A stretch of 64,000 nt of DNA from Limimaricola hongkongensis DSM 17492 (GTDB lineage: Bacteria; Pseudomonadota; Alphaproteobacteria; Rhodobacterales; Rhodobacteraceae), in NCBI RefSeq assembly GCF_000600975.2, contig NZ_KK088649.1:394702-458701 (forward strand), read 5' to 3'. How positions within the stretch are numbered: position 1 is the stretch's first letter; each line of letters opens with the position of its first letter. The translations under genes were made by a program, and so were the position numbers. Positions 1 through 64,000 of the stretch are shown here, one piece after another. The notes below the pieces were generated by a model, which did not search any database, was not told the DNA's origin, and saw only the letters and a list, made by a program, of their open reading frames with translations.

Positions 1-1396
1 ACGCGTCGTCGTTGAGTATCGTCGCACGGCCCCCCGAATACGCCTCGATCACCCCCGGCACGAACAGGCCGAGCGAAAAGTCTTCGTCCGCCTCGTAGCC
101 ATTGTCGCCGATCACCTCGACGCCGACGGTGGCGGTGCGCTGGCCTTCGTGGATCGTCACCGTGCCGCTGGTCTGGACGAAGTCGCGCCCGGCCGTGGCG
201 CCGTCGCCGCGGGTCCTGTAGGAGATGTCGATGTCGAAGGGCGCCGGTCGGGACAGCTCCATCTCGAAGCTGGCGGTGACGCGGGCGTCGTCATGCTCGA
301 GAACCGTCGGGTCGGAGACATGCAGCGCAAGCGTGTTGCCGGCGCTGTCATTGTCGAGAACCCAGCCCACCGCCTGCGTGACCGTCGCCCGGCCCGGCAG
401 CAGCGCCCCGGTCGGTTCGAGCAATTCCAGAACCACGCTTTCATCGGTTTCGGGGTCGAGATCGCCATAGGGAAAGACCGAGACCTGCTTGACCATTTCG
501 CCGGGGCGGAAGGTCAGTGTGCCCGCCGAGTAGCTGCCGCCGCTGAAATGGTCGGTGCCGGGCTGGGCCAGACCCGCCGCGAGCCGCCAGCCCACCGTGA
601 CCGTTTCGCTGCTGGGTTCGGTCAGGCTGACCAGATATGTCAGCGTGTTGTAGCTGCTGTCGCCCTCGGTCAGGCTGCCGCCCCGCGCCAGCACATAGGG
701 GCCCGATCCCGCGTCGTCGTCGATCAACAGCGCCCGGCCGCCATCGGCTTGGCTGATCCCGTCCGGCAGGTCGAGTTGCAGCTCGATGGTCTCGAGCGAT
801 TCCAGGACGCGATCCCCCTTGAGGGGCACGCGAATGCGCGCCTCGGTCTCGCCCGGCGCGATGACCAGCGTGCCCGCCTTGCCGGCATGATCCTCGCCGG
901 CGCGGGCGGACCCGCCAAAGCTGTAGGGAATGCGCAGCTCCGACATCGCCGGGCGCGACAGCGACAGCTCGAACTCCGCGGTGCCGGTTTCGTTCATGCG
1001 CGGATCGCTGACCGAGATCGCCCGCGGCATGGCGAGACCGTCATCGTCGAGCACCCAGCCCACGGCCCGCAGCGAAGCCGCGCCATCCTCGAGCGTGGCG
1101 CGCGACGGGGTGAGCAGCTCGATCACGACGCTTTCGTCGGATTCGACCAGCGCATCGCCGAAGGGATAGGCCCTGACCTCCTTGAGCGTTTCGCCGGGAC
1201 GGAAGGTGACGACCCCGCTCGAATAGCTGCCGCCCGAGAAAAGATCGGTCTTCCCGGTGACCGATCCGCCGGTGATCTGCCATGGCACGGTGATCGTATC
1301 GGTCGAGATCCGGTCGAGAGTCAGGTTGAAGATCAGGGCTTGGTAGCTGCTTTGCCCCTCGGCAAGCGACGTGCCGGATACGGAAATCACGCTCAT
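1..1396 (-). CDS. Calx-beta repeat protein, N-terminal part (runs off window)
   Basis: The reading frame starts at 1396 (ATG, AAGG upstream) and stays open to the window edge, giving 465 residues with no stop. It holds four beta-rich domains, each ending in an acidic DDD/NDD motif, as in Calx-beta folds. They alternate A-B-A-B: domains 1 and 3 share the pattern SGGSY-x2-G-x2-TFRPGE, then a DESVV-ELL stretch and AVGWVLD; domains 2 and 4 share SDP, LSRP and a closing ILNDD or LIDDD. The repeat unit is therefore about 230 residues. There is no N-terminal signal peptide, which is usual for type I secreted RTX/adhesin proteins, whose secretion signal is C-terminal and would lie outside this window. 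Calx-beta domains bind calcium in other proteins. Secretion and adhesion are inference; the Calx-beta assignment is from pattern. Confidence 0.75.
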   Translation of the reverse strand, partial: MSVISVSGTSLAEGQSSYQALIFNLTLDRISTDTITVPWQITGGSVTGKTDLFSGGSYSSGVVTFRPGETLKEVRAYPFGDALVESDESVVIELLTPSRATLEDGAASLRAVGWVLDDDGLAMPRAISVSDPRMNETGTAEFELSLSRPAMSELRIPYSFGGSARAGEDHAGKAGTLVIAPGETEARIRVPLKGDRVLESLETIELQLDLPDGISQADGGRALLIDDDAGSGPYVLARGGSLTEGDSSYNTLTYLVSLTEPSSETVTVGWRLAAGLAQPGTDHFSGGSYSAGTLTFRPGEMVKQVSVFPYGDLDPETDESVVLELLEPTGALLPGRATVTQAVGWVLDNDSAGNTLALHVSDPTVLEHDDARVTASFEMELSRPAPFDIDISYRTRGDGATAGRDFVQTSGTVTIHEGQRTATVGVEVIGDNGYEADEDFSLGLFVPGVIEAYSGGRATILNDDA

Positions 1397-1629
1397 GGGA
1401 GACCTTTCAACAAAAACAACGGGAAACAATGAGACATGCGATGCGCCATCATAGCCTACACGTTAACGGATGATTCTCCGAGCCGTGCGATGTGTCCCGG
1501 AGGTGGTCGGCGCGGCGCAGAGCGACCGGTCCGGGTTGTCATTGCCCGTCGGCCGCGCGGCGCCTGCCCTGCGCGGGCCCGTGTCCGGGGGAGCGGGGTC
1601 CGTGGCCCGGGGCCCGGTTGCCCGTCCGG

Positions 1630-2550
1630 TCACCGGGCGCGGCGGTCATCGGCGCGGGTTTGGGCGGTGTCCGGTGCAATCTCCTCGCGCACCTGCCCCC
1701 ATGCGGTCAGCGTGAACACCACCGTGCCGCCGACCACGTTGCCCGCCAGCACCGGCAGGAAGAACGACAGGATCGCCGGACCCGGCGCCAGCTCGCCGAG
1801 GATCAGCAGGTAGGCCATCTCGACCGCGCCGGCGACGATATGGGTGAAATCGCCCGCGGCGATCAGCCATGTGAAGATGAAGATGATCCAGAAATGCTCC
1901 TGATCGCCCGAGGACAGCATCCAGACCAGCGCCGCGATCAGGATGCCGGCCGGGATCGCCTTGGCGAAACCCGCGGCGGCGCCCGCGCCGGTGGCGTGAT
2001 GCGACAGCTCGGCCATGGCCGCGGCGACCTCGGGCGGGATCGCCTGGGTCAGCGCATAGAAGGCGGCGGCGGCAAAGCAACCGATCAAGTTGGCGCCCAG
2101 CACGATGCCCCACAGCCGCGCCAGCCCACGGGCGCAGCGCGGGCCCGGACGGGTCAGCAGCGGCAGGACGGTGGTGATCGTGTTCTCGGTGAACAGCTGC
2201 ATCCGGCTCAGGATCACCAGCAGAAACCCGATCGTGTAGCCGATATTCTCGACCAGGGGCCGCCAGCCCGCCTCGGGCAGGTAGGCGCGAAACACCGCTT
2301 CGGCCAGCACCGACATCGAGATCAGCATGCCCGCGGCGATGCCCGAGAACACCAGAGAAGAGGTCGGGCGCATCAGCTCCTCTTCGCCCGCGCGCAACAC
2401 CACGTGATAGACGAGCCGCGGCGACAGGTGTCCCGCGCGCGAGACGGCCTCGTCCTCCTGATGGCTGCGGACCTTCGCGGTCGGGGCGCTCTCTCGCGGT
2501 TGGGCGGGGGCGGTCCTGTCCTTGTCGGTGCTGCGGTGCGCGTCGGTCAT
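1630..2550 (-). CDS. Formate/nitrite transporter (FNT) family protein
   Basis: 306 residues. The first 60 are hydrophilic and charged, followed by about six hydrophobic segments with the FNT channel layout: RPTSSLVFSGIAAGM, a VENIGYTIGFLLVI helix, TENTITTVLPLL, GANLIGCF, and a late GNVVGGTVVF helix. The family are pentameric inner-membrane channels for small monovalent anions such as formate and nitrite. The long N-terminal extension and the TENTI-TTVLPLL variant resemble the YfdC-like subgroup rather than FocA, so the substrate is not predictable. The start at 2550 has AGGAGA seven bases upstream. The gene stands alone, between the Calx-beta gene and the ilvE terminator. Confidence 0.85.
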   Translation of the reverse strand: MTDAHRSTDKDRTAPAQPRESAPTAKVRSHQEDEAVSRAGHLSPRLVYHVVLRAGEEELMRPTSSLVFSGIAAGMLISMSVLAEAVFRAYLPEAGWRPLVENIGYTIGFLLVILSRMQLFTENTITTVLPLLTRPGPRCARGLARLWGIVLGANLIGCFAAAAFYALTQAIPPEVAAAMAELSHHATGAGAAAGFAKAIPAGILIAALVWMLSSGDQEHFWIIFIFTWLIAAGDFTHIVAGAVEMAYLLILGELAPGPAILSFFLPVLAGNVVGGTVVFTLTAWGQVREEIAPDTAQTRADDRRAR

Positions 2551-2655
2551 GCGGTCTCCTCGAGGGGGGCGTTGACGGTACAGCTATGACGCGACCGGCC
2601 CGAGGAAAGCGGGGGCGGTGCCCGCGCGGGTCCCGCCCCGGCGTGCGGCGGCACG

Positions 2656-2686
2656 AAAAAGGGGCGACGCCGCGTGGCGCCGCCCC
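2656..2686 (-). terminator. Intrinsic terminator of ilvE
   Basis: Read on the minus strand, an 11-bp stem (arms 2676-2686 and 2661-2671, one G-U pair) with a 4-base loop is followed by five T. It lies 33 bases past the ilvE stop. Confidence 0.8.
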
Positions 2687-2718
2687 CCATGAAGGCACGT
2701 TCGAACGGATCGGGCCGG

Positions 2719-3588
2719 TCAGGCGCGGACCAGCTTCTCGTAGCTTTCGGCGATGTCGCGGGTCAGCGCGCCGACCTCGAAATTGTAATCGCCGATCTGC
2801 CCCACCGGCGTGACCTCGGCCGCCGTGCCGGTGAGCCAGCACTGCTCGAAGCCTTCGAGTTCCTCGGGCATGATGTGGCGCTCATGCACGGTCAGCCCCT
2901 TTTCGCGCAGCATGCCGATCACGGTCTGCCGGGTGATGCCGTTGAGGAAGCAGTCGGCCAGCGGCGTGTGCACCTCGCCATCCTTGACGAAGAACATGTT
3001 GGCGCCGGTCGCCTCGGCCACGTAGCCGCGATAGTCGAACATCAGCGCGTCCGAGCAGCCCTTGGCCTCGGCGGCGTGCTTGGACATGGTGCAGATCATG
3101 TAAAGACCGGCGGCCTTGGCCTGGGACGGCGCGGTCTCGGGGGAGGGGCGCTTCCACTTGGCGATGTCGAGCTTGGCGCCCTTCATCTTGGCGTCGCCGT
3201 AATAGCTGCCCCATTCCCACGCCGCGATCGCGAGCCGGACCGGGTTGCGCTGCGAGGCCACGCCCATGTCGGGGCCGGCGCCGCGCCAGGCGATGGCGCG
3301 CACATAGGCGTCCTTCCAGCCATTGGCTTCGAGCACCGCGTATTTCGCGGCGCCGATCTCGTCGACCGTGTAGGGGATCTCGAAATCCAGAAGCTCGGCC
3401 GAGCGGCGCAGCCGTTCGGAATGCGCCATGCCCTTGAAGATCCGGCCATTGTAGCACCGCTCGCCCTCGAACACCGAGGAGGCATAGTGCAGCGCGTGGG
3501 TCAGGATGTGGACATTGGCCTCCCGCCATTCCACCAGCTTCCCGTCGAGCCAGATCTTCCCGTCGCGATCGTCGTAGCCGCCCGCCAT
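2719..3588 (-). CDS. ilvE: Branched-chain amino acid aminotransferase
   Basis: 289 residues, a class IV PLP-dependent aminotransferase that interconverts Leu/Ile/Val with their 2-oxo acids using glutamate. The PLP lysine is probably Lys158 in PSQAKAAGLY; the EATGANMFF segment near residue 192 and the GITRQTVIG segment that bind the cofactor phosphate are present, and HYASSVFEGER near residue 34 is typical of BCATs. The ATG at 3588 is preceded by GGGAGG at a 6-base gap, so an open frame reaching further upstream is not coding. The gene is divergent from petP and ends in its own terminator. Anthranilate or D-amino-acid lyase/transaminase relatives share the fold, but the motifs fit BCAT best. 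Confidence 0.92.
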   Translation of the reverse strand: MAGGYDDRDGKIWLDGKLVEWREANVHILTHALHYASSVFEGERCYNGRIFKGMAHSERLRRSAELLDFEIPYTVDEIGAAKYAVLEANGWKDAYVRAIAWRGAGPDMGVASQRNPVRLAIAAWEWGSYYGDAKMKGAKLDIAKWKRPSPETAPSQAKAAGLYMICTMSKHAAEAKGCSDALMFDYRGYVAEATGANMFFVKDGEVHTPLADCFLNGITRQTVIGMLREKGLTVHERHIMPEELEGFEQCWLTGTAAEVTPVGQIGDYNFEVGALTRDIAESYEKLVRA

Positions 3589-3741
3589 GGCGTGCCTCCC
3601 TGTCAAGATGCCGGGCGCGGATTCGGACCTCGAGACCGAAAATTGCGCCTCATGGGGCAAATCGCTAGACCTTCGCCCTTGGAATGTCAACAAGGCTGAC
3701 GTATTGTGTCCCGAAGGGCAAGACCGAAGGGGACAGACCGC

Positions 3742-4248
3742 ATGGCCGAGGCACCGCTGCCGCAGGGAGGATCGAGCCTTCTCTTCCTGACGGACGAACA
3801 GCTCAGGAAGGGCATCGAGGCGATGTTCTTTGCCTATCGCGGCTTTACCGCCGATCCCGACCGCATCCTCGAGGGACGCGAGATGGGCCGCGCCCATCAC
3901 CGGGCGATCCATTTCATCCACCGTTCCCCCGGCACCACCGTGTCGAACCTGATGGCGCTTCTGGGCGTCACCAAGCAGTCGCTGAACCGGGTGCTCAGGG
4001 CGCTGATCGCCGAAGGGCTGGTCGAGGTGCGGGTCGGGCGGCGCGACCGGCGCGAGCGCAACCTGCACCTGACGCCGGAGGGGGCGGCGCTGGAGCGCGA
4101 GCTGTCGGATGCCCAGCGCGAGCGGATGCGCGCCGCCTACCGCACCGCCGGGCCGGTGGCCGTGGCCGGATTCCGGCAGGTGCTCGAGGCGATGATGGAC
4201 GAGGAAAGCCGCCGTCAATACGAGGCGTTGGCCGGGAGGGGCGGCTGA
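3742..4248 (+). CDS. petP: MarR-family regulator, PetP-like
   Basis: 168 residues. A winged helix-turn-helix of MarR type lies around residues 50-110: GTTVSNLMALLGVTKQSLNR (recognition region), then a wing with VGRRDRRERNLHLTPEG. An N-terminal helix (residues 15-45) would form the dimer interface. The ATG at 3742 has AAGGGG upstream. The stop overlaps the start of the response regulator gene (TGATG), so the two are translationally coupled. In Rhodobacter capsulatus a coupled petP-petR pair of this kind lies next to the bc1 operon; the orthology here rests on pair architecture and my memory of the family. Here petABC is about 18 kb away. Confidence 0.75.
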   Translation: MAEAPLPQGGSSLLFLTDEQLRKGIEAMFFAYRGFTADPDRILEGREMGRAHHRAIHFIHRSPGTTVSNLMALLGVTKQSLNRVLRALIAEGLVEVRVGRRDRRERNLHLTPEGAALERELSDAQRERMRAAYRTAGPVAVAGFRQVLEAMMDEESRRQYEALAGRGG

Positions 4249-4949
4249 TGAGCACCGAGCTTGCGCATATTCTCGTGGTGGATGACGACGCGCGGCTGCG
4301 CGCGCTGTTGCAGAAATTCCTTGCCCGGCACGGCTATCTCGTCACCGGGGCGCGCGACGCCGCCCATGCGCGCCGGCTGCTGACCGGGCTCGATTTCGAC
4401 CTGATCGTGCTCGACGTGATGATGCCCGGCGAGGATGGCATCACGCTGTGCCGGGCCCTGCGCGAGAAGCTGCCGGTGCCGATCCTGCTTCTGACCGCAC
4501 GCGGTGAGACCGAGGACCGCATCATGGGGCTCGAAGCCGGGGCGGACGACTACATCGCCAAGCCCTTCGATCCCAAGGAGCTTCTGCTCAGGATCAACGC
4601 GGTGCTGCGCCGCCAGCCCGCGCCCGACCCGGTGCCGGAGCGGCCCACCACGCTGGAGCTCGGCCCGGTGCGCTACGACGTGACCCGTGGCGAGATGTGG
4701 GAGGGCGAGAGCCGGATCCGGCTGACCGCGACCGAATCGCAATTGATGCGGATCTTCGCCGCCCGCCCCGGCGAAGCGGTGAGCCGCGCCAGCCTCGTCG
4801 AGGAGCTGGGCCGCGGCGGCGGCCAGAGCCAGGAGCGCGCGGTCGACGTGCAGATCACGCGGCTCCGGCGCAAGTTCGAAGCCGACCCGCGCCAGCCGCG
4901 CTATTTGCAGACGGTGCGCGGCGAGGGCTACATGCTGGCCCCGGACTGA
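4248..4949 (+). CDS. petR: OmpR-family response regulator, PetR-like
   Basis: 233 residues. The receiver domain (about 7-120) has the acidic pocket VVDDD, the phospho-acceptor Asp56 in LIVLDVMMPGEDG, the LLLTARG switch and the KPFD lysine. The C-terminal winged helix (about 135-230) has LTATESQLMRIFAARPGEAVSR, the recognition helix RAVDVQITRLRRKFE and TVRGEGYML. It starts one base before the end of petP. PetR of Rhodobacter is reported as an essential regulator encoded beside bc1 genes. No partner histidine kinase lies next to it. The stop codon is followed after 3 bases by a perfect 32-bp inverted repeat. Confidence 0.85.
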   Translation: MSTELAHILVVDDDARLRALLQKFLARHGYLVTGARDAAHARRLLTGLDFDLIVLDVMMPGEDGITLCRALREKLPVPILLLTARGETEDRIMGLEAGADDYIAKPFDPKELLLRINAVLRRQPAPDPVPERPTTLELGPVRYDVTRGEMWEGESRIRLTATESQLMRIFAARPGEAVSRASLVEELGRGGGQSQERAVDVQITRLRRKFEADPRQPRYLQTVRGEGYMLAPD

Positions 4950-4952
4950 CGC

Positions 4953-5037
4953 GGCGGGATTTGCGTATTTGCGGAATGGTGAAACAGCCGGGCGCGCCAT
5001 TTGCCTTTCACCATTCCGCAAATACGCAAATCCCGCC
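4953..5037. repeat. Dispersed palindromic element, copy 1 (perfect pair)
   Basis: The arms 4953-4984 and 5006-5037 are perfect 32-base inverted copies around a 21-base spacer, which itself contains the palindrome GGCGCGCC (4991-4998). The core is GCGTATTTGCGGAATGGTGA. Four related copies lie at 12578, 23101, 27707 and 60614. There is no T-run after the dyad, so it is not a standard intrinsic terminator, although it sits right after petR. Confidence 0.9.
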
Positions 5038-5106
5038 CGTTTCGGCCCGCGCGACGGTGATCGTCCCGCGCTTGCACCTGGCCCCGATCTGCGCTTGCCT
5101 GCGGGG

Positions 5107-6033
5107 ATGACCACAGCGCTTCTCACCCATCCCGACGGCTTTGACCACGACACCCCGCCCGGCCATCCCGAGCAGGTCGCCCGGCTGCAGGCCGTGCTCG
5201 ACGCGCTCGGCGGCATCGAGCTGTTGCGCGTCAAGGCGCCGCTCGCGGCCGAGGCCGACCTGCTGCGCGTGCACCCCAAGCCCTATCTCGACGACCTGCG
5301 CAATGATGCGCCCGAACATGGCCGCCGCCAGCTCGACGCCGACACCTGGCTCTCGCCCGGCAGCCTCGGCGCGGCGTGGCGCGGCGCGGGGGCGGCGATC
5401 CGGGCGGTGGACATGGTGCTCGGGGGCGAGGCGGCCAACGCCTTTTGCGCGATGCGCCCGCCCGGCCACCACGCCGAGCGTGAGACCGCGATGGGGTTCT
5501 GCCTTCTGGGCAATGTCGCGGCGGCGGCGAAGCACGCGCTCGACCATCACGGGCTGGACCGCGTGGCGATCGTCGATTTCGACGTGCATCACGGCAACGG
5601 CACGCAGGATCTGGTCGAGGATGATGCGCGCATCCTGTTCTGCTCGACCCACGAGATGCCGCTTTATCCGGGCACGGGCGATCCGTCGGAGACCGGCCCG
5701 CATGGCACGGTGGTCAACGTGGCGCTGCGCGCGGGCACGGACGGGGCGGGGCTGCTGGCGGCTCTGGAGGACAAGGTATTCCCGAGGGTCGCGGCGCATC
5801 GGCCCGAACTGATCCTCGTCTCTGCCGGGTTCGACGCGCACCGCGAAGACCCGCTGGCCGGGCTGATGCTCGAGACCGAGGATTTCGCGCGGATCACGTC
5901 CAGGATCTGCGATCTGGCCGACGATCTGTGTGCGGGGCGCGTGGTCTCCGCGCTCGAAGGCGGTTATGACCTGAACGCGCTGGGCGCCTCGGCGGCGGCC
6001 CATGTCAGGATATTGGAGGAACGCGGACGATGA
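5107..6033 (+). CDS. Histone deacetylase-family (acetylpolyamine/acuC-like) deacetylase
   Basis: 308 residues with the arginase/deacetylase fold. The active-site series is present: RPPGHHAE (catalytic His pair, about residue 119), the zinc ligands in DFDVHHGNGTQD (about residue 158), GFDAHREDPL with the third zinc Asp, and a late EGGYD. These enzymes hydrolyse acetyl groups from lysines or polyamines in the cytoplasm; the real substrate is unknown. The ATG at 5107 (MTTALLTHPDGFD) was chosen because upstream in-frame codons come from the palindromic element. The stop overlaps the xseB start (ATGA), making a dense run with xseB, ispA and dxs. Confidence 0.9.
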   Translation: MTTALLTHPDGFDHDTPPGHPEQVARLQAVLDALGGIELLRVKAPLAAEADLLRVHPKPYLDDLRNDAPEHGRRQLDADTWLSPGSLGAAWRGAGAAIRAVDMVLGGEAANAFCAMRPPGHHAERETAMGFCLLGNVAAAAKHALDHHGLDRVAIVDFDVHHGNGTQDLVEDDARILFCSTHEMPLYPGTGDPSETGPHGTVVNVALRAGTDGAGLLAALEDKVFPRVAAHRPELILVSAGFDAHREDPLAGLMLETEDFARITSRICDLADDLCAGRVVSALEGGYDLNALGASAAAHVRILEERGR

Positions 6034-6272
6034 GCGACGCGACACCCGTGAACGAGATGAGCTTCGAGGCGGCGATCCGCGAGCTGGAGCAGGTGGTGGG
6101 CAAGCTGGAGCGCGGCGATGTCGCGCTCGACGATTCCATCGCGCTCTACCAGCGCGGCGCCGAGCTGAAGGCGCGCTGCGAAAAGCAGCTCGCCGATGCC
6201 GAGGAGAAGGTCGCCAAGATCACCCAAGGCCCCGATGGCGAGGCGCAGGGCACCGCGCCGCTCGATGGCTGA
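6030..6272 (+). CDS. xseB: Exodeoxyribonuclease VII small subunit
   Basis: 80 residues, the normal size. It shows the family helix pair: SFEAAIRELEQVVGKLERGDVALDDSIALYQRGAEL followed by KQLADAEEKVAKI. XseB joins XseA to form exonuclease VII, which degrades single-stranded DNA. xseA is not in the window. It overlaps the deacetylase stop by 4 bases and the ispA start by 8 bases, so translation is coupled along the run. The neighbouring order deacetylase-xseB-ispA-dxs recurs in Rhodobacteraceae. Confidence 0.93.
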   Translation: MSDATPVNEMSFEAAIRELEQVVGKLERGDVALDDSIALYQRGAELKARCEKQLADAEEKVAKITQGPDGEAQGTAPLDG

Positions 6273-7131
6273 GGCGTTCCGCGCCGCGTTGGCGCAGGCG
6301 GGGCGCGATGCGCAGGCGCTGATTTCGGCGCGGCTCGGGCGGCATGACCTGCCCGTGGCCCGCGCGATGGAGCACGCCGTCACCGGCGGCAAGGGGCTGC
6401 GCGGTTTTCTCGTGCTCGAAGGCGCGAAGCTGCACGGCGTGGCGCGCGAGGCGGCGCTTTTGCCCGCCGCCGGGATCGAGGCGCTGCACGCCTATTCCCT
6501 CGTGCATGACGATTTGCCCGCCATGGATGACGACGATCTGCGCCGGGGCCGGCCCACCGTGCATGTCGCGTGGGACGAGGCGACCGCGATCCTCGCGGGC
6601 GACGCGCTGCAAAGCCTTGCCTTCGAGCTCTGCGCCGATCCGGCGGTCGGGCCGCACCGCGCCGATCTGTGCCTCGCGCTCGCGCGGGCGGGTGGCATCG
6701 CGGGGATGGTCGGCGGGCAGGCGCGCGACATCATGGCCGAAAGCGCCGAGACACCGCTCGATCTGGCGCAGATCACCGAGCTGCAGCAGGGCAAGACCGG
6801 GGCGCTGATCCGCTGGTCGGCCGAGGCGGGCGCGGTGATGGCCGGGGCCGATACCCGGCCCTTGGGGCGCTATGCCGCGGCTCTGGGCCTTGCCTTTCAG
6901 ATCGCGGACGACATCCTCGACGTGGAGGGGGACGCGGTCAGGATGGGCAAGGCGGTGCGCAAGGATGCGGGCGCGGGCAAGGCGACCTTCGTGTCGCTGC
7001 TCGGGCTCGGCGCGGCGAAAACCCGCGCGCGCGATCTGGTCGAGACCGCCTGCGATGCGCTGTCGCCCTATGGCGCGGGCGCGGCAACCTTGCGCGAGGC
7101 GGCCCGCTTCGTTATCGCGCGCGACAACTGA
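6265..7131 (+). CDS. ispA: Farnesyl/geranyl diphosphate synthase
   Basis: 288 residues, an all-alpha trans-isoprenyl diphosphate synthase. The first Asp-rich motif is [18 protein letters not shown] (residues 81-98), with the two extra residues between the Asp pairs and no bulky residue just before it, as in bacterial FPP synthases. The second motif is [13 protein letters not shown] (about 212-224). GGKGLR (42-46) binds the diphosphate of IPP. It condenses IPP with DMAPP/GPP in the cytosol. ATG at 6265 overlaps xseB by 8 bases. It directly precedes dxs, so one transcript probably supplies both the start and a later step of isoprenoid synthesis. Confidence 0.93.
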
Positions 7132-7148
7132 ACATCAGGGGGCTCGCC

Positions 7149-9089
7149 ATGACCCAGACGCCGAACCGCCCCGTCACGCCCATCCTCGACCGGGTGAAGA
7201 TCCCCGCCGACATGAAGCGGCTGAGCGACGCCGAGCTCAAGCGGCTCGCCGACGAGCTGCGCGCCGAGACGATCTCGGCGGTGAGCGAGACCGGCGGGCA
7301 TCTGGGCGCGGGCCTCGGCGTGGTCGAGATGACCGTGGCGCTGCACGCGGTGTTCGACACGCCGCGCGACCGGCTGATCTGGGATGTGAGCCACCAGTCC
7401 TACCCGCACAAGATCCTGACCGGGCGGCGCGACCGGATCCGCACCCTGCGCCAGAAGGGCGGTCTGTCGGGCTTCACCAAGCGCTCGGAGAGCGCCTATG
7501 ACCCGTTCGGCGCCGCCCACAGCTCCACCTCGATCTCGGCGGCGCTGGGGCTGGCGACGGCGCGCGATCTCGGCGGGCGCGGGATCGAGGGCGAAAGCGT
7601 CGGCGACTGCATCGCGGTGATCGGCGACGGCGCGATGAGCGCGGGCATGGCCTATGAGGCGATGAACAATGCGGGCCATCTGGGCAAGCGGCTCATCGTC
7701 ATCCTCAACGACAACGAGATGTCGATCGCGCCGCCGGTGGGCGCGATGTCCTCCTATCTCTCGCGGCTCTACGCCGGCGCGCCGTTCCAGGAGTTCAAGG
7801 CGCTGGCCAAGGGGGCGGTGAGCTTCCTGCCGCCGCCCTTCCAGGAGGGGGCCAAGCGTGCCAAGGACGTGTTCAAGCACATGACCGTCGGCGGCACGCT
7901 GTTCGAGGAGCTGGGCTTTTCCTATATCGGTCCGATCGACGGGCACGACATGGAGCAGATGCTTTCGGTGCTGCGCACCGTGAAGGCGCGCGCCGACGGG
8001 CCGGTGCTGATCCACGCGATCACCCGCAAGGGCAAGGGTTATGCCCCTGCCGAGACGGCCTCGGACAAGGGTCACGCGACCGCCAAGTTCGACATGGTGT
8101 CGGGCAAGCAATCCAAGGCCAAGAGCAACGCACCCTCCTACACCTCGGTGTTTTCCGACAGCCTCGTCAAGCTGGCGGAGACCGACGACAAGATCGTCGC
8201 CGTGACGGCGGCGATGCCCGACGGCACGGGGCTTGCGCGGTTCATGGACCGCTATGCCAGCCGCTGCTTCGACGTCGGCATCGCCGAGCAGCACGCCGTG
8301 ACCTTTGCCGCCGGTCTCGCGGCGGGGGGCATGAAGCCGTTCTGCGCGATCTACTCGACCTTCCTGCAGCGCGGCTACGATCAGGTCGTGCATGACGTGG
8401 CGATCCAGCGGCTGCCGGTGCGCTTCGCGATCGACCGCGCGGGTCTCGTCGGGGCCGATGGCGCGACCCATGCCGGATCGTTCGACGTGGGCTTCATGGC
8501 CAACCTGCCGGGCATGGTGGTGATGGCCGCCGCCGACGAGGCGGAGCTGGCGCGCATGGTGGTCACGGCGGCGGCGCATGACGAAGGCCCGATCGCCTTT
8601 CGTTTTCCGCGCGGCGAAGGCGTCGGCGTCGAGATCTCCGCCGAGGCGCAGCCCATCGAGATCGGAAAGGGCCGGATCGTGCAGGAGGGCAGCCGCGTGG
8701 CGCTTTTGTCCTTTGGCACGCGGCTGTCGGAGGTCACGAAGGCCTCCGAGGCGCTGGCCGCGCGCGGCATCACGCCGACCATTGCGGATGCCCGCTTCGC
8801 CAAGCCGCTGGATCGCGAGATGATCCTGGGGCTGGCGGCGGATCACGAGGCGCTGATCACCATCGAGGAAGGCGCCGTCGGCGGCTTTGGCAGCCATGTG
8901 GCGCAGCTTCTCGCGGATGAGGGCGTGTTCGACCACGGCCTGAAGTTCCGCTCCATGGTGCTGCCCGATATCTTCATCGATCAGGCCAGCCCGGCGGACA
9001 TGTACGAAACGGCGCAGCTTTCGGCGCGGCACATCGAGGAAAAGGTGCTCTCGGTGCTGGGTGTCGAGGTGATCGGCAAGCGCGCCTGA
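7149..9089 (+). CDS. dxs: 1-deoxy-D-xylulose-5-phosphate synthase
   Basis: 646 residues, full length. It makes DXP from pyruvate and glyceraldehyde 3-phosphate using TPP, the entry step of the MEP pathway. Visible are the N-terminal TPP fold with [19 protein letters not shown] (about residues 158-176), the Dxs-specific [13 protein letters not shown] and HKILTGRRD segments, the pyrimidine-domain catalytic glutamate in [18 protein letters not shown], and the C-terminal transketolase domain ending with [13 protein letters not shown] at 7149 follows ispA by 17 bases. It is convergent with the acyltransferase gene, 7 bases away, and no clear terminator is seen between them. Confidence 0.96.
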
Positions 9090-9096
9090 CCCGGCT

Positions 9097-10164
9097 TCAA
9101 CCCGGTTTCACGGGGGGCGCGCTTGTCGCCAGTACCGGCGCCCGCCGCGTGCCGAGAAACAGCCAGCGTGCGGCTTCGTTCCGTTCGATCAGCCGGTGTG
9201 CGGCCAGCGCCAGCGCCACCGACAGGCAGTACCGGGCGAATGGGTGATGCAGGCCGAAATGATCGGCGATCACGTATTGTAGCGGCTGGTGCAGGTACAT
9301 CACCGTGAGCGCCGCCACGCCGACCTGCTGGAGCAGCGAATTCAGGCCGGGCAGCTGAGCCGCGACATGCGCAATGAACAGCAAAGGCAGGCAGGCGCTG
9401 AGCGACGCCAGCACCGACACCAGCGGCCAGCCATAGCTGGCCCGTTTCATGGCAAGGGGCGGCGCCTGAAAGTGCAGCGCCGCGGCGATGTAGGCCAGAG
9501 TGATCAGGGCCGCCAGAAGGGTAAGCACGCCCTGCCTGGTGGCGTGAATGCGCAGCCTTCGAGCCATCGCGCCGAGATGATAGATGGGCAGCGCCATCGC
9601 GACGACGTTGAGCGCCAGTGGCAGGTGAAATGCAGGCGCGGCCCATTGGTTCAACAGCGCCAGGCCGGTGCTGCCCGCCATGATCGCCCAGAGCGCGCGG
9701 CTGGAGACGCGATGGTTGAGCCAATGGTAGCAGACCAACGTCGCAAAGTAGCAAGGCGGGAACCAGAAGACCGCGAACCATCCTTGCAACAGCTCGCCGC
9801 CATAGAGCATGCGCCAGGTCAGGGTGTGCAGGTCATCCGTGCCCCCGTCGAGAGCGATTTTCACCGCGTGCAGCAGCAGCAGCAGGCCGAAATAGGGCAC
9901 CAGAAATTGATGCGCTTTCCGATGAAGGAATTCGCCAAACGGTTCGTGCCCACGGAAGAGATAGCCGCCCACGAAGAAGAAGAACGGCATGTTCAGAACA
10001 TAGGCGAGAAGCGAGTAGGGCTGTGGCAGGATATGTCCTGACACCATGACCAGAATCGCGAGGCCGCGCGCGATGTCGAAAACCCGGTCGCGAGAATGCG
10101 GATCGGAGCGCTGCGACCGAGACGGCGAGAAAGTCCCGCCGAAGCCAACCGAAAACAAACGCAT
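9097..10164 (-). CDS. Acyltransferase 3-family membrane protein
   Basis: 355 residues with about ten hydrophobic segments. The N-terminal RDRVFDIARGLAILVMVSGH block (residues 26-44) matches the acyltransferase 3 signature, including the catalytic-type His in the first membrane helix, followed by NMPFFFFVGGYLF. Such enzymes move acetyl or succinyl groups onto sugars of polysaccharides or lipids at the inner membrane. Base composition in parts is clearly lower in GC than the flanking dxs and epimerase genes (one 60-base line near 9901 is about 52 percent), which suggests later acquisition. No glycan genes are adjacent, so the acceptor is unknown. Confidence 0.85.
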   Translation of the reverse strand: MRLFSVGFGGTFSPSRSQRSDPHSRDRVFDIARGLAILVMVSGHILPQPYSLLAYVLNMPFFFFVGGYLFRGHEPFGEFLHRKAHQFLVPYFGLLLLLHAVKIALDGGTDDLHTLTWRMLYGGELLQGWFAVFWFPPCYFATLVCYHWLNHRVSSRALWAIMAGSTGLALLNQWAAPAFHLPLALNVVAMALPIYHLGAMARRLRIHATRQGVLTLLAALITLAYIAAALHFQAPPLAMKRASYGWPLVSVLASLSACLPLLFIAHVAAQLPGLNSLLQQVGVAALTVMYLHQPLQYVIADHFGLHHPFARYCLSVALALAAHRLIERNEAARWLFLGTRRAPVLATSAPPVKPG

Positions 10165-10237
10165 GGCCGGTAACCAGATCTAGGGGAAAGCTTGCAACAC
10201 AGGTTTACCCTAGGTTGCCTGCCCAAGCCGGGTCCAG

Positions 10238-11092
10238 CTATTTCTCCGGCTTTCGCGATAACAACGCGGCGAGCCCTGAGCGGTAATCGGGATGGATCAG
10301 CCGCACGCCCAGCTCGTCCTTGATCCGGTCGTTTCGAACCTTTTTCGATTCCGCGTAGAAGCTGCGCGCCATCGGCGTCATCTCGGCCTTTTCGAAGTCC
10401 AGTTCGGGCGGCACCGGCAGGCCGAGCAGCTCGGCGGCATGGGCGATGACGTCCTGCGGCGGGGCGGGGTCGTCGTCGCACAAATTGTAGATCGCGCCGG
10501 GGTTCGGGCGGTCGATGCTCGCCTTCAGCACCTGCGCGATGTCGTCGACATGGATGCGGCTGAAGACCTGGCCGGGCTTGACGATGCGCCGGGCCGTGCC
10601 CGCGCGGACCTTGGCAAAGGGACCGCGGCCGGGGCCGTAGATGCCCGCAAGGCGGAAGATGTGCAAAGGCAGGCCGGGGACCGCCCGCCATGCGGCCTCG
10701 GCCTCGACGCGGGCCTTGCCGCGCTTGGTCGCCGGGCGCAGCTCGCTGTCCTCGTCGACCCAACCGCCGTCGCGGTCGCCATAGACGCCGGTTGTGGAGA
10801 GGTAGCCCACCCATGCGAGGCGGTTTGCCCGCGCCGCGATGGCGCCCTGCCAGTCGCGCAGCACCGGGTCGCCATCCGCGTCGGGCGCGGCGGAGATCAG
10901 CAGGTGCGTGGCCGCGTCGAGCGCGGGCGTCAGGTCGCTGCCGGGCCAGATCGCAGGTTCGACGCCCGTCGCGCGCAGCGCCTCGGCCTTGTCGTCCGAA
11001 CGGGTGGTGCCGATGACGCGCCAGTCGTCGGGCAGGAGGCGGGCGAGGGCGCGGGCGGAATAGCCGTGGCCAAAGGAGAGCAGCGTTTTCAT
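10238..11092 (-). CDS. NAD(P)-dependent sugar epimerase/reductase-like protein (extended SDR)
   Basis: 284 residues, Rossmann fold. The N-terminus MKTLLSFGHGYSARALARLL has a loosened Gly-rich nucleotide loop (GHGYSA). STTGVYGDRDGGWVDE with a later RGKARVEAE resembles the YeeZ/YwnB-like extended SDR group, where the usual YxxxK pair is altered. HIFRLAGIYGPGRGPF is the substrate-side block typical of epimerases. Function is not assignable beyond the fold. It lies 24 bases downstream of the DUF1810 gene on the same strand. Confidence 0.75.
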   Translation of the reverse strand: MKTLLSFGHGYSARALARLLPDDWRVIGTTRSDDKAEALRATGVEPAIWPGSDLTPALDAATHLLISAAPDADGDPVLRDWQGAIAARANRLAWVGYLSTTGVYGDRDGGWVDEDSELRPATKRGKARVEAEAAWRAVPGLPLHIFRLAGIYGPGRGPFAKVRAGTARRIVKPGQVFSRIHVDDIAQVLKASIDRPNPGAIYNLCDDDPAPPQDVIAHAAELLGLPVPPELDFEKAEMTPMARSFYAESKKVRNDRIKDELGVRLIHPDYRSGLAALLSRKPEK

Positions 11093-11116
11093 GAGGGATA
11101 TGTGCCCGATGCGGCG

Positions 11117-11527
11117 CTAGCGGTCCAGCAGGGCGAGGGTGCGCGCGTCCGGGCCGTCATAGAAGGCGTCGAGGATTTTCGAGAAGACCGGGTCGGTGCC
11201 GGGCTGCGCGGCAAAGAGCGTGGCGCTGCTGCGCAGTTTCAGCGCGTCGATGCCACCGAGGATCTCCTCGGGCGCGCGGTCGCGATGGGCGAGCATGGCG
11301 CGGCTGATCTCGACGAGGCGCGGTCCGAGGACGGGATGGGCGAGATAGGCGCGTGCCTCTTGGGCGTCCGCGATGCCGTAATGCTGCGCCATGGGCGAGC
11401 GGCCAAGGCCGCGCAGTTGCGGCCAGACATACCACATCCAGTGGCTGCGCTTTCGCCCCGTCTCGATCTCGGAGAGAGCGGTGGCGTAGCTGTCCTTCTG
11501 CGCGTTGACGAAGCGATCGAGGCTCAT
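11117..11527 (-). CDS. DUF1810 domain protein
   Basis: 136 residues, the usual length. It shows the family features: RFVNAQKDSYATALSEIETGRKRSHWMWYVWPQLRGLG, then HYGIADAQEARAYLAHPVLGPRL and the C-terminal DPVFSKILDAFYDG. The biochemical role is unknown. Its ATG overlaps the stop of topoisomerase IB (ATGA), so the two are coupled. The SHWMWYVFPQ-type block with conserved aromatic and His residues is the diagnostic part. Confidence 0.9.
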   Translation of the reverse strand: MSLDRFVNAQKDSYATALSEIETGRKRSHWMWYVWPQLRGLGRSPMAQHYGIADAQEARAYLAHPVLGPRLVEISRAMLAHRDRAPEEILGGIDALKLRSSATLFAAQPGTDPVFSKILDAFYDGPDARTLALLDR

Positions 11528-12504
11528 GACAGTAGCCTCAGCAACGCGCGCTCGGCCTGCCGCAGCCCGGCGGTTTCGGGCAGGTCGTCGAGCAACGCGG
11601 CGCGGTCCCTGGCATCCGCCTCGTGCAGCGCGATCACGCGGGGGTGGATGTAGCTGTTGCGCGCGATGGTGGGCGTGTTGTGCAGCCGTTCGGCGGCGGC
11701 CTCGCTCATGCTCTTGATGGTCAGCTCCTCCTCGCGCAGCGCGCAGGACAGCGCCGCCTCCGAGCCCGCCCATGTGCGGAAGGTCTTGGCGGTGATGTGG
11801 TCCGAGCCGGTGATCTCGGCGAGCCGGTCGTTGACCTGCCCGGAGGAGACGCCGCGCGGCGTGCCGTCCTCGTCGATCCAGCCGATCAGCTCCTTTCCGG
11901 GCAGGTCGTGCAACTGCCCCAGCACCTTCATCAGCGATTTGTCCTTCAGCCTGCGGTTCACCTGCTTGTTGCCCTTGGCCCTGTAGCGCAGCCGCATCTC
12001 GTCACCGGTGAGCCGGATGTGCCGCCCCGTCAGGGTGGTGGCGCCATAGGTGCGGTTCTCGGCGGCGTATTCGGGGTTGCCGACGCGGATCGACACCCGG
12101 TCGATCAGCGCCAGCACGGCGGCGATGGCGAAATCGAGCTCGCCCGCCTCGCCCGACAGGTCGCGGCGGATGCGGCGGCGGATCGCGGGCAGGGCCGCAC
12201 CGAATTCGGCGAGATGGTCGAACTTGTGCGCCTCGCGCCAGGCGCGCCAGTCGGGGTGGTAGCGGTACTGCTTGCGGGTGCGGGCGTCGAGACCGGTGGC
12301 CTGCAGGTGGCCATGCGGCGCGGGGCAGATCCAGACCTTTTCATAGGCGGGCGGCACGGCCAGCGCCTCGATCCGCCGCCGTTCGGGGCCGCGCGCGATG
12401 GTGGTGCCGTCGGGCGCGGTATAGGTAAAGCCGCGCCCGCGGCGGCGGCGGGTGATGCCGGGTTCGGAATCGGGATAATAGACGAGGCTGGCGGGGGGCG
12501 GCAT
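11524..12504 (-). CDS. DNA topoisomerase IB (poxvirus-like)
   Basis: 326 residues. It relaxes supercoils by nicking one strand through a 3'-phosphotyrosine. The catalytic residues expected for the family are visible: an Arg near 140 in DRVSIRVGNPEY, a Lys in RAKGNKQ (about 177-180), Arg243 in TAKTFRTWAGS, and the nucleophile Tyr285 in IARNSYIHP. The N-terminal domain has YEKVWICPAPHGHLQATGLDARTRKQYRYHPDWR, typical of bacterial TopIB. The ATG at 12504 was preferred because the frame further upstream crosses the dispersed repeat element. It is divergent from ade. Confidence 0.92.
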   Translation of the reverse strand: MPPPASLVYYPDSEPGITRRRRGRGFTYTAPDGTTIARGPERRRIEALAVPPAYEKVWICPAPHGHLQATGLDARTRKQYRYHPDWRAWREAHKFDHLAEFGAALPAIRRRIRRDLSGEAGELDFAIAAVLALIDRVSIRVGNPEYAAENRTYGATTLTGRHIRLTGDEMRLRYRAKGNKQVNRRLKDKSLMKVLGQLHDLPGKELIGWIDEDGTPRGVSSGQVNDRLAEITGSDHITAKTFRTWAGSEAALSCALREEELTIKSMSEAAAERLHNTPTIARNSYIHPRVIALHEADARDRAALLDDLPETAGLRQAERALLRLLS

Positions 12505-12577
12505 AGCGGATCTCCTCGGTCTTCGAAACGCGCATCGGCCCCGCGCCGTTCCCGGGCGAGGTGTCGCGGCCATGGCT

Positions 12578-12614
12578 GCGCCCTGTTTCACCATTCCGCA
12601 AATACGCAGGGCGC
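12578..12614. repeat. Dispersed element, copy 2 (single arm in an 8-bp dyad)
   Basis: One arm (12586-12607, minus-sense GCGTATTTGCGGAATGGTGA core) matches the right arm of copy 1 exactly over 22 bases. It is framed by GCGCCCTG (12578-12585) and CAGGGCGC (12607-12614), so the arm itself forms the loop of a short perfect dyad. It lies between the divergent topoisomerase IB and ade genes. Confidence 0.85.
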
Positions 12615-12678
12615 GGCGCCGACGCCATGCGGCGGGGCGGGGGTTGCGGCGCTTCGCCGGTTGGTATGAAATCCGAAA

Positions 12679-14478
12679 ATGGAACATGCCTTCAGACCCT
12701 GGGCCGAGGTTGCCCCCCGTCTCGTCGCCGTGGCCGCGGGCCGCGACGCCGCCGATCTCGTGATCCGCGGCGGGCGTCTGGTGAACGTGCAGAGCCGCGA
12801 GATCCTCGATGGCTGGGAGGTGGCGGTGGCCGAGGGGCGGTTCGCCTATGTCGGCCCCGATGCCAGCCATTGCATCGGCGAGGGCACCGAGGTTGTCGAC
12901 GCCGGCGACCGCTACCTGATCCCCGGCCTGATCGACGCGCATATGCATATTGAGAGCGGCATGCTCACCCCGGCCGAATTCGCCGCCGCCGTGATCCCGC
13001 ACGGCACCACGACGATGTTCACCGACCCGCACGAGATCGCCAACGTGCTCGGGCTCGACGGCGTGCGGATGATGCATGACGAGGCGTTGATGCAGCCGGT
13101 GAACATCTTCACCCAGATGCCGTCCTGCGCGCCCTCCGCGCCGGGGCTTGAGACGACGGGTCACGAGATTTCTCCCGAGGACGTGGCCGAGGCGATGCAA
13201 TGGCCCGGCATCGTCGGCCTTGGCGAGATGATGAATTATCCCGGCGTCGTCGCGGGCGATCCCAAGATGCTGGCCGAGATCGCGGCCACCATGCGCGCGG
13301 GCAAGACCGTGGGCGGGCATTACGCCAGCCCCGATCGCGGCGTGCCGTTCCACGCCTATGTGGCGGGCGGCCCGGCGGATGACCACGAGGGCACGCGCGA
13401 AAGCGATGCGATCGACCGGGTGCGGCAGGGCATGCGCTCGATGCTGCGGCTGGGCTCGGCGTGGTACGACGTCGAAAGCCAGATCACCGCCGTCACCGAA
13501 AAGGGGCTCGATCCGCGCAACTTCGTGCTGTGCACCGATGACTGCCATTCCGGCACGCTGGTGAATGACGGCCACATGGACCGGGTGGTGCGCCACGCCA
13601 TCGACTGCGGCTGCGACCCGGTGGTGGCGCTGCAGATGGCGACGATCAACTCGGCCACGCATTTCGGCATGGAGCGCGAGCTGGGTTCCATCGCGCCGGG
13701 GCGGCGCGCCGACGTGATCCTGACATCCGACCTGAAGACCCTGCCGATCGAGACGGTCTTCGCGCGGGGCCAGCTTGTGGCCGAAAACGGTGATCTGCGT
13801 GTTACATGCCCGCATTACGACTGGCCCGAACGCGCACGGCAGACCGTGCATCTGGGTCGGGAGCTGGTGGCACATGATTTCCGCGTCGCAGCGCCCGAGG
13901 GCGCGAAGGAGATCCGGGCGAAGGTGATCGGCGTGGTCGAGAACCAGGCGCCGACACGGGCGCTCATCCGCGCGCTTCCCGTAGAGGATGGCGCGGTGAT
14001 GCCCGCGGACGGCGTGGCGCGGATCGCGCTGGTGGAGCGGCATCGCGGCACCGGCGGCGTGACCAACGGCTTTGTCGAGGGGTTCGGCTATGAGGGGCAC
14101 ATGGCGATCGCCTCCACGGTCGCGCATGACAGCCACCACATGATCGTGGTCGGCACCGACGCCGAGATGATGGCGGCGGCGGCGAACCGGCTGGGCGAGG
14201 TCGGCGGCGGTGTTTCGGTCTGGCGCGACGGGGCCGAGCGGGCGCTGGTGCGGCTGCCGATCGCGGGGCTGATGTCGGACGCACCGGCGCGTGACGTCGC
14301 GGCGGCCGCCGATGGCATGGTCGCGGCGATGCGCGAGGCTGGCTGCACGCTCAACAACGCCTACATGCAGCATTCGCTGCTCGCGCTCGTGGTGATCCCC
14401 GAGCTGCGCATCTCGGATCTGGGGCTGGTGGATGTCAGCCGGTTCGAGATCACGACACTTTTCGAGGGACAGGACTGA
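12679..14478 (+). CDS. ade: Adenine deaminase
   Basis: 599 residues, an amidohydrolase that converts adenine to hypoxanthine and ammonia. The metal site begins with DAHMHIESGML (HMH at 88-90). GTTTMFTDPHEIANV, the Glu in GLGEMMNYPGVV, HYASPD and CTDDCHSGTLV complete the metal-ligand series. The C-terminal half carries the Ade-specific block GFGYEGHMAIASTVAHDSHHMIVVG. Length and order match bacterial Ade rather than adenosine deaminase. It lies 5 bases upstream of amn, and together they would turn AMP into hypoxanthine plus ribose 5-phosphate. Confidence 0.95.
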   Translation: MEHAFRPWAEVAPRLVAVAAGRDAADLVIRGGRLVNVQSREILDGWEVAVAEGRFAYVGPDASHCIGEGTEVVDAGDRYLIPGLIDAHMHIESGMLTPAEFAAAVIPHGTTTMFTDPHEIANVLGLDGVRMMHDEALMQPVNIFTQMPSCAPSAPGLETTGHEISPEDVAEAMQWPGIVGLGEMMNYPGVVAGDPKMLAEIAATMRAGKTVGGHYASPDRGVPFHAYVAGGPADDHEGTRESDAIDRVRQGMRSMLRLGSAWYDVESQITAVTEKGLDPRNFVLCTDDCHSGTLVNDGHMDRVVRHAIDCGCDPVVALQMATINSATHFGMERELGSIAPGRRADVILTSDLKTLPIETVFARGQLVAENGDLRVTCPHYDWPERARQTVHLGRELVAHDFRVAAPEGAKEIRAKVIGVVENQAPTRALIRALPVEDGAVMPADGVARIALVERHRGTGGVTNGFVEGFGYEGHMAIASTVAHDSHHMIVVGTDAEMMAAAANRLGEVGGGVSVWRDGAERALVRLPIAGLMSDAPARDVAAAADGMVAAMREAGCTLNNAYMQHSLLALVVIPELRISDLGLVDVSRFEITTLFEGQD

Positions 14479-14483
14479 ACCAG

Positions 14484-15959
14484 ATGGAAAAGACGCTGAG
14501 ACTCCAGACGCCGCCGGTCCCCGCGGCCGAAGCCTTCACCGACCCGGAGGCGGCGCTGGCGCGGCTCAAGGAGATCTACGACACCGCCTCGCGCTTCTTG
14601 TGCGAGAAATTCACCGAAACGCTGGGTGGCGGTGTGCCCGAGGCGCGGTTTCGCGCCTTCTACCCCGAGATCCGCTTTTCGACCGCGACCTTCGCGCTGG
14701 CCGACAGCCGGTTGAGCTTTGGCCATGTGGCGGGGCCGGGCACCTATTCGACGACCGTGACGCGGCCGGGGCTGTTCGGCAATTACCTGATGCAGCAGAT
14801 GCGGCTTTTGATCGAGAACCACGGCGTGCCGGTGGTGATCGGCGCGTCGGAGACGCCGATGCCGGTGCATTTCGCGGTGGCCAATGACCCGTCGGTGACG
14901 GTGCCGCAGGACGGGGCGATGGAGTTCCACCTGCGCGACGTGTTCGACGTGCCGGATCTTGCGACCACGCATGACGACATCGTCAATGGCAACGGCTTCA
15001 CCTATCCCGACGGGGCGATGCCGCTTGCGCCCTTCACGGCGCAGCGGATCGATTATTCGCTGGCGCGGCTGGCGCATTACACCGCGACCGACCCGACGCA
15101 TTTTCAGAACCACGTGCTGTTCACCAACTACCAGTTCTACGTCGAGGAATTCGAGGCCTATGCCCGGCACGTGCTGGCCGATCCCGACAGCGGCTACACC
15201 GCCTTCGTCGGCCCGAACAACCAGGTGATCACCGACCCCGAGGGCGCGATGCACGTGCCCGCCAAGATGCCGCAGATGCCGACCTATCACCTGAAGCGGG
15301 CGAACGGGCAGGGGATCACGCTGGTCAATATCGGCGTCGGCCCCTCCAACGCCAAGACCGCGACCGACCACATCGCGGTGCTGCGCCCGCATGCCTGGCT
15401 GATGGTCGGGCACTGCGCCGGGCTGCGCAACAGCCAGCGGCTCGGGGATTTCGTGCTGGCGCATGGCTATCTGCGCGAGGACCACGTGCTCGACGACGAC
15501 CTGCCGGTCTGGGTGCCGATCCCGGCGCTGGCCGAAATCCAGATCGCGCTCGAGGACGCGGTGGAGCAGGTCACCGAGCTGGAGGGCTACGAGCTCAAGC
15601 GGATCATGCGGACGGGCACCGTGGCGACGATCGACAACCGCAACTGGGAGTTGCGCGACCAGTCGGGCCCGGTGCAGCGGCTTTCGCAGTCGCGCGCGGT
15701 GGCGCTCGACATGGAGAGCGCGACGATCGCGGCCAACGGGTTCCGGTTCCGGGTGCCCTACGGCACGCTTTTGTGCGTCTCGGACAAGCCGCTGCATGGC
15801 GAGCTGAAGCTGCCGGGCATGGCATCGGATTTCTACAAGACGCAGGTGGCGCGCCACCTGATGATCGGGATCCGGGCGATGGAGCGGCTGCGCGAGATGC
15901 CGCTGGAGCGCATTCACAGCCGCAAGCTGCGTAGCTTCGAGGAGACGGCCTTTCTCTGA
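14484..15959 (+). CDS. amn: AMP nucleosidase
   Basis: 491 residues, the normal Amn length. It hydrolyses AMP to adenine and ribose 5-phosphate. The N-terminal Amn-specific domain (about 1-180) is followed by a nucleoside-phosphorylase-like catalytic domain with INIGVGPSNAKTATDHIAVLRPHAWLMVGHCAGLRNSQ, then VALDMESATIAANGFRFRVPYGTLLCVSDKPLHGE, where the Glu binds the ribose and the Asp contacts the base. The gene order ade-amn with a 5-base gap suggests one transcript and a joint purine-salvage or AMP-lowering role. Confidence 0.95.
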   Translation: MEKTLRLQTPPVPAAEAFTDPEAALARLKEIYDTASRFLCEKFTETLGGGVPEARFRAFYPEIRFSTATFALADSRLSFGHVAGPGTYSTTVTRPGLFGNYLMQQMRLLIENHGVPVVIGASETPMPVHFAVANDPSVTVPQDGAMEFHLRDVFDVPDLATTHDDIVNGNGFTYPDGAMPLAPFTAQRIDYSLARLAHYTATDPTHFQNHVLFTNYQFYVEEFEAYARHVLADPDSGYTAFVGPNNQVITDPEGAMHVPAKMPQMPTYHLKRANGQGITLVNIGVGPSNAKTATDHIAVLRPHAWLMVGHCAGLRNSQRLGDFVLAHGYLREDHVLDDDLPVWVPIPALAEIQIALEDAVEQVTELEGYELKRIMRTGTVATIDNRNWELRDQSGPVQRLSQSRAVALDMESATIAANGFRFRVPYGTLLCVSDKPLHGELKLPGMASDFYKTQVARHLMIGIRAMERLREMPLERIHSRKLRSFEETAFL

Positions 15960-16091
15960 ATTCCGCCGATACCGTAAGGAAATAGCGGTTTTTGCTTGCA
16001 ATGATGCTGTTTTCATTGTGGGTCTAGGCAACACGCCGTCCCAAGCGGCGCAGGAATACGCCCCAAGCGGGCTGTGGTAAGGAGACCTGGA

Positions 16092-16382
16092 ATGGCCAAA
16101 CCGATGACCAAGGCGCAGCTCGTCAGCGCCATCGCCGACGAGACCGGCGGCGACAAGAAGACCGCCGGCGCCCATCTGGACGCGCTGGTCGCCATCATCA
16201 CCCGCGAAGTGTCGCAAGGCGGCGCCGTGACCCTGCCGAATGTCGGCAAGATCTATTGCCGCGAGCGCCCCGAGCGCATGGTCCGCAACCCCGCGACGGG
16301 CGAGCAGATCAAGAAGGACGCCGACAAGGTGGTCAAGATGACCATCGCCAAGGCGCTCAAGGACAGCGTCAACGAGGAGTGA
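16092..16382 (+). CDS. HU-family DNA-binding protein
   Basis: 96 residues. It has the N-terminal helical dimer region MTKAQLVSAIADETGGDKKTAGAHLDALVAIITREVSQGGAVTLPNVGKI, then a beta-arm with RPERMVRNPATGEQIKKDADKVVKMTIAKALKDSV. The arm holds the RNPATGE element that bends DNA in HU/IHF proteins. The arm start (KIYCRERPERMV) is unlike classic HupB, so a specialised HU paralogue is possible. ATG at 16092 has AAGGAGA seven bases upstream. It is followed by a strong terminator, so it is probably monocistronic; about 130 bases upstream are free for a promoter. Confidence 0.9.
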   Translation: MAKPMTKAQLVSAIADETGGDKKTAGAHLDALVAIITREVSQGGAVTLPNVGKIYCRERPERMVRNPATGEQIKKDADKVVKMTIAKALKDSVNEE

Positions 16383-16427
16383 CGCCGCCGCGGGCCGCGC
16401 TCTTGCGGTTCGGACGATTTGCGGAAA

Positions 16428-16460
16428 GGGTCGCCCCGGAGGGGCGGCCCTTTTCGTTTG
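16428..16460 (+). terminator. Intrinsic terminator of the HU gene
   Basis: A 10-bp GC stem (arms 16428-16437 and 16441-16450, one U-G pair) with a 3-base loop is followed by TTTTCGTTTG. It lies 45 bases past the HU stop. Confidence 0.85.
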
Positions 16461-16489
16461 CGCCCTCTGATTGCATGCGGAGGCTGTCG

Positions 16490-17791
16490 ATGGATGTCAG
16501 GTCACTGGGGCTCGGTCTCGCCTTCGCGCTGATGTGGTCCTCGGCCTTCACCTCGGCGCGGGTGGTGGTGGCCCATGCGCCGCCGCTCACGGCGCTGACG
16601 CTGCGCTTCGTGGTGTCCGGGGCCATCGCCATTTCCATCGCGCTGGCGCTGCGGCAGACGGCGCGGCTCAGCCCTGCGCAGTGGCGCGGCGTGGTGATCT
16701 TCGGCCTGTGCCAGAACGCGCTCTATCTGGGGCTGAACTTCGTGGCGATGCAGTGGATCGGCGCCTCGGTCGCCTCGATCATCGCCTCGACCATGCCGCT
16801 TCTGGTGGCGCTGATCGGCTGGGCGCTGCTGCGCGACCGGCTGCCGCCGGTGGCGGCGGCGGGGCTCGTGGCGGGGTTCGCGGGCGTGGCGATCATCATG
16901 GGCGGCCGGATGGCGGGCGGGCTCGATCTCGTGGCGGTGGCGCTCTGCGCGGTGGCGGCGCTGGCGCTGGCGACGGCCACGCTGGCGGTGCGCGGCGCGG
17001 CCTCGGGCGGCAACCTGATGATGGTGGTCGGGCTGCAGATGCTGGTCGGGGCGGCGGCGCTGGCGCTGCCGGCGCTGGCGCTGGAGACATGGGCGGTCGA
17101 CTGGTCATGGCCGCTCATCGTGGCCTTCGCCTATACCGTTCTGGTGCCCGGCGTGCTGGCGACGCTGGTGTGGTTCGTGCTGGTCGAACGGATCGGCGCG
17201 GTGAAGGCGGCGACCTTCCATTTCCTCAACCCGGTCTTCGGTGTCGTCATCGCCGCCGTGCTTTTGGGCGAAACCTTGGGCGGCACCGATGCGCTCGGCG
17301 TCGCCGTGGTGGCGGCGGGCATCCTCGCGGTGCAGCGCGCGCGCAAGCCAGCGGCGAAAGATGGCCGAGCGATGCAGCCGGTGGAACAGCCGGGCGGGGC
17401 TGCTGGTTTTGCTCCCACAGCACAGGAGGACATCATGTTCGACTACAGCGACAGTCACAGCACGATCTCGTCCGACCGCGTCAACGGCACCGAGGTCTAT
17501 GGCAAGGGCGGCGAGAAGGTCGGCCATATCGACCACCTCGTCATCGACAAGAGATCCGGCAAGATCACCTACGCGGTGATGGGCTTTGGCGGGTTTCTCG
17601 GCATGGGCGAAGAGCATCACCCGATCCCCTGGGCCAAGCTCGATTACGACACCGGGCTCAATGGCTACCGCACCGACATCACCGAGGAGCAGCTCAGGGG
17701 CGCGCCCGAGCGGCCTGAGCGCTGGTACGAGGACCGGCGCTGGGAGGAGGCGGCCTATGCCCATTACGGCGCGCCCTATTACTGGATCTGA
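16490..17791 (+). CDS. EamA/DMT-family transporter, frame continues into PRC-barrel domain
   Basis: The reading frame from ATG 16490 (GGAGG six bases upstream) encodes ten hydrophobic segments in two EamA halves: LGLGLAFALMWSSAFTSARVVV at the N-terminus, and KAATFHFLNPVFGVVIAAVLLGE in the second half. The transporter part would normally end near residue 285-290 (VQRARKPAA). No stop occurs, and the frame runs through a 26-residue non-conserved linker into the complete PRC-barrel protein at 17435, ending at 17791 (433 residues in total). There is no stop in any of the three forward frames between about 17340 and 17434. Either a true fusion or a lost stop codon. Substrate unknown; the DMT family exports amino acids and other metabolites. 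Confidence 0.75.
   Translation: MDVRSLGLGLAFALMWSSAFTSARVVVAHAPPLTALTLRFVVSGAIAISIALALRQTARLSPAQWRGVVIFGLCQNALYLGLNFVAMQWIGASVASIIASTMPLLVALIGWALLRDRLPPVAAAGLVAGFAGVAIIMGGRMAGGLDLVAVALCAVAALALATATLAVRGAASGGNLMMVVGLQMLVGAAALALPALALETWAVDWSWPLIVAFAYTVLVPGVLATLVWFVLVERIGAVKAATFHFLNPVFGVVIAAVLLGETLGGTDALGVAVVAAGILAVQRARKPAAKDGRAMQPVEQPGGAAGFAPTAQEDIMFDYSDSHSTISSDRVNGTEVYGKGGEKVGHIDHLVIDKRSGKITYAVMGFGGFLGMGEEHHPIPWAKLDYDTGLNGYRTDITEEQLRGAPERPERWYEDRRWEEAAYAHYGAPYYWI
17435..17791 (+). CDS. PRC-barrel domain protein (internal start)
   Basis: 118 residues from an internal ATG at 17435 that has its own strong ribosome site (AGGAGG, five bases before). It is in frame with the transporter upstream. The PRC-barrel (about 10-85) reads RVNGTEVYGKGGEKVGHIDHLVIDKRSGKITYAVMGFGGFLGMGEEHHPIPWAKL, closely like stand-alone PRC proteins of alphaproteobacteria that are often stress related. 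The tail is rich in Tyr/Trp/Arg (RWYEDRRWEEAAYAHYG). The internal site suggests that a free PRC protein is made whether or not the fusion exists. Confidence 0.85.
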   Translation: MFDYSDSHSTISSDRVNGTEVYGKGGEKVGHIDHLVIDKRSGKITYAVMGFGGFLGMGEEHHPIPWAKLDYDTGLNGYRTDITEEQLRGAPERPERWYEDRRWEEAAYAHYGAPYYWI

Positions 17792-17845
17792 AACACGCGT
17801 CGCGAGCCGGGGCGCTGCGGAGGTGGCCCCGACTCTATCCGGCTT

Positions 17846-18484
17846 CTAGCGCTCTTGCGCGCCCTTGCCCGCGAGGATCCTGCCGCGAAATCTCTCGATG
17901 CGCGCGATCCGCGTTTCGGGTTTCTTGGCGGAGGCGAGAGCGATCACGTAGCTTTTCCGTCGCCCCGGCGTCAGGTCGGAAAACGCCCCGGCCAGCTCCG
18001 GGTCCGCGTCGATCGCCGCACGCAGCTCCTCGGGCAGCTCCAGATCGTCCTGCACCTTGGGAGGGCGTGTTCCAAGCTCGGCATGGCGCATCGCCTCTGC
18101 CAGATAGGCGCGGATGACCGGCTCCATCCCGGCGACCTCTGCGCTGCTCCGCAATCGGATCATGTCAGGATGGCGGGTGTTCGGCCCGTTGCGCTCGAGC
18201 ACCTTTTCGGGATCGCTCAGAAGCGCCGGGTTGAAGAAGCCGAGCCGGATTTCCGCGCGCAGCGCCCCGAGAAGCGCGATGTTGCGACCGGCATGCATGT
18301 AGCACGGATGCGCCCATTTCACGGTTTCGACCAACCCCATGTCGAGACAGATCCGACGCAAGTCGCGCAACCCCGCCTGCCATCGCAGGGCCGCGCAATC
18401 GGGCGTGTCGAAGCGGGCGCAGCGTCCGCACCCCTTGGAAAAGAAGTCCTCGATATCGGTGATCATCACGGCGCTGGCCCCCAT
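17846..18484 (-). CDS. YdeI/OmpD-associated (bacteriocin-protection-like) protein
   Basis: 212 residues in two parts. The N-terminal DUF1801-like part has VETVKWAHPCYMHAGRNIALLGALRAEIRLGFFNPALL. The C-terminal OmdA/YdeI part has ELPEELRAAIDADPELAGAFSDLTPGRRKSYVIALASAKKPETRIARIERFRGRILAG, which is the diagnostic YdeI tail. The molecular role of the family is unclear. Start is uncertain: ATG 18484 or the in-frame ATG at 18466; neither has a strong ribosome site. It lies 54 bases past aroC on the same strand. Confidence 0.8.
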   Translation of the reverse strand: MGASAVMITDIEDFFSKGCGRCARFDTPDCAALRWQAGLRDLRRICLDMGLVETVKWAHPCYMHAGRNIALLGALRAEIRLGFFNPALLSDPEKVLERNGPNTRHPDMIRLRSSAEVAGMEPVIRAYLAEAMRHAELGTRPPKVQDDLELPEELRAAIDADPELAGAFSDLTPGRRKSYVIALASAKKPETRIARIERFRGRILAGKGAQER

Positions 18485-18538
18485 GCGGCACGCCCCGAGC
18501 CTAGCAGCTTGGTGGCGCGGGGCCAGCGGCGCGACGCC

Positions 18539-19639
18539 TCAGCCGATGGTGCCGCGCTTGCTCCCGGTCTGGCCGCGGTCGAGCAGGTAATGGTCGAGCA
18601 GCACGCAGGCCATCATCGCCTCGGCCACCGGCACCGCGCGGATGCCGACGCAAGGATCGTGGCGGCCCTTGGTGACCACCTCGGTCGCGCTGCCGTCGAG
18701 CTTGATCGAGCGGCGGGGTAACAGGATCGAGGAGGTCGGCTTCACCGCGAAGCGCAGCACCACATCCTGCCCCGAGCTGATCCCGCCCAAGACCCCGCCC
18801 GCGTGGTTCGAGCCGTATTCCGGCCCGTTCGGCCCCATGAAGATCTCGTCGGCATTGTCGCGGCCCGTCAGCGCCGCCGCCGCCATGCCCTCGCCGATCT
18901 CGACGCCCTTCACGGCGTTGATCGACATCATCGCCGCCGCGAGATCGGTGTCGAGCTTGCCGTAGACCGGCGCGCCGAGGCCCGCGGGCACGCCCGAGGC
19001 CGTGACCTCGATCATCGCGCCGACGGAGTTGTGATCCTTGCGCAGCGCGTCGAGATAATCGGACCATTCGGCGGCGGCGGTCGCGTCCGGGCACCAGAAG
19101 TCGTTGCGCGCGACCTCGTCCATGTTGATCCGGGTGCGGTCGATCTTCTTCTCACCCATCTGCACCATGTAACCGGTGATCTTCAGATCCGGCAGCAGCG
19201 CGGAGAGCGCCGCGCGCGCCACGCCGCCCGCCGCGACACGCGCCGCCGTCTCGCGTGCGCTCGACCGGCCGCCGCCGCGATAATCGCGCAGACCGTATTT
19301 CAGGTGGTAGGCGATGTCGGCATGGCCGGGGCGGAAGGTTTCGGCGATGTCGCCGTAATCCTTGGAGCGCTGGTCGGTGTTGCGGATCATCAGCTGGATC
19401 GGCGTGCCGGTCGATCTGCCCTCGAACACGCCCGACAGGATCTCCACCGCGTCGGGCTCGCGCCTTTGCGTGGTGTGCTTGTTCTGTCCGGGGCGGCGCT
19501 TGTCGAGCCAGACCTGCAGGGCCTCCTCGGTGATCTCCACCCCCGGCGGGCAGCCATCGACCGTGGCGCCGAGCGCGGGCCCGTGGCTTTCGCCCCATGT
19601 GGTGACGCGGAACAGGTGGCCGAAGCTGTTGAGGGACAT
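18539..19639 (-). CDS. aroC: Chorismate synthase
   Basis: 366 residues, the bifunctional-length bacterial enzyme that converts EPSP to chorismate with reduced FMN, the last step of the shikimate pathway. Signatures are [24 protein letters not shown] at the N-terminus (including the catalytic His of GESHG), [19 protein letters not shown] (about 123-141) and [17 protein letters not shown] near the C-terminus. ATG at 19639 has AAGGAGA upstream. It is divergent from the TPP riboswitch/thi operon, with about 100 bases between. Confidence 0.96.
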
Positions 19640-19738
19640 GGGCGCTCTCCTTGTGGCGGGGCCGGTGTAGCGCGGGGCGCGCGCCGGGGAAAGGGCGGGG
19701 GGCTTGCGCGCGGCCCGCGATGGCGTAGTGTCGCGCCC

Positions 19739-19818
19739 ACCTCGGGGGGCCACTGGCTGAGATGCGCGTCGCGCGGACCCGTTGAACCTGAACCGGATCA
19801 CACCGGCGGAGGGAAGGT
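19739..19818 (+). promoter_or_regulatory. TPP riboswitch (THI element)
   Basis: The conserved TPP-aptamer blocks are in order: closing stem P1 ACCT (19739-19742) with AGGT (19815-19818), CTGAGATG (pyrimidine-binding arm, 19757-19764), then ACCCGTTGAACCTGAACCGG, CACCGGCGGAGGGAAG. It ends about 49 bases before the thiB start and would turn down thiBPQ when TPP is plentiful, most likely at translation since no terminator hairpin with a T-run is seen. The presence upstream of a thiamine ABC transporter supports it strongly. Confidence 0.95.
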
Positions 19819-19866
19819 ACGGGACACATGCTCCTCCTTGCTCTTCGCCCGCATTGGAGGACGACT

Positions 19867-20853
19867 ATGACCCATCGCCTGCCTGCGGGTCTCGCTCTTG
19901 CGCTTCTGGCCAGCCCGGCCCTCGCGCAGGACCGGACCCTCACCGTCTATGCGCCCGATTACTTCGCCTCCGAATGGGGGCCCGGCCCCGTGATCAAGCA
20001 GGTCTTCGAGGAAAACTGCGGTTGCACGCTCGAGTACCAGACCGGCGACCTGCTGCCGCGGCTTTTGCTCGAAGGGACGCGCAGCGAGGCTGATGTCGCG
20101 ATCGGCTTCGATTCGACCGAGATGAAGAAGGCGCGCGAAACCGGGCTGTTCGCCCCGCATGGCGTCGAGACCGCCGATCTCACATTGCCGATCGACTGGC
20201 AGGACGAGGTGTTCCTGCCCTTCGACTGGTCCTATCTCGCCTTTGTCTACGACAACGAGGCACTGAACGACGTGCCGACCAGCTTCGAGGCGCTGGTCAG
20301 CGCGCCCGACGATCTGCGCATCGCGATCCAGGATCCGCGCAGCTCGGTGTCGGGCTTGTCGCTGGTGCTCTGGGCCGATCAGGTGTTCGGCGACGAGGCC
20401 GAGGCCAAATGGGCCGAGCTTGCGCCCAAGATCACCACCGTCACGCCGGGCTGGTCGGAATCCTACGGGCTGTTCACCGAAGGCGAGGTCGACATGGTGC
20501 TGAGCTACACCACCTCGCCTGCCTACCATTCGATCGCGGAGGGCGATCACAGCGTGTCGGCGGCGATCTTCGAGGAAGGGCACTACATGACGATCGAGCT
20601 GGCGGCGCAGCTGGTGGGGACCGATGATTCTGATCTCGCGCAGGAGTTCATGCGCTTCGTGACGAGCCCGGCCTTCCAGTCGCTGATCCCGACCTCGAAC
20701 TGGTCCTATCCGGCGGCGCTGCCCGAAAGCGACTGGCCAGAGGGGTTCCGCGAGATCGCCATGCCCGAAAAGGCGATCTGGCTGCCCGAGGACGCCGCCG
20801 CCGCCAAGCGCGCGCCCGCCATAGAGGCGTGGCGGCAGGGGCTGTCGCAATAG
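19867..20853 (+). CDS. thiB: Thiamine ABC transporter, periplasmic binding protein
   Basis: 328 residues with a Sec signal peptide (MTHRLPAGLALALLASPALAQ). The mature part has the ThiB pattern: LTVYAPDYFASEWGPGPVIKQVFEENCGCTLEYQTGDLL, ADVAIGFDSTEMKKA, FDWSYLAFVYDNE and PGWSESYGLFTEGEVDMVLSYTTSPAYH. It binds thiamine, TMP or TPP in the periplasm and delivers it to ThiPQ. ATG 19867 has GGAGG six bases upstream, which decides against an in-frame ATG at 19828 inside the leader. It is the first gene after the TPP riboswitch. Confidence 0.94.
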   Translation: MTHRLPAGLALALLASPALAQDRTLTVYAPDYFASEWGPGPVIKQVFEENCGCTLEYQTGDLLPRLLLEGTRSEADVAIGFDSTEMKKARETGLFAPHGVETADLTLPIDWQDEVFLPFDWSYLAFVYDNEALNDVPTSFEALVSAPDDLRIAIQDPRSSVSGLSLVLWADQVFGDEAEAKWAELAPKITTVTPGWSESYGLFTEGEVDMVLSYTTSPAYHSIAEGDHSVSAAIFEEGHYMTIELAAQLVGTDDSDLAQEFMRFVTSPAFQSLIPTSNWSYPAALPESDWPEGFREIAMPEKAIWLPEDAAAAKRAPAIEAWRQGLSQ

Positions 20854-20858
20854 TCGCG

Positions 20859-22364
20859 ATGGCACGGTGGCCCGGCGGGATCGCCGCCGGGCTGGTGCTG
20901 GCGCTGACGCTGGGCACGCTCGGCGCGGTGGCGTGGCGCGCGGGCTTCGCGCTGCGGCTCGGCCCTGCGGATCTCTCGGCGATCTGGTTCACCACCTGGC
21001 AGGCGGCGCTGTCGGCGGCTCTTTCGGTGGCCTTCGCCGTGCCGGTGGCGCGCGCGCTGGCGCGGCGGCGCTTTGCCGGGCGCGGCGCGCTGGTGACGCT
21101 TCTGGGCGCGCCTTTCATCCTGCCGGTGATCGTCGCGGTGATCGGGCTGATCGGCGTGTTCGGACGCGGCGGGCTGCTCAACGACGCGCTGGGCCTCGCG
21201 GGGCTCGGCCCGGTGTCGGTCTATGGCTGGCACGGGGTGGTGCTGGCGCATGTCTTCTTCAACCTGCCGCTGGCGGTGCGGCTGATCCTGCAGGGCTGGA
21301 TCGCGATTCCCGCCGAGCGGTTCCGGCTCGCCGCGTCGCTCGGCGCGCCTGTCGGGCGGCTTCTGGAGTGGCCGATGCTGCGCGCCGTGGCGCCCGGCGC
21401 CTTTGCCGTCATCTTCCTGATCTGTCTGACCAGCTTTGCCGTGGCGCTGACGCTTGGCGGCGGGCCGCGCGCCACGACGGTGGAGCTGGCGATCTACCAG
21501 TCGCTGAGGTTCGATTTCGATCTTGGCCGGGCGTCGGTGCTGGCGATGGTGCAGTTCGGCCTGTGCGCCGCCGCCGCGCTGATGGTGCAGGCGGCGGGTG
21601 CGCCGGAGACGCTCGGGGCCGGGCTCGACCGGGTGGTCGAGCGGTTCGAGACGGGCGGCCGCTGGCGCGATGCGGGCGCCGTGGGGCTGGCGGCGCTGTT
21701 TCTCATGGCGCCGCTGGCGATGATCGTGGCGCGCGGCGTGCCTGGGCTGCTCGATCTGCCGGGCGGGCTCTGGGCCGCCGCGCTGCGCTCGGTCTCGGTG
21801 GCGCTGGGGGCGACGGCGTTGACACTTGTGCTGACGCTGGCGCTGGTCTTGCGCGATGGCACATTGGCGCGGCTGTCGGCGCTGTTGCCGCTGGCCGCCT
21901 CCAGTCTCGTCATGGGGACGGGGCTGTTCATCGTGCTGTATCCGCTGGCCTCGCCGCGTGATCTGGCGCTGCCGGTGACGGCGCTGGCCAACGCGGCGAT
22001 GGCATTGCCCTTTGCCGCGCGGGTGCTGGGACCGGCGGTGGCGCAGGCCGAGGCCGCGCATGGGCGCCTTGCGACATCGCTGGGGTTGCGGGGCTGGGCG
22101 CGGCTGCGCTGGCTGATCCTGCCACGCATCCGGCGGCCCATGGGCTTTGCCGCCGGGCTGACGGCGGCGCTGTCGATGGGCGATCTGGGCGTGATCGCGC
22201 TGTTCGCGGGCGATGGCGAGGCAACGCTGCCGCTCCTGATGGTGCGGCTGATGTCGGCCTACCGGATGGAGCAGGCCGCGGGGGTGGCGCTGGTGCTGCT
22301 GGCGCTCAGCCTCGCGCTGTTCTGGATCTTCGACAGGGGAGGGCGCGCCGATGCTGCGGCTTGA
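20859..22364 (+). CDS. thiP: Thiamine ABC transporter, permease
   Basis: 501 residues, a double-length permease with two binding-protein-dependent transport halves. Each half carries an EAA-type loop contacting the ATPase: RFRLAASLGAPVGRLLEWPML in the first and RLATSLGLRGWARLRWLILPRIRRP in the second. About twelve hydrophobic segments are seen. The ATG at 20859 lies 5 bases after thiB; an overlapping in-frame GTG at 20829 is possible. The end overlaps thiQ by 14 bases. Confidence 0.93.
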   Translation: MARWPGGIAAGLVLALTLGTLGAVAWRAGFALRLGPADLSAIWFTTWQAALSAALSVAFAVPVARALARRRFAGRGALVTLLGAPFILPVIVAVIGLIGVFGRGGLLNDALGLAGLGPVSVYGWHGVVLAHVFFNLPLAVRLILQGWIAIPAERFRLAASLGAPVGRLLEWPMLRAVAPGAFAVIFLICLTSFAVALTLGGGPRATTVELAIYQSLRFDFDLGRASVLAMVQFGLCAAAALMVQAAGAPETLGAGLDRVVERFETGGRWRDAGAVGLAALFLMAPLAMIVARGVPGLLDLPGGLWAAALRSVSVALGATALTLVLTLALVLRDGTLARLSALLPLAASSLVMGTGLFIVLYPLASPRDLALPVTALANAAMALPFAARVLGPAVAQAEAAHGRLATSLGLRGWARLRWLILPRIRRPMGFAAGLTAALSMGDLGVIALFAGDGEATLPLLMVRLMSAYRMEQAAGVALVLLALSLALFWIFDRGGRADAAA

Positions 22365-23046
22365 GGGGCTGGAAATCCGGCAGGGCGATTTCGCGCTCGA
22401 TGCCGACTGGGCGCTGGCCGACGGATCGGTCTGCGCCGTCATGGGGCCTTCGGGCGGCGGCAAGTCGACGCTGCTCGCCGCGATCGCGGGGTTTCTCGCG
22501 CCGCGGGCGGGGCGGGTGTCTTGGGACGGGCGCGACCTGACCGCGCTGCCGCCCGCCGCGCGGCCGATCTCGATCCTGTTTCAGGACAACAACCTGTTCC
22601 CGCACCTGACGGTGGAGCGCAATCTCGCGCTCGGGATCGATCCGAAAGGTCGGCTCGACGCGGCGCGGCGACGCGAAATCGAGGCGGTGCTCGACCGGGT
22701 GGGTCTGCACGCCATGGGCGCGCGCAGGCCGGCCGCGCTGTCGGGCGGGCAGCAAAGCCGCGCGGCGCTGGCGCGGGTGCTGTTGATGGACCGGCCCCTC
22801 GTGCTTCTGGACGAGCCCTTTGCCGCGCTGGGGCCGGGGCTCAGGATGGAGATGCTCGACCTCGCGCGCGAGGTGCTGGCGGGGGAGGGGCGGACGCTCA
22901 TGATGGTGAGCCACGCCCCCGAGGACGCCGCGCGCATTGCCAGCGACATCGTCCTGGTGGATGCGGGCCGCGCCGCGGCGCCCGCCCCCGCCGGACCATT
23001 GCTGGAGACCCCGCCGCCCGCGCTCAGGGCCTATCTGGGCCGCTAG
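22351..23046 (+). CDS. thiQ: Thiamine ABC transporter, ATP-binding protein
   Basis: 231 residues, a short ABC ATPase. Walker A GPSGGGKST is at 32-40, the Q-loop is in ILFQDNNLFPHLTVERN (the DNNLF variant is typical of ThiQ), the signature is LSGGQQSRAALAR, and Walker B is VLLDEPFAAL followed by the His switch in VSHAPEDA. It powers ThiP. It overlaps thiP by 14 bases. The operon ends here, followed by dispersed-repeat copy 3 and then the convergent petC. Confidence 0.94.
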   Translation: MLRLEGLEIRQGDFALDADWALADGSVCAVMGPSGGGKSTLLAAIAGFLAPRAGRVSWDGRDLTALPPAARPISILFQDNNLFPHLTVERNLALGIDPKGRLDAARRREIEAVLDRVGLHAMGARRPAALSGGQQSRAALARVLLMDRPLVLLDEPFAALGPGLRMEMLDLAREVLAGEGRTLMMVSHAPEDAARIASDIVLVDAGRAAAPAPAGPLLETPPPALRAYLGR

Positions 23047-23100
23047 GGGCGCCAGTGGGCGCGTTCCGGCCTGTCGGCGCGCGCGTCCCGGGCCGGTCGT

Positions 23101-23171
23101 CATGCGTATTTTCGGAATGGTGAAGAGGGGAGGGCGCGTTTGGCCTTCACCGCTCCTCAAATACGCAGATG
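23101..23171. repeat. Dispersed palindromic element, copy 3 (imperfect pair)
   Basis: The left arm 23101-23125 carries GCGTATTTTCGGAATGGTGA; the right arm 23145-23171 is its diverged inverse. The pair lies between the convergent thiQ and petC genes, next to the petC terminator. Confidence 0.85.
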
Positions 23172-23199
23172 CCGCCGCGCCGGGCCGGAGGGGCGCATG

Positions 23200-23230
23200 A
23201 AAAAAGGGCGCCCCGGTTGGGACGCCCTTT
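23200..23230 (-). terminator. Intrinsic terminator of petABC
   Basis: On the minus strand a GC stem (GGGCGTCCC with GGGGCGCCC, 23206-23227) is followed by six T (23205-23200). It lies 22 bases past the petC stop. Confidence 0.85.
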
Positions 23231-23251
23231 CTCGGTGTCATGGACCGGCGA

Positions 23252-24097
23252 TCACTCGTCGCGCTGGCCATGCTTCACGCGGTGCCAGACCCGCTTGTTG
23301 GTCAGGTAGAGCAGCACGGCGAGCAGGCCGAGAAACAGCACGCCGGTGAAGCCGGCCTGCTTGCGGGCCATCATCTTGGGCTCGGCGGTCCACATCATGA
23401 AGGCGGTCACGTCCTTGGCCTCCTCCTCGATGCTGGTCTCGTGGCCATCCTCGTAGACCACGTCGTCGCCCAGAAGCGGCGGCGGCATGGAGATCCAGGA
23501 GCCGGGCACCTCGTGATGGCCGTGCTCGTCGATGCATTCCTCGGGATAGCCACCGGTGCCGAAGGCGACGTTGTAGTAGCCCGGGAAGTCCTCGGGGGCG
23601 CAGGCAGGCGCCTCTTCGTAGCCGGTCAGCAGCGAAGCGATGTATTCCGGGCCGCCCATGCCCTTGAACAGCTGGTTCATCCCCGAGCCGTAGGGCCCGT
23701 GGAAGCCCGCGCGCGACTTGGCCATCAGCGACAGGTCGGGCGCCTCGGGCAGCGCGCTTTGCGGGAACTTGTCCGCCGGGGTGGCCGGGCGGAAATCGTC
23801 GAGCTCCTCGTCGAAGGTCTCGAACTGCGCGGCATAGGCGCGGACCTGATCCTCGGGCAGGTTGGGGCCGCCCTCGTCCGACAGGGTGCGGTAGGAGACG
23901 TATTGCAGCCCGTGACAGGCGGCGCAGATCTCGGTGTAGACCTGCAGGCCGCGCTGCAGCTGCATTTCGTCGAAGGCCCCGAAGGGGCCCTCGTAGGGGA
24001 AGTCGTAATCGGTGATCTGGACTTCGGTTTCGGCGGCCATGGCGGTGCCGGCGAGGCCCATCGCCGCGGCTGCGGCAAGCGTGACGGTTCTCAGCAT
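23252..24097 (-). CDS. petC: Cytochrome c1 of the bc1 complex
   Basis: 281 residues. It has a Sec signal ([22 protein letters not shown]), the haem c site C58-A-A-C61-H62, the axial Met in [11 protein letters not shown], and one C-terminal membrane anchor ([23 protein letters not shown]). It carries electrons from the Rieske protein to soluble or membrane cytochrome c. The pair of cysteines near ACAPEDFPG and PEECIDE may form the stabilising disulphide known from Rhodobacter c1. It is the last gene of petABC, 14 bases after petB. Confidence 0.96.
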
Positions 24098-24111
24098 GTG
24101 TCTTGCCTTTC

Positions 24112-25455
24112 TCACTCGGCCGGCTTGACGGCGGTATGGGTGCCGCCGGTCTTGGGGTCGTAATGCGCGTTGAAGTCGTCTTCGATCGTCGCCGGCATCG
24201 GCAGCGGCTTCTCGATCACGCCCAGAAGCGGCAGGATCACCAGGAAATAGGCGAACCAGTAGGCGGCGCCGATCAGCGAGATGTAGGGATAGATCCCCTC
24301 GGCGGGCATCGCGCCGACCCACATCAGGACGATGAAGTCGACCACCAGCAGGGCGAACCACCACTTGAACATCGGGCGATAGCGGCCCGAGCGGACCGAC
24401 GAGGTGTCGAGCCACGGCGCGAGCGCGATCACCGCGATGGCGCCGAACATGGCGATCACGCCGAAGAACTTCGCGTCGATGATGCCGAAGCTGATCCAGT
24501 TGGCGAACATCACGACCCAGACGTCGGCGGTGAAGGCGCGCAGGATCGCGTAGAAGGGCAGGAAGTACCATTCGGGCACGATATGCGCCGGCGTCGCGAG
24601 CGGGTTCGCCTCGATGTAGTTGTCGGGGTGACCCAGATAGTTCGGCATGAAGCCGACGATCGCGAAGAACACCATCAGGATGATCGCGAGCGCGAACAGG
24701 TCCTTGAGCACGAAATAGGGCCAGAAGGGCAGGGTGTCGCGCTTGGCCTCTTCCTTCGAGCCGCGGCGCACCTCGACCCCGGTGGGGTTGTTGTTGCCGG
24801 TCGAGTGGAAGGCCCAGATGTGCACGATGGTGAGGCCCGCGATGATGAAGGGCATCAGGTAGTGCAGCGAGAAGAAGCGGTTCAGCGCGGGCTGGCCGAC
24901 GGCCGAGGCGCCCAGGAGCCAGGTCTGGATCGCTTCGCCGACGAAGGGCACGGCGCCGAACAGGCCGGTGATCACGGCGGTGCCGTGGAACGACATCTGG
25001 CCCCAGGGCAGCACGTAGCCCATGAAGGCGGAGCCCATCATCAGCAGGTACATCAGGATGCCGATGATCCAGGTCACCTCGCGGGGCGACTTGTACGAGC
25101 CGTAATAGAGGCCGCGGAAGATATGCGCATAGACCGCCACGAAGAACAGCGAGGCGCCATTGGCATGCATGTAGCGCAGCATGAAGCCGCCATTCACGTC
25201 GCGCATGATGTGCTCGACGCTGGCGAAGGCCATGTCGACATGCGGCGTGTAATGCATCACCAGCACGATGCCGGTGACGATCTGCAGCGCCAGCGTGAAG
25301 GTCAGGACGATGCCCCAGATCCACATCCAGTTGAGGTTCTTGGGCGTCGGGATCATCAGCGTGTCATAGAGCAGGCCGAGGACCGGCAGGCGGTTGTTGA
25401 GCCAGCGCTCGCCGCCCGTCTTGGGTTCGTAGTGATCGTGCGGAATACCGGACAT
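24112..25455 (-). CDS. petB: Cytochrome b of the bc1 complex
   Basis: 447 residues with eight membrane helices. Haem ligands are the His pairs in [22 protein letters not shown] and [22 protein letters not shown]. The quinol-oxidation (Qo) site has [10 protein letters not shown] and the PEWY motif ([15 protein letters not shown]). It is the quinone-handling core of bc1 in the inner membrane. The C-terminal extension ([20 protein letters not shown]) is the form seen in Rhodobacterales. Located 11 bases after petA and 14 before petC. Confidence 0.97.
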
Positions 25456-25466
25456 CAGAGGTCTCC

Positions 25467-26027
25467 TCAGCCGAGCTTGATGGTCGTCTCGTCGACGAAT
25501 TCGGCGACGGGGATGGGCAGGTTGCGCGGCGCGGGGCCTTTGCGGATGCGGCCCGCGGTGTCGTAATGCGACCCGTGGCAGGGGCAGAACCAGCCGCCGA
25601 AATCACCCTGTTCGCCCAAGGGCACGCAGCCCAGATGGGTGCACACGCCCATCTGCACGAGCCAGACGCCCTGTTCGTCGAGCGCGCGGTTCGCGTCGGT
25701 GGCGGGGGCGGCGTCGGCGATGTTCTCGTTCTGCGCGACCGGGTCGGGCAACGAGGCGATGTCGACCCCGCGGGCCTCCTCGATCTCGGCCTCGGTGCGG
25801 GCGCGGATGAAGACCGGCTTGCCCTGCCACAGCACGGTGAGCTGGGTGCCCGGCTGCACGCCCGAGACGTCGACCCGGATCGAGGCGAGGGCCAGCACGT
25901 CGGCCGAGGGGTTCATCTGGTTGACCAGCGGCCAGACGGCGGCGCCGGCCACGACGGCCCCCGCCCCGGCGGTGGCATAGTAGAGAAAATCGCGGCGGGT
26001 GCCCTGATGATCGTCTGCGTGTGACAC
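25467..26027 (-). CDS. petA: Rieske iron-sulfur protein of the bc1 complex
   Basis: 186 residues. The N-terminus carries a twin-arginine-type motif [12 protein letters not shown] followed by a single membrane anchor (residues 16-36). The [2Fe-2S] cluster ligands are C129-T-H131-L-G-C134 and C148-P-C150-H151-G-S-H154, with C134 and C148 (the extra loop cysteines) positioned for the family disulphide. It passes electrons from quinol at the Qo site to cytochrome c1. First gene of petABC; the likely promoter lies in the 26028-26324 interval. Confidence 0.97.
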
Positions 26028-26222
26028 GGGGGGTGATCTCCGGTATGGCTGGGGCGGCGTCGCCCGGACGGCAAAAGACCGCGGGCCGTGACCCGCTTGG
26101 CGTTTTGGCGCTGTTTAGCCATCAATCCCGCGCCCGTCCAGCGGACAATACCGCGCAGCCGGAGGCATCTAGGACGTGCGGGCCGGTCCGGCAAGGGGGG
26201 GACGCGGCCTGCCGCGTTGCGA

Positions 26223-26254
26223 GGATGTGACAACGCGGATGTGAATTCGCGTTG
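26223..26254. promoter_or_regulatory. Inverted and direct repeats in the petA/beta-barrel divergent interval
   Basis: A 7-bp perfect inverted repeat CAACGCG/CGCGTTG (26231-26237 and 26248-26254) overlaps a direct repeat GGATGTGA at 26223 and 26238 (15-base period). The arrangement resembles an operator. The rest of the roughly 300-base interval (26028-26324) shows no gene; it must hold the petA promoter. Regulatory role is inference. Confidence 0.4.
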
Positions 26255-26324
26255 CGTTGGAGTTTGGCGCTGTCGATCCTAGAATCGGGTGATAATGGCG
26301 CGTGTCTGCCGCTACCCTCTGCCC

Positions 26325-26996
26325 ATGCCTGTCCGAAAGCCCAGCCCGATGTTCCGCCTTGCCGCTCCCCTGCTCATGATCCTTGCCCCCGCCCTCGTCC
26401 ACGCCGAGGTCGAGCTGAGCTTTTACGGCGGGGTGCAGGGCGCGCCACATTCGGGCGTCGAGGTCGACCGGCCCGGCGCCGCGAACGACCGCGATTTCAC
26501 CGCCGGCTGGGAGGGCAATTCCTTTGATGCGCCGCCCTATTACGGCCTGCGCGCGACCTGGTGGCGCGAGGACAATCTCGGTTTCGGCGTCGATCTCAAT
26601 CACGCCAAGGTCTATTCCGACGATTCGACACGCGCCGAGCAGGGTCTCGACACTCTGGAATTCACCGACGGGCTCAACATCCTGACGCTGAACGCCTATC
26701 GCCGCTTTCCCGAGGCCGCCTACGGTCTCACGCCCTATGTCGGCGGCGGTCTGGGCATCGCGGCGCCGCGGGTCGAATACGACGACGGCGAAGGCCGCAC
26801 CGACGAGTACCAGATCACCGGCCCGGCGGTCGCGCTGATGGCCGGGGCGAGCTATGCGGTGACCGACAGCGTGTCGGTGTTCGGCGAGTACAAGGGCACC
26901 TATTCCCAGAACGAGGCCGATCTCGTCGGCGGCGGCACGCTGGAATCGGATATCGTGACCAACGCGCTCAATCTCGGCGTCAGCTTCAACTTCTGA
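26325..26996 (+). CDS. Small outer-membrane beta-barrel protein
   Basis: About 223 residues. A Sec signal (FRLAAPLLMILAPALVHAE) is followed by alternating hydrophobic/polar strands (EVELSFYGGVQG, YYGLRATWW, LNILTLNAYRRF, LTPYVGGGLGIAAP, ALMAGASYAVTDSVSVFGEYKG) and ends LNLGVSFNF with the C-terminal aromatic typical of outer-membrane barrels. The size fits an eight-strand barrel. Similar alphaproteobacterial proteins have been labelled lipid A oxidase (LpxQ-like), but I cannot confirm enzymatic residues. Start uncertain: ATG 26325 or 26349 both leave a signal peptide; an ATG at 26295 is less likely. It is convergent with the GST gene, 3 bases apart. Confidence 0.75.
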   Translation: MPVRKPSPMFRLAAPLLMILAPALVHAEVELSFYGGVQGAPHSGVEVDRPGAANDRDFTAGWEGNSFDAPPYYGLRATWWREDNLGFGVDLNHAKVYSDDSTRAEQGLDTLEFTDGLNILTLNAYRRFPEAAYGLTPYVGGGLGIAAPRVEYDDGEGRTDEYQITGPAVALMAGASYAVTDSVSVFGEYKGTYSQNEADLVGGGTLESDIVTNALNLGVSFNF

Positions 26997-26999
26997 CCC

Positions 27000-27608
27000 T
27001 CAGGGGGCGGGCGGCGCGGTGGCGGTCATGCTGTCGCGCGCCGCGAAGCGTTCGGCCCAGCGTGCCAGCTGCGGCCGTGCCGCGCGCCAATCGCGCCCGC
27101 CATGGCGCAGGTCGAGATAGTCCAGCGCGCAGCCGACCGCGATCTGGCCCATGTCGACATGGCCTTCGAGATGGCTGATCCAGCGCGCCTCGATCGCGTC
27201 GAGCGCCCGCTCGACCTTGCGCCACTGGCCCTCGACCCATGCTTCGGACCGCGCCGCCTCGTCGCGCACCCGGTGCTCCATCACCATGGCGAGCGCGGCG
27301 TCCATGATTCCGTCGGCTGTCGCCTCGAGCGTCAGCACTTCCCAGATCCGGGCCTCGGGATAGAGCCGCCCGCCGGCGCGGGCGTCGAGATAGCGGGTGA
27401 TGACCCGGCTGTCATAAAGCGCGGGGCCGTCATCGCGCACCAGCGCCGGGATCTTGCCCAGCGGGTTGGCGTGCATCACCTCCGCCGGATCGCCCAGCGG
27501 GTTGGTCGCGGCGGCAACCTCCGTCACCTGATCGGCCTGACCGGTTTCATGCAGCACCACCCGGACCTTGCGGGCAAAGGGCGAGGCGGGCGAGGTGAGA
27601 AGTTTCAT
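27000..27608 (-). CDS. Glutathione S-transferase family protein
   Basis: 202 residues. The N-terminal thioredoxin-like domain has MKLLTSPASPFARKVRVVLHETG (Ser-Pro-Phe in place of the catalytic Tyr region, as in many bacterial GSTs), NPLGKIPALVRDDGPALYDSRVITRYLD with the conserved cis-Pro and the glutathione-binding DS. The all-helical C-terminal domain follows (MGQIAVGCALDYLDLRHGG). Substrate unknown. The ATG at 27608 begins directly at the GST beta-strand, and the open frame further upstream comes from repeat copy 4. Confidence 0.88.
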   Translation of the reverse strand: MKLLTSPASPFARKVRVVLHETGQADQVTEVAAATNPLGDPAEVMHANPLGKIPALVRDDGPALYDSRVITRYLDARAGGRLYPEARIWEVLTLEATADGIMDAALAMVMEHRVRDEAARSEAWVEGQWRKVERALDAIEARWISHLEGHVDMGQIAVGCALDYLDLRHGGRDWRAARPQLARWAERFAARDSMTATAPPAP

Positions 27609-27706
27609 GTGGAACACTCCGGCTGATCCGGCGCAGTCAACCAGCGGGCGCGTGGCGGCGCAAGGGCGATGCTTCGAGCCGCGCACCGGCAGAAGCCGGG
27701 GTGTTT

Positions 27707-27770
27707 GCGTATTTTTGGAATGGTGAAAGGGCAGCGCGGCGCTCCAATTCACCATTCCGCAAATACGCAT
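27707..27770. repeat. Dispersed palindromic element, copy 4 (near-perfect pair)
   Basis: The left arm 27707-27727 (GCGTATTTTTGGAATGGTGA) and the right arm 27748-27770 (inverse of GCGTATTTGCGGAATGGTGA) differ at two positions of the core, with a 20-base spacer. The element lies just beyond the 3' end of mtaB and upstream of the GST gene. Confidence 0.88.
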
Positions 27771-27794
27771 GGCGCCCGGCTGCGACCGGGCGCC
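27771..27794 (-). terminator. GC hairpin after mtaB (no T-run)
   Basis: A perfect 9-bp stem GGCGCCCGG/CCGGGCGCC with a 6-base loop lies 22 bases past the mtaB stop and abuts repeat copy 4. There is no T-tract, so function as a terminator is uncertain; it may protect the mRNA 3' end. Confidence 0.45.
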
Positions 27795-27816
27795 CCGTCC
27801 GAAGCTCGGAGCCGTT

Positions 27817-29079
27817 TCAGGCCGCGACCAGCCGCGCGCCCGAGACGCCGGTGATCGCGGCCTCGACGATCCGCCCCTCGGGTCGGTCGGTGGTGAAATC
27901 GACCTCGGCGAAATGCTCTGTCCGGCCCATGCGCGGGCTTTCCATCAGCACGCGGTGGGTTTGCCCGACCTGCGCCGCAAGATGCGCCTGCGCCGCCCGC
28001 TCACCCGCCGCCCGAAGCCGCGCGGCGCGCGCCTTGATCGCCGGGCCCTTCACCTGCGGCATCTTCGCGGCCGGGGTGCCGGGGCGGGGCGAATAAGGAA
28101 ACACGTGCAGCCATGTCAGGTGGCAATCCTCGACCAGCCTGAGCGAGTTTTCGAACATCGCCTCGGTTTCGGTCGGAAAGCCCGCGATGATGTCGGCGCC
28201 GAAGGTCATGTCGGGCCGCAGCCGTCGCGCCTCTTCGGTGAAGGCGATCGCGTCGTCACGCAGGTGGCGGCGCTTCATCCGTTTGAGGATCAGGTCGTCG
28301 CCATGCTGGAGGCTCAGATGCAGATGCGGCATCAGGCGTGGCTCGGTCGCGATCGCCTGCATCAGGTTCTCGTCCACCTCGATCGAATCGATCGAGGAAA
28401 TCCGCAGCCGTTTCAGGTCGGGGACGAGCTTGAGGATGCGCATGACGAGATCGCCGAGCCGCGGTGTCGCGGGCAGGTCGGCGCCCCACGAGGTCAGGTC
28501 GACACCGGTGAGCACGACCTCTTCATAGCCGCGATCGACCAGCCGCTTGATCTGCTCGACCACGACACCCGCGGGCACCGAGCGCGAATTGCCGCGCCCG
28601 TAGGGGATGATGCAGAAGGTGCAGCGATGATCGCAGCCGTTTTGCACCTGCACATAGGCGCGGCTGCGGCTGCCGAAGCCGTCGATCAGGTGCCCGGCGG
28701 TTTCGGTGACCGACATGATGTCGTCGACCTGCACCGGCTCGGTCGCGCCGATCAGGTCGGGCGCCATGCCTTTCCATGTCTCGGGCTGCATCTTCTCGGT
28801 GTTGCCGATCACCATGTCGACCTCGGCCATCTCCGAAAAGCGCGCAGGATCGGTCTGGGCTGCGCAGCCGGTGACGATGATCTTCGCGGACGGATTCTCG
28901 CGCCGCAGTCGGCGGATCTCCTGCCCGGCCTTGCGCACCGCCTCGGCGGTGACGGCGCAGGTGTTGACCACCACGGCGTCCTCGACGCCGGCGCTGGTCG
29001 CCAGCTCCTTCATCGCCTCGGTCTCGTAGGCGTTGAGCCGGCAGCCCATGGTGGCGAAGATCGGTGCTTTGCGGTCCAT
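27817..29079 (-). CDS. mtaB: tRNA t6A37 methylthiotransferase MtaB
   Basis: 420 residues, a radical-SAM enzyme adding a methylthio group to t6A37 of tRNAs reading ANN codons. The N-terminal UPF0004 domain has cysteines in MGCRLN, NTCAVT and TGCAAQ for one [4Fe-4S] cluster. The radical-SAM domain holds C-x3-C-x2-C in QNGCDHRCTFCIIPYGRG for the second cluster. A C-terminal TRAM-like region includes RMGRTEHFAEVDF. MtaB rather than MiaB is supported by the MGCRLN start and the IPYGRGNSRS segment. Its ATG overlaps the dapF stop by one base. Confidence 0.92.
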   Translation of the reverse strand: MDRKAPIFATMGCRLNAYETEAMKELATSAGVEDAVVVNTCAVTAEAVRKAGQEIRRLRRENPSAKIIVTGCAAQTDPARFSEMAEVDMVIGNTEKMQPETWKGMAPDLIGATEPVQVDDIMSVTETAGHLIDGFGSRSRAYVQVQNGCDHRCTFCIIPYGRGNSRSVPAGVVVEQIKRLVDRGYEEVVLTGVDLTSWGADLPATPRLGDLVMRILKLVPDLKRLRISSIDSIEVDENLMQAIATEPRLMPHLHLSLQHGDDLILKRMKRRHLRDDAIAFTEEARRLRPDMTFGADIIAGFPTETEAMFENSLRLVEDCHLTWLHVFPYSPRPGTPAAKMPQVKGPAIKARAARLRAAGERAAQAHLAAQVGQTHRVLMESPRMGRTEHFAEVDFTTDRPEGRIVEAAITGVSGARLVAA

Positions 29080-29896
29080 CAGAGCCTCCAGACTCCGTCG
29101 AAGACATGCGCGGTGGGGCCGGTCATCCAGACCCCGTCCTCGCGCCAGTCGATGTGAAGCGTGCCGCCATCGAGATCGATGGTGACGTGGCGGCCGGTCA
29201 GCCCGCGCCGCGCGGCGGCGACGGCCACGGCGCAGGAGGACGAGCCGGAGGCGAGGGTGTGCCCCGCGCCGCGCTCCCAGACCCGCATGCGAATCCGGTC
29301 CGGCCCGGTGATCTGCGCCACCTGCACGTTGGTGCGCTCGGGGTAAAGCGGATGATGCTCATGCGCGGGGCCGAAGGCGTCGAGATCGACGGCCTCGGCA
29401 TCGGCGACGAAGAAGCTGCAATGCGGGTTGCCCATGCCGGTGGCGGTCGGCGCGCCCTCGATCGGCAGCGTCAGCGTGTCCATCTCGCGGGCGAGCGGGA
29501 TCTCGTCCCAGGCCAGCTGCGGCTGGCCCATGTTGACCGAGACGAGCCCGTCTTCGGCCGCGCGCGCCGAAAGGCGGCCGCGCTCGGTGGTGATGCCGAG
29601 CGCCGTCTTGCCCGTGCGCGCCATCTCCCATGCCGCGATGCAGCGCGTGGCATTGCCGCAGGCCCCCCGATTTTCGAGCCGTCGGCATTCCAGAAGACAA
29701 GGTGAAGATCGGCGCCATCGGTGGCATGGATCGTCGCCAGCTGGTCGAAGCCTATGCCACGATGCCGGTCGGCGATGGCCCGCGCGAGGTCGGGGGTCAC
29801 GTCGGCCACGGGGGCGCGCGCGTCGATGACGACGAAGTCGTTGCCAAGGCCGTGCATCTTCATGAACGGCAGGCCGGGAGGGGTGTTGTCCTGCAT
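29079..29896 (-). pseudogene. dapF: Diaminopimelate epimerase, frame broken at a G run
   Basis: Two overlapping frames together encode a complete DapF, which converts LL- to meso-diaminopimelate for peptidoglycan and lysine. The first frame, from ATG 29896, reads [27 protein letters not shown] up to [11 protein letters not shown]. The second frame continues [17 protein letters not shown] (first catalytic Cys) to [20 protein letters not shown] (second catalytic Cys region) and stops at 29079. The switch is at a run of six C on the plus strand (29663-29668); a run of seven or four would restore the frame. Since DapF is normally essential in such bacteria, a sequence error is more likely than a real loss. 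Overlaps mtaB by one base. Confidence 0.85.
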
Positions 29897-29952
29897 GGCG
29901 GGGCCAATAGCAAAGCCCGCGAACTTTATCCAGAAAAAGCGTAATTTTGCGG

Positions 29953-29981
29953 TTGACCCCCCCCGCCACTAACCGTAGATA
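29953..29981 (+). promoter_or_regulatory. Probable promoter of tRNA-Lys
   Basis: TTGACC (29953-29958), a 17-base spacer and TAGATA (29976-29981) lie so that transcription would begin about 4-5 bases before the mature tRNA. Confidence 0.5.
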
Positions 29982-29991
29982 GCCGCCCAGT

Positions 29992-30067
29992 GGGCCGTTA
30001 GCTCAGTTGGTAGAGCAACTGACTTTTAATCAGTGGGTCGCAGGTTCGAATCCTGCACGGCTCACCA
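29992..30067 (+). tRNA. tRNA-Lys (anticodon UUU)
   Basis: 76 bases with encoded CCA (30065-30067). The acceptor stem GGGCCGT pairs with ACGGCTC (one G-U pair), the D-arm is AGCTCAGTTGGTAGAGC, the anticodon loop CTTTTAA has TTT at 30025-30027, and the T-arm is CAGGTTCGAATCCTG. Confidence 0.97.
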
Positions 30068-30240
30068 CTGATCACTCCAGGATCATCGATCGCGGATGGG
30101 GCAGGAGCGCATGCCTCCCCCTCCCGCGGCATCCTGCGCGCCCGAGGCGCGATGGCTGATCCATCCCCTGCCGCCGTCCTGCTGCCACCATCCGGCCCGC
30201 GGTCTTGCCGCGTTGCGGCGATGGGGCTGCCGCGCCGGGC

Positions 30241-31269
30241 CTAGCTGTCGAACCGCACCGTCACCGTCGTGCCGCCCGGACCGCTTTCGGTCGAGGGGCT
30301 GGCCCCGAGCTGGGCGGCAAAGGCGCGCACCAGCTGCTGGCCGATGCCGCTGTCGGACCGCGCCGCCGGGCCGAGACCGCAGCCGTCATCGCATACCGAA
30401 AGCTGCAACCGGCCATGGTCGAGCACGTCGAGCGCCACGATCACGCGGCCCGTGGTGCCGGGGGCGAAGGCGTATTTCAGGCTGTTGGTCACCAGCTCGT
30501 TGACGATGAGCCCCAGCGGCACCGCGATTCGCGTCGACAGCCGCACCGGGGCGATCCGCGCCTCGATCCCGATGCCGTCGCGGCCGATCGAGGAGGCGAG
30601 CCCCTCGACGATCTTGTCGAGGTAATCGCGCGAGCAGACGCTTTCGATCGAGCCGGACGCGTTGAGCCGTCGGTACAGGCTCGCCACCGCGTGGACCCGT
30701 GACCGGATCCGCCCGAGCGCCTCGCGCCCCTCTCCCTCGGCGCGGGCGCGCGATTCCATGGCGATGATCGACGAAATGGTACCGAGGCTGTTCATCACCC
30801 GGTGGTTCAGCTCGGCGAGCAGCTGCTGCGCCTCGGCCAGCGCCGCCTCCCGCTCGGCTTCGATGCGCTTGGTCTCGGTGATGTCGCGAAACACGATGGC
30901 AAAGCGCCCATGCGGTTCGATCGGCGTGGCGTAGACATCGAAATGCCGGCCCATGGCGGCCGATTCCTGTTGGAAGCGCCGCGATTCGCCCTGCAGCGCG
31001 ATTCGGCCATAGGTTTCGATCCAGAACGGTTCGAGACCGGGCACCATGTCGAGCGCGGTGCGCCCCTGCGCGCCATAAAGGCCGGTCATCGCCTCGAATT
31101 GCGGGTTCATGCGAAGAAACCGGTAATCGACCGGCTGGCCCTCGGCATCGGTGATCATCTCGCATGTGCAAAAGCCATCGTCGAGAAAGCCGATGAACAT
31201 GTCGACCTCCCGAGGCGACAGCTGCAACGGCATCTTCGTCACGGCGCGCGTCTCCCTCGTGCGGGCCAT
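30241..31269 (-). CDS. PAS-domain sensor histidine kinase (HisKA_2/HWE type)
   Basis: 342 residues, cytoplasmic, no membrane segment. A PAS domain (about 20-135) contains YRFLRMNPQFEAMTGLYGAQGRTALDMVPG and ends with FRDITETKRIEAERE. The kinase part has the HisKA_2-style phosphorylation box LLAELNHRVMNSLGTISS (His near 162), then the N-box LIVNELVTNSLKYAF and the G-boxes DDGCGLG and GGTTVTVRF. This class senses light, redox or ligands and usually acts in the general stress response or through single-domain regulators. No response regulator lies next to it, so its partner is unknown. Start uncertain: 31269 or the in-frame ATG at 31233. Confidence 0.87.
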   Translation of the reverse strand: MARTRETRAVTKMPLQLSPREVDMFIGFLDDGFCTCEMITDAEGQPVDYRFLRMNPQFEAMTGLYGAQGRTALDMVPGLEPFWIETYGRIALQGESRRFQQESAAMGRHFDVYATPIEPHGRFAIVFRDITETKRIEAEREAALAEAQQLLAELNHRVMNSLGTISSIIAMESRARAEGEGREALGRIRSRVHAVASLYRRLNASGSIESVCSRDYLDKIVEGLASSIGRDGIGIEARIAPVRLSTRIAVPLGLIVNELVTNSLKYAFAPGTTGRVIVALDVLDHGRLQLSVCDDGCGLGPAARSDSGIGQQLVRAFAAQLGASPSTESGPGGTTVTVRFDS

Positions 31270-31380
31270 CCTTCCCCGGGGAGGCCCTGTGGATAAGAGG
31301 CTAGGCCGAATCGGGGCGCATGCGAAGCAAAGATCGCGGGCTCCGTCGCCGGTCGGCGAAAAGCTTCGCGCGAGGCGGGA

Positions 31381-32406
31381 TCAGGCCCGGCGCAGCGTCT
31401 CGCCACGGGTGATCAACGGCGTCAGCTCGACCCGCTCGGCGCCGCCCTCGGAGGGGTTGGCGCAGCGCGCCGCGATGATTCGCGCCGCCTCGCGCCCGAT
31501 CTCGCGGCGGCAGGCATCCATCGTCGCCAGCTGGCGCGGCAGCCCGTCCAGAAGCTCGACCCCGTTGAACCCGGCAAGACCGATCTGGCCGGGCACGTCG
31601 ATGCCCTGTTCGAGCAGCCACAGCAGACCGCCCGCGCCGATCATGTCGTTCGAGAAATAGAGGAAGTCGAGATCGGGCGTGCGGCGGAGCAGCGCCTCGG
31701 TCATCTCGCGCCCCTTCTTGAGCGCCGAGCCGCCCGAATAGAATTCCTGGTCGGCGATCTCGACCCCGGCGCGGGCAAGGTGGCGGGTGAAGCCCTCGAA
31801 GCGTTTGCGGGCGCGGTGGTCGGCGGGCATCTTGGTGCCGAGAAAGCCGATCCGGCGATAGCCCTCGCGCAGGATCGCCTCGGCCATCTCGCGCCCGGCG
31901 CGGCGGTGGCTGATGCCGACGCAGGCGTCGATCGGCGCGCCGTCGGTGTCCATGATCTCGACCACCGGGATCTCGGCGCGCATCAGCATCGCCCGGCTTG
32001 CCTCGGTGTGCTCCAGCCCGGCCACGATCACCCCCGAGGGCCGCCAGGACAGCATCTCGAACAGCACCCGCTCCTCGGTGTCGGGGAGATAATCGGTCAC
32101 CCCCACCACCGGTTGCAGCCCGGTGCCCGCCAGCGTTTCCGAGATGCCCGACAGCACCTCGGGGAACACCATGTTGCCCAAGGAGGGGATGATGACGGCG
32201 ACGAGGTTGACCCGGCTCGACGCGAGCGAGCCCGCGATCCGGTTCGGCACGTAGCCGAGCTTCTTGGCGGCGGCGCGCACCTTGGCGCGGGTCGCGTCGC
32301 TGACGTCGCCCTTGTTGCGCAGCACACGGCTCACGGTCATCTCGCTGACCCCCGAGGCTTCGGAGACGTCGCGGAGCGTGAGCGGGCGGCGGGGCGGAAT
32401 GGTCAT
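31381..32406 (-). CDS. LacI-family transcriptional regulator
   Basis: 341 residues. The N-terminal LacI helix-turn-helix is LTLRDVSEASGVSEMTVSRVLRNKGDVSDATRAKV (residues 9-43) with the hinge helix NRIAGSLASSRV. The C-terminal periplasmic-binding fold has VAVIIPSLGNMVFPEVLSGISETL, GVIVAGLEHTEASRAML, HRRAGREMAEAIL, LYFSNDMIGAGGLLWL and LAGFNGVELLDGLP. The latter resembles GntR-type gluconate regulators. No sugar-utilisation genes are near, so it probably acts at a distance. It is divergent from tRNA-Arg. Confidence 0.92.
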   Translation of the reverse strand: MTIPPRRPLTLRDVSEASGVSEMTVSRVLRNKGDVSDATRAKVRAAAKKLGYVPNRIAGSLASSRVNLVAVIIPSLGNMVFPEVLSGISETLAGTGLQPVVGVTDYLPDTEERVLFEMLSWRPSGVIVAGLEHTEASRAMLMRAEIPVVEIMDTDGAPIDACVGISHRRAGREMAEAILREGYRRIGFLGTKMPADHRARKRFEGFTRHLARAGVEIADQEFYSGGSALKKGREMTEALLRRTPDLDFLYFSNDMIGAGGLLWLLEQGIDVPGQIGLAGFNGVELLDGLPRQLATMDACRREIGREAARIIAARCANPSEGGAERVELTPLITRGETLRRA

Positions 32407-32516
32407 GAAGGCGCGGATCCGATCGGGGGCATTTCGGGCGAGCTATAGGATGCGCCGCGGGGCTTGTCCAAGCGGCGTTGACGGGCCGGGCAAAGCCGGG
32501 CATGGAAGAGGCGGAT

Positions 32517-32593
32517 GGCCCCGTGGCTCAACTGGATAGAGCAATCCCCTCCTAAGGGATAGGTTGCAGGTTCGAGTCCTGCCGGGGTCGCCA
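32517..32593 (+). tRNA. tRNA-Arg (anticodon CCU)
   Basis: 77 bases with encoded CCA. The acceptor stem GGCCCCG pairs with CGGGGTC, the D-arm is GGCTCAACTGGATAGAGC, the anticodon stem is ATCCC/GGGAT with loop CTCCTAA (CCT at 32551-32553), and the T-arm is CAGGTTCGAGTCCTG. A TTGACG box at 32478-32483 is suitably placed for a -35 element, but the -10 is poor. Confidence 0.96.
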
Positions 32594-32766
32594 CCTCCCT
32601 TCAGATCGCGCTCACGCAATTGTGCGGGTCCGCACGGAACCATGTTGCATACTGGCATTTACCACGTCGGGATCGTAGCACGAAATCGCGGTTGCGAAAC
32701 AATACCGGGTGCATCCGCCGGGAGAGCGATACCTGTCGTCCGACCGCCCGCGACGAGAAGGCGCCG

Positions 32767-33483
32767 ATGAAGGTCGAGGAAAAAGGCACAGGAGACACGG
32801 GCAACCAGCTGCTGGCCCGGATGCCCGCGGCGCTGGCCGATCTCGTGTTCGGCGATCTCGAGCCCGTCGACCTGCCGCAGGGCATGATCCTCGAAGAGCC
32901 GAACGAACCGGTCGAGCATGTCTATTTCCCCACATCCGGCGTGATCTCGATCGTCGCGATGAGCGACCGGGCCGTCGCGCAGATCGAAGCGGGGCTGGTC
33001 GGGCGCGAGGGCATGTCGGGGGCGATGCTGGCGCTCGGGACCGACCGGTCGCCGCACCAGACCACGGTGCAGATCGGCGGCGCGGGCTACCGGCTGGAGG
33101 CCGACCGGCTGCGCGCGGCGTTGCAGCAGGACGCGCTGCGCGAGCGGCTCTTGCATTACTGCCACGCGCTGTCGGTGCAGACCGCGCATACCGCGCTCGC
33201 CAATGCCAAGCTCAAGCTCGACGCCCGCCTCGCGCGCTGGCTCTTGATGTGCCACGACCGGATCGACGGCGACGAGGTGCCGCTGACGCATGGTTTCCTG
33301 TCGGTGATGCTCGGCGTGCGCCGCGCCGGGGTGACGGTGTCGCTGCACATCCTCGAAGGGCAGGGGCTGGTGCGGGCCACGCGCGGGCTGATCCGCATTC
33401 TCGACCGCGACGGGCTCGAACAGATGGTCGGCGGCTGCTACGGCGTGCCGGAGGCGGAATACGCGCGGCTGTTGCAGGGCTGA
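32767..33483 (+). CDS. Crp/Fnr-family transcriptional regulator
   Basis: 238 residues. The N-terminal cyclic-nucleotide-binding-like barrel (about 10-130) reads VFGDLEPVDLPQGMILEEPNEPVEHVYFPTSGVISIV and lacks the Fnr cysteines and the cAMP-binding RxS motif. A long dimer helix contains the unusual LLHYCHALSVQTAHTALANAKLKLDARLARWLLMCHDR. The C-terminal HTH is PLTHGFLSVMLGVRRAGVTVSLHILEGQGLVRATRG. This variant (LARWLLMCHDR, MLGVRR) matches the subgroup common in rhizobia and Rhodobacteraceae with unknown ligand. ATG 32767 has GAAGG upstream. Confidence 0.9.
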   Translation: MKVEEKGTGDTGNQLLARMPAALADLVFGDLEPVDLPQGMILEEPNEPVEHVYFPTSGVISIVAMSDRAVAQIEAGLVGREGMSGAMLALGTDRSPHQTTVQIGGAGYRLEADRLRAALQQDALRERLLHYCHALSVQTAHTALANAKLKLDARLARWLLMCHDRIDGDEVPLTHGFLSVMLGVRRAGVTVSLHILEGQGLVRATRGLIRILDRDGLEQMVGGCYGVPEAEYARLLQG

Positions 33484-33496
33484 TCGGGCGGCGCCC

Positions 33497-34225
33497 TCAC
33501 AGCATCCGGATCACCGATTTGTCGATCGCCAGAACATAGCCGCGCTTGGCGATGTTCTTGACCAGAAGCTCGCTGACCAGCTGGTTGCCCAGGCTGTCGC
33601 GCAGCCGCTTGATCCGGGTGGCGCCCGCCGCCTCGTCGCAATCGGCGGCCGAGCGGCCCGAGATCACCGCCTCGATCTCCGACCCCGACAGCACCTCGTC
33701 ATCCATCCGCGCCTCGGCCAGCGCCGACAGCGTCTCGATCGCGGCCGCCGTCAGCTTGAACTCGAAATCATTGAGCCGCACCGCGTTCTGGTCGCGGGCG
33801 ATCACGAGGGAATTGACCTCGATCCCCTTGCGCTCGATCCGGCCCATGCGGCGGTTGAGCTGGACCAGCATCAGCAAGAACGCCACCGCCGCCACCAGCA
33901 TCGCCAGCGCGAAGGTCAGCAGCACGAAGATCACGAAGCGATAGCTCGCCAGCACCTCGGAAAAGGCGGTGCCCGATTGCGCGAGGATTTCCAGAAGCTT
34001 GATCTCGGCCCGCGCGGTCAGGTCGTCATTCTCGACGAACAGCCGCTCGACCCGGGCGTTGAAGGCGTTGGCGTCTGGCAGGTTGACGAACAGCAGGATC
34101 GCCGCGCCGACCAGCAACAGCGCGATCGCGGCGAGCCCCGCCGTCACGATCCGGTTGCCGGCCTGTCTCGCTTCAGTAGCGGAGGTAGTAATCGCCTGCA
34201 CTGTCCCGCCTTTTCTCCAGACCAT
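33497..34225 (-). CDS. Membrane protein with C-terminal winged-helix DNA-binding-like domain
   Basis: 242 residues. Two membrane helices (about 28-49 and 94-125) flank a short periplasmic loop (about 44 residues). The C-terminal domain (about 140-240) has the OmpR-type winged-helix pattern: VRLNDFEFKLTAAAIETLSALAEA, VLSGSEIEAVISG, the recognition-like helix GATRIKRLRDSLG and a wing ending AKRGYVLAI. With the basic RRMGRIERK after helix 2, the domain should be cytoplasmic. A membrane-tethered regulator with the DNA-binding part at the C-terminus is the reverse of ToxR/CadC. Start uncertain: ATG 34225 overlaps the upstream gene by 53 bases; GTG 34201 has AAGG at a good distance. Confidence 0.7.
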   Translation of the reverse strand: MVWRKGGTVQAITTSATEARQAGNRIVTAGLAAIALLLVGAAILLFVNLPDANAFNARVERLFVENDDLTARAEIKLLEILAQSGTAFSEVLASYRFVIFVLLTFALAMLVAAVAFLLMLVQLNRRMGRIERKGIEVNSLVIARDQNAVRLNDFEFKLTAAAIETLSALAEARMDDEVLSGSEIEAVISGRSAADCDEAAGATRIKRLRDSLGNQLVSELLVKNIAKRGYVLAIDKSVIRML

Positions 34226-34457
34226 CGTCGCCGAACAGGCTCACGATGGCAAGGAGCGACCAGCCATCCGAGCCGAGCCGCGGGCGCAGCTCGTCCGCGG
34301 CGGCGTCGGGTTGGTCGCATGGCGCGGAGATTTCGGCAACGCCGTAATGCAGCCTGAGCGGATCGTCGCGCTTGGCCTTGTAATCGGCGTAGCAGGCCGC
34401 CTGCGCCGAAACGGCGCTGAGGGCGAGGGCACAAAGGGTGAGGGCGAGGGTTTTCAT
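34173..34457 (-). CDS. Small secreted protein of unknown function
   Basis: 94 residues. A signal peptide (MKTLALTLCALALSAVSAQA) leaves a mature start ACYADYKAKRDDPLRLHYGVAEI. Two cysteines in the mature part could form a disulphide. The tail is KRRDSAGDYYLRY. I recognise it only as a conserved Rhodobacteraceae hypothetical type. Its end overlaps the start of the membrane winged-helix gene, so the two are probably cotranscribed and may work together. It is divergent from the coiled-coil secreted protein across a 33-bp inverted repeat. Confidence 0.75.
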   Translation of the reverse strand: MKTLALTLCALALSAVSAQAACYADYKAKRDDPLRLHYGVAEISAPCDQPDAAADELRPRLGSDGWSLLAIVSLFGDDGLEKRRDSAGDYYLRY

Positions 34458-34490
34458 GCCCTGCACCATGCTGTGTCGGCGCGCGCTATT

Positions 34491-34523
34491 CAATAACGCG
34501 GCCCACGCGCCGCCGCGTTATTG
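34491..34523. promoter_or_regulatory. 33-bp inverted repeat between divergent genes (possible operator)
   Basis: CAATAACGCGG (34491-34501) and its perfect inverse CCGCGTTATTG (34513-34523) are separated by 11 bases. The centre lies 50 bases from the start of the small secreted-protein gene (34457) and about 131 bases from the start at 34638. No T-run follows, so an operator for a dimeric regulator is the favoured reading. Confidence 0.6.
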
Positions 34524-34637
34524 CCTGTCGGGGCCATTGCCCCAACTTTGCCCGCAAGACCTGTTCCCCCCGGCCCCGCAAGACCGGCCGGCCGCAGGGT
34601 ATCCGCTCCGCCCGGGAGCCGCATGACGGAGACCGCC

Positions 34638-35615
34638 ATGGCACGACGCCTCATCGCCGCGACGCTTTCGCTGTCGCTGGGCCTTTCCGGCCTCGCGCCT
34701 GCGCCTGCCGTGGCGCAGAACGACGAGAACATGGGCCGCCTGATCGGCGGGCTGGTGGCGCTTGGCGTGATCGGCGCCGCCGCGCATCGCGAACGCGAAA
34801 AGGACCGAAAGAAAGAGGAAGAGCGCGCCGAGAAAGAGGAAAGAGAGGCGCGCAAGGAGGCGAGACAGGCCGCAAGGAAAGCCCGCAAGGAAAAAGAGAA
34901 GCGCCGCGCACAGGCCAAGGCGCGGCTCGACGAACAGCTCGAGCGGCTGACCGACGCCGAGGAGGACCGGCGCGACAGCGATGGCGATGCGCGCACCCGC
35001 GCGGCGCTGGGCGCGCTGGGCGCGATCATCGCCGGGCAGGGTGCCGCTGGCGGGATCGAGGCGATCACCCGCGAACTCGGCCTCGATCCGGGCGATGCGC
35101 AGGCCGAGGCGCAGGCGCGTGAACGCGCGCAGGCCGAAGCCGAAGCACAGGCCCAAGCCGAAGCGGAGGCCCGCCGCGCCGAGATCGTGCGGCAGGCCGA
35201 AGAGGCGCGGCTGGCCGAGCTTGCCCGCGACGCCGAAGAGCGTCGCCGCGCCGAGGCCCGTGCCCGGCTCGACGCGCGGAGCGCACCGCGCGCGACAGAG
35301 GCGCTGCCGCCGGTGCCGCGCGACGAGGTCACCGCCGACCTCTTGCGCGACTGGGAGCCCGCGCCCGCGCCGCGCCAGCCCGAGACCACCACGCCGGTGG
35401 CGACGGGCGAGATCCCCTTTGCCTGCCTGCGCCGCCAGCAGGCCGGTTTCGAAGCCGCCTCGGTGGTCGATGGCGATTGTCTCGACGACTACCCGGTGCT
35501 GGCGCGGAGCTTTCCGCTCGATTGCGCCGTCACCGGTCAGGCCGAAGGTCGGATCACTTCCGGCTACGACACGCAGTGCCTGCGCGATCGTGGCTACAGG
35601 GTTGCCGTCCGGTAA
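34638..35615 (+). CDS. Secreted coiled-coil protein of unknown function
   Basis: 325 residues. A signal peptide ([27 protein letters not shown]) is followed by [21 protein letters not shown], then two highly charged Ala/Glu/Lys/Arg helical stretches (about 55-105 and 155-215) likely to form coiled coils. The C-terminal part (about 255-325) has four cysteines in [24 protein letters not shown] and [12 protein letters not shown] and may be a small disulphide domain. ATG 34638 was chosen for GGAGA upstream; an ATG at 34623 is also possible. Function unknown; periplasmic location inferred. Confidence 0.75.
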
Positions 35616-35760
35616 AACGGTCGAGCATGGGTGCGGCCTTTGCCCCAGTTGCCGCATCCGCTTCGGGGGCGGGGGATGTCATGTCCTTCGCCCCCCATTT
35701 CATTCACGACGCCGCGCCACGAGGCTTGATCGCCGCGCCATGCCGCGCCAGAAGCGCGCC

Positions 35761-36388
35761 ATGCCACCCGATTACGCAGCCGAATCCGCCGCCCGCGCAC
35801 GTGGGCTTTCCCGTATCTGCGGCGTCGACGAGGTCGGGCGCGGCCCGCTCGCCGGGCCGGTCACAGCTGCGGCGGTGATTCTCGACCCTGACCGCATTCC
35901 CGAAGGGCTCGACGATTCGAAGCGGCTGACGGCGCGGCGCCGGGCCGCGCTGGCGGCCGAGATCGCCGAAGTGGCCGAGGTCTCGATCGCCCATGCCAGC
36001 GTCGCGGAAATCGAGACACACAACATCCTGCGTGCCGCGCATATCGCGATGATCCGCGCCATCGCCGGGCTGCCCGCACCGCCCGGCCACGTGCTGGTCG
36101 ACGGCAACATGGTGCCGCGCGGGCTCAACCACCCTTGCGAGACGCTGGTGGGCGGCGATGGCCGGTCGCTGTCGATCGCCGCCGCCTCGATCGTCGCCAA
36201 GGTGGCGCGCGACGCGCTCATGGCCGATCTGGCCCGCGCCCATCCCGGCTATGGCTGGGAGCGCAACGCGGGCTATGGAACGGCCCAGCACAAGGCCGCC
36301 CTGCTAGATCTGGGGGTTACGCCCCACCATAGACGGGGTTTCAAGCCCATCCACAACATCTTGTATCAAGCCGCAATCGCAAGCGACT

Positions 36389-36390
<2 letters not shown>
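35761..36390 (+). CDS. rnhB: Ribonuclease HII
   Basis: 209 residues. It cleaves RNA of RNA-DNA hybrids and misincorporated ribonucleotides. The catalytic Asp-Glu pair is in [15 protein letters not shown], a third carboxylate is in [18 protein letters not shown], followed by [17 protein letters not shown] and [21 protein letters not shown], all family signatures. Start uncertain between ATG 35761 and 35740. It precedes ccrM by 90 bases, the same neighbour order as in Caulobacter (from memory). Those 90 bases hold a complete promoter, so ccrM can be transcribed on its own. Confidence 0.94.
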
Positions 36391-38729
<2,339 letters not shown>

Positions 38730-38738
38730 GCGCGGAGC

Positions 38739-39794
38739 CTAGCCAGTGGCCCCCGACCCCTCAACGGCAAGATGCGGCGCCGCTGCGTCGTGCACCTTGC
38801 GCATCGCCGTGGGCAGCGCGCCGGGGCGGAACGCGGAGGCCGACACGAAATGCCCGCGCTCGGGGTTCGAGGGCGGCAGCTCGGCCACCATGACGGTCAG
38901 GGTCAGCGCGAAATGGGTGAAGACGTGCCGCGCCTCGCCCACCTCGCGCCACGCGGCGGGGGCGGGGGGCGCGGGCCGGGGCGCCTCGTTCCAGTCCGAG
39001 CCGGGAAAGCCCAGCATCCCGCCCAAGAGCCCCTTTTCGGGCCGGGTCTCCATCAACCACGCGCCGTCGGCGCGCCGCCCGACATAGGCGAAGCCGCGCC
39101 GTTCGGGCTTGGGCTTCTTCGCCGCCTTGACCGGGCGCTGCGCTTCGGTGCCGCGCTGGCGGGCAAGGCAAGGCGCGCGCAGCGGGCAGATGCCGCAGGC
39201 GGGGCTCTTCGGCGTACAGATCGTCGCACCGAGATCCATCACCGCCTGCGCGTGGTCGTCGGGCCGGGCGTGCGAGGTCAGCCGCGCGGCATGGGCGGTG
39301 AGCTCGGGCTTGGCGGCGGGCAGCGGCGTTTTTACGTCGAACAGCCGCGACATGACCCGCTCGACATTGCCGTCCACCACCGTCTCGGGCCGGTCAAAGG
39401 CGATCGCGGCCACGGCGGCGGCGGTGTAGGGGCCGATCCCGGGCAAGGCGATCAGCGCGTCATGCGTGTCGGGGAATCGCCCGCCGTGTTCGGCGACCAC
39501 GGCGCGCGCGCATTTGAGCAGGTTGCGGGCGCGGGCGTAATAGCCAAGCCCCGCCCATTCGGCCATGACATCGGCGTCCGGCGCGGCGGCGAGATCGGCC
39601 ACCGTCGGCCACAGCGCGGTGAACCGTTCGTGGTATTTTCGCACGGCGGCCACGGTGGTCTGCTGCAGCATCACCTCCGACAGCCAGACGCGGTAGGGAT
39701 CGGGGCGAAGGCCCGCCGCGCGATCGGCCGGGCCGGTGCGCCATGGCATGATGCGCGCGTGGCGGTCGTACCACGCCAGCAGCGCGGCGGTCAT
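38739..39794 (-). CDS. mutY: A/G-specific adenine DNA glycosylase
   Basis: 351 residues. It removes adenine mispaired with 8-oxoguanine. The catalytic Glu is in SEVMLQQTTV, the HhH-GPD motif is LIALPGIGPYTAAAVAAIAFDRPETVVDGNVERV with the catalytic Asp, and the [4Fe-4S] cysteines follow the C-x6-C-x2-C-x5-C spacing in CTPKSPACGICPLRAPC. A C-terminal NUDIX-like domain (about 225-340) recognises 8-oxoG: WLMETRPEKGLLGGMLGFPGSDW. ATG 39794 has AGGA eight bases upstream. It is divergent from dciA across 66 bases. Confidence 0.95.
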   Translation of the reverse strand: MTAALLAWYDRHARIMPWRTGPADRAAGLRPDPYRVWLSEVMLQQTTVAAVRKYHERFTALWPTVADLAAAPDADVMAEWAGLGYYARARNLLKCARAVVAEHGGRFPDTHDALIALPGIGPYTAAAVAAIAFDRPETVVDGNVERVMSRLFDVKTPLPAAKPELTAHAARLTSHARPDDHAQAVMDLGATICTPKSPACGICPLRAPCLARQRGTEAQRPVKAAKKPKPERRGFAYVGRRADGAWLMETRPEKGLLGGMLGFPGSDWNEAPRPAPPAPAAWREVGEARHVFTHFALTLTVMVAELPPSNPERGHFVSASAFRPGALPTAMRKVHDAAAPHLAVEGSGATG

Positions 39795-39860
39795 TTCGGT
39801 ATCCTGCACGTCGTCCCCTCTGGTCCGGCCCCCCCTCCATCTAGTAGGGTGGGCGCTGCC

Positions 39861-40370
39861 ATGAAACAGCGACGCCACTCCTCCACACGCGGTTTTGCGC
39901 AGGCCTCGGGCCTGTTGCAGTCGCGCATCCGCACCGCCTCCGAGGCGCGGGGATTCGCGGTGACGCGGCTTCTCACCCACTGGGCCGAGATCGTCGGCGA
40001 GGACACGGCTCGGATCGCGCAGCCGGTCAAGGTCGGCTACGGGCGCGACGGGCTGGGCGCGACGCTGACGCTTTTGACCACCGGGGCGCAGGCGCCGATG
40101 CTGTCGATGCAGGCCGAAACGATCCGCGAGCGGGTCAATGCCTGCTACGGCTACCGCGCGATCTCCAAGGTGCGGATCACCCAGACCGCGCCGACCGGTT
40201 TCGCCGAAGGGCAGGCCGCCTTCGCCCCCGCCCCGACACCCGAACCGCCCCGGCCCGACCCGCAGCTGAAGGCGCAAGCGGCGAAGACCGCCGACGGCGT
40301 GGCGGACACGGAATTGCGACTTGCGCTCGAGGCCTTGGCTGCCAATGTCCTGTCCAAACGCCGGAATTGA
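39861..40370 (+). CDS. dciA: DUF721 / DciA-family protein (predicted replicative helicase loader)
   Basis: 169 residues. The DUF721 KH-like domain (about 25-110) reads RGFAVTRLLTHWAEIVGEDTARIAQPVKV, then LTLLTTGAQAPMLSMQAETIRERVNACYGYRAISKVRI. The rest is a disordered Pro/Ala-rich tail. DciA proteins load or assist the DnaB helicase in bacteria without DnaC or DnaI, which includes most alphaproteobacteria; the assignment is by family. It is followed 13 bases later by dsbA, so both are likely on one transcript. Confidence 0.85.
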   Translation: MKQRRHSSTRGFAQASGLLQSRIRTASEARGFAVTRLLTHWAEIVGEDTARIAQPVKVGYGRDGLGATLTLLTTGAQAPMLSMQAETIRERVNACYGYRAISKVRITQTAPTGFAEGQAAFAPAPTPEPPRPDPQLKAQAAKTADGVADTELRLALEALAANVLSKRRN

Positions 40371-40383
40371 GACAGGAAGACAC

Positions 40384-41130
40384 ATGAAACTCGCAAGCTC
40401 GACCATCGCCTTCACCGCCGCGCTGGGCTGGATGGCCCTCGCCGCGCCGCTCTCGGCGCAGGAGGCCGCCGGGGCCGAGACCGATACGCAGGCCGAAGCG
40501 ACCACCGGGATGGGCAGCCATGGCGGCGAGGATGCGGCCGGGATGGAGGCCGCGACCGGCACCACCGCCGAGGCGGAAGCCGCCCCCGCCGAAAACGCCG
40601 CCGAGGAAGGCATCGTCGAGATGGTGCAGGGCGCCGAGGATGCGCCGGTGACGGTGATGGAATACGCCTCCTTCACCTGCCCGCATTGCCGGGACTGGCA
40701 TGAAACCAGCTATCCGCAGCTCAAGGACTACATCGACGACGGCCGCGTGCGCTTCGTCTACCGCGAGGTCTATTTCGACCGCCCCGGCCTCTGGGCCTCG
40801 ATGATCGCGCGCTGCGGCGGCGAGGCGAAGTTCTTCGGCATTTCCGACATGCTCTACGACCAGCAGCGCGACTGGGCCGCGGGCGGCGATCCGGCGGCGA
40901 TCGCGACCAAGCTGCGCGAGATCGGTCTCAAGGCGGGTCTCGAAGAGGCACAGCTCGAAGCCTGCCTGACCGATGGCGACAAGGCGCAGGAGCTGGTGGG
41001 CTGGTTCGAGCAGAACGCCAAGGAAGACGGCATCAACTCGACCCCGACCTTCGTGATCAACGGCGAAAAGCATTCGAACATGGCCTGGGCCGACATGGCC
41101 GAGATCATCGACGGCCTCATCGAGGAGTAA
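40384..41130 (+). CDS. DsbA-family thiol-disulfide oxidoreductase
   Basis: 248 residues. A signal peptide ([26 protein letters not shown]) is followed by about 50 residues of Ala/Glu/Thr linker, then a thioredoxin fold with the active-site C99-P-H-C102 in [13 protein letters not shown], and the cis-Pro in [13 protein letters not shown]. It probably forms or shuffles disulphides in the periplasm, in the DsbA/BdbD-like (thioredoxin_4) subgroup. It lies downstream of dciA; its 3' end overlaps lpxK (convergent) by 14 bases. Confidence 0.9.
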
Positions 41131-42118
41131 GGCCGATCCGGTCGAGCGCGGCATCGAGCGGGGCCACGTCGCCCCATTCGAGCCGCACCGGCAGGGTCAG
41201 GACCTTGGACCGGAAGGACGCGGGCAGGCGCACCGCGTCCTTTTCCGTCGTCACCAGCTGCGCGGGCAGGGCGCGCGCCTCCTGCTCCAGCCGCGCCATC
41301 AGCGCCGGCGTCAGCGGTTGGTGATCGCCCAAGGGTTCGGCCCGGCGCAGATCGGCGCCGAGCCCGCGCAAGGTCGCGAAGAACTTCTCCGGGTGGCCGA
41401 TCCCCGCGAAGGCCAGAACCGGCATCCGGTCCCAGACCATCCCCGTGGCCAGCGGCGCGAGCCGGCCCGTCAGCTGCGGCAGCCCGGCAAGCGCCGCGCC
41501 CCAGCGCGCCGCAAAGCGCGCCTGCTGCGCCGCGCCGCCGATCGACAGCACCATGTCGGCGCGGGCGAGCCCCCGGTCCACCGGTTCGCGCAGCGGCCCC
41601 GCCGGGATCACCCGGCCATTGCCGAAACCGCGCGCCGCATCGACCACGATGATCGAAAGATCCTTGGTCAGGGCCGGGTTCTGGAACCCGTCATCGAGAA
41701 TCAGCGCCTCGGCCCCGGCCTCGACGGCGGCGCGCGCCCCCGCCGCCCGGTCGCGCGCGACCCAGACCGGCCCGAAGGCCGCGAGCAGCAGCGGCTCGTC
41801 GCCGACATCGGCGGCGGAGTGGCGGCGCTCGTCGACCCGCACCGGCCCTTCGAGCCGCCCGCCATGGCCGCGGCTCACCACATGCGCGGCGATGCCGCGT
41901 GCGGACAGGTGCTGCATCAGCGCGATGGCGGTGGGGGTCTTGCCGGTGCCACCGGCGTTGAGGTTGCCGACGCAGATCACCGGCACCGGCGCGCGCCAGC
42001 CGGGCCGCGCCACGCGGGCGGCGGTGGCGCGGGCATAGAGCGCGGCGAGCGGCGCCAGCGCGCGGGCGCGCGGGCCGGGGCGCGCGGGGTCGCCATCCCA
42101 GAAGACGGGCGGCCTCAT
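41117..42118 (-). CDS. lpxK: Tetraacyldisaccharide 4'-kinase
   Basis: 333 residues. It phosphorylates the lipid A disaccharide at the 4' position on the inner membrane. The P-loop is [12 protein letters not shown] (51-62), followed by [33 protein letters not shown] and the PAGPLREP loop, all LpxK signatures. The ATG overlaps the stop of the KDO-transferase-like gene (ATGA), so they are coupled. Partner lipid A genes are elsewhere. It shows no fault in its motifs. Confidence 0.94.
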
Positions 42119-43212
42119 GCGTTCCGGTCCAGCGCCGCGCGCACCAGCTCGACGGTCCGGTTGGTCGCCTCCGCGCCCTCCGTCGCCACCTCCCATGCCG
42201 ATTTCGCCAGCATCGCGGCGCGGTCCGGCGCCAGCAGCGTCTCGACCGCCTGCCCGAGATCGGCGGGACCGCGCACCGCGCGGCAGGCCCCGGCGGCGGC
42301 GAGCCGGGCGAAGGCCGCGCCATGGGTCGCGGCCTCGGTGCCATGCAGCACCGCCGATCCGAGCGCGGCGGGCTCCATCGGGTCGCGGCAGGGCTGGCCC
42401 GACAGCGTGCCGCCCAGCATCGTCATCGGCGCGAGCCGGTACCACAGCCCGATCTCGCCCGGCCCGTCGGCGACATAGATCTCGGTCGCCTCGTCCGGTT
42501 CGACACCATCGAGCCGCTCGGCCACGTTGAAGCCCTGCGCGCGCAGCGCGGCGGCAAGCGGCTGGGCCGTGGACTCGGTCGCGGGGGCGGCGATCATCAG
42601 CAGGCGGTGCGCGCGCTTGCTGGCCTGTCTCTGGGCGGCGGCGATGGCGTCGATCTCGGCCTCGACCGCGCCCGCGACGAGCCAGACGGGGCGCGACCCG
42701 ATCGCGTGGGCGATGTCCTCGCGGTCGCGCTCGTGGCATTCGGGCAGCGGGCCGGTCGCGTCGAGCCGGCCGGTGATCTCGATGCGGCCGGGCTCGACGC
42801 CGATCCGGCGCAGCCGCGCCGCGGCGGTGCCGTCGGCGGCGAGCAGCCGCTCGAACTGCCGGTAGGCGGCGCGCCGGGCGCCAGGCCGCCAGCCGCCGCC
42901 CGCCACCGCGATCGCCTCGGGCCTCGGCCATCGGACCACACGCGCGGGCAGCCCGGCCTTGGCGGTTTCGGAGAGCACAGAAAGCTGCACCGGGCCGCGC
43001 ATCCAGACCAGCAGGTCGGGCCGCCAGCGCGACAGGAACTCCTGCGTGGCCGCGCGGCTGTCGGGCAGCGGCGGCCACTGCATGAGCTTGCGCGGCGCCT
43101 CGCGCAGCCGCGCCGGCGCCGTCAGCAGGAGCGACAGCGGATCGCGGTCCTCCTCGAAGCGGCGTGCCAGCGCCACCACCGCGGCCCGGCGTGCCGGGTC
43201 CGGGCAATGCAC
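42115..43212 (-). CDS. KDO-transferase-like glycosyltransferase (WaaA relative, start unclear)
   Basis: From GTG 43212 it gives 365 residues, but the conserved strand [11 protein letters not shown] begins before that codon. The C-terminal half matches the family: [71 protein letters not shown]. The usual N-terminal anchor and the SVGE-type active-site loop after WVH are absent (here CPDPARR). No ATG, GTG or TTG exists between the DUF4170 stop and 43212. A CTG at 43266 forms a CTGA overlap with the DUF4170 stop and has GAGGAA upstream, so it may be the true start (383 residues). It may be a divergent paralogue. Coupled to lpxK. Confidence 0.7.
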
Positions 43213-43262
43213 CCAGACCAGCGGCCCGTCTGGCCGCGCCGCGGGGTCGTCGCGGGCGGGGC

Positions 43263-43508
43263 TCAGTTGCCGAGTTCCTCGGTCGGCGAGGCGGCGGCCT
43301 CCTCGTCGCGCAGCCGGTGGATATGCGCGATGAAGTAGCGCATGTGGGCGTTGTCGACGGTGCGCTGCGCCTCGGTCTTCCACGCGTTGTAGGCAGAGGC
43401 GTAGTCGGGGAACATGCCGACGATGTGGATGTCGTCGGTGTTGCGGAACACGTTCTTGGACGGGTCGGTCAGCTCGCCGCCGAAGACGAGATGCAGGCGC
43501 TGGGTCAT
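43263..43508 (-). CDS. DUF4170 protein
   Basis: 81 residues. It matches the short DUF4170 pattern: [70 protein letters not shown]. The role is unknown, but the family sits next to lipid A or KDO genes in Rhodobacteraceae. ATG 43508 begins directly at the conserved block. It is followed at once by the KDO-transferase-like gene. Confidence 0.9.
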
Positions 43509-43573
43509 GGGATTCCTCGGGGTTGGGGCGGGGTGGGGCTTTGGCGGGCAAATTACGCGTCGAAGGGTCCGGG

Positions 43574-44389
43574 TCAAGCCGGGGGCGGGGCGGGACCGGC
43601 CTCCAAGAGCGGCAGCAGCACGCCATGCAGCGCGCCCCCCGCCAGCACCCCGTCGCTTTGCGGCTGCGGCTTGTTGAACGACAGCCGCGCGCCGCGCCGG
43701 TCGGTGGCGGTGCCGCCCGCCTCCGACAGGATCAGGCTGCCCGCCGCGATGTCCCATTCCCAGGTGGGTCGGATCGTCAGCATCGCGTCGAACTTCGCCT
43801 CGGCCAGAAGGCACAGCCGCCAGGCCAGCGCCGAGCGGAAGGCACGGCGAACCGGGGGCACGTCGCCGCCGGTCCAGTGTTCGGGGCTCATGGCTAGTCG
43901 CGGGCCGAGCAGGGTCGCGCGTTCGGGGTCGGTCTCGGCGCTGGCGCGGATCGGCGCATCGTTGAGCATGGCCCCCCCGCCCAGCGTGGCGGTATAGAGC
44001 AGGTCGCGCTGCGGCAGCAGCACGCAGGCCGCGACGATCCGGCCCCGTTCGGCCACGGCGAGCGAATGCGCCCAGTCCTGGCTGCCTTCGAGATAGGCGC
44101 GGGTGCCGTCGATCGGATCGACGATGAAGATGCGTTCCGCCGCCAGCCGCTCGGGCGCGTCCGCCGTTTCCTCCGACAGCCAGCCATAGGCGGGCCGCGC
44201 CGCACCAAGCCGCGCGCGCAGCATCGCGTCGACCGCGAGATCGGCCTCGCAGACCGGGCCCCCGCCGTCGGGCTTGTCCCAGACCTCGGGTGCGCGGAAC
44301 GCCGTGGCGATGCCCGCCGCCTCGCGCGCCGCCGCGACCAGAAGCGCCAGGTCGACCTGAAGATCGTTCCGCGGATCAGTCACCGGCAA
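43574..44389 (-). CDS. cysQ: 3'(2'),5'-bisphosphate nucleotidase / inositol monophosphatase-like
   Basis: 271 residues. The lithium-sensitive phosphatase motifs are YGWLSEETAD (metal-binding Glu), IVDPIDGTRAYLEGSQDWAHSLAVAERG (metal-binding Asp, DPIDGT) and WEWDIAAGSLILSEAGGTATD. It would remove the 3'-phosphate from PAP made in sulphate assimilation, or act on inositol phosphates; CysQ is favoured by DPIDGTRAYLEG. The start overlaps the pmbA end by 14 bases, so the two are coupled. Confidence 0.88.
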   Translation of the reverse strand: MPVTDPRNDLQVDLALLVAAAREAAGIATAFRAPEVWDKPDGGGPVCEADLAVDAMLRARLGAARPAYGWLSEETADAPERLAAERIFIVDPIDGTRAYLEGSQDWAHSLAVAERGRIVAACVLLPQRDLLYTATLGGGAMLNDAPIRASAETDPERATLLGPRLAMSPEHWTGGDVPPVRRAFRSALAWRLCLLAEAKFDAMLTIRPTWEWDIAAGSLILSEAGGTATDRRGARLSFNKPQPQSDGVLAGGALHGVLLPLLEAGPAPPPA

Positions 44390-45722
44390 GGGTCATGCCA
44401 TCGACCAGAAGCGAGGGTACGACGCGGCTCAGATGCCGGCGCGCGTCATTGGCGGGCAGCAGCGTCATCAGCATGTCGCGCAGGTTGCCCGCGATGGTGC
44501 ATTCGTTGACCGGGTGGATGATCTCGCCGTTCTCGACCCAGAAGCCGGACGCCCCGCGCGAATAATCGCCGGTGTTGGGGTTGATGGTCGAACCGATCAT
44601 CGAGGTGACCAGCAACCCGGTGCCCATCTGCGCGATCAGATCGTCGCGCGTGGCCGTGCCTTCGGTCAGCCGGATGTTGGTGATCGCGGGCGAGGGCGGC
44701 GACGAGGTGCCGCGCGCAGCGTTGCCGGTGCTTTGCAGCCCCAGCTTGCGCGCGGTGGCGAGGTCGAGGATCCAGCCCGACAGATCCCCGTCATCGACCA
44801 GCGCGCGCGTGGCGGTGGGCAGCCCCTCGCCATCGAACAGCCGCGAGCCCGGGGCGCGCGGGCGGTGCGGCTCCTCGATCACCGACAGGCCCTTGGGCAG
44901 AACCTGCGTGCCTTCGCGGCCCAATAGCCAGCTCGATCCGCGGGCGATGGCGCCGCCATTGGCGGCGGCCAGCAGGTGGCCGATCAGCGAGGAGGAGACG
45001 CGCTCGTCGAACAGCACCGGGTATTTGCCGGTGCGCGGGCGGCGCGGGTTCTGCCTTGCCGCGGCGCGTTCGCCTGCGGTGCGCCCGATATCCTCGGGGC
45101 TGCGCAGCTCGGACTGGAAGATCCGGGCATCGCCGTCATGGTCGCGCTCCATCCCGGTGCCGCTGCCCGACACCGCGACGCAGTGCAGCCCCCGGTCCGA
45201 GCGCTCATAGCCGCCCGAAAACCCGTTGCTGGCGGCGAGATGGATGCGCCTGCGGCCATAGCCCGCGCTCGCGCCCTGCACCTGTGTCACGCCTTCGACG
45301 GCGCGCGCCGCCGCCTCGGCGCGGCGCGCATCCTCCTCGAGCGCGGCGGGGTCCGGCTCGGGGGCGGGGTCGTACATCTCGAGCCGCGACGAATCGGTGT
45401 CTCGGGCCAGCTGGCCGGGATCGGCGAGCCCGGCATGCGGGTCCTCGGGCGCCTCGCGCGCCATGGCGACGGCGCGGGCGGCCATGGTGTCGATTGTGGC
45501 GTCGCGCGCATCCGAGGACGACACCACCGCCTGCCGCCGTCCGATCAGCACCCGCAGGCCGATATCGATGCCCTCGGAGCGTTCGGCCTGCTCCAGCCGG
45601 CCCTCGCGCACGTCGATCGACAGCGCGGTGCCGTCCACCGCCACCGCGTCGGCGGCCTCGGCGCCCGCGCGGCGGGCCGCCGCGAGCATCCGGTCGGTCA
45701 GGTCTGCGAGCGAGGCGGTCAT
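44376..45722 (-). CDS. pmbA: TldD/PmbA-family metalloprotease subunit, PmbA (TldE)
   Basis: 448 residues, typical length. PmbA pairs with TldD to degrade unfolded peptides and process modified peptides such as microcins. The N-terminal domain has VDVREGRLEQAERSEGIDIGLRVLIGRRQAVVSSSD (variant), and the C-terminal part has PVLFDERVSSSLIGHLLAAANGGAIARGSSWL, SRLFDGEGLPTATRALVDDG and GLLVTSMIGSTINPNTGDYSRGASGFWVENGEI. As usual for PmbA it lacks the zinc HEAxH motif of TldD. No tldD in the window. Confidence 0.93.
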   Translation of the reverse strand: MTASLADLTDRMLAAARRAGAEAADAVAVDGTALSIDVREGRLEQAERSEGIDIGLRVLIGRRQAVVSSSDARDATIDTMAARAVAMAREAPEDPHAGLADPGQLARDTDSSRLEMYDPAPEPDPAALEEDARRAEAAARAVEGVTQVQGASAGYGRRRIHLAASNGFSGGYERSDRGLHCVAVSGSGTGMERDHDGDARIFQSELRSPEDIGRTAGERAAARQNPRRPRTGKYPVLFDERVSSSLIGHLLAAANGGAIARGSSWLLGREGTQVLPKGLSVIEEPHRPRAPGSRLFDGEGLPTATRALVDDGDLSGWILDLATARKLGLQSTGNAARGTSSPPSPAITNIRLTEGTATRDDLIAQMGTGLLVTSMIGSTINPNTGDYSRGASGFWVENGEIIHPVNECTIAGNLRDMLMTLLPANDARRHLSRVVPSLLVDGMTLAGD

Positions 45723-45818
45723 GGCGGATCCTTTCGGGCTGTCGCCCGTGCATCTAGCGCGCCCGCGCCCGGCGGGAAAGTGGCGCGCCCGCGCGACGTG
45801 GCGCGCGGGCGCGACCGG

Positions 45819-47369
45819 TCACTGAATCCGCTGGCCGTTGGCGATGACGTGGCCCTCGGGGTTGATCTCGATGGTCGAGGTCAGCTCGTCATTGCCGATC
45901 GAGGTCGTGAACAGCCCCAGCATCATCCGCGCGCCCATCAGCTGCTCGGCCGGGATCACGCCGAGCGTCGAGAGATTCTCGATCAGCCCGTTCAGCCCGT
46001 CGATCTTCAGGTCGATCCGGCCCTCGGGGCGCGGAAAGCCCGGGAAGGTCTCGAAATCGGAGTTGTCGAAGGTAAAGCCGCCATCGCCCAGAAGCTCCGC
46101 CCCGGCGAGCCGCAGCACCAGCCGGTCGAGCGTCAGGCTTTCGATCTCGGGCGCGGCCTCGGCCATCGCGGCGCCTTCGCCGTCGCCCACGGCCTCGCCC
46201 ATGGCCTCGGCGGTGCCGGGATCGGTGAGATCCTGCGGCAGCCGCGCCGTGCCCGACAATTCGGCGATCAGCGTCGCGGGGGTGCGCGGCAGCACCTCGG
46301 CGGGGTCGAACAGCGCCCAGACCGGATCGCCGAGCGTCAGGCTGTCGAGCGTGATCCGCGCCGAGAGATCCTGCGCCGCCTCGCCCGCGGCCAGCGGCGC
46401 GTCGAGCCCAAATCCGTACTCGGCGGCCGAGATCTCGACCGGGAAGGGCATCGGCCCGTCGGTGAGCGTCAGGTCGAGCCCCTTGGTCGATGAGGCATAG
46501 CTGACGCGGGCCGGGTCGAGCGACAGGCCGACCGTGCTCGACGCGGTGCGCGCGGTGCCCGCGGCGCGGCCATCTTCGCCCTCGCCCTCGAACTCCACCA
46601 GCGCCGGGCCGGTGGCGTAATCGAACACGAGCGAGAAGTCGTCCGGCAGCGCCTCGGCCTCTTCCATGCCCTCGGGCAGCGCCAGCGCGCCCGAGATGGC
46701 GATCTCGGCGACGCTGGCATCGATCGCCATGCTGCCCCCGGTGTCCCCGCCGGCATCCCCGGCGCTATCCTCGCCTTCGATCATCAGGTCGAGCGTCTCG
46801 GCGGTGATGTCGTAATCGGTGCGGCGCAGCCCCGAGGCCGCGGTTTCGGACAAATAGCTGCCGCGCACGGCATTGAGCGCGAGCATCGCCTCGGCCGGGA
46901 TCGTCTCCCCATCCTCGACCAGCCGGTCCAGCACCAGCGCGTAGCGGTCGGCGGCATAGTCGTAACGCATCGCGCCGGGATCGCCGCTCACGGTGACTTC
47001 GAGCCCGGTCTGCTGCATGGAAAGCTCGATCTCGGTCTGCACGCCATCCTCGTCGGTGCCCGAGATCTCGATCGGGTAGCTGTCGGACAGCGTCACCTCG
47101 ACCGCCCCGTCGCCGGTTTCGGCGAAGACGATCTCGGGCAGGCGGGCGACGAGCTCGCCATCCTCGCCCTGCATCGTCAGCACCAGGTCGGTGATGGTGA
47201 GCCGGTCGCCCGAGCGTTGCTCGGCGCCGGTTTCGATCCGCGTCTCACCGAGCCGGGCCGCGCCCTCCTGCCAGTCCTGCCAGACCTGCTCGGCGGTGAC
47301 GTCGGCCTGCGCGGCCCCGGCCATCAGCGCCAGCGCGCCGATCGGCGCCGTTTTCGACAATGCGGCCAT
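45819..47369 (-). CDS. DUF2125 secreted protein
   Basis: 516 residues, with a signal peptide (MAALSKTAPIGALALMAGAAQA). The mature part has long amphipathic beta strands with many acidic residues and DVTAEQVWQDWQEGAARLGETRIETGAEQRSGDRLTITDLVLTMQGEDGE at the start, the DUF2125 pattern. The C-terminal half has DPVWALFDPAEVLPRTPATLIAELSGTARL, resembling AsmA-like beta-taco proteins of the envelope. Function unknown. ATG 47369 has GGAGG seven bases upstream. It ends 96 bases before pmbA begins, so a shared transcript is possible. Confidence 0.85.
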   Translation of the reverse strand: MAALSKTAPIGALALMAGAAQADVTAEQVWQDWQEGAARLGETRIETGAEQRSGDRLTITDLVLTMQGEDGELVARLPEIVFAETGDGAVEVTLSDSYPIEISGTDEDGVQTEIELSMQQTGLEVTVSGDPGAMRYDYAADRYALVLDRLVEDGETIPAEAMLALNAVRGSYLSETAASGLRRTDYDITAETLDLMIEGEDSAGDAGGDTGGSMAIDASVAEIAISGALALPEGMEEAEALPDDFSLVFDYATGPALVEFEGEGEDGRAAGTARTASSTVGLSLDPARVSYASSTKGLDLTLTDGPMPFPVEISAAEYGFGLDAPLAAGEAAQDLSARITLDSLTLGDPVWALFDPAEVLPRTPATLIAELSGTARLPQDLTDPGTAEAMGEAVGDGEGAAMAEAAPEIESLTLDRLVLRLAGAELLGDGGFTFDNSDFETFPGFPRPEGRIDLKIDGLNGLIENLSTLGVIPAEQLMGARMMLGLFTTSIGNDELTSTIEINPEGHVIANGQRIQ

Positions 47370-47495
47370 CTCGGACCCTCCTCGCAATCGCAATTCCACG
47401 GGCCGGGCCCGTCGCGCGGGCTCTCCCTGCGCGTCTGGACCGGAGACTAGGCCCCCGTTAAGCTGGACGAAAGATCAAAGCGCGGAGAGGGTGCG

Positions 47496-48239
47496 ATGCA
47501 GGGGAAAACGGTTCTGATCACCGGGGCGAGCCGTGGCATCGGCGCCGCGAGCGCCCGTGAATTCGCCAAGGCGGGGGCCCGCGTCGCGCTGCTCGCGCGC
47601 AGCGCCGAGGCGCTGTCGGACATCGCCAAGGAGCTAGGCGATGCCGGTCTCGCGATCCCCTGCGACGTCAGCCGCTACTGGGAGGTCGAGGCGGCGGTCG
47701 AGGCCTGCGTCAAGGAGTTCGGCCGGCTCGACGTGATGGTCAACAACGCCGGTGCGATCGAACCGATCGGCGCGATGGGCGATCTCGACCCCGATGCCTG
47801 GGGCAAGGTGGTCGACATCAACCTTAAGGGCGTCTTTAACGGCATGCGCGCGGCGCTGCCCCAGATGCTCGAGCAGGGCGGCGGCACGATGATCACCGTG
47901 TCCTCGGGCGCGGCGCACAACGCGGTCGAGGGCTGGTCGGCCTATTGCGCCTCCAAGGCCGGGGCGGCGATGCTGACCGCCTCGCTCGATCTCGAATATC
48001 GCGGCCGCGGCATCCGCGCCATGGGGCTGTCGCCCGGCACCGTCGCCACCCAGATGCAGCGCGAGATCAAGTCGTCGGGCATCAACGCGGTGAGCCGGCT
48101 CGACTGGTCGGTGCATATCCCGCCCGAATGGCCCGCAAAGGCGCTGGTCTGGATGTGCTCGGACAAGGCCAACGACCAGGTCGGCCACGAGGTCTCGCTG
48201 CGCGACGAGGAGATTCGCCGCCGTATCGGGCTGCGCTGA
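47496..48239 (+). CDS. SDR-family NAD(P)-dependent oxidoreductase
   Basis: 247 residues, classical SDR. The nucleotide loop is ITGASRGIGAA (8-18), NNAG near 87-90, catalytic Ser in TVSSGAAHNAVEGW, and the Tyr-Lys pair in YCASKAGA. The C-terminal DRPVGHEVSLRDEEIRRRIG-type tail resembles short 3-oxoacyl-ACP reductase-like paralogues. Substrate unknown. It is divergent from the DUF2125 gene and convergent with the HNH gene, three bases apart. Confidence 0.9.
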   Translation: MQGKTVLITGASRGIGAASAREFAKAGARVALLARSAEALSDIAKELGDAGLAIPCDVSRYWEVEAAVEACVKEFGRLDVMVNNAGAIEPIGAMGDLDPDAWGKVVDINLKGVFNGMRAALPQMLEQGGGTMITVSSGAAHNAVEGWSAYCASKAGAAMLTASLDLEYRGRGIRAMGLSPGTVATQMQREIKSSGINAVSRLDWSVHIPPEWPAKALVWMCSDKANDQVGHEVSLRDEEIRRRIGLR

Positions 48240-48242
48240 GGC

Positions 48243-48551
48243 TCAGCCGCGCCCGCGCCGCTTGCCCGGCACCTTCGAGGCAAAGCCGGGCGGGCGCTTC
48301 GACACCCATGCGATGAACCGCTCCAGCCGGGGATGCGCGCGCAAGGCGTCCGGCGTGTGGTAGGCGCGCGCCAGCTCCGCCTCCGACAGCGTCGCGTGGA
48401 TCTCGCGGTGGCAGATGTGGTGCAAGAGCACCTGCGGCCCATGCGTGCCGCCCTTGAGCTTGGGGATCAGGTGATGCGCGCTTTGCGGCACCCCCGGCGG
48501 GATCGGGCGGCGGCACAGCGCGCAGACCGGGTCGGTGCGCGGCGTGGCCAT
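48243..48551 (-). CDS. HNH endonuclease-like protein
   Basis: 102 residues. The zinc-type HNH fold is seen in VCALCRRPIPPGVPQSAHHLIPKLKGGTHGPQVLLHHICHREIHATLSEAELA: a C-x2-C pair, the AHHLIPKLKGG strand and the ICHREIHA helix. Stand-alone HNH proteins of this type are common in Rhodobacteraceae and probably nick DNA or serve in repair; no restriction or intron partner lies here. Start taken at ATG 48551, preceded by GAGG; an ATG at 48593 is possible. Confidence 0.85.
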   Translation of the reverse strand: MATPRTDPVCALCRRPIPPGVPQSAHHLIPKLKGGTHGPQVLLHHICHREIHATLSEAELARAYHTPDALRAHPRLERFIAWVSKRPPGFASKVPGKRRGRG

Positions 48552-48658
48552 GGCGGCGGCCTCGGTCTGGCGTTTCTCGCGGCGGCTTGGCATGGGGAAC
48601 AGATGGGGCGCGGGCCGCGCCCCGGCAAGCGCGGCGCGGGGCCGCAGGAGGGCTGTGC

Positions 48659-49842
48659 ATGGCGCGGGCACTGGTGATCGGCGGCGGACCGGCGGGGCTG
48701 ATGGCGGCGGAAGAGCTGGCGGCGGCGGGCTGCGAGGTGACGCTGGCCGAGCAGATGCCCACCATGGGTCGCAAGCTGCTGATGGCGGGCAAATCCGGGC
48801 TCAACCTCACCAAGTCCGAGCCGCGCGCGCAGTTCGACGCGGCCTTCGGCGAGACGCCCGACGCATTGCGCGCGGCGCTGGACGCCTTCGGCGCCGAGGC
48901 GGTGCAGGGCTGGGCCCGCGACCTTGGCCAGGAGGTGTTCACCGGCTCCACGGGCCGGGTCTTTCCGACGGGCATGAAGGCCTCTCCGCTGCTGCGCGCA
49001 TGGCTCGCGCGGTTGCAGGGGGCGAGGGTCGACCTGCGCCCCCGCTGGCGGTTCGACGGCTGGAAGGATGGCGAGGCGCTGTTCGACACGCCGGAGGGGG
49101 CACGGGCCGTCGCGGCGGATGTCACGGTGCTGGCGCTGGGCGGGGCGAGCTGGTCGCGGCTCGGCTCGGACGGGCGCTGGGCGGCGCTGCTGGCCGGGCA
49201 GGTCGCGCCGTTTTGCCCCGCGAACATGGGGTTCGGCGTCGACTGGTCGGCGCATATGCGGCCCCATTTCGGCGCGCCGGTCAAACCCGTGGCGCTCATC
49301 GCCGGGGCGCGGCGGGTGCGCGGCGAATGCGTGATCTCGGCGCGCGGGCTGGAGGGCGGCGGGATCTACGCGGTGTCGGCGGATCTGCGCGACGGTGCGC
49401 CGCTCGCGCTCGACCTCGTGCCCGATCTCGACGCGGCCGAGCTGGCGCGCAGGCTCGCGCGGCCGCGCGGCAAGACCAGCCTGTCGAACCATCTGCGCAA
49501 ATCGCTCAGGCTCGATCCGGTGCGCATGGCGCTGCTGCACGAATGCGCCCGCCCCCTGCCGGGCGATCCGGCGGCGCTGGCGGCGCGGATCAAGGCGCTG
49601 GAGATACCGCTCACCGGGCCGCACCCGATCGACGAGGCGATCTCCACGGCGGGGGGCTTGCGCTTCGATGCGCTCGACGATGGCCTGATGCTGCGCCGAC
49701 CGGCCCGGGGTGTTCGCCGCGGGCGAGATGCTCGACTGGGAGGCGCCGACGGGCGGCTACCTGATCACCGCCTGCCTCGCCACGGGCCGCCATGCGGGCC
49801 GCGCCGCCGCGGATTGGGCGAAGACCGCGCATCGACCCTAGC
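48659..49842 (+). pseudogene. FAD-dependent flavoprotein (TIGR03862-like), frame broken near the 3' end
   Basis: From ATG 48659 (AGGAGG seven bases upstream) the frame encodes a HI0933-like flavoprotein: VIGGGPAGLMAAEELAAAG (FAD site), GRKLLMAGKSGLNLTKSEP, VLALGGASWSRLGSDGRW and [14 protein letters not shown]. Around 49697-49710 the expected end ([38 protein letters not shown]) is in another frame and stops at 49842. One extra base in the GC-rich stretch cggcccgggg explains it. Without correction the open frame would run on antisense-like into yjbH, which is not plausible. A sequence error is as likely as a real mutation. Function of the family is unclear. Confidence 0.82.
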
Positions 49843-49916
49843 GCGCCGGGGCCCGGCTTTCATTCGGCCCGCCGCGCGGCTAGGGTGCCGCAAGCGAGCA
49901 GGGAGAGCAGCACGAC

Positions 49917-52064
49917 ATGACGATCCGAGCGATGCGCCGGGGCGGGGCCGTGAGCCTCGTGGCCCTTCTGGCGGCGGGGGCCTCGGGCGCCCAGACGGTG
50001 TCCGACCGCGGCCTGAGCTACACGCTCTACGGCACGCCGGGCCTGATCGAGATGCCCTCGGCGCTCAGCGCCAGGGACGGGCAGATCGCCGCGACCATCG
50101 GTGGCTTCGACGGCCAGACCCGCACGACATTCACCTTCCAGCTGCTGCCCAAGCTGTCGGGCAGCTTCCGCTACAGCCGGATCGAGGATTACTCCCTGCC
50201 GGGCAGCCGTGGACAGGTCGACGATTACTTCGACCGCAGCTTCGATCTGCGCTACCGCTTCAACGACGAAACCGCGCGGATGCCCGCCTTTGCCATCGGG
50301 TTGCAGGATTTCCTCGGCACCGGCGCCTATGGCGCGGAATATCTCGTCGCGACCAAGACCTTCGGCGACACGCTGCGCGTCTCGGCGGGGCTGGGCTGGG
50401 GGCGCTTTGGCTCGGATGGCGGCTTCGACAACCCGCTGGGGCTGATCTCCTCGGAGTTCGACACCCGGCCCGGTCTCGATTTCGGCGAAGGCGGCACCTT
50501 CGAGATCGACCAGCTGTTCCGGGGCGACGCGGCGCTGTTCGGCGGAGTCGAATACGCGCCCACCGACAAGCTGACGCTCAAGGCCGAGTATTCCTCGGAC
50601 GCCTATGCGCGCGAAACCGAGCTGGGGCTGATCGAGCGCGACACGCCGCTCAATTTCGGGGCGGTCTACCGGCCGCTGCCGGGCGTGCAGCTCGGCGCGT
50701 CGTGGCTGCATGGCTCGGAGCTGGCGCTCACCGGGACCTTCCTGATCGACCCGACCGAACGGCCCTATGGCCCCGGTCTCGACCCGGCCCCGGTGCCGGT
50801 GAAGATCCGCGCCAGCGACGCGCGCGCGGCGCAGACCTGGAACCGCGCGGCGCTGCCCGAGGCGCAGATCGGCACGGCGCTGCAGCAGGCGCTCGCCGCC
50901 GAGGGGGTGGAGCTGTCCTCGATCCAGCTGTCGGACCGCGCCGTGCGGCTGCGCTATACCAACACCCGCTACCGCGCCGAGGCGCAGGCGATGGGGCGCA
51001 TCGCGCGGATGCTGAGCCTCGGCCTGCCCGATTCGATCGAACGTTTCACGCTGGAGCCGATGCAGCGCGGGTTGCCGCTTTCGGCGGTGACGCTGAGCCG
51101 CTCCGACATCGAGGCGCTTGCGAACACCGCCGGCGGCACGCAGGCGCTTGAGGAGCGCCGCGTGCTCGACGATGCGGGCCCGGCGCAAGGGCTGGCGCCG
51201 CTGCCGCGCGTCGACGACCGGTTCTCATGGGGGCTCGCGCCCTATGCGCGGATCACCGTGTTCGACGGCGACGCGCCGTTCCAGTTCGAGGCCGGCGCGC
51301 AGGTCACGGCGAGCTACGAGATCACCGACAGCCTCGTCGCCTCGGGCACGCTGCGCCAGCAGCTCTATACCAATCGCGACGACCCCGAGCTGATCGTGGC
51401 CGAGGGGGACGAACCCTACCCGGTGCGCCGCAACGCGGCGCTCTATGCCAAGGAGGGCACCACCGGCATTCGCGACCTGACGCTGGCCCAATATGGCCGG
51501 CTCGCGCCGGACGTCTTTGCCCGCGCCACGGCCGGCTATCTCGAAGAGATGTATGGCGGCGTTTCGACCGAGGTGCTGTGGAAGCCCGCCGACAGCCGGC
51601 TCGGGCTGGGTGCCGAGGTCAATTACGCACGCCAGCGCGATTTCGATCTCGGCTTCGGCTTTCAGGATTACGACGTCGTCACCGGCCATGCCTCGGCCTA
51701 TTACGATTTCGACAACCGGTTCTACGGGCAGGTCGATGTCGGCCGCTACCTCGCAGGGGATTGGGGCGCGACCTTCACGCTCGACCGCGAATTCGAGAAT
51801 GGCTGGAGCGTCGGCGGCTATTTCACCCTGACCGACGTGCCGTTCGAGGATTACGGCGAAGGCTCCTTCGACAAGGGCATCCGGGTGACGATCCCGCTCG
51901 ACTACGTGGTGGGCCAGCCGACCCGGCGCGAGGCGTCGAGCGCGCTCGCCTCGCTGCAGCGCGACGGCGGTGCCAAGCTGCGCGTCGACGGGCGGCTCTA
52001 CGAGGTGGTCCGCGACGGCCATCTGAACGATCTCGAAGACGGCTGGGGGCGGTTCTGGAAATGA
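49917..52064 (+). CDS. yjbH: YjbH-family outer-membrane exopolysaccharide protein
   Basis: 715 residues with a signal peptide (MTIRAMRRGGAVSLVALLAAGASGAQ). The body is rich in beta strands with alternating polarity: GTPGLIEMPSALSARDGQIAATIGGF at the mature N-terminus, repeated strand pairs such as FTFQLLPKLSGSFRYSRIED, and FSWGLAPYARITVFDGDAPFQFEAGAQV, ending with VSVTIPLDYVVGQ-type strands. This fits YjbH/DUF940. In E. coli yjbEFGH products act in an exopolysaccharide pathway. Here the start overlaps nothing, and its stop overlaps the yjbF start (ATGA). Confidence 0.88.
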   Translation: MTIRAMRRGGAVSLVALLAAGASGAQTVSDRGLSYTLYGTPGLIEMPSALSARDGQIAATIGGFDGQTRTTFTFQLLPKLSGSFRYSRIEDYSLPGSRGQVDDYFDRSFDLRYRFNDETARMPAFAIGLQDFLGTGAYGAEYLVATKTFGDTLRVSAGLGWGRFGSDGGFDNPLGLISSEFDTRPGLDFGEGGTFEIDQLFRGDAALFGGVEYAPTDKLTLKAEYSSDAYARETELGLIERDTPLNFGAVYRPLPGVQLGASWLHGSELALTGTFLIDPTERPYGPGLDPAPVPVKIRASDARAAQTWNRAALPEAQIGTALQQALAAEGVELSSIQLSDRAVRLRYTNTRYRAEAQAMGRIARMLSLGLPDSIERFTLEPMQRGLPLSAVTLSRSDIEALANTAGGTQALEERRVLDDAGPAQGLAPLPRVDDRFSWGLAPYARITVFDGDAPFQFEAGAQVTASYEITDSLVASGTLRQQLYTNRDDPELIVAEGDEPYPVRRNAALYAKEGTTGIRDLTLAQYGRLAPDVFARATAGYLEEMYGGVSTEVLWKPADSRLGLGAEVNYARQRDFDLGFGFQDYDVVTGHASAYYDFDNRFYGQVDVGRYLAGDWGATFTLDREFENGWSVGGYFTLTDVPFEDYGEGSFDKGIRVTIPLDYVVGQPTRREASSALASLQRDGGAKLRVDGRLYEVVRDGHLNDLEDGWGRFWK

Positions 52065-52705
52065 CGATGCGGATCACGATGACGGCGGCGCTGGCGGGGC
52101 TGGTGCTGCTCGCGGGGTGCGGCGGCGGTGCGGGGCTCACGGCGGCGGTGCAGGGCGCCATCGCGCCGCTGGTGGGCACCCAGACCGCGCCCGCCGCGCG
52201 CGGCGGCGGGGCCGCCACCCCGGTCGACCCCGCGACCGCGCGCAGCGTCCGGATCGCGGCGCTCGGCGCGTCCGGAACGGCAACCCGGGTGGTCGACAAC
52301 GGAGCCTCCGAAACCTTCTCGGGGCCGGGCGGCTTCACCTACACGTTGCGCGACGGGATGCTGGTCGCGACCCGCGGTCTGGGCCACGACCTGATGGCCG
52401 CCGATGCGCGCCAGAGCCGCGCTGCGCTGCGCGCCGGCGGCGGTTCGGCGCGCCGGGTGCACGAAACGCTGGACGGGATGGATCGAATCGTGCGCAGCAC
52501 GTTCGATTGCACGGTCTCCGCAAGAGGGGGCGAGACGATTGATCTGGGCAACCGCAAGGTGAATGCCCGCCGGTTCGACGAGACCTGCCAGGGCGACGGC
52601 CTGATCTTCGAGAACCGCTACTGGCTCGACGCGTCGGGCGGGATCTTGTCGTCGCGTCAGTTCGTCACGCAAACTGTTGCATATTTGCGCAGCAGCGGCC
52701 TTTAG
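52061..52705 (+). CDS. yjbF: YjbF-family lipoprotein
   Basis: 214 residues. A lipoprotein signal ends LVLLAGC20. The mature part has VRIAALGASGTATRVVDNGASETFSGPGGFTYTLRDGMLVATRGLGHDLMAAD and RKVNARRFDETCQGDGLIFENRYWLDASGGILSSRQFVTQTVAYL, the YjbF (DUF4893-like/GfcB) pattern. It would be an outer-membrane lipoprotein working with YjbH. Coupled to yjbH by a 4-base overlap. No yjbG is present, but a very small secreted protein follows 100 bases later. Confidence 0.87.
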   Translation: MTMRITMTAALAGLVLLAGCGGGAGLTAAVQGAIAPLVGTQTAPAARGGGAATPVDPATARSVRIAALGASGTATRVVDNGASETFSGPGGFTYTLRDGMLVATRGLGHDLMAADARQSRAALRAGGGSARRVHETLDGMDRIVRSTFDCTVSARGGETIDLGNRKVNARRFDETCQGDGLIFENRYWLDASGGILSSRQFVTQTVAYLRSSGL

Positions 52706-52741
52706 TTTCGCTTTCTCGCCGCCGTGGACTGGTCATCCAGC

Positions 52742-52770
52742 TTGTGTGATACACCTATCTTGGCTATAGC
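52742..52770 (+). promoter_or_regulatory. Possible promoter of the small secreted protein gene
   Basis: TTGTGT (52742-52747), a 17-base spacer and TATAGC (52765-52770) are a plausible sigma-70 pair; the -10 overlaps the perfect 10-bp palindrome GGCTATAGCC (52762-52771). Weak match to consensus. Confidence 0.35.
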
Positions 52771-52805
52771 CGACCTAACGTTTTGTTATCAACTGGAGTA
52801 GAGAC

Positions 52806-53027
52806 ATGCGCCTCACCAAGACCATCGCCGCCGCCGCCCTCGTCGGCACCATGACCGCTTCCTCGGCTCTCGCCGGTGGCCTGGCCGTCGAGATCGTCGA
52901 GCCCCCGGTCGTCGTGGTCGAGCCCGAGCAGGAAGCCCGCGGTTCGCTGGCCGGCCCCCTCGGCTTCCTTCTGCCGCTGGCCGCCGTCGCCGGCCTGGTC
53001 GCCCTGGCCGCTTCGGACGACTCCTGA
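52806..53027 (+). CDS. Very small secreted protein with C-terminal hydrophobic segment
   Basis: 73 residues. A signal peptide (MRLTKTIAAAALVGTMTASSALAG) is followed by an acidic Val/Pro-rich stretch (VEIVEPPVVVVEPEQEARG) and a C-terminal hydrophobic helix (GPLGFLLPLAAVAGLVALAAS) ending in DDS. It resembles small Rhodobacteraceae proteins sometimes mislabelled ferrochelatase. Mature product would be about 49 residues. GGAG lies 9 bases upstream of the ATG. It has its own predicted promoter and a very strong terminator. Whether it is the functional counterpart of YjbE (also tiny and secreted) is speculation. Confidence 0.75.
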   Translation: MRLTKTIAAAALVGTMTASSALAGGLAVEIVEPPVVVVEPEQEARGSLAGPLGFLLPLAAVAGLVALAASDDS

Positions 53028-53037
53028 TTTCAGGACC

Positions 53038-53095
53038 ATCCGGCCTTCGGGCCGGATGCGGGAAACGGCGGACCTTCGGGTCCGCCGTTTTTCGT
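53038..53095 (+). terminator. Double hairpin with strong intrinsic terminator
   Basis: A first stem ATCCGGCC/GGCCGGAT (53038-53057, TTCG loop) is followed by a 12-bp stem AAACGGCGGACC/GGTCCGCCGTTT (53063-53090, TTCG loop) with a T-run. It lies 10 bases past the small gene stop. Confidence 0.93.
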
Positions 53096-53131
53096 TTGGG
53101 GGTATGGTGGGCGCGCGTGGGCCGCGCGATC

Positions 53132-54154
53132 TCAGCGCCGCGCCATCATCGCCAGCCGGATCAGCGCCCGCTCCACCAGCGCCTGCGCGGGGGCGCGGCT
53201 CGCCGAGCGCAGCTGCAGGTCGGTCTCGATCAACAGCGTCACCGCCCGCTCCAGCCGGTCGCGGCCCCAGCCCCCGGCCTGCCGGGTCATCGCGTCGCGG
53301 CGCGGGCCCCAGACCGGCGGACGCAGCCGCGCGATGCCCTGTCCCGGCCCGCCCGGATCGCTCGCCACGGCGTGCAGCTGCCGGAAATGCCTGAGCGCCA
53401 TGATGCACAGCGACACCGGCGTGGTGCCCTGCGCGTAGAGCCTGCGCAGCAAGGCCGCGATCTGCGGCGCGCGCCCCTCGGCCACCACCGCCAGCAGCGC
53501 GTCGGTCTCGGCCTCGGTGGAGCGCGGGGCGACGGCGGCGATGTCGTCGGCGCTCGTCGGCGTGGTCTCGCCATGCTTGTAGAGGCCGAGCTTTTCCATC
53601 GTCATGCGGAACGCGCCGGGATCGAGCGCGCGCGACAGCTCCTGCAACAGCGCCTGCCCCTCGGGGTCGGGCTCGGGGACGCCCGCCGCGGCGCGGATCG
53701 CGGCGATTTCCTCGGGGCCGGGCGGGTCGTCATACAGGCCGATCGACACCGCCATGGGTTGCGCCTCGAACAGCTTGCGCAGCGCCGATTTGGCGGGCAG
53801 CTGCCCGGCGGTGGCGAGGATCTGCGCATCGCCCGGCTTCCAGGCCTTGAAGGCCTCCGTGAAAAGCGGCGCGAGCCCGTCGGTCGCGCCTTCGACGAAG
53901 ACCACGCGCGGACCGGGAAAGAACCCCTGCGCCTTTACCGCGTCGATCAGCGCGGCGCCGTCGCGGCGCAGGTCGGCGGCGGGCAGGCGGGCCAGCCGCA
54001 TCTCGGTTTCGGCGTCGGGCCCGGCAAGGCCGGCGATCACCTCCGCGCGGCGCTGCGCCACGCGCATCACGTCCTCGCCCCAGATCAGCGCGCCGGCGAT
54101 CTTGGGGTCGGGCTTGCGAAAGAACGCCGCCGCGTCGCGCGCCGAAAGCTTCAT
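53132..54154 (-). CDS. holA: DNA polymerase III delta subunit
   Basis: 340 residues. The delta subunit opens the beta clamp in the clamp-loader complex. The pattern includes [35 protein letters not shown] at the N-terminus, FPGPRVVFVEGATDGLAPL, FEAQPMAVSIGLYDD, and a C-terminal collar segment RLYAQGTTPVSLCIMALRHFRQLHAV. It lacks the Walker A motif, as expected for delta. The start overlaps the lptE stop (ATGA). It is the last gene of leuS-lptE-holA. Confidence 0.92.
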   Translation of the reverse strand: MKLSARDAAAFFRKPDPKIAGALIWGEDVMRVAQRRAEVIAGLAGPDAETEMRLARLPAADLRRDGAALIDAVKAQGFFPGPRVVFVEGATDGLAPLFTEAFKAWKPGDAQILATAGQLPAKSALRKLFEAQPMAVSIGLYDDPPGPEEIAAIRAAAGVPEPDPEGQALLQELSRALDPGAFRMTMEKLGLYKHGETTPTSADDIAAVAPRSTEAETDALLAVVAEGRAPQIAALLRRLYAQGTTPVSLCIMALRHFRQLHAVASDPGGPGQGIARLRPPVWGPRRDAMTRQAGGWGRDRLERAVTLLIETDLQLRSASRAPAQALVERALIRLAMMARR

Positions 54155-54639
54155 GGCAGGTCCGGCGTGACCAGCAGCCGGGTCATGACCTGATCGGCGA
54201 GCAGCACCGCGAGCCGCTCGCGCGCATCGCGCTCCGCCGCACCCGAGGCCACGGTCCCCAGCGTGGAGGAATAGCCCGCAAAGGCCTCGACCGTGCCTTC
54301 GGCCAGCGCCGTGCCGCCACCGGCGGGGCGCAGCGCGAAGGTGGCCCGGCCCAGCAACCGGTAGCGCAGCACCGCGCCGTCGGCGCTGATCGCGGCCTGC
54401 TCGCTTTGCTCGGAGGTGTCGACGTCGAGCCGGTAGGCCGCCTCGCGCGCCGGGCCGAGCCGGTCGATCAGCCGGGCCCGCAGCAGGTAGCCCGAAACGG
54501 TGGCGGGCACCTCCACCGCGACGCGGCCGCGCAGCCGCGCGGCATCGCTGCCCGGCCCGTAGGCCGGGGCAAAGCCGCAGCCGCCAAGCGCCAGAGCGCC
54601 CAGCAAAGCCGCGCGGCGCGTCGGCTCAGACGACCACAT
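54151..54639 (-). CDS. lptE: LPS-assembly lipoprotein LptE
   Basis: 162 residues. The lipoprotein signal [14 protein letters not shown]21 is preceded by two Arg. The mature part has [77 protein letters not shown], the LptE alternation of strands and one helix. It plugs the LptD barrel that inserts lipopolysaccharide at the outer membrane. Overlaps leuS by 14 bases and holA by 4 bases. Confidence 0.9.
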
Positions 54640-57184
54640 TGACGATCCGGCCGGGCACCACGATGAGCTTCTTCGGGCTGCCGCCGTCGAGCGCCTTGGC
54701 CACCGCCTCGTCGGCCAGCACCAGCGCCTCGATCTCGGCCTTCTCCATCGCCTTGGGGACCGAGATCTCGGAGCGGCGCTTGCCGTTGATCTGGATCGGC
54801 AGCGTCACGCTGTCCTCGACGAGAAAGCGCTCCTCGGCCACCGGCCACGGCGTGTCGGCCACGAAGCCCTCGCCGCCCAGCCGGGTCCAGATCTCTTCCG
54901 CCAGATGCGGCGTCATCGGCGACATCAGCTGCGCCAGCACGCGCGCGGCCTCGCGCCGCGTTTCGGCGCTGGCCTTCGATTTCGACAGCACGGAGGTAAA
55001 GGCATAGAGCTTGGCGATCGCGGCGTTGAAGCCGAAGCTTTCGAGCCCCAGCGTCACGTCGCGGATCGCGCGGTGCAGCTGGCGCATCAGATCCTCGTCG
55101 GCCGCCGCATCGCCGCCCGTCGCCTCGGCGATCTCGTCGGCGATGCGCCAGACCCGCGCGAGGTGCTTGTGCGCGGCCTCGGCGCCGGCGGCGGTCCATT
55201 CGACGTCGCGCTCGGGCGGGCTGTCGGACAGCACGAACCAGCGCGCCGTGTCGGCGCCGTACTGCGCGAGGATCGCATCCGGGTCGACGACGTTCTTCTT
55301 CGACTTCGACATCTTGGCCGAAGGGATGATCTCGACCGTCTCGCCGGTCGCCTTGAGCGCGCCGTCCTCGACGCTTTCGGGCAGGTGGTAGACCGGGCGA
55401 CCATTGGCGTCGCGGGTCTGGTAGATCTCGTGCGTGACCATGCCTTGGGTGAAGAGCGCGTTGAACGGCTCGATCGCCTTTTCGGGCAGGTGGCCCGTCA
55501 CCTGCATCGCCCGCGCGAAGAAGCGCGAATAGAGCAGGTGCAGAATCGCGTGCTCGATGCCGCCGATGTATTGATCGACGTTCATCCAGTACTCGGCTTC
55601 GGCCAGATCGGTCGGCGTCTCGGCGCGGGGGCTGGTGAAGCGCGCGAAGTACCACGACGAATCCACGAAGGTGTCCATCGTGTCGGTCTCGCGGCGCGCC
55701 GCCTTGCCGCAGCGCGGGCAGGGGGCGTCGCGCCATGTCGGGTGACGGTCGAGCGGGTTGCCCGGCACGTCGAAGCTCACATCGTCGGGCAGGCGGACCG
55801 GCAGGTTCTCCTTCTTCTCGGGCACCGCGCCGCAGTCCTCGCAATGCACGATCGGGATCGGGGTGCCCCAGTAGCGCTGGCGCGACAGGCCCCAGTCGCG
55901 CAGGCGGAAGCGGGTCACGCCGCGGCCCACGCCGTTGGCCTCGCAAAAGTCGATCGCGGCGTCGATCGCCTGCTCGCCGGTCTGCTCGGTGTCGCCCGCG
56001 AAGCCGCGGATATAGATCACGGGCTCGGTCTTGGGCGGCACGAAAGCCGGACCGCCATCCTCGGCCAGCGCCTGCCCGTCATCATTGGCGGGGGCGAAGG
56101 TCGAGATCACCGGCAGGTCGTATTTGCGCGCGAAGTCGAGATCGCGCCCGTCATGCGCCGGGCAGCCGAAGATCGCGCCGGTGCCGTAATCCATCAGCAC
56201 GAAATTGGCGATCCAGACCGGCAGGTCGCGGCCCTGGTCGAAGGGGTGGCGCACGGTGAGACCGGTGTCGAAGCCGAGCTTCTCGCCGGTTTCCAGCGCC
56301 TCCTCGGTGGTGCCGCCGCGGCGGGCCTCGGCGCAGAAGGCGGCCACGTCCGCGCGCTCGCTCTCCAGCGCGCGGGCCAGAGGGTGATCGGGCGAAATGC
56401 CGATGAAGCTCGCGCCCAGAAGCGTGTCGGGGCGGGTGGTGTAGACCTCGATCCGGTCATGGCCATGGGTGGGTTCGGTGAGGCCGAAGGCCATTTCCAG
56501 CCCGCGCGACCGGCCGATCCAGTTGGCCTGCATCAGCTTGACCTTGGCGGGCCAGTCGTCGAGCCCGTCCAGCGCCGCCAGAAGCTCGTCGCTGTACTCC
56601 GAGATCCTGAAGAACCACTGCGTCAGCTCGCGCCGTTCGACATCCGCGCCCGAGCGCCAGCCCTTGCCGTCGATCACCTGCTCGTTGGCGAGCACGGTCA
56701 TGTCGACCGGGTCCCAGTTCACCACCGCGTTCTTGCGATAGACGAGGCCCTTGTCGAGCATGTCGATGAACAGCGCCTGCTGCTGGCCGTAGTACTCCGG
56801 GTCGCAGGTCGCGAATTCGCGGCTCCAGTCGATCGAGAGACCCAGCGGCTTCATCTGCGCGCGCATGTCGGCGATGTTGTTGTAGGTCCATTCCTTGGGG
56901 TGGCCGCCAGACGCCATCGCGGCGTTCTCGGCGGGCATGCCGAAGGCGTCCCAGCCCATCGGGTGCAGCACGTTGTGGCCCGTCGCCAGCTTGTGGCGCG
57001 CGATCACGTCGCCCATCGTGTAGTTGCGCACATGGCCCATGTGGATCCGCCCCGAGGGGTAGGGGAACATCTCCAGCACGTAGTATTTCGGACGACTCTC
57101 GTCGCGCCGCGCGGTAAAGAGGCCGGCCTCGTCCCAGGCGGCCTGCCATTTGGCTTCGATCTCGGCGGCGGTGTAGCGCGACAT
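54626..57184 (-). CDS. leuS: Leucyl-tRNA synthetase
   Basis: 852 residues, class Ia. The HIGH motif is HMGH (48-51) in [15 protein letters not shown]. The CP1 editing domain includes the [12 protein letters not shown] segment, and the zinc-like knuckle [10 protein letters not shown] plus [13 protein letters not shown] precede the KMSKS loop ([15 protein letters not shown]). The anticodon-binding domain ends [12 protein letters not shown] 57184 is the natural start; an open frame further upstream is not conserved. Charges tRNA-Leu. First gene of leuS-lptE-holA. Confidence 0.97.
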
Positions 57185-57298
57185 GGTTCGGGTTCCTCGG
57201 ATGGTCTGGCACGGGTCTGGCGGGGCGGTTCGGCCCGCTGGCGGTGATACTGCACATCGCCGCGCTGTGCCACTCCCGCGCGCAGAAATGCCGGGCCC

Positions 57299-57330
57299 CA
57301 AAAGCGAAGGGCGGCCCCGAAGGACCGCCC
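57299..57330 (-). terminator. Intrinsic terminator of the porin gene
   Basis: On the minus strand GGGCGGTCC/GGGCCGCCC (one wobble pair, TTCG loop) is followed by TTCGCTTTT. It lies 26 bases past the porin stop. Confidence 0.75.
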
Positions 57331-57356
57331 CTGCCTGAAGTCGTGATCCGGTTGGA

Positions 57357-58463
57357 TCAGAACTCGAAGGAGACCTCGACGGTGGTGCCGTCCTGGTACT
57401 CGGGATCGCCGATCTCGTCCTCGGAGTCGTTGTCGTCGTCCTCGGCGAAGGACACGAGCAGCTGCGCGCCTTCGGCCAGATCGTAGGTGCTGGCGACGTA
57501 GTAGTCGTCACCCGCATCGGCGACGCCGGCGTAGAAGTTCAGGCCCATGCCCATGTCGTAACCGGCTTCGATCGCCCAGTCCTCGTCGCCTTCACGAACT
57601 TCTTCGTAAGCGGTCGAGACGGTGATCGGGCCCGAGACGTAGTCGGCGGCCAGGCCGAAGCTGTCGCCTTCGTCATCCGACTCGTGGACGTAGAACGCGC
57701 CGAGGGTGACGGGGCCGACCGGGTAGGCGACCTCGATACCGGTCGAGCTCTCGGAGTCGCCGGCGGCATCTTCTTCACGGGCGTAGGCCACGTCGATATC
57801 GGCGCCGGCAAAGGCGGTGCCGAAGGCGATGCCGAAGATCTGGTTCGGGTTGTAGTCGCCGTTGTCGATCTCGACGGCTTCGGAGTAGTCGCGCTCTTCT
57901 TCCTGGTAGCCAGCCGACATTTCGAAGGCGCCGAAGGTGCCCGCTACGCCGACCGAGTACTGGTCGAGGGTGTCGTCGTCGCCCGGCACGTTGCCGTCGG
58001 TGGTGTCGTCCACGAGGGCCGAAACCGAAACGTCGAGGCCGTAGGCCATGAAGTCGCCGCGCAGCACGGTCTCGCCGTCGGTCTCGGAGAAGCCGTCATG
58101 GGCCATTTCCGACACGCCATCCCAGCGCAGGTTGGCGGCCATGTCGGTGTCGCCGAAGAACAGGCCGGCGGTCTCGGAGGTCAGCGACAGCACGTAGCCG
58201 TCGGCTTCGAGCGCCACGTCGGACAGCTCGTTGTCGACCAGGTCGGTGGTGACGGTCGCGGCGGCGGTCAGGCCGTTGTCGAGCTCCTGGCTCAGGGTGA
58301 TGCCGAGCTCGGCATCCCAGTAGAAGCCACGGTCGTCGTCGGTTTCGCTGTCGGTGTCGGTGTCGTTGTAGCCCAGAGTGGCTTCGCCGGAGAAGGACAC
58401 TTCGGCGGCGGCAGCGCCGGCAAAGGCCACGATCGAGGCCGAGGCGAGCAGGATGCGTTTCAT
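57357..58463 (-). CDS. Acidic outer-membrane porin
   Basis: 368 residues, with a signal peptide ([21 protein letters not shown]). It has the Rhodobacter-type porin pattern: [50 protein letters not shown], many alternating strands and the C-terminal VEVSFEF with a terminal Phe. The protein is very rich in Asp and Glu, with large acidic loops, as seen in marine bacteria. It should form a trimeric general porin. ATG 58463 has GAGGGAA upstream. The leader carries a perfect 6-bp hairpin (58481-58496) just before the ribosome site. Confidence 0.92.
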
Positions 58464-58643
58464 GGATTTCCCTCGTATTTGCATTCCCGAGAATGCCAGT
58501 CGAGCCAGCATTGACGTTTTCATTGCGCACGAGGCCCTTCACACTCAAGGAGTTTGGCCCCCCCTCCCGGTCCTGTCCAAAAATTGATGCAACCGGGTCA
58601 CACACATGTCAGACAGCCGCTTGGAACCATTCAGGAGATGCCG

Positions 58644-59291
58644 ATGTCGATCGACCGCATCCGCGAGAGCATTGCCACCGCGGCCCGGAAGGCCGGGCGC
58701 GATCCCGACGAGGTGACGCTCATCGCCGTGTCCAAGGTCCAGCCCGAGGCGCGGGTGCTGCCCGTGCTCGAGGCCGGGCACAGGGTGTTCGGCGAAAACC
58801 GCGTGCAGGAGGCGCAGGGCCGCTGGGGCGCGCTGGCCCCGCGATTCCCCGGCACCGAGATCCACCTGATCGGGCCGCTGCAGACCAACAAGGCGCGCGC
58901 CGCCATGGAGCTGGCCCACGCGATCCATTCGCTCGACCGCCCCCGGCTGGCCGAAACGCTGGCGCGGCTGGCGCAGGAGCGCGGCGCCTGTCCCGAGCTG
59001 TTCGTGCAGGTCAACACCGGCGCCGAGCCGCAAAAGGCCGGGGTGCTGCCCGATGACGCCGACGGGTTCGTCGCGCGGTGCCGCGATCTCGACCTGCCGG
59101 TGATGGGGCTGATGTGCATTCCGCCCGCCGAGCAAGACCCGGCCCCGCATTTCGCGGCGCTGCGCGAGATGGCCGCGCGCAATGGCCTCGCGGAGCTGTC
59201 GATGGGGATGAGCGGCGATTTCGAGACCGCGATCGCACAGGGCGCCACCCATGTGCGGGTGGGCGCGGCGATCTTCGGCGCGCGCGGCTAG
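58644..59291 (+). CDS. yggS: YggS-family PLP homeostasis protein
   Basis: 215 residues, a single-domain TIM-barrel PLP-binding protein. PLP is bound by Lys31 in LIAVSKVQP; the ring and phosphate pockets are in GENRVQEAQGRW, IGPLQTNKARAA, LFVQVNTGAEPQKAGVLP and MGMSGDFETAIAQGATHVRVGAAIFG. It balances intracellular B6 vitamers and is not a catalytic racemase. AGGAG at 58633-58637 favours ATG 58644 over 58638. It is divergent from the porin and convergent with the MFS gene. Confidence 0.94.
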   Translation: MSIDRIRESIATAARKAGRDPDEVTLIAVSKVQPEARVLPVLEAGHRVFGENRVQEAQGRWGALAPRFPGTEIHLIGPLQTNKARAAMELAHAIHSLDRPRLAETLARLAQERGACPELFVQVNTGAEPQKAGVLPDDADGFVARCRDLDLPVMGLMCIPPAEQDPAPHFAALREMAARNGLAELSMGMSGDFETAIAQGATHVRVGAAIFGARG

Positions 59292-59297
59292 GCCGCG

Positions 59298-60536
59298 TCA
59301 GGCGGGGGCCGCGACCGGGTCGCGGCGCTCGCGGATCGGCAGGTGCACGATCGCCGACAGCGCGCCGACACCGACGCCGATCCACCACACCGCCTCGTAG
59401 CTGCCATAGACATCGTAGAGCCGCCCGCCGAGCCAGACGCCCATGAAGCTGCCCAGCTGGTGGGAAAAGAACACGATGCCATAAAGCGTGCCCATGTAGC
59501 GCAGCCCGTAGAGATGCGCGACGAGACCGCTGGTCAGCGGCACCGTGGCGAGCCACAGGCTGCCCATCACGCCCGAGAAGATCAGCACCGTGGTCGGCGT
59601 CATCGGCGTCAGGATGAACCACGCCGCCGCCAGCGTCCGGCCCGTGTAGATCCCCGCCAACAGGTATTTCTTGCTGTAGCGCTTGCCGGCCCAGCCCGCG
59701 GCGATGGTGCCCGCGATGTTGGCCAGCCCGATGAGCGAAATCGCCACCGCGCCCAGCCCCGCCGTCGTCGTGACCCCCATCGACGCCAGCACGCCCCCCG
59801 CCGCGATCGGCGCGCAGATCTCGGTCACGAAAGCCGGGAAATGCGCGGTGATGAAAGCAAGCTGGTAGCCGCAGGAGAAAAATCCGAGGAATATCAAAGC
59901 ATAACTCGGATCGCGCGCGGCGCGGCCCAGGATGTGGCCCATGCTCTCCTGCAGTTCTGCAGTCGTGGCGGGCGGCGTGGACCGTATCATCGGCAGCGTC
60001 AGCAGCACCGCGAGAATCATCGCCGCGAAGACCATGAACACCGACTGCCACGTCATGTAACCCAGCAGGATTTCGGCCATCGGCGCGCCGAACACCTGAC
60101 CGGCGGAGCCCGCCGCCGTCGCCACCGCCAGCGCCATGGAACGGTTGTCGTCCGAGGCGGCGCGCCCGACCACCGCGAGAATCACGCCGAAACCGGTGCC
60201 CGCGATGCCGAAGCCCACGAGGATCTCCAGCACCTGGTGCTGGATCGGCGAGGTGGCCCCCGCCGACAGCACCAGCCCCGCCGCATAGGCCAGCGCGCCC
60301 AGCACGATCGCCTTGCGGTCGCCGACCTTCTCCGCCATCGCCGCGAAGAGCGGCTGGCCAAAGCCCCAGGCGAGGTTCTGGATCGCGATGGCAAGGCTGA
60401 ACTCGGCGCGCGGCCAGCCGAACTCCTCGGCGATCGGGATCTGGAACACCCCGAAGCTCGCGCGGATGGCAAACCCCACCATCACGATGAGGCAACCGGC
60501 GATCAGGACGGGGGTGAAGAGAGGCTGTCTGGTCAT
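59298..60536 (-). CDS. MFS transporter
   Basis: 412 residues with twelve hydrophobic segments. The cytoplasmic loop after helix 2 reads LAWGFGQPLFAAMAEKVGDRKAIVLG, a variant of the MFS signature A, and RDPSYALIFLGFFSCGYQLAFITAHFPAFVTEI begins the second half. It resembles the oxalate/formate-antiporter-like and monocarboxylate-type MFS branch, so an organic acid is a reasonable guess, not more. Start taken at ATG 60536; an ATG at 60584 adds 16 hydrophilic residues. It is divergent from zapE. Confidence 0.88.
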   Translation of the reverse strand: MTRQPLFTPVLIAGCLIVMVGFAIRASFGVFQIPIAEEFGWPRAEFSLAIAIQNLAWGFGQPLFAAMAEKVGDRKAIVLGALAYAAGLVLSAGATSPIQHQVLEILVGFGIAGTGFGVILAVVGRAASDDNRSMALAVATAAGSAGQVFGAPMAEILLGYMTWQSVFMVFAAMILAVLLTLPMIRSTPPATTAELQESMGHILGRAARDPSYALIFLGFFSCGYQLAFITAHFPAFVTEICAPIAAGGVLASMGVTTTAGLGAVAISLIGLANIAGTIAAGWAGKRYSKKYLLAGIYTGRTLAAAWFILTPMTPTTVLIFSGVMGSLWLATVPLTSGLVAHLYGLRYMGTLYGIVFFSHQLGSFMGVWLGGRLYDVYGSYEAVWWIGVGVGALSAIVHLPIRERRDPVAAPA

Positions 60537-60613
60537 GCGCGATCTAGGCGCCGTCGGGGCGGGGGTGTCAATCTCGGGCGTCATTCGAGCGTCGTTCGGG
60601 CGGCACCGACGGG

Positions 60614-60636
60614 GCATGCGTATTTGGGGAACAAAG
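60614..60636. repeat. Dispersed element, copy 5 (single diverged arm)
   Basis: GCGTATTTGGGGAA at 60618-60631 agrees with the core GCGTATTTGCGGAA except at one base, and then diverges. It lies between the divergent MFS and zapE genes, like copy 2. Confidence 0.5.
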
Positions 60637-60743
60637 TTGCCTGCCGGAGCGCGCCGGGCGGGGGCGTTTCGCCGACGGGACAGGGGCGTTTCGCGGGCGG
60701 CGCATCTTTGCAATGGGCGGGGCGGCGGCTATGTCGCCTCTCC

Positions 60744-61817
60744 ATGAGCATCGAAACCGCCTACCGCGCGCGCATCGAAACCGGCGCGCTGAAACCCGAC
60801 CCGGCGCAAGAGGCCGTGCTGCCCGCGCTCGACCGCGTGGCCCGCGACCTCGCCCGCCAGCCCGCGCCGCAGCGCGGCGGCTGGTTCCGCAAGCCGAAAG
60901 CCCCCGAGCCGGTGAAGGGCCTCTATCTCTGGGGCGGGGTCGGGCGCGGCAAGTCGATGCTGATGGATCTGCTCTATGACGAGATCGACCTGCCCAAGGC
61001 GCGGTGGCATTTCCACGCCTTCATGCAGCGCGTGCATGCCGACATGAACAAGGCCCGCGCGCGGGGCGTCGATGACGCCATCGCGCCGGTGGCCGAAGGG
61101 CTGGCGGGCGAGCTGCGATTCCTCGCCTTCGACGAAATGCAGATCACCGACATCACCGATGCGATGATCGTGGGCCGCCTGTTCGAGAAGCTGTTCGAGC
61201 AGGGCGTCACCATCGTCACCACCTCGAACCGGGTGCCGGACGATCTCTACAAGGACGGGCTGAACCGGCAGCTCTTCGTGCCCTTCATCGACAGGCTGAA
61301 GGCACGGATGGAGGTGCTGGAGCTGGAAAGCCCGACCGACCACCGGCAGGGGCGACTCAAGGGCTCTGAAAGCTGGATCATGCCCAATGATTCGCGCGCC
61401 CGCGCCAAGCTCGACGCGATCTGGGCGGAGCTGACCGGCGCGCCGGACGGAGAGCCGCTCGTGCTCAGGGTCTCCGGGCGCGAGGTGACGGTGCCGGAAT
61501 ACCGCAACGGCATCGCCCGGGCGGGATTCCACGAGCTGTGTGGCCGCCCGCTCGGCGCGGCGGATTACCTTGCGCTGGCCGAACAGGTGAAACTCCTGAT
61601 GATCGACGGCATTCCGAGCCTGTCGCGGTCGAACTTCAACGAGGCGAAGCGATTCGTGACGCTGGTCGACGCGCTCTACGAGGCAAAGACACGGCTGGTG
61701 GCCTCGGCATCGGCGGCGCCCGGCTATCTTTACCTTGAGGGCGAGGGCAGCTTCGAGTTCGAGCGCACGGCGAGCCGTCTGGAGGAAATGCAGGCCGAAG
61801 GCTGGGGGCGAAGCTGA
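60744..61817 (+). CDS. zapE: Cell-division protein ZapE (AFG1-like ATPase)
   Basis: 357 residues. An AAA-like P-loop GGVGRGKS (64-71) and a Walker B FLAFDEMQITDITDAM are in the expected places, followed by TTSNRVPDDLYKDGLNRQLFVPFIDRLK and the C-terminal GIPSLSRSNFNEAKRFVTLVDALYEAKTRLVASA, the AFG1/ZapE hallmark. ZapE is a divisome-associated ATPase in E. coli. ATG 60744 was chosen since the long open frame before it is not conserved. A terminator follows. Confidence 0.94.
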   Translation: MSIETAYRARIETGALKPDPAQEAVLPALDRVARDLARQPAPQRGGWFRKPKAPEPVKGLYLWGGVGRGKSMLMDLLYDEIDLPKARWHFHAFMQRVHADMNKARARGVDDAIAPVAEGLAGELRFLAFDEMQITDITDAMIVGRLFEKLFEQGVTIVTTSNRVPDDLYKDGLNRQLFVPFIDRLKARMEVLELESPTDHRQGRLKGSESWIMPNDSRARAKLDAIWAELTGAPDGEPLVLRVSGREVTVPEYRNGIARAGFHELCGRPLGAADYLALAEQVKLLMIDGIPSLSRSNFNEAKRFVTLVDALYEAKTRLVASASAAPGYLYLEGEGSFEFERTASRLEEMQAEGWGRS

Positions 61818-61824
61818 ACGGTAC

Positions 61825-61855
61825 GAAGGGGGTCGCATCCCGAGACCCCCTTCTT
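61825..61855 (+). terminator. Hairpin terminator after zapE
   Basis: Arms GAAGGGGGTC (61825-61834) and GACCCCCTTC (61843-61852) form a perfect 10-bp stem, followed by TTC. A short T-run makes it weaker than the others; it could act in both directions. Confidence 0.65.
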
Positions 61856-61864
61856 CACTGCCCG

Positions 61865-62074
61865 TTAACCTACTGAAGTCCCGATCTTGTTTGCCAGGAT
61901 CTTCTCGTCGTTCCCCTGTGTTTCAAGAAACGCGATCGATCGGGCAGGGTCAACCATAGGGCGAAGTTTCGTAACGTCTCGAAGCCTTTCCGGAGTGTCA
62001 AAGATCGTTGCTGAAAGCCGGGTGGCCCGCGCGCGTGCATGCGCGGCGGCGCGTCGTGCCGAACGCAGGTTCAT
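61865..62074 (-). CDS. Doubtful small protein coupled to the secreted protein gene
   Basis: 69 residues. Its ATG overlaps the stop of the upstream gene (ATGA), the coupling style used across this window, and the stretch has a lower GC content than its surroundings. The sequence (MNLRSARRAAAHARARATRL, then IFDTPERLRDVTKLRPMVDPARSIAFLETQGNDEKILANKIG) shows no known domain. It may be chance. Confidence 0.3.
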   Translation of the reverse strand: MNLRSARRAAAHARARATRLSATIFDTPERLRDVTKLRPMVDPARSIAFLETQGNDEKILANKIGTSVG

Positions 62075-62583
62075 GCCGGGCGAATCGCCGAGACCACCAG
62101 CGGAGCGGCGCAGTCTGGCGAAACCGGCTCAGGTCCCGCATGCAGCGGCGTCTGCCACGGAATCGTCGATTCGGTGACGAACCGCCCATCGACGCAGACA
62201 TCCTGACCGCCATTGCCCGCGTTGAAGCCGAAGCCCGGATTCCCGCAATCGGCGACGCCGCCATCGGCGTTCCACGCCTGGAACACGCCGATGCCGGACA
62301 TCGGAAAGCGCCTCTCGCGCGGATCGAAGGTCAAAAGCCACGATGTGCCGGGCGTCAGCGCATCAAGGCGCCACGCCCCGATCCGCGCGCCATGCCGCCA
62401 GCCGGTGATCTCGAATCGGGTCACATCGCCTTGGGTGACGAGCGGCGCATCCATCAGCGCGTCGGGAAACGCCATCGTCCCGGTCATCGTGTAGCCCGCG
62501 CCGCCGCGCCAGCAGAAATGCAGCTCCACCGCCTGCGCGGGCCCGGCGGCCAGCGCCGCGAGAAGCGCGGGCCAGAGCCTCAT
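62071..62583 (-). CDS. Small secreted protein of unknown function
   Basis: 170 residues. A signal peptide (MRLWPALLAALAAGPAQA) leads to a mature VELHFCWRGGAGYTMTGTMAFPD, with later GTSWLLTFDPRERRFPMSGIGVFQAWNADGGVADCGNPGFGFNAGNGGQDVCVDG. Several cysteines suggest disulphides. It resembles Rhodobacteraceae secreted hypotheticals. The ATG overlaps the folC stop (ATGA), so it is the tail of the folC transcript. Confidence 0.75.
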   Translation of the reverse strand: MRLWPALLAALAAGPAQAVELHFCWRGGAGYTMTGTMAFPDALMDAPLVTQGDVTRFEITGWRHGARIGAWRLDALTPGTSWLLTFDPRERRFPMSGIGVFQAWNADGGVADCGNPGFGFNAGNGGQDVCVDGRFVTESTIPWQTPLHAGPEPVSPDCAAPLVVSAIRPA

Positions 62584-63857
62584 CCGTTGTCGCGCAGCAC
62601 CTGCCCCGCGAGATAGAGCGAGCCGCAGATCAGGATCCGCGCCGCCGGGTCGCGGGCAGTGATGTCGCGAACGGCCTGCGCCACGTCATCCGCCTCGGCC
62701 ACCGGGTCGAACCCTGCGGCACGGGCCGCGTGCGCGGTGTCGGCGGCGGGGATGGTGTTGGCCTCGCCGGGGATCGAGACGGCGTGCAGGCCTTGGGCCA
62801 CCTGCGCAAGCGGGCGCAGGTAGCCCGCGATGTCCTTGGTGTTGAGCATGCCGCAGATCAGCTGCGCGGGCCGCCCAGGCATGTCGCGCAGGCTGCGCGC
62901 CAGAGCGGCGCCCGCCGCCGGGTTGTGCCCGCCATCGAGCCACAGCTCGGCCCCGCCCGCGAGATCGACCAGAGGCCCGCGCGACAGGCGCTGCATCCGG
63001 GCGGGCCAGTCGGCGCGCAGCGCCGCCTCGGCCGCCGCCTCGTTTCGGCCCAGCGCGCGCAGGCTCGCGATGGCGGTGCCCGCGTTGACGATCTGGTGCG
63101 GCCCGCGCAGCCGTGGCAGCGGCAGGTCCAAAAGGCCGCGCTCGTCCTGATAGACCAGCCGCCCGGCTTCGGTGGTCACGTGCCAGTGCTGGCCATGCGC
63201 CATCAGCGGCACGCCGAGCCGCGCCGCCTTCGCCTCGATCACCTCGAGCGCGGCCTCGTGCTGGGGGGCGACCACGCATGGGACGCCGCGCTTGAGAATG
63301 CCCGCCTTCTCGCCCGCGATCTCCTCGATCGTCTCGCCCAGATATTGCTGGTGGTCGAGATCGATGGGCGTAATGACGGTGAGCGCGGGGCGCTCCACCA
63401 CGTTGGTCGCGTCGAGCCTGCCACCCAGCCCGGTTTCCAGAAGCGTCCATTCGGCGGGCGTTTCGGCAAAGGCCAGAAGTGCGGCGGCGGTGGTGATTTC
63501 GAAATAGGTGATGGAATCGGGACCGTTCGCCGCATGGGTGCGGTCGAGCAGCTTTGTCAGCGCCTCTTCGGAGATCAGCTCCCCCGCGAGGCGGATGCGT
63601 TCGTGAAACCGCGCCAGATGCGGCGAGGTATAGGCATGGACCCGGTCGCCCGACGCCTCCAGCCCGGCGCGGATCATCGCCTGGGTCGACCCCTTGCCGT
63701 TGGTGCCGGCAAGGTGAATGACCGGGGGCAGTCGCCGCTCGGGGTGATCCAGCGCCGCCAGAAGCCGCCACACCCGGTCGAGCGTCAGGTCGATGACCTT
63801 GGGGTGCAGCGACATCATCCGCGCGAGAATCGCGTCGGAGCCGGGTGCGGGCGTCAT
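62580..63857 (-). CDS. folC: Dihydrofolate/folylpolyglutamate synthase
   Basis: 425 residues. The P-loop AGTNGKGST (50-58) and HAYTSPHLARFHERIRLAGELIS are FolC signatures, with ETGLGGRLDATNVVE, DHQQYLGETIEEIAGEKAGILK and LDGGHNPAAG for the nucleotide and glutamate sites. It adds glutamate to dihydropteroate and extends folate tails. Its ATG overlaps the stop of the upstream gene by 4 bases, as in the usual accD-folC pair of alphaproteobacteria. Confidence 0.95.
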   Translation of the reverse strand: MTPAPGSDAILARMMSLHPKVIDLTLDRVWRLLAALDHPERRLPPVIHLAGTNGKGSTQAMIRAGLEASGDRVHAYTSPHLARFHERIRLAGELISEEALTKLLDRTHAANGPDSITYFEITTAAALLAFAETPAEWTLLETGLGGRLDATNVVERPALTVITPIDLDHQQYLGETIEEIAGEKAGILKRGVPCVVAPQHEAALEVIEAKAARLGVPLMAHGQHWHVTTEAGRLVYQDERGLLDLPLPRLRGPHQIVNAGTAIASLRALGRNEAAAEAALRADWPARMQRLSRGPLVDLAGGAELWLDGGHNPAAGAALARSLRDMPGRPAQLICGMLNTKDIAGYLRPLAQVAQGLHAVSIPGEANTIPAADTAHAARAAGFDPVAEADDVAQAVRDITARDPAARILICGSLYLAGQVLRDNG

Positions 63858-64000
63858 TTCTTGGGCGTCTCCGCCTTTTTCGCCGCCGGAGCGGGCTTGG
63901 CCGCCGGGGTTTCGGCGGGCTTGTCCTTGGCGGCCTCGGCTTCGCGGGCGGCGGCGGGCTCGGGCGTCTCGGGCGCGGGCAGGTCGGCCATGACGGCTTC
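63854..64000 (-). CDS. C-terminal tail of the gene before folC, probably acetyl-CoA carboxylase beta subunit
   Basis: The last 48 codons before a stop at 63854, open at the window edge. The tail (AVMADLPAPETPEPAAA, then KPAPAAKKAETPKK) is a disordered Ala/Pro/Lys extension with no domain. accD commonly sits just before folC with a 4-base overlap, which is the only support for that identity. Confidence 0.5.
   Translation of the reverse strand, partial: EAVMADLPAPETPEPAAAREAEAAKDKPAETPAAKPAPAAKKAETPKK

What the first reader, a model, noticed from the sequence alone, without database searches (positions are those of the whole stretch)
4953..5037. Dispersed palindromic element: pairs past gene 3' ends, single arms between divergent genes
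Five copies of a core GCGTATTTGCGGAATGGTGA occur in 64 kb, only between genes. Copies 1, 3 and 4 (4953, 23101, 27707) are inverted pairs, each just beyond a gene 3' end (petR, petC/thiQ, mtaB); copy 1 has perfect 32-bp arms. Copies 2 and 5 (12578, 60614) are single arms between divergent genes. None has a T-run and the arms are AT-richer than their surroundings. The pattern points to a selected element (transcript 3'-end structure, binding site, or a mobile REP-like unit). I am not aware of a named family with this core, but I could not search.
Basis: partly seen in the sequence, partly recalled or inferred. Interest (0 to 1): 0.78.

Follow-up and report, generated by a model that had tools for sequence, protein, structure and literature searches.

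The report
Small RNA matching its genome's repeats
The short repeats between genes in this marine bacterium are spelled out, in two separate pieces, by a small RNA gene elsewhere in the same genome, and in many related genera the RNA and the repeats differ together, which points to an undescribed RNA-directed system.

Summary
The repeat is real and larger than the window: 112 copies in the 3.19-Mb genome (Limimaricola, probably L. hongkongensis), control 0; 1 of 97 arms with gene context overlaps a gene call. Each arm reads XYZ-TATTT-NNN-Q; here XYZ = GCG, Q = GAATGGTGAA. L. cinnabarinus has arms at the same places, but 67 of 69 orthologous arms read GAATGGTGAA here and GAAAGATGAA there, so this is not recent independent insertion.

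The key lies outside the window. A conserved structured RNA gene (core in 91 of 149 family genomes; no Rfam match) carries XYZ in its hairpin loop (92 of 93 flanking arms, 8 triplets) and Q in the stretch after the hairpin; 106 of 140 mismatches are of G.U type, 4 reverse. Arms predicted from RNA guides in three other genera: 28 of 28 new arms share at least 9 of 11 bases with a guide of their own genome.

I infer two-part base pairing. Its effect (boundary at gene ends, or spread of a REPIN-like element) and the protein partner are unknown. Placement between divergent genes, as for the window's single arms, is rare elsewhere. The searches listed found no description.

The parts
4963..4983 (+). 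Arm 1a, class I: GCG-TATTT-GCG-GAATGGTGAA (left arm of inward pair)
5007..5027 (-). Arm 1b, class I (right arm of inward pair; with 1a part of the perfect 32-bp inverted repeat 4953-4984/5006-5037)
   Evidence: the L. cinnabarinus orthologue carries the other dialect GAAAGATGAA
12587..12607 (-). Arm 2, class I, single, between an ORF read here as topoisomerase IB (recalled resemblance only) and adenine deaminase (divergent)
   Evidence: intact with the other dialect in four relatives, decayed in two, absent in one
23104..23124 (+). Arm 3a, class I (left arm of inward pair after a ThiQ-like gene)
23146..23166 (-). Arm 3b, class I, degenerate second half (GAGCGGTGAA)
27707..27727 (+). Arm 4a, class I (left arm of inward pair, between an MtaB gene and a GST-like gene)
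   Evidence: the same gap holds an outward pair in G437-G440, one arm degenerate in G439 and G440
27748..27768 (-). Arm 4b, class I (right arm of inward pair)
60618..60637 (+). Arm 5, class II: GCG-TATTT-GGG-GAACAAAGT, single, between an MFS-like gene and ZapE (divergent)
   Evidence: fits the guide of the second RNA locus (G000:C7:275019-275041, minus strand), which lies outside the window

Best explanation
The arms are the dispersed partner sites of a small structured RNA gene that is widespread in the Rhodobacteraceae. The RNA begins with a strongly conserved hairpin (CGGUACA-GGCU-G-XYZ-AGCC-GAUG-RCCG). The last three loop bases XYZ equal the first three bases of the arms, and the roughly 11-nt stretch after the hairpin equals the arm's second half Q, often with G where the arm has A (a G.U wobble with the arm's other strand). 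Arm = XYZ-TATTT-NNN-Q, in the same order as in the RNA.

Inferred mechanism: the RNA, probably with a protein that reads the constant TATTT, pairs through loop and guide with the strand complementary to the arm, in DNA or in a transcript of it, at up to about a hundred intergenic places, mostly beside gene 3' ends. When the guide changes in a lineage, the genome's arms change too.

Shown here: the sequence relation, its covariation across genera, prediction of unseen arms, the hairpin, and the concerted difference at orthologous sites. Inferred: transcription, direct pairing, the partner protein, and the effect. My leading guess for the effect is that bound sites act as a boundary between neighbouring genes (about 0.35); a spreading REPIN-like element is nearly as likely (about 0.3).
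For: Copies: 112, control 0. Concerted difference: of 69 orthologous arms 67 read GAATGGTGAA here and GAAAGATGAA in L. cinnabarinus, one reads GAATGGTGAG here, one is a class-II arm here; bases 16 and 18-21 are 97-100% identical, flank positions 26-77%, mean 56%, ungapped. RNA core in 91 of 149 family genomes, reversed control in 8. Hairpin on 51 distinct RNAs: 99.3% of cells paired (shuffled 95.7%, 0 of 500 as high), 4 pairs with changes on both sides (2 of 500 as high); G.U pairs fit only this strand. Guide against flanking arms: 9.4 and 9.6 of 11 against 7.5 shuffled, sd 0.14. Loop triplet against arm triplet: 92 of 93, shuffled mean 44, max 54 in 2000. Of 140 mismatches, 103 arm-A/guide-G and 3 arm-C/guide-U, 4 reverse transitions, 30 transversions. 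Guides noted beforehand: 28 of 28 new arms in three genera share at least 9 of 11 bases with a guide of their own genome; guides of five other genomes reach this in at most 1 of 9, 5 of 10 (G110, which shares a guide) and 0 of 9. G110: two RNAs (loops GGAG, GGGG), 30 arms, 18 GGAG of class I and 12 GGGG of class II, no exception. P. denitrificans: six GGG arms that did not fit the first RNA's loop were explained afterwards by a second RNA with loop GGGG and guide AAACGGAAAGAG. P. versutus: two RNAs, both loop GGGG, and 8 of 8 arms GGG. Arm-rich genomes (4 or more): 51 of 55 have the RNA, against 27 of 74 with none. G436: few arms, a decayed one at window site 2, and a broken RNA hairpin (-10.1 against -19.5 to -22.3 kcal/mol).
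Against: No transcript was observed; I found no expression data for the RNA. The wobble excess is concentrated at a few guide positions, so a G needed in the RNA for another reason could create it. With G.U allowed the match is unspecific: at 10 of 11, G031 guides also fit 9 of 9 G005 arms, own-genome guides fit 8 of 9 of them, and G110 guides fit 10 of 10 G031 arms; only strict identity separates genomes. The exact spelling noted beforehand was found in 16 of 28 arms; one of two G005 guides and one of three G031 guides had no exact arm. One of 93 arms (L469) disagrees with its loop. G107 has two apparently intact RNAs but few arms of the spelling searched. Four arm-rich genomes (G086, G118, G121, G129) gave no hit to the core. 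With one arm per genome over 24 genomes the mean was 10.1 of 11 (shuffled 8.9), but 6 scored 9 or less; not all their RNAs were fetched, and one of these arms (L197) may be coding. In many class-a loci the downstream arm can pair with the guide inside the same fold, so part of the covariation could serve an internal stem. No protein partner was found.
Confidence: 0.72

Rival explanations
1. REPIN-like selfish element: inward arm pairs are mobile hairpins, the RNA-bearing unit (RNA gene between inverted arms) is the master copy, and an unidentified enzyme guided by the RNA moves them; singles are decayed copies.
For: The RNA gene has a guide-matching arm on at least one side in 52 of 53 loci, often on both; inward pairs favour one outer distance (59-64 in 17 of 24 here, 60-63 in 11 of 14 in L. 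cinnabarinus) and a GCGCGC or GGCGCC centre (18 of 21 and 9 of 13); arms are intergenic and rare between divergent genes, as harmless insertions would be; two sets of two pairs share both spacer triplets.
Against: No Y1_Tnp match in 7 of 8 genus genomes; 56 of 87 own stretches match stretches around L. cinnabarinus arms over at least 1200 nt, and arms there differ in concert while flanks have diverged; the class-a RNA locus keeps one place, with two neighbour families shared by 23 and 22 of 35 loci.
Confidence: 0.3
2. Antisense small RNA acting on transcripts: the RNA pairs with the pyrimidine-rich strand in mRNA 3' regions and controls their stability or 3' ends.
For: G.U wobble suits RNA-RNA pairing; predicted own-guide duplexes are the strongest in each row of a 5 x 5 comparison; 13 of 49 single arms begin 2-15 nt after a stop codon with the pairing strand in sense.
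Against: In 19 of 49 own-genome singles both neighbours run so that the pairing strand is antisense (+/+), against 12 of 49 with it in sense (-/-); an inverted pair puts both strands into every transcript across it.
Confidence: 0.25
3. Protein-binding site with co-evolving specificity; the RNA is only a decoy or mimic of the site.
For: Long two-part motif with a 3-base gap, constant TATTT, and inverted pairs at a preferred spacing.
Against: Loop and guide copy the variable bases of the arm, and most mismatches (106 of 140) are of wobble type with only 4 of the reverse type, as pairing predicts.
Confidence: 0.12
4. DNA uptake or packaging signal with dialects, as in the Neisseriaceae and Pasteurellaceae (recalled, not tested).
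For: Dialects differ between species at the same sites; inverted pairs occur near gene ends.
Against: About 1 copy per 25-30 kb, far fewer than recalled for known uptake signals, and an RNA carrying the dialect has no place in those systems as I recall them.
Confidence: 0.05

Closest known systems
REP/REPIN elements with RAYT transposase
   Same: Short intergenic repeats, single or as inverted pairs, with several sequence classes per genome (family features recalled).
   Different: No Y1_Tnp match in 7 of 8 genus genomes; the single arm is not itself a hairpin; an RNA gene carries the arm's variable bases; orthologous sites differ in concert.
Base-pairing bacterial small RNAs (e.g. StsR of Rhodobacter sphaeroides)
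   Same: Small structured RNA with an exposed stretch, antisense pairing with G.U, possibly many targets.
   Different: Targets are up to about a hundred near-identical intergenic repeats in either orientation; two separate recognition segments; guide and targets differ together between genera.
RNA-guided DNA recognition (TnpB/IscB/Cas, IS110 bridge RNA, TIGR-Tas; all recalled)
   Same: A scaffold RNA with variable segments and a constant motif beside the target (here TATTT).
   Different: No effector gene recognised beside the RNA; the triplet sits in a hairpin loop; a 3-base unmatched spacer; targets are native dispersed repeats.
DNA uptake sequences with dialects (Neisseriaceae; recalled)
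   Same: Species dialects and inverted pairs at gene ends.
   Different: Far fewer copies, almost only intergenic, and coupled to an RNA gene.

Membership tests
REP/REPIN-RAYT | RAYT (Y1_Tnp) gene in the genome | tested here: not met
   PF01797: 0 in own genome (92.85% complete); 1 of 8 genus genomes (G440); rings in 5 of 14 control genomes
REP/REPIN-RAYT | Intergenic short repeats, singles and inverted pairs | tested here: met
REP/REPIN-RAYT | Single element is itself an imperfect palindrome | tested here: not met
   By eye, the single arm GCGTATTTNNNGAATGGTGAA has no internal inverted repeat (sequences)
Intrinsic terminator | GC-rich hairpin followed by a T-run | tested here: inconclusive
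   No T-run after the paired arms of window sites 1 and 4; in the family-wide form a GC-rich hairpin precedes GGNGTATTT; a separate terminator-like hairpin lies near some arms
Known Rfam RNA family | Match at gathering score | tested here: not met
   No match at the arms or at 5 Limimaricola RNA loci; a lax search of 20 loci gave 4 matches, none at the RNA
Base-pairing small RNA | Conserved structured RNA gene with exposed complementary stretch | tested here: met
   (structure predicted, not probed)
Base-pairing small RNA | Transcribed; pairing changes target expression | not testable with these tools
   No expression data; only a positioned TTAA(C/G) box at -28/-29 (34 of 44 class-a loci) and terminator-like stems with T-runs after the guide in Thiothrix and Roseibium plasmid copies (read by eye)
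RNA-guided DNA-binding system | Effector protein partner | not tested
   Neighbours of the class-a RNA locus are thiolase-, GST-, small RHH-like- and acyl-CoA-dehydrogenase-like (names by recall)
DNA uptake sequence | Sequence-specific DNA uptake | not testable with these tools
   needs transformation assays

The most novel reading that the evidence does not exclude
A new kind of RNA-guided system: a stably inherited small RNA with two programmable segments (a hairpin-loop triplet and an 11-nt guide) directs an unknown protein to about a hundred native genomic sites per species, reading a constant TATTT between the two paired parts; changing the guide re-addresses, and by RNA-directed conversion or selection rewrites, the whole set of sites in place.
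Probability: 0.4. Interest if true: 0.97.

Novelty: categorically new. Interest (0 to 1): 0.92.

Why it matters
About a hundred near-identical sites per genome that track the sequence of one small RNA, with the same relation seen in dozens of genera, would be an unusual case of concerted evolution and a natural two-part RNA guide. The relation can be tested directly by swapping three loop bases or the guide. It may also explain what sits beside many genes in the Rhodobacteraceae, a major marine family.

Tried and rejected
RAYT/REP: rejected. Chance: rejected (controls; eight genomes show one control hit each, eight). Hairpin stem as the conserved feature: rejected, since the spacers differ in 30 of 34 pairs. 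Gene-transfer-agent packaging motif: only a lead; the paper wanted (PMC5786225) is not held, and passages of PMC6854486 gave nothing. The RHH-like 70-aa gene beside the class-a RNA locus as the specificity protein: its sequence hardly changes while the dialect does, and it has no Pfam or NCBIfam match at E up to 1. StsR as the same RNA: passages of PMC8307010 gave no link. HRC-8-4, a Rhodobacterales motif between cco operons: section read, different place and shape. Viral or phage carriers: no exact match to one pattern in viral contigs and no blastn match in phages.

Literature: ten answered searches over open-licence papers only; most subscription papers are not held. I saw listings, passages of PMC4572655, PMC6854486, PMC8307010, PMC5107571, PMC2864571 and PMC8632094, and one section of the last; no whole paper.

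Rows dropped: L454 before the RNA counts (3 mismatches, no arms nearby); L494 (it flanks an RNA) and the already held L201 from the 28-arm test; arms without a same-orientation partner from the 69-arm count. In that count bases 1-8 and 12-14 are 100% by construction; only 15-21 are independent. In one search the 93 arms were chosen by guide match, not by triplet. The table was typed from the printed tables. Gene calls come from a simple codon-usage caller that misses some genes.

Full report
What is in the window. Four sites carry the reported core, seven matches in all, none expected by chance. The fifth reported site has the same first half but a different second half, GAACAAAGT. Site 1 is a perfect 32-bp inverted repeat with a 21-bp centre.

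The genome. The window lies at 394,702-458,701 of contig 4 of a 3,188,840-base genome. That genome has 112 matches of the 20-mer with up to 3 mismatches, 56 on each strand, against none for the reversed pattern. GCGTATTTNNNGAA has 127 matches, control 0. The size is close to that of Loktanella hongkongensis (3,198,444 bp, passage of PMC4572655), so that species is likely but not proven.

Anatomy of an arm. In the stretches held, 99 arms read GCGTATTT-NNN-GAATGGTGA and 20 read GCGTATTT-NNN-GAAC, mostly GAACAAAGT. Inward pairs favour one outer distance: 59-64 in 17 of 24 here, 60-63 in 11 of 14 in L. cinnabarinus. The centre holds GCGCGC or GGCGCC in 18 of 21 and 9 of 13 pairs. The two spacers differ in 30 of 34 pairs, so the arms look separately conserved, not the hairpin. 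Of 49 class-I single arms, 19 lie between genes both running in the arm's direction, 12 both against it, 16 convergent and 2 divergent; the caller is simple and misses genes, including one beside window site 2.

Concerted difference in place. In L. cinnabarinus XM1 (G437) 87 arms read GAAAGATGA. Of 87 own stretches 56 match stretches around G437 arms over at least 1200 nt, median identity 88%; only stretches around G437 arms were fetched, so the other 31 are not evidence of absence. At 69 orthologous arms of the same orientation, 67 read GAATGGTGAA here and GAAAGATGAA there, one reads GAATGGTGAG here, and one is a class-II arm here; bases 16 and 18-21 are 97-100% identical, flank positions 26-77% (mean 56%) ungapped. 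At one ancient site five species show four variants of these two bases. At window site 2 the arm is intact, with the other dialect, in four relatives, decayed in G436 and G441, and absent in G107; at window site 4 an inward pair here corresponds to an outward pair in four relatives, one arm degenerate in two of them. This speaks against recent independent insertion.

Family-wide form. GCGTATTTNNNGAA is near control level in the other genomes of the class sampled (289 genomes with our own). With one mismatch the class-I core is found in 4 of 149 family genomes. A related form, CCCCCGGNGTATTT, is enriched in the family: 75 of 149 genomes, up to 114 copies, with one control hit in each of 8 genomes. 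These arms lie beside a GC-rich hairpin; in G110, 9 of 29 end within 30 nt of an opposing stop codon.

The RNA gene. The ancient site contains a 24-nt block, GCGGTACAGGCTGGCGAGCCGATG, the same in four of five Limimaricola species (one change in G436) and followed directly by a version of the dialect; a second block in this genome is followed by the class-II second half. The 23-nt core, with up to 3 mismatches, is found in 91 of 149 family genomes, 1-4 copies each, with 8 genomes showing a control hit. On 51 distinct sequences 99.3% of cells pair against 95.7% shuffled, four pairs show changes on both sides, and G.U pairs fit only this strand as the RNA. In class-a loci TTAA(C/G) lies 28-29 nt upstream in 34 of 44 (39 of 44 within -50..-25; random windows 1.2%); it resembles a CtrA half-site by recall only. 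In 9 class-b loci an arm itself lies at about -43, and 4 of these 9 have TTAA(C/G) too. Among 35 loci, acyl-CoA-dehydrogenase-like and thiolase-like neighbours (names by recall) recur in 23 and 22. Rfam has no match there; the window itself holds no copy, the best model hit having E = 1.4.

Beyond the family. A blastn search of plasmids with a second RNA found core copies in Azospirillum, Roseibium and, in the Gammaproteobacteria, Thiothrix (E from 1e-5 to 7e-3). In Azospirillum brasilense the upstream sequence GGGGTACTT-CGG-CACCAACCTTGAC faces loop GGGG and guide CACCGACCTTGAC, again with G for A; in the Thiothrix and Roseibium copies I saw no arm, but a terminator-like stem with a T-run follows the guide (read by eye).

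RNA matches arms, twice. First, the guide after the hairpin matches the flanking arms: 9.4 of 11 bases (47 arms) and 9.6 of 11 (42 arms), against 7.5 with sd 0.14 when shuffled. Second, the hairpin loop G-XYZ gives the arm's first triplet in 92 of 93 arms with 8 different triplets; shuffling gives 44 on average and 54 at most. Of 140 mismatches among 1,023 positions, 103 are arm-A/guide-G and 3 arm-C/guide-U, 4 are reverse transitions and 30 transversions. This asymmetry is expected if the RNA pairs with the arm's other strand, though it is concentrated at a few positions.

Tests away from the RNA gene. In G110 the two RNAs have loops GGAG and GGGG and different guides; its 30 dispersed arms are 18 GGAG arms fitting the first and 12 GGGG arms fitting the second. 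For G005, G016 and G031 I noted the expected arms from the RNA guides first and then fetched arms: 28 of 28 new arms share at least 9 of 11 bases with a guide of their own genome, 16 of 28 in exactly the spelling noted. Guides of five other genomes reach 9 of 11 in at most 1 of 9 (G016 arms), 5 of 10 (G031 arms, by G110, which shares a guide) and 0 of 9 (G005 arms). With G.U allowed the test loses specificity: G031 guides then fit all 9 G005 arms at 10 of 11, own-genome guides 8 of 9. With one arm per genome over 24 genomes the mean, G.U allowed, is 10.1 of 11 against 8.9 shuffled, but six genomes score 9 or less.

Paracoccus. The orthologous RNA has loop GGAG in P. denitrificans and GGGG in P. 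versutus with the same guide; in the stretches read (250 and 200 kb) arms of this class are GAG in 3 of 3 and GGG in 8 of 8, flanking arms included. Six further P. denitrificans arms, GGG with AAACGGAAA, first looked like a contradiction, since G.U would let them fit that guide. A later search found a second RNA there with loop GGGG and guide AAACGGAAAGAG, and a second P. versutus RNA with loop GGGG and guide CAACGGAGAAG, matching its CAACGAAGAAG arms.

Presence and loss. Genomes with at least 4 arms have the RNA in 51 of 55 cases, those with none in 27 of 74, those with 1-3 in 13 of 20; some of the 27 have loops whose arms the pattern could not spell (matched sequences). In G436, with few arms, the RNA hairpin has lost its fold. 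The RNA of G441 was not looked at.

Reading. The arms and the RNA are two parts of one system, and two-part base pairing is the best account of how the RNA knows its sites. What the pairing does is open. The arms' dislike of divergent gaps fits both a boundary function at gene ends and a tolerated spreading element. Orientation speaks mildly against a purely antisense role. How a hundred sites come to differ together is unexplained: selection by a shared guide, or RNA-directed conversion, would each do it.

Limits. No transcript, protein partner or phenotype is known. Only 53 family RNA hits were compared with their arms, plus the plasmid copies. Expression data and most subscription literature were out of reach. 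The novelty rating rests on the ten paper searches listed in Tried and rejected and on Rfam 15.

Noticed in passing
window 19733-19831 (+); tRNAs 29992-30064 (+) and 32517-32590 (+): TPP riboswitch and two tRNA genes found by the Rfam scan.
   Followed up: no
L238, L099, L062, L091, L342 (beside the class-a RNA locus): A strongly conserved 70-aa protein that looks like a ribbon-helix-helix protein (recall) but has no Pfam or NCBIfam match; its cluster occurs at 14 of 35 RNA loci.
   Followed up: partly
L512 (Thalassococcus sp. S3 plasmid pS3A, about 10262-10313): A copy of the RNA gene, loop GCCG with a matching CCG arm, lies on a 95-kb plasmid inside a carotenoid gene cluster.
   Followed up: partly
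L523, L527 (Thiothrix plasmids), L524 (Azospirillum brasilense), L525 (Roseibium porphyridii): Copies of the RNA core outside the family, in Thiothrix even in another class; dispersed arms were not searched for there.
   Followed up: partly
window 38729-39861 and 48593-49710: Stretches of about 1.1 kb without confident gene calls by the simple caller; could be atypical genes.
   Followed up: no
G440:C241:15032-15391 (L094): The only Y1_Tnp-family ORF among 8 genus genomes; not linked to the arms here.
   Followed up: no
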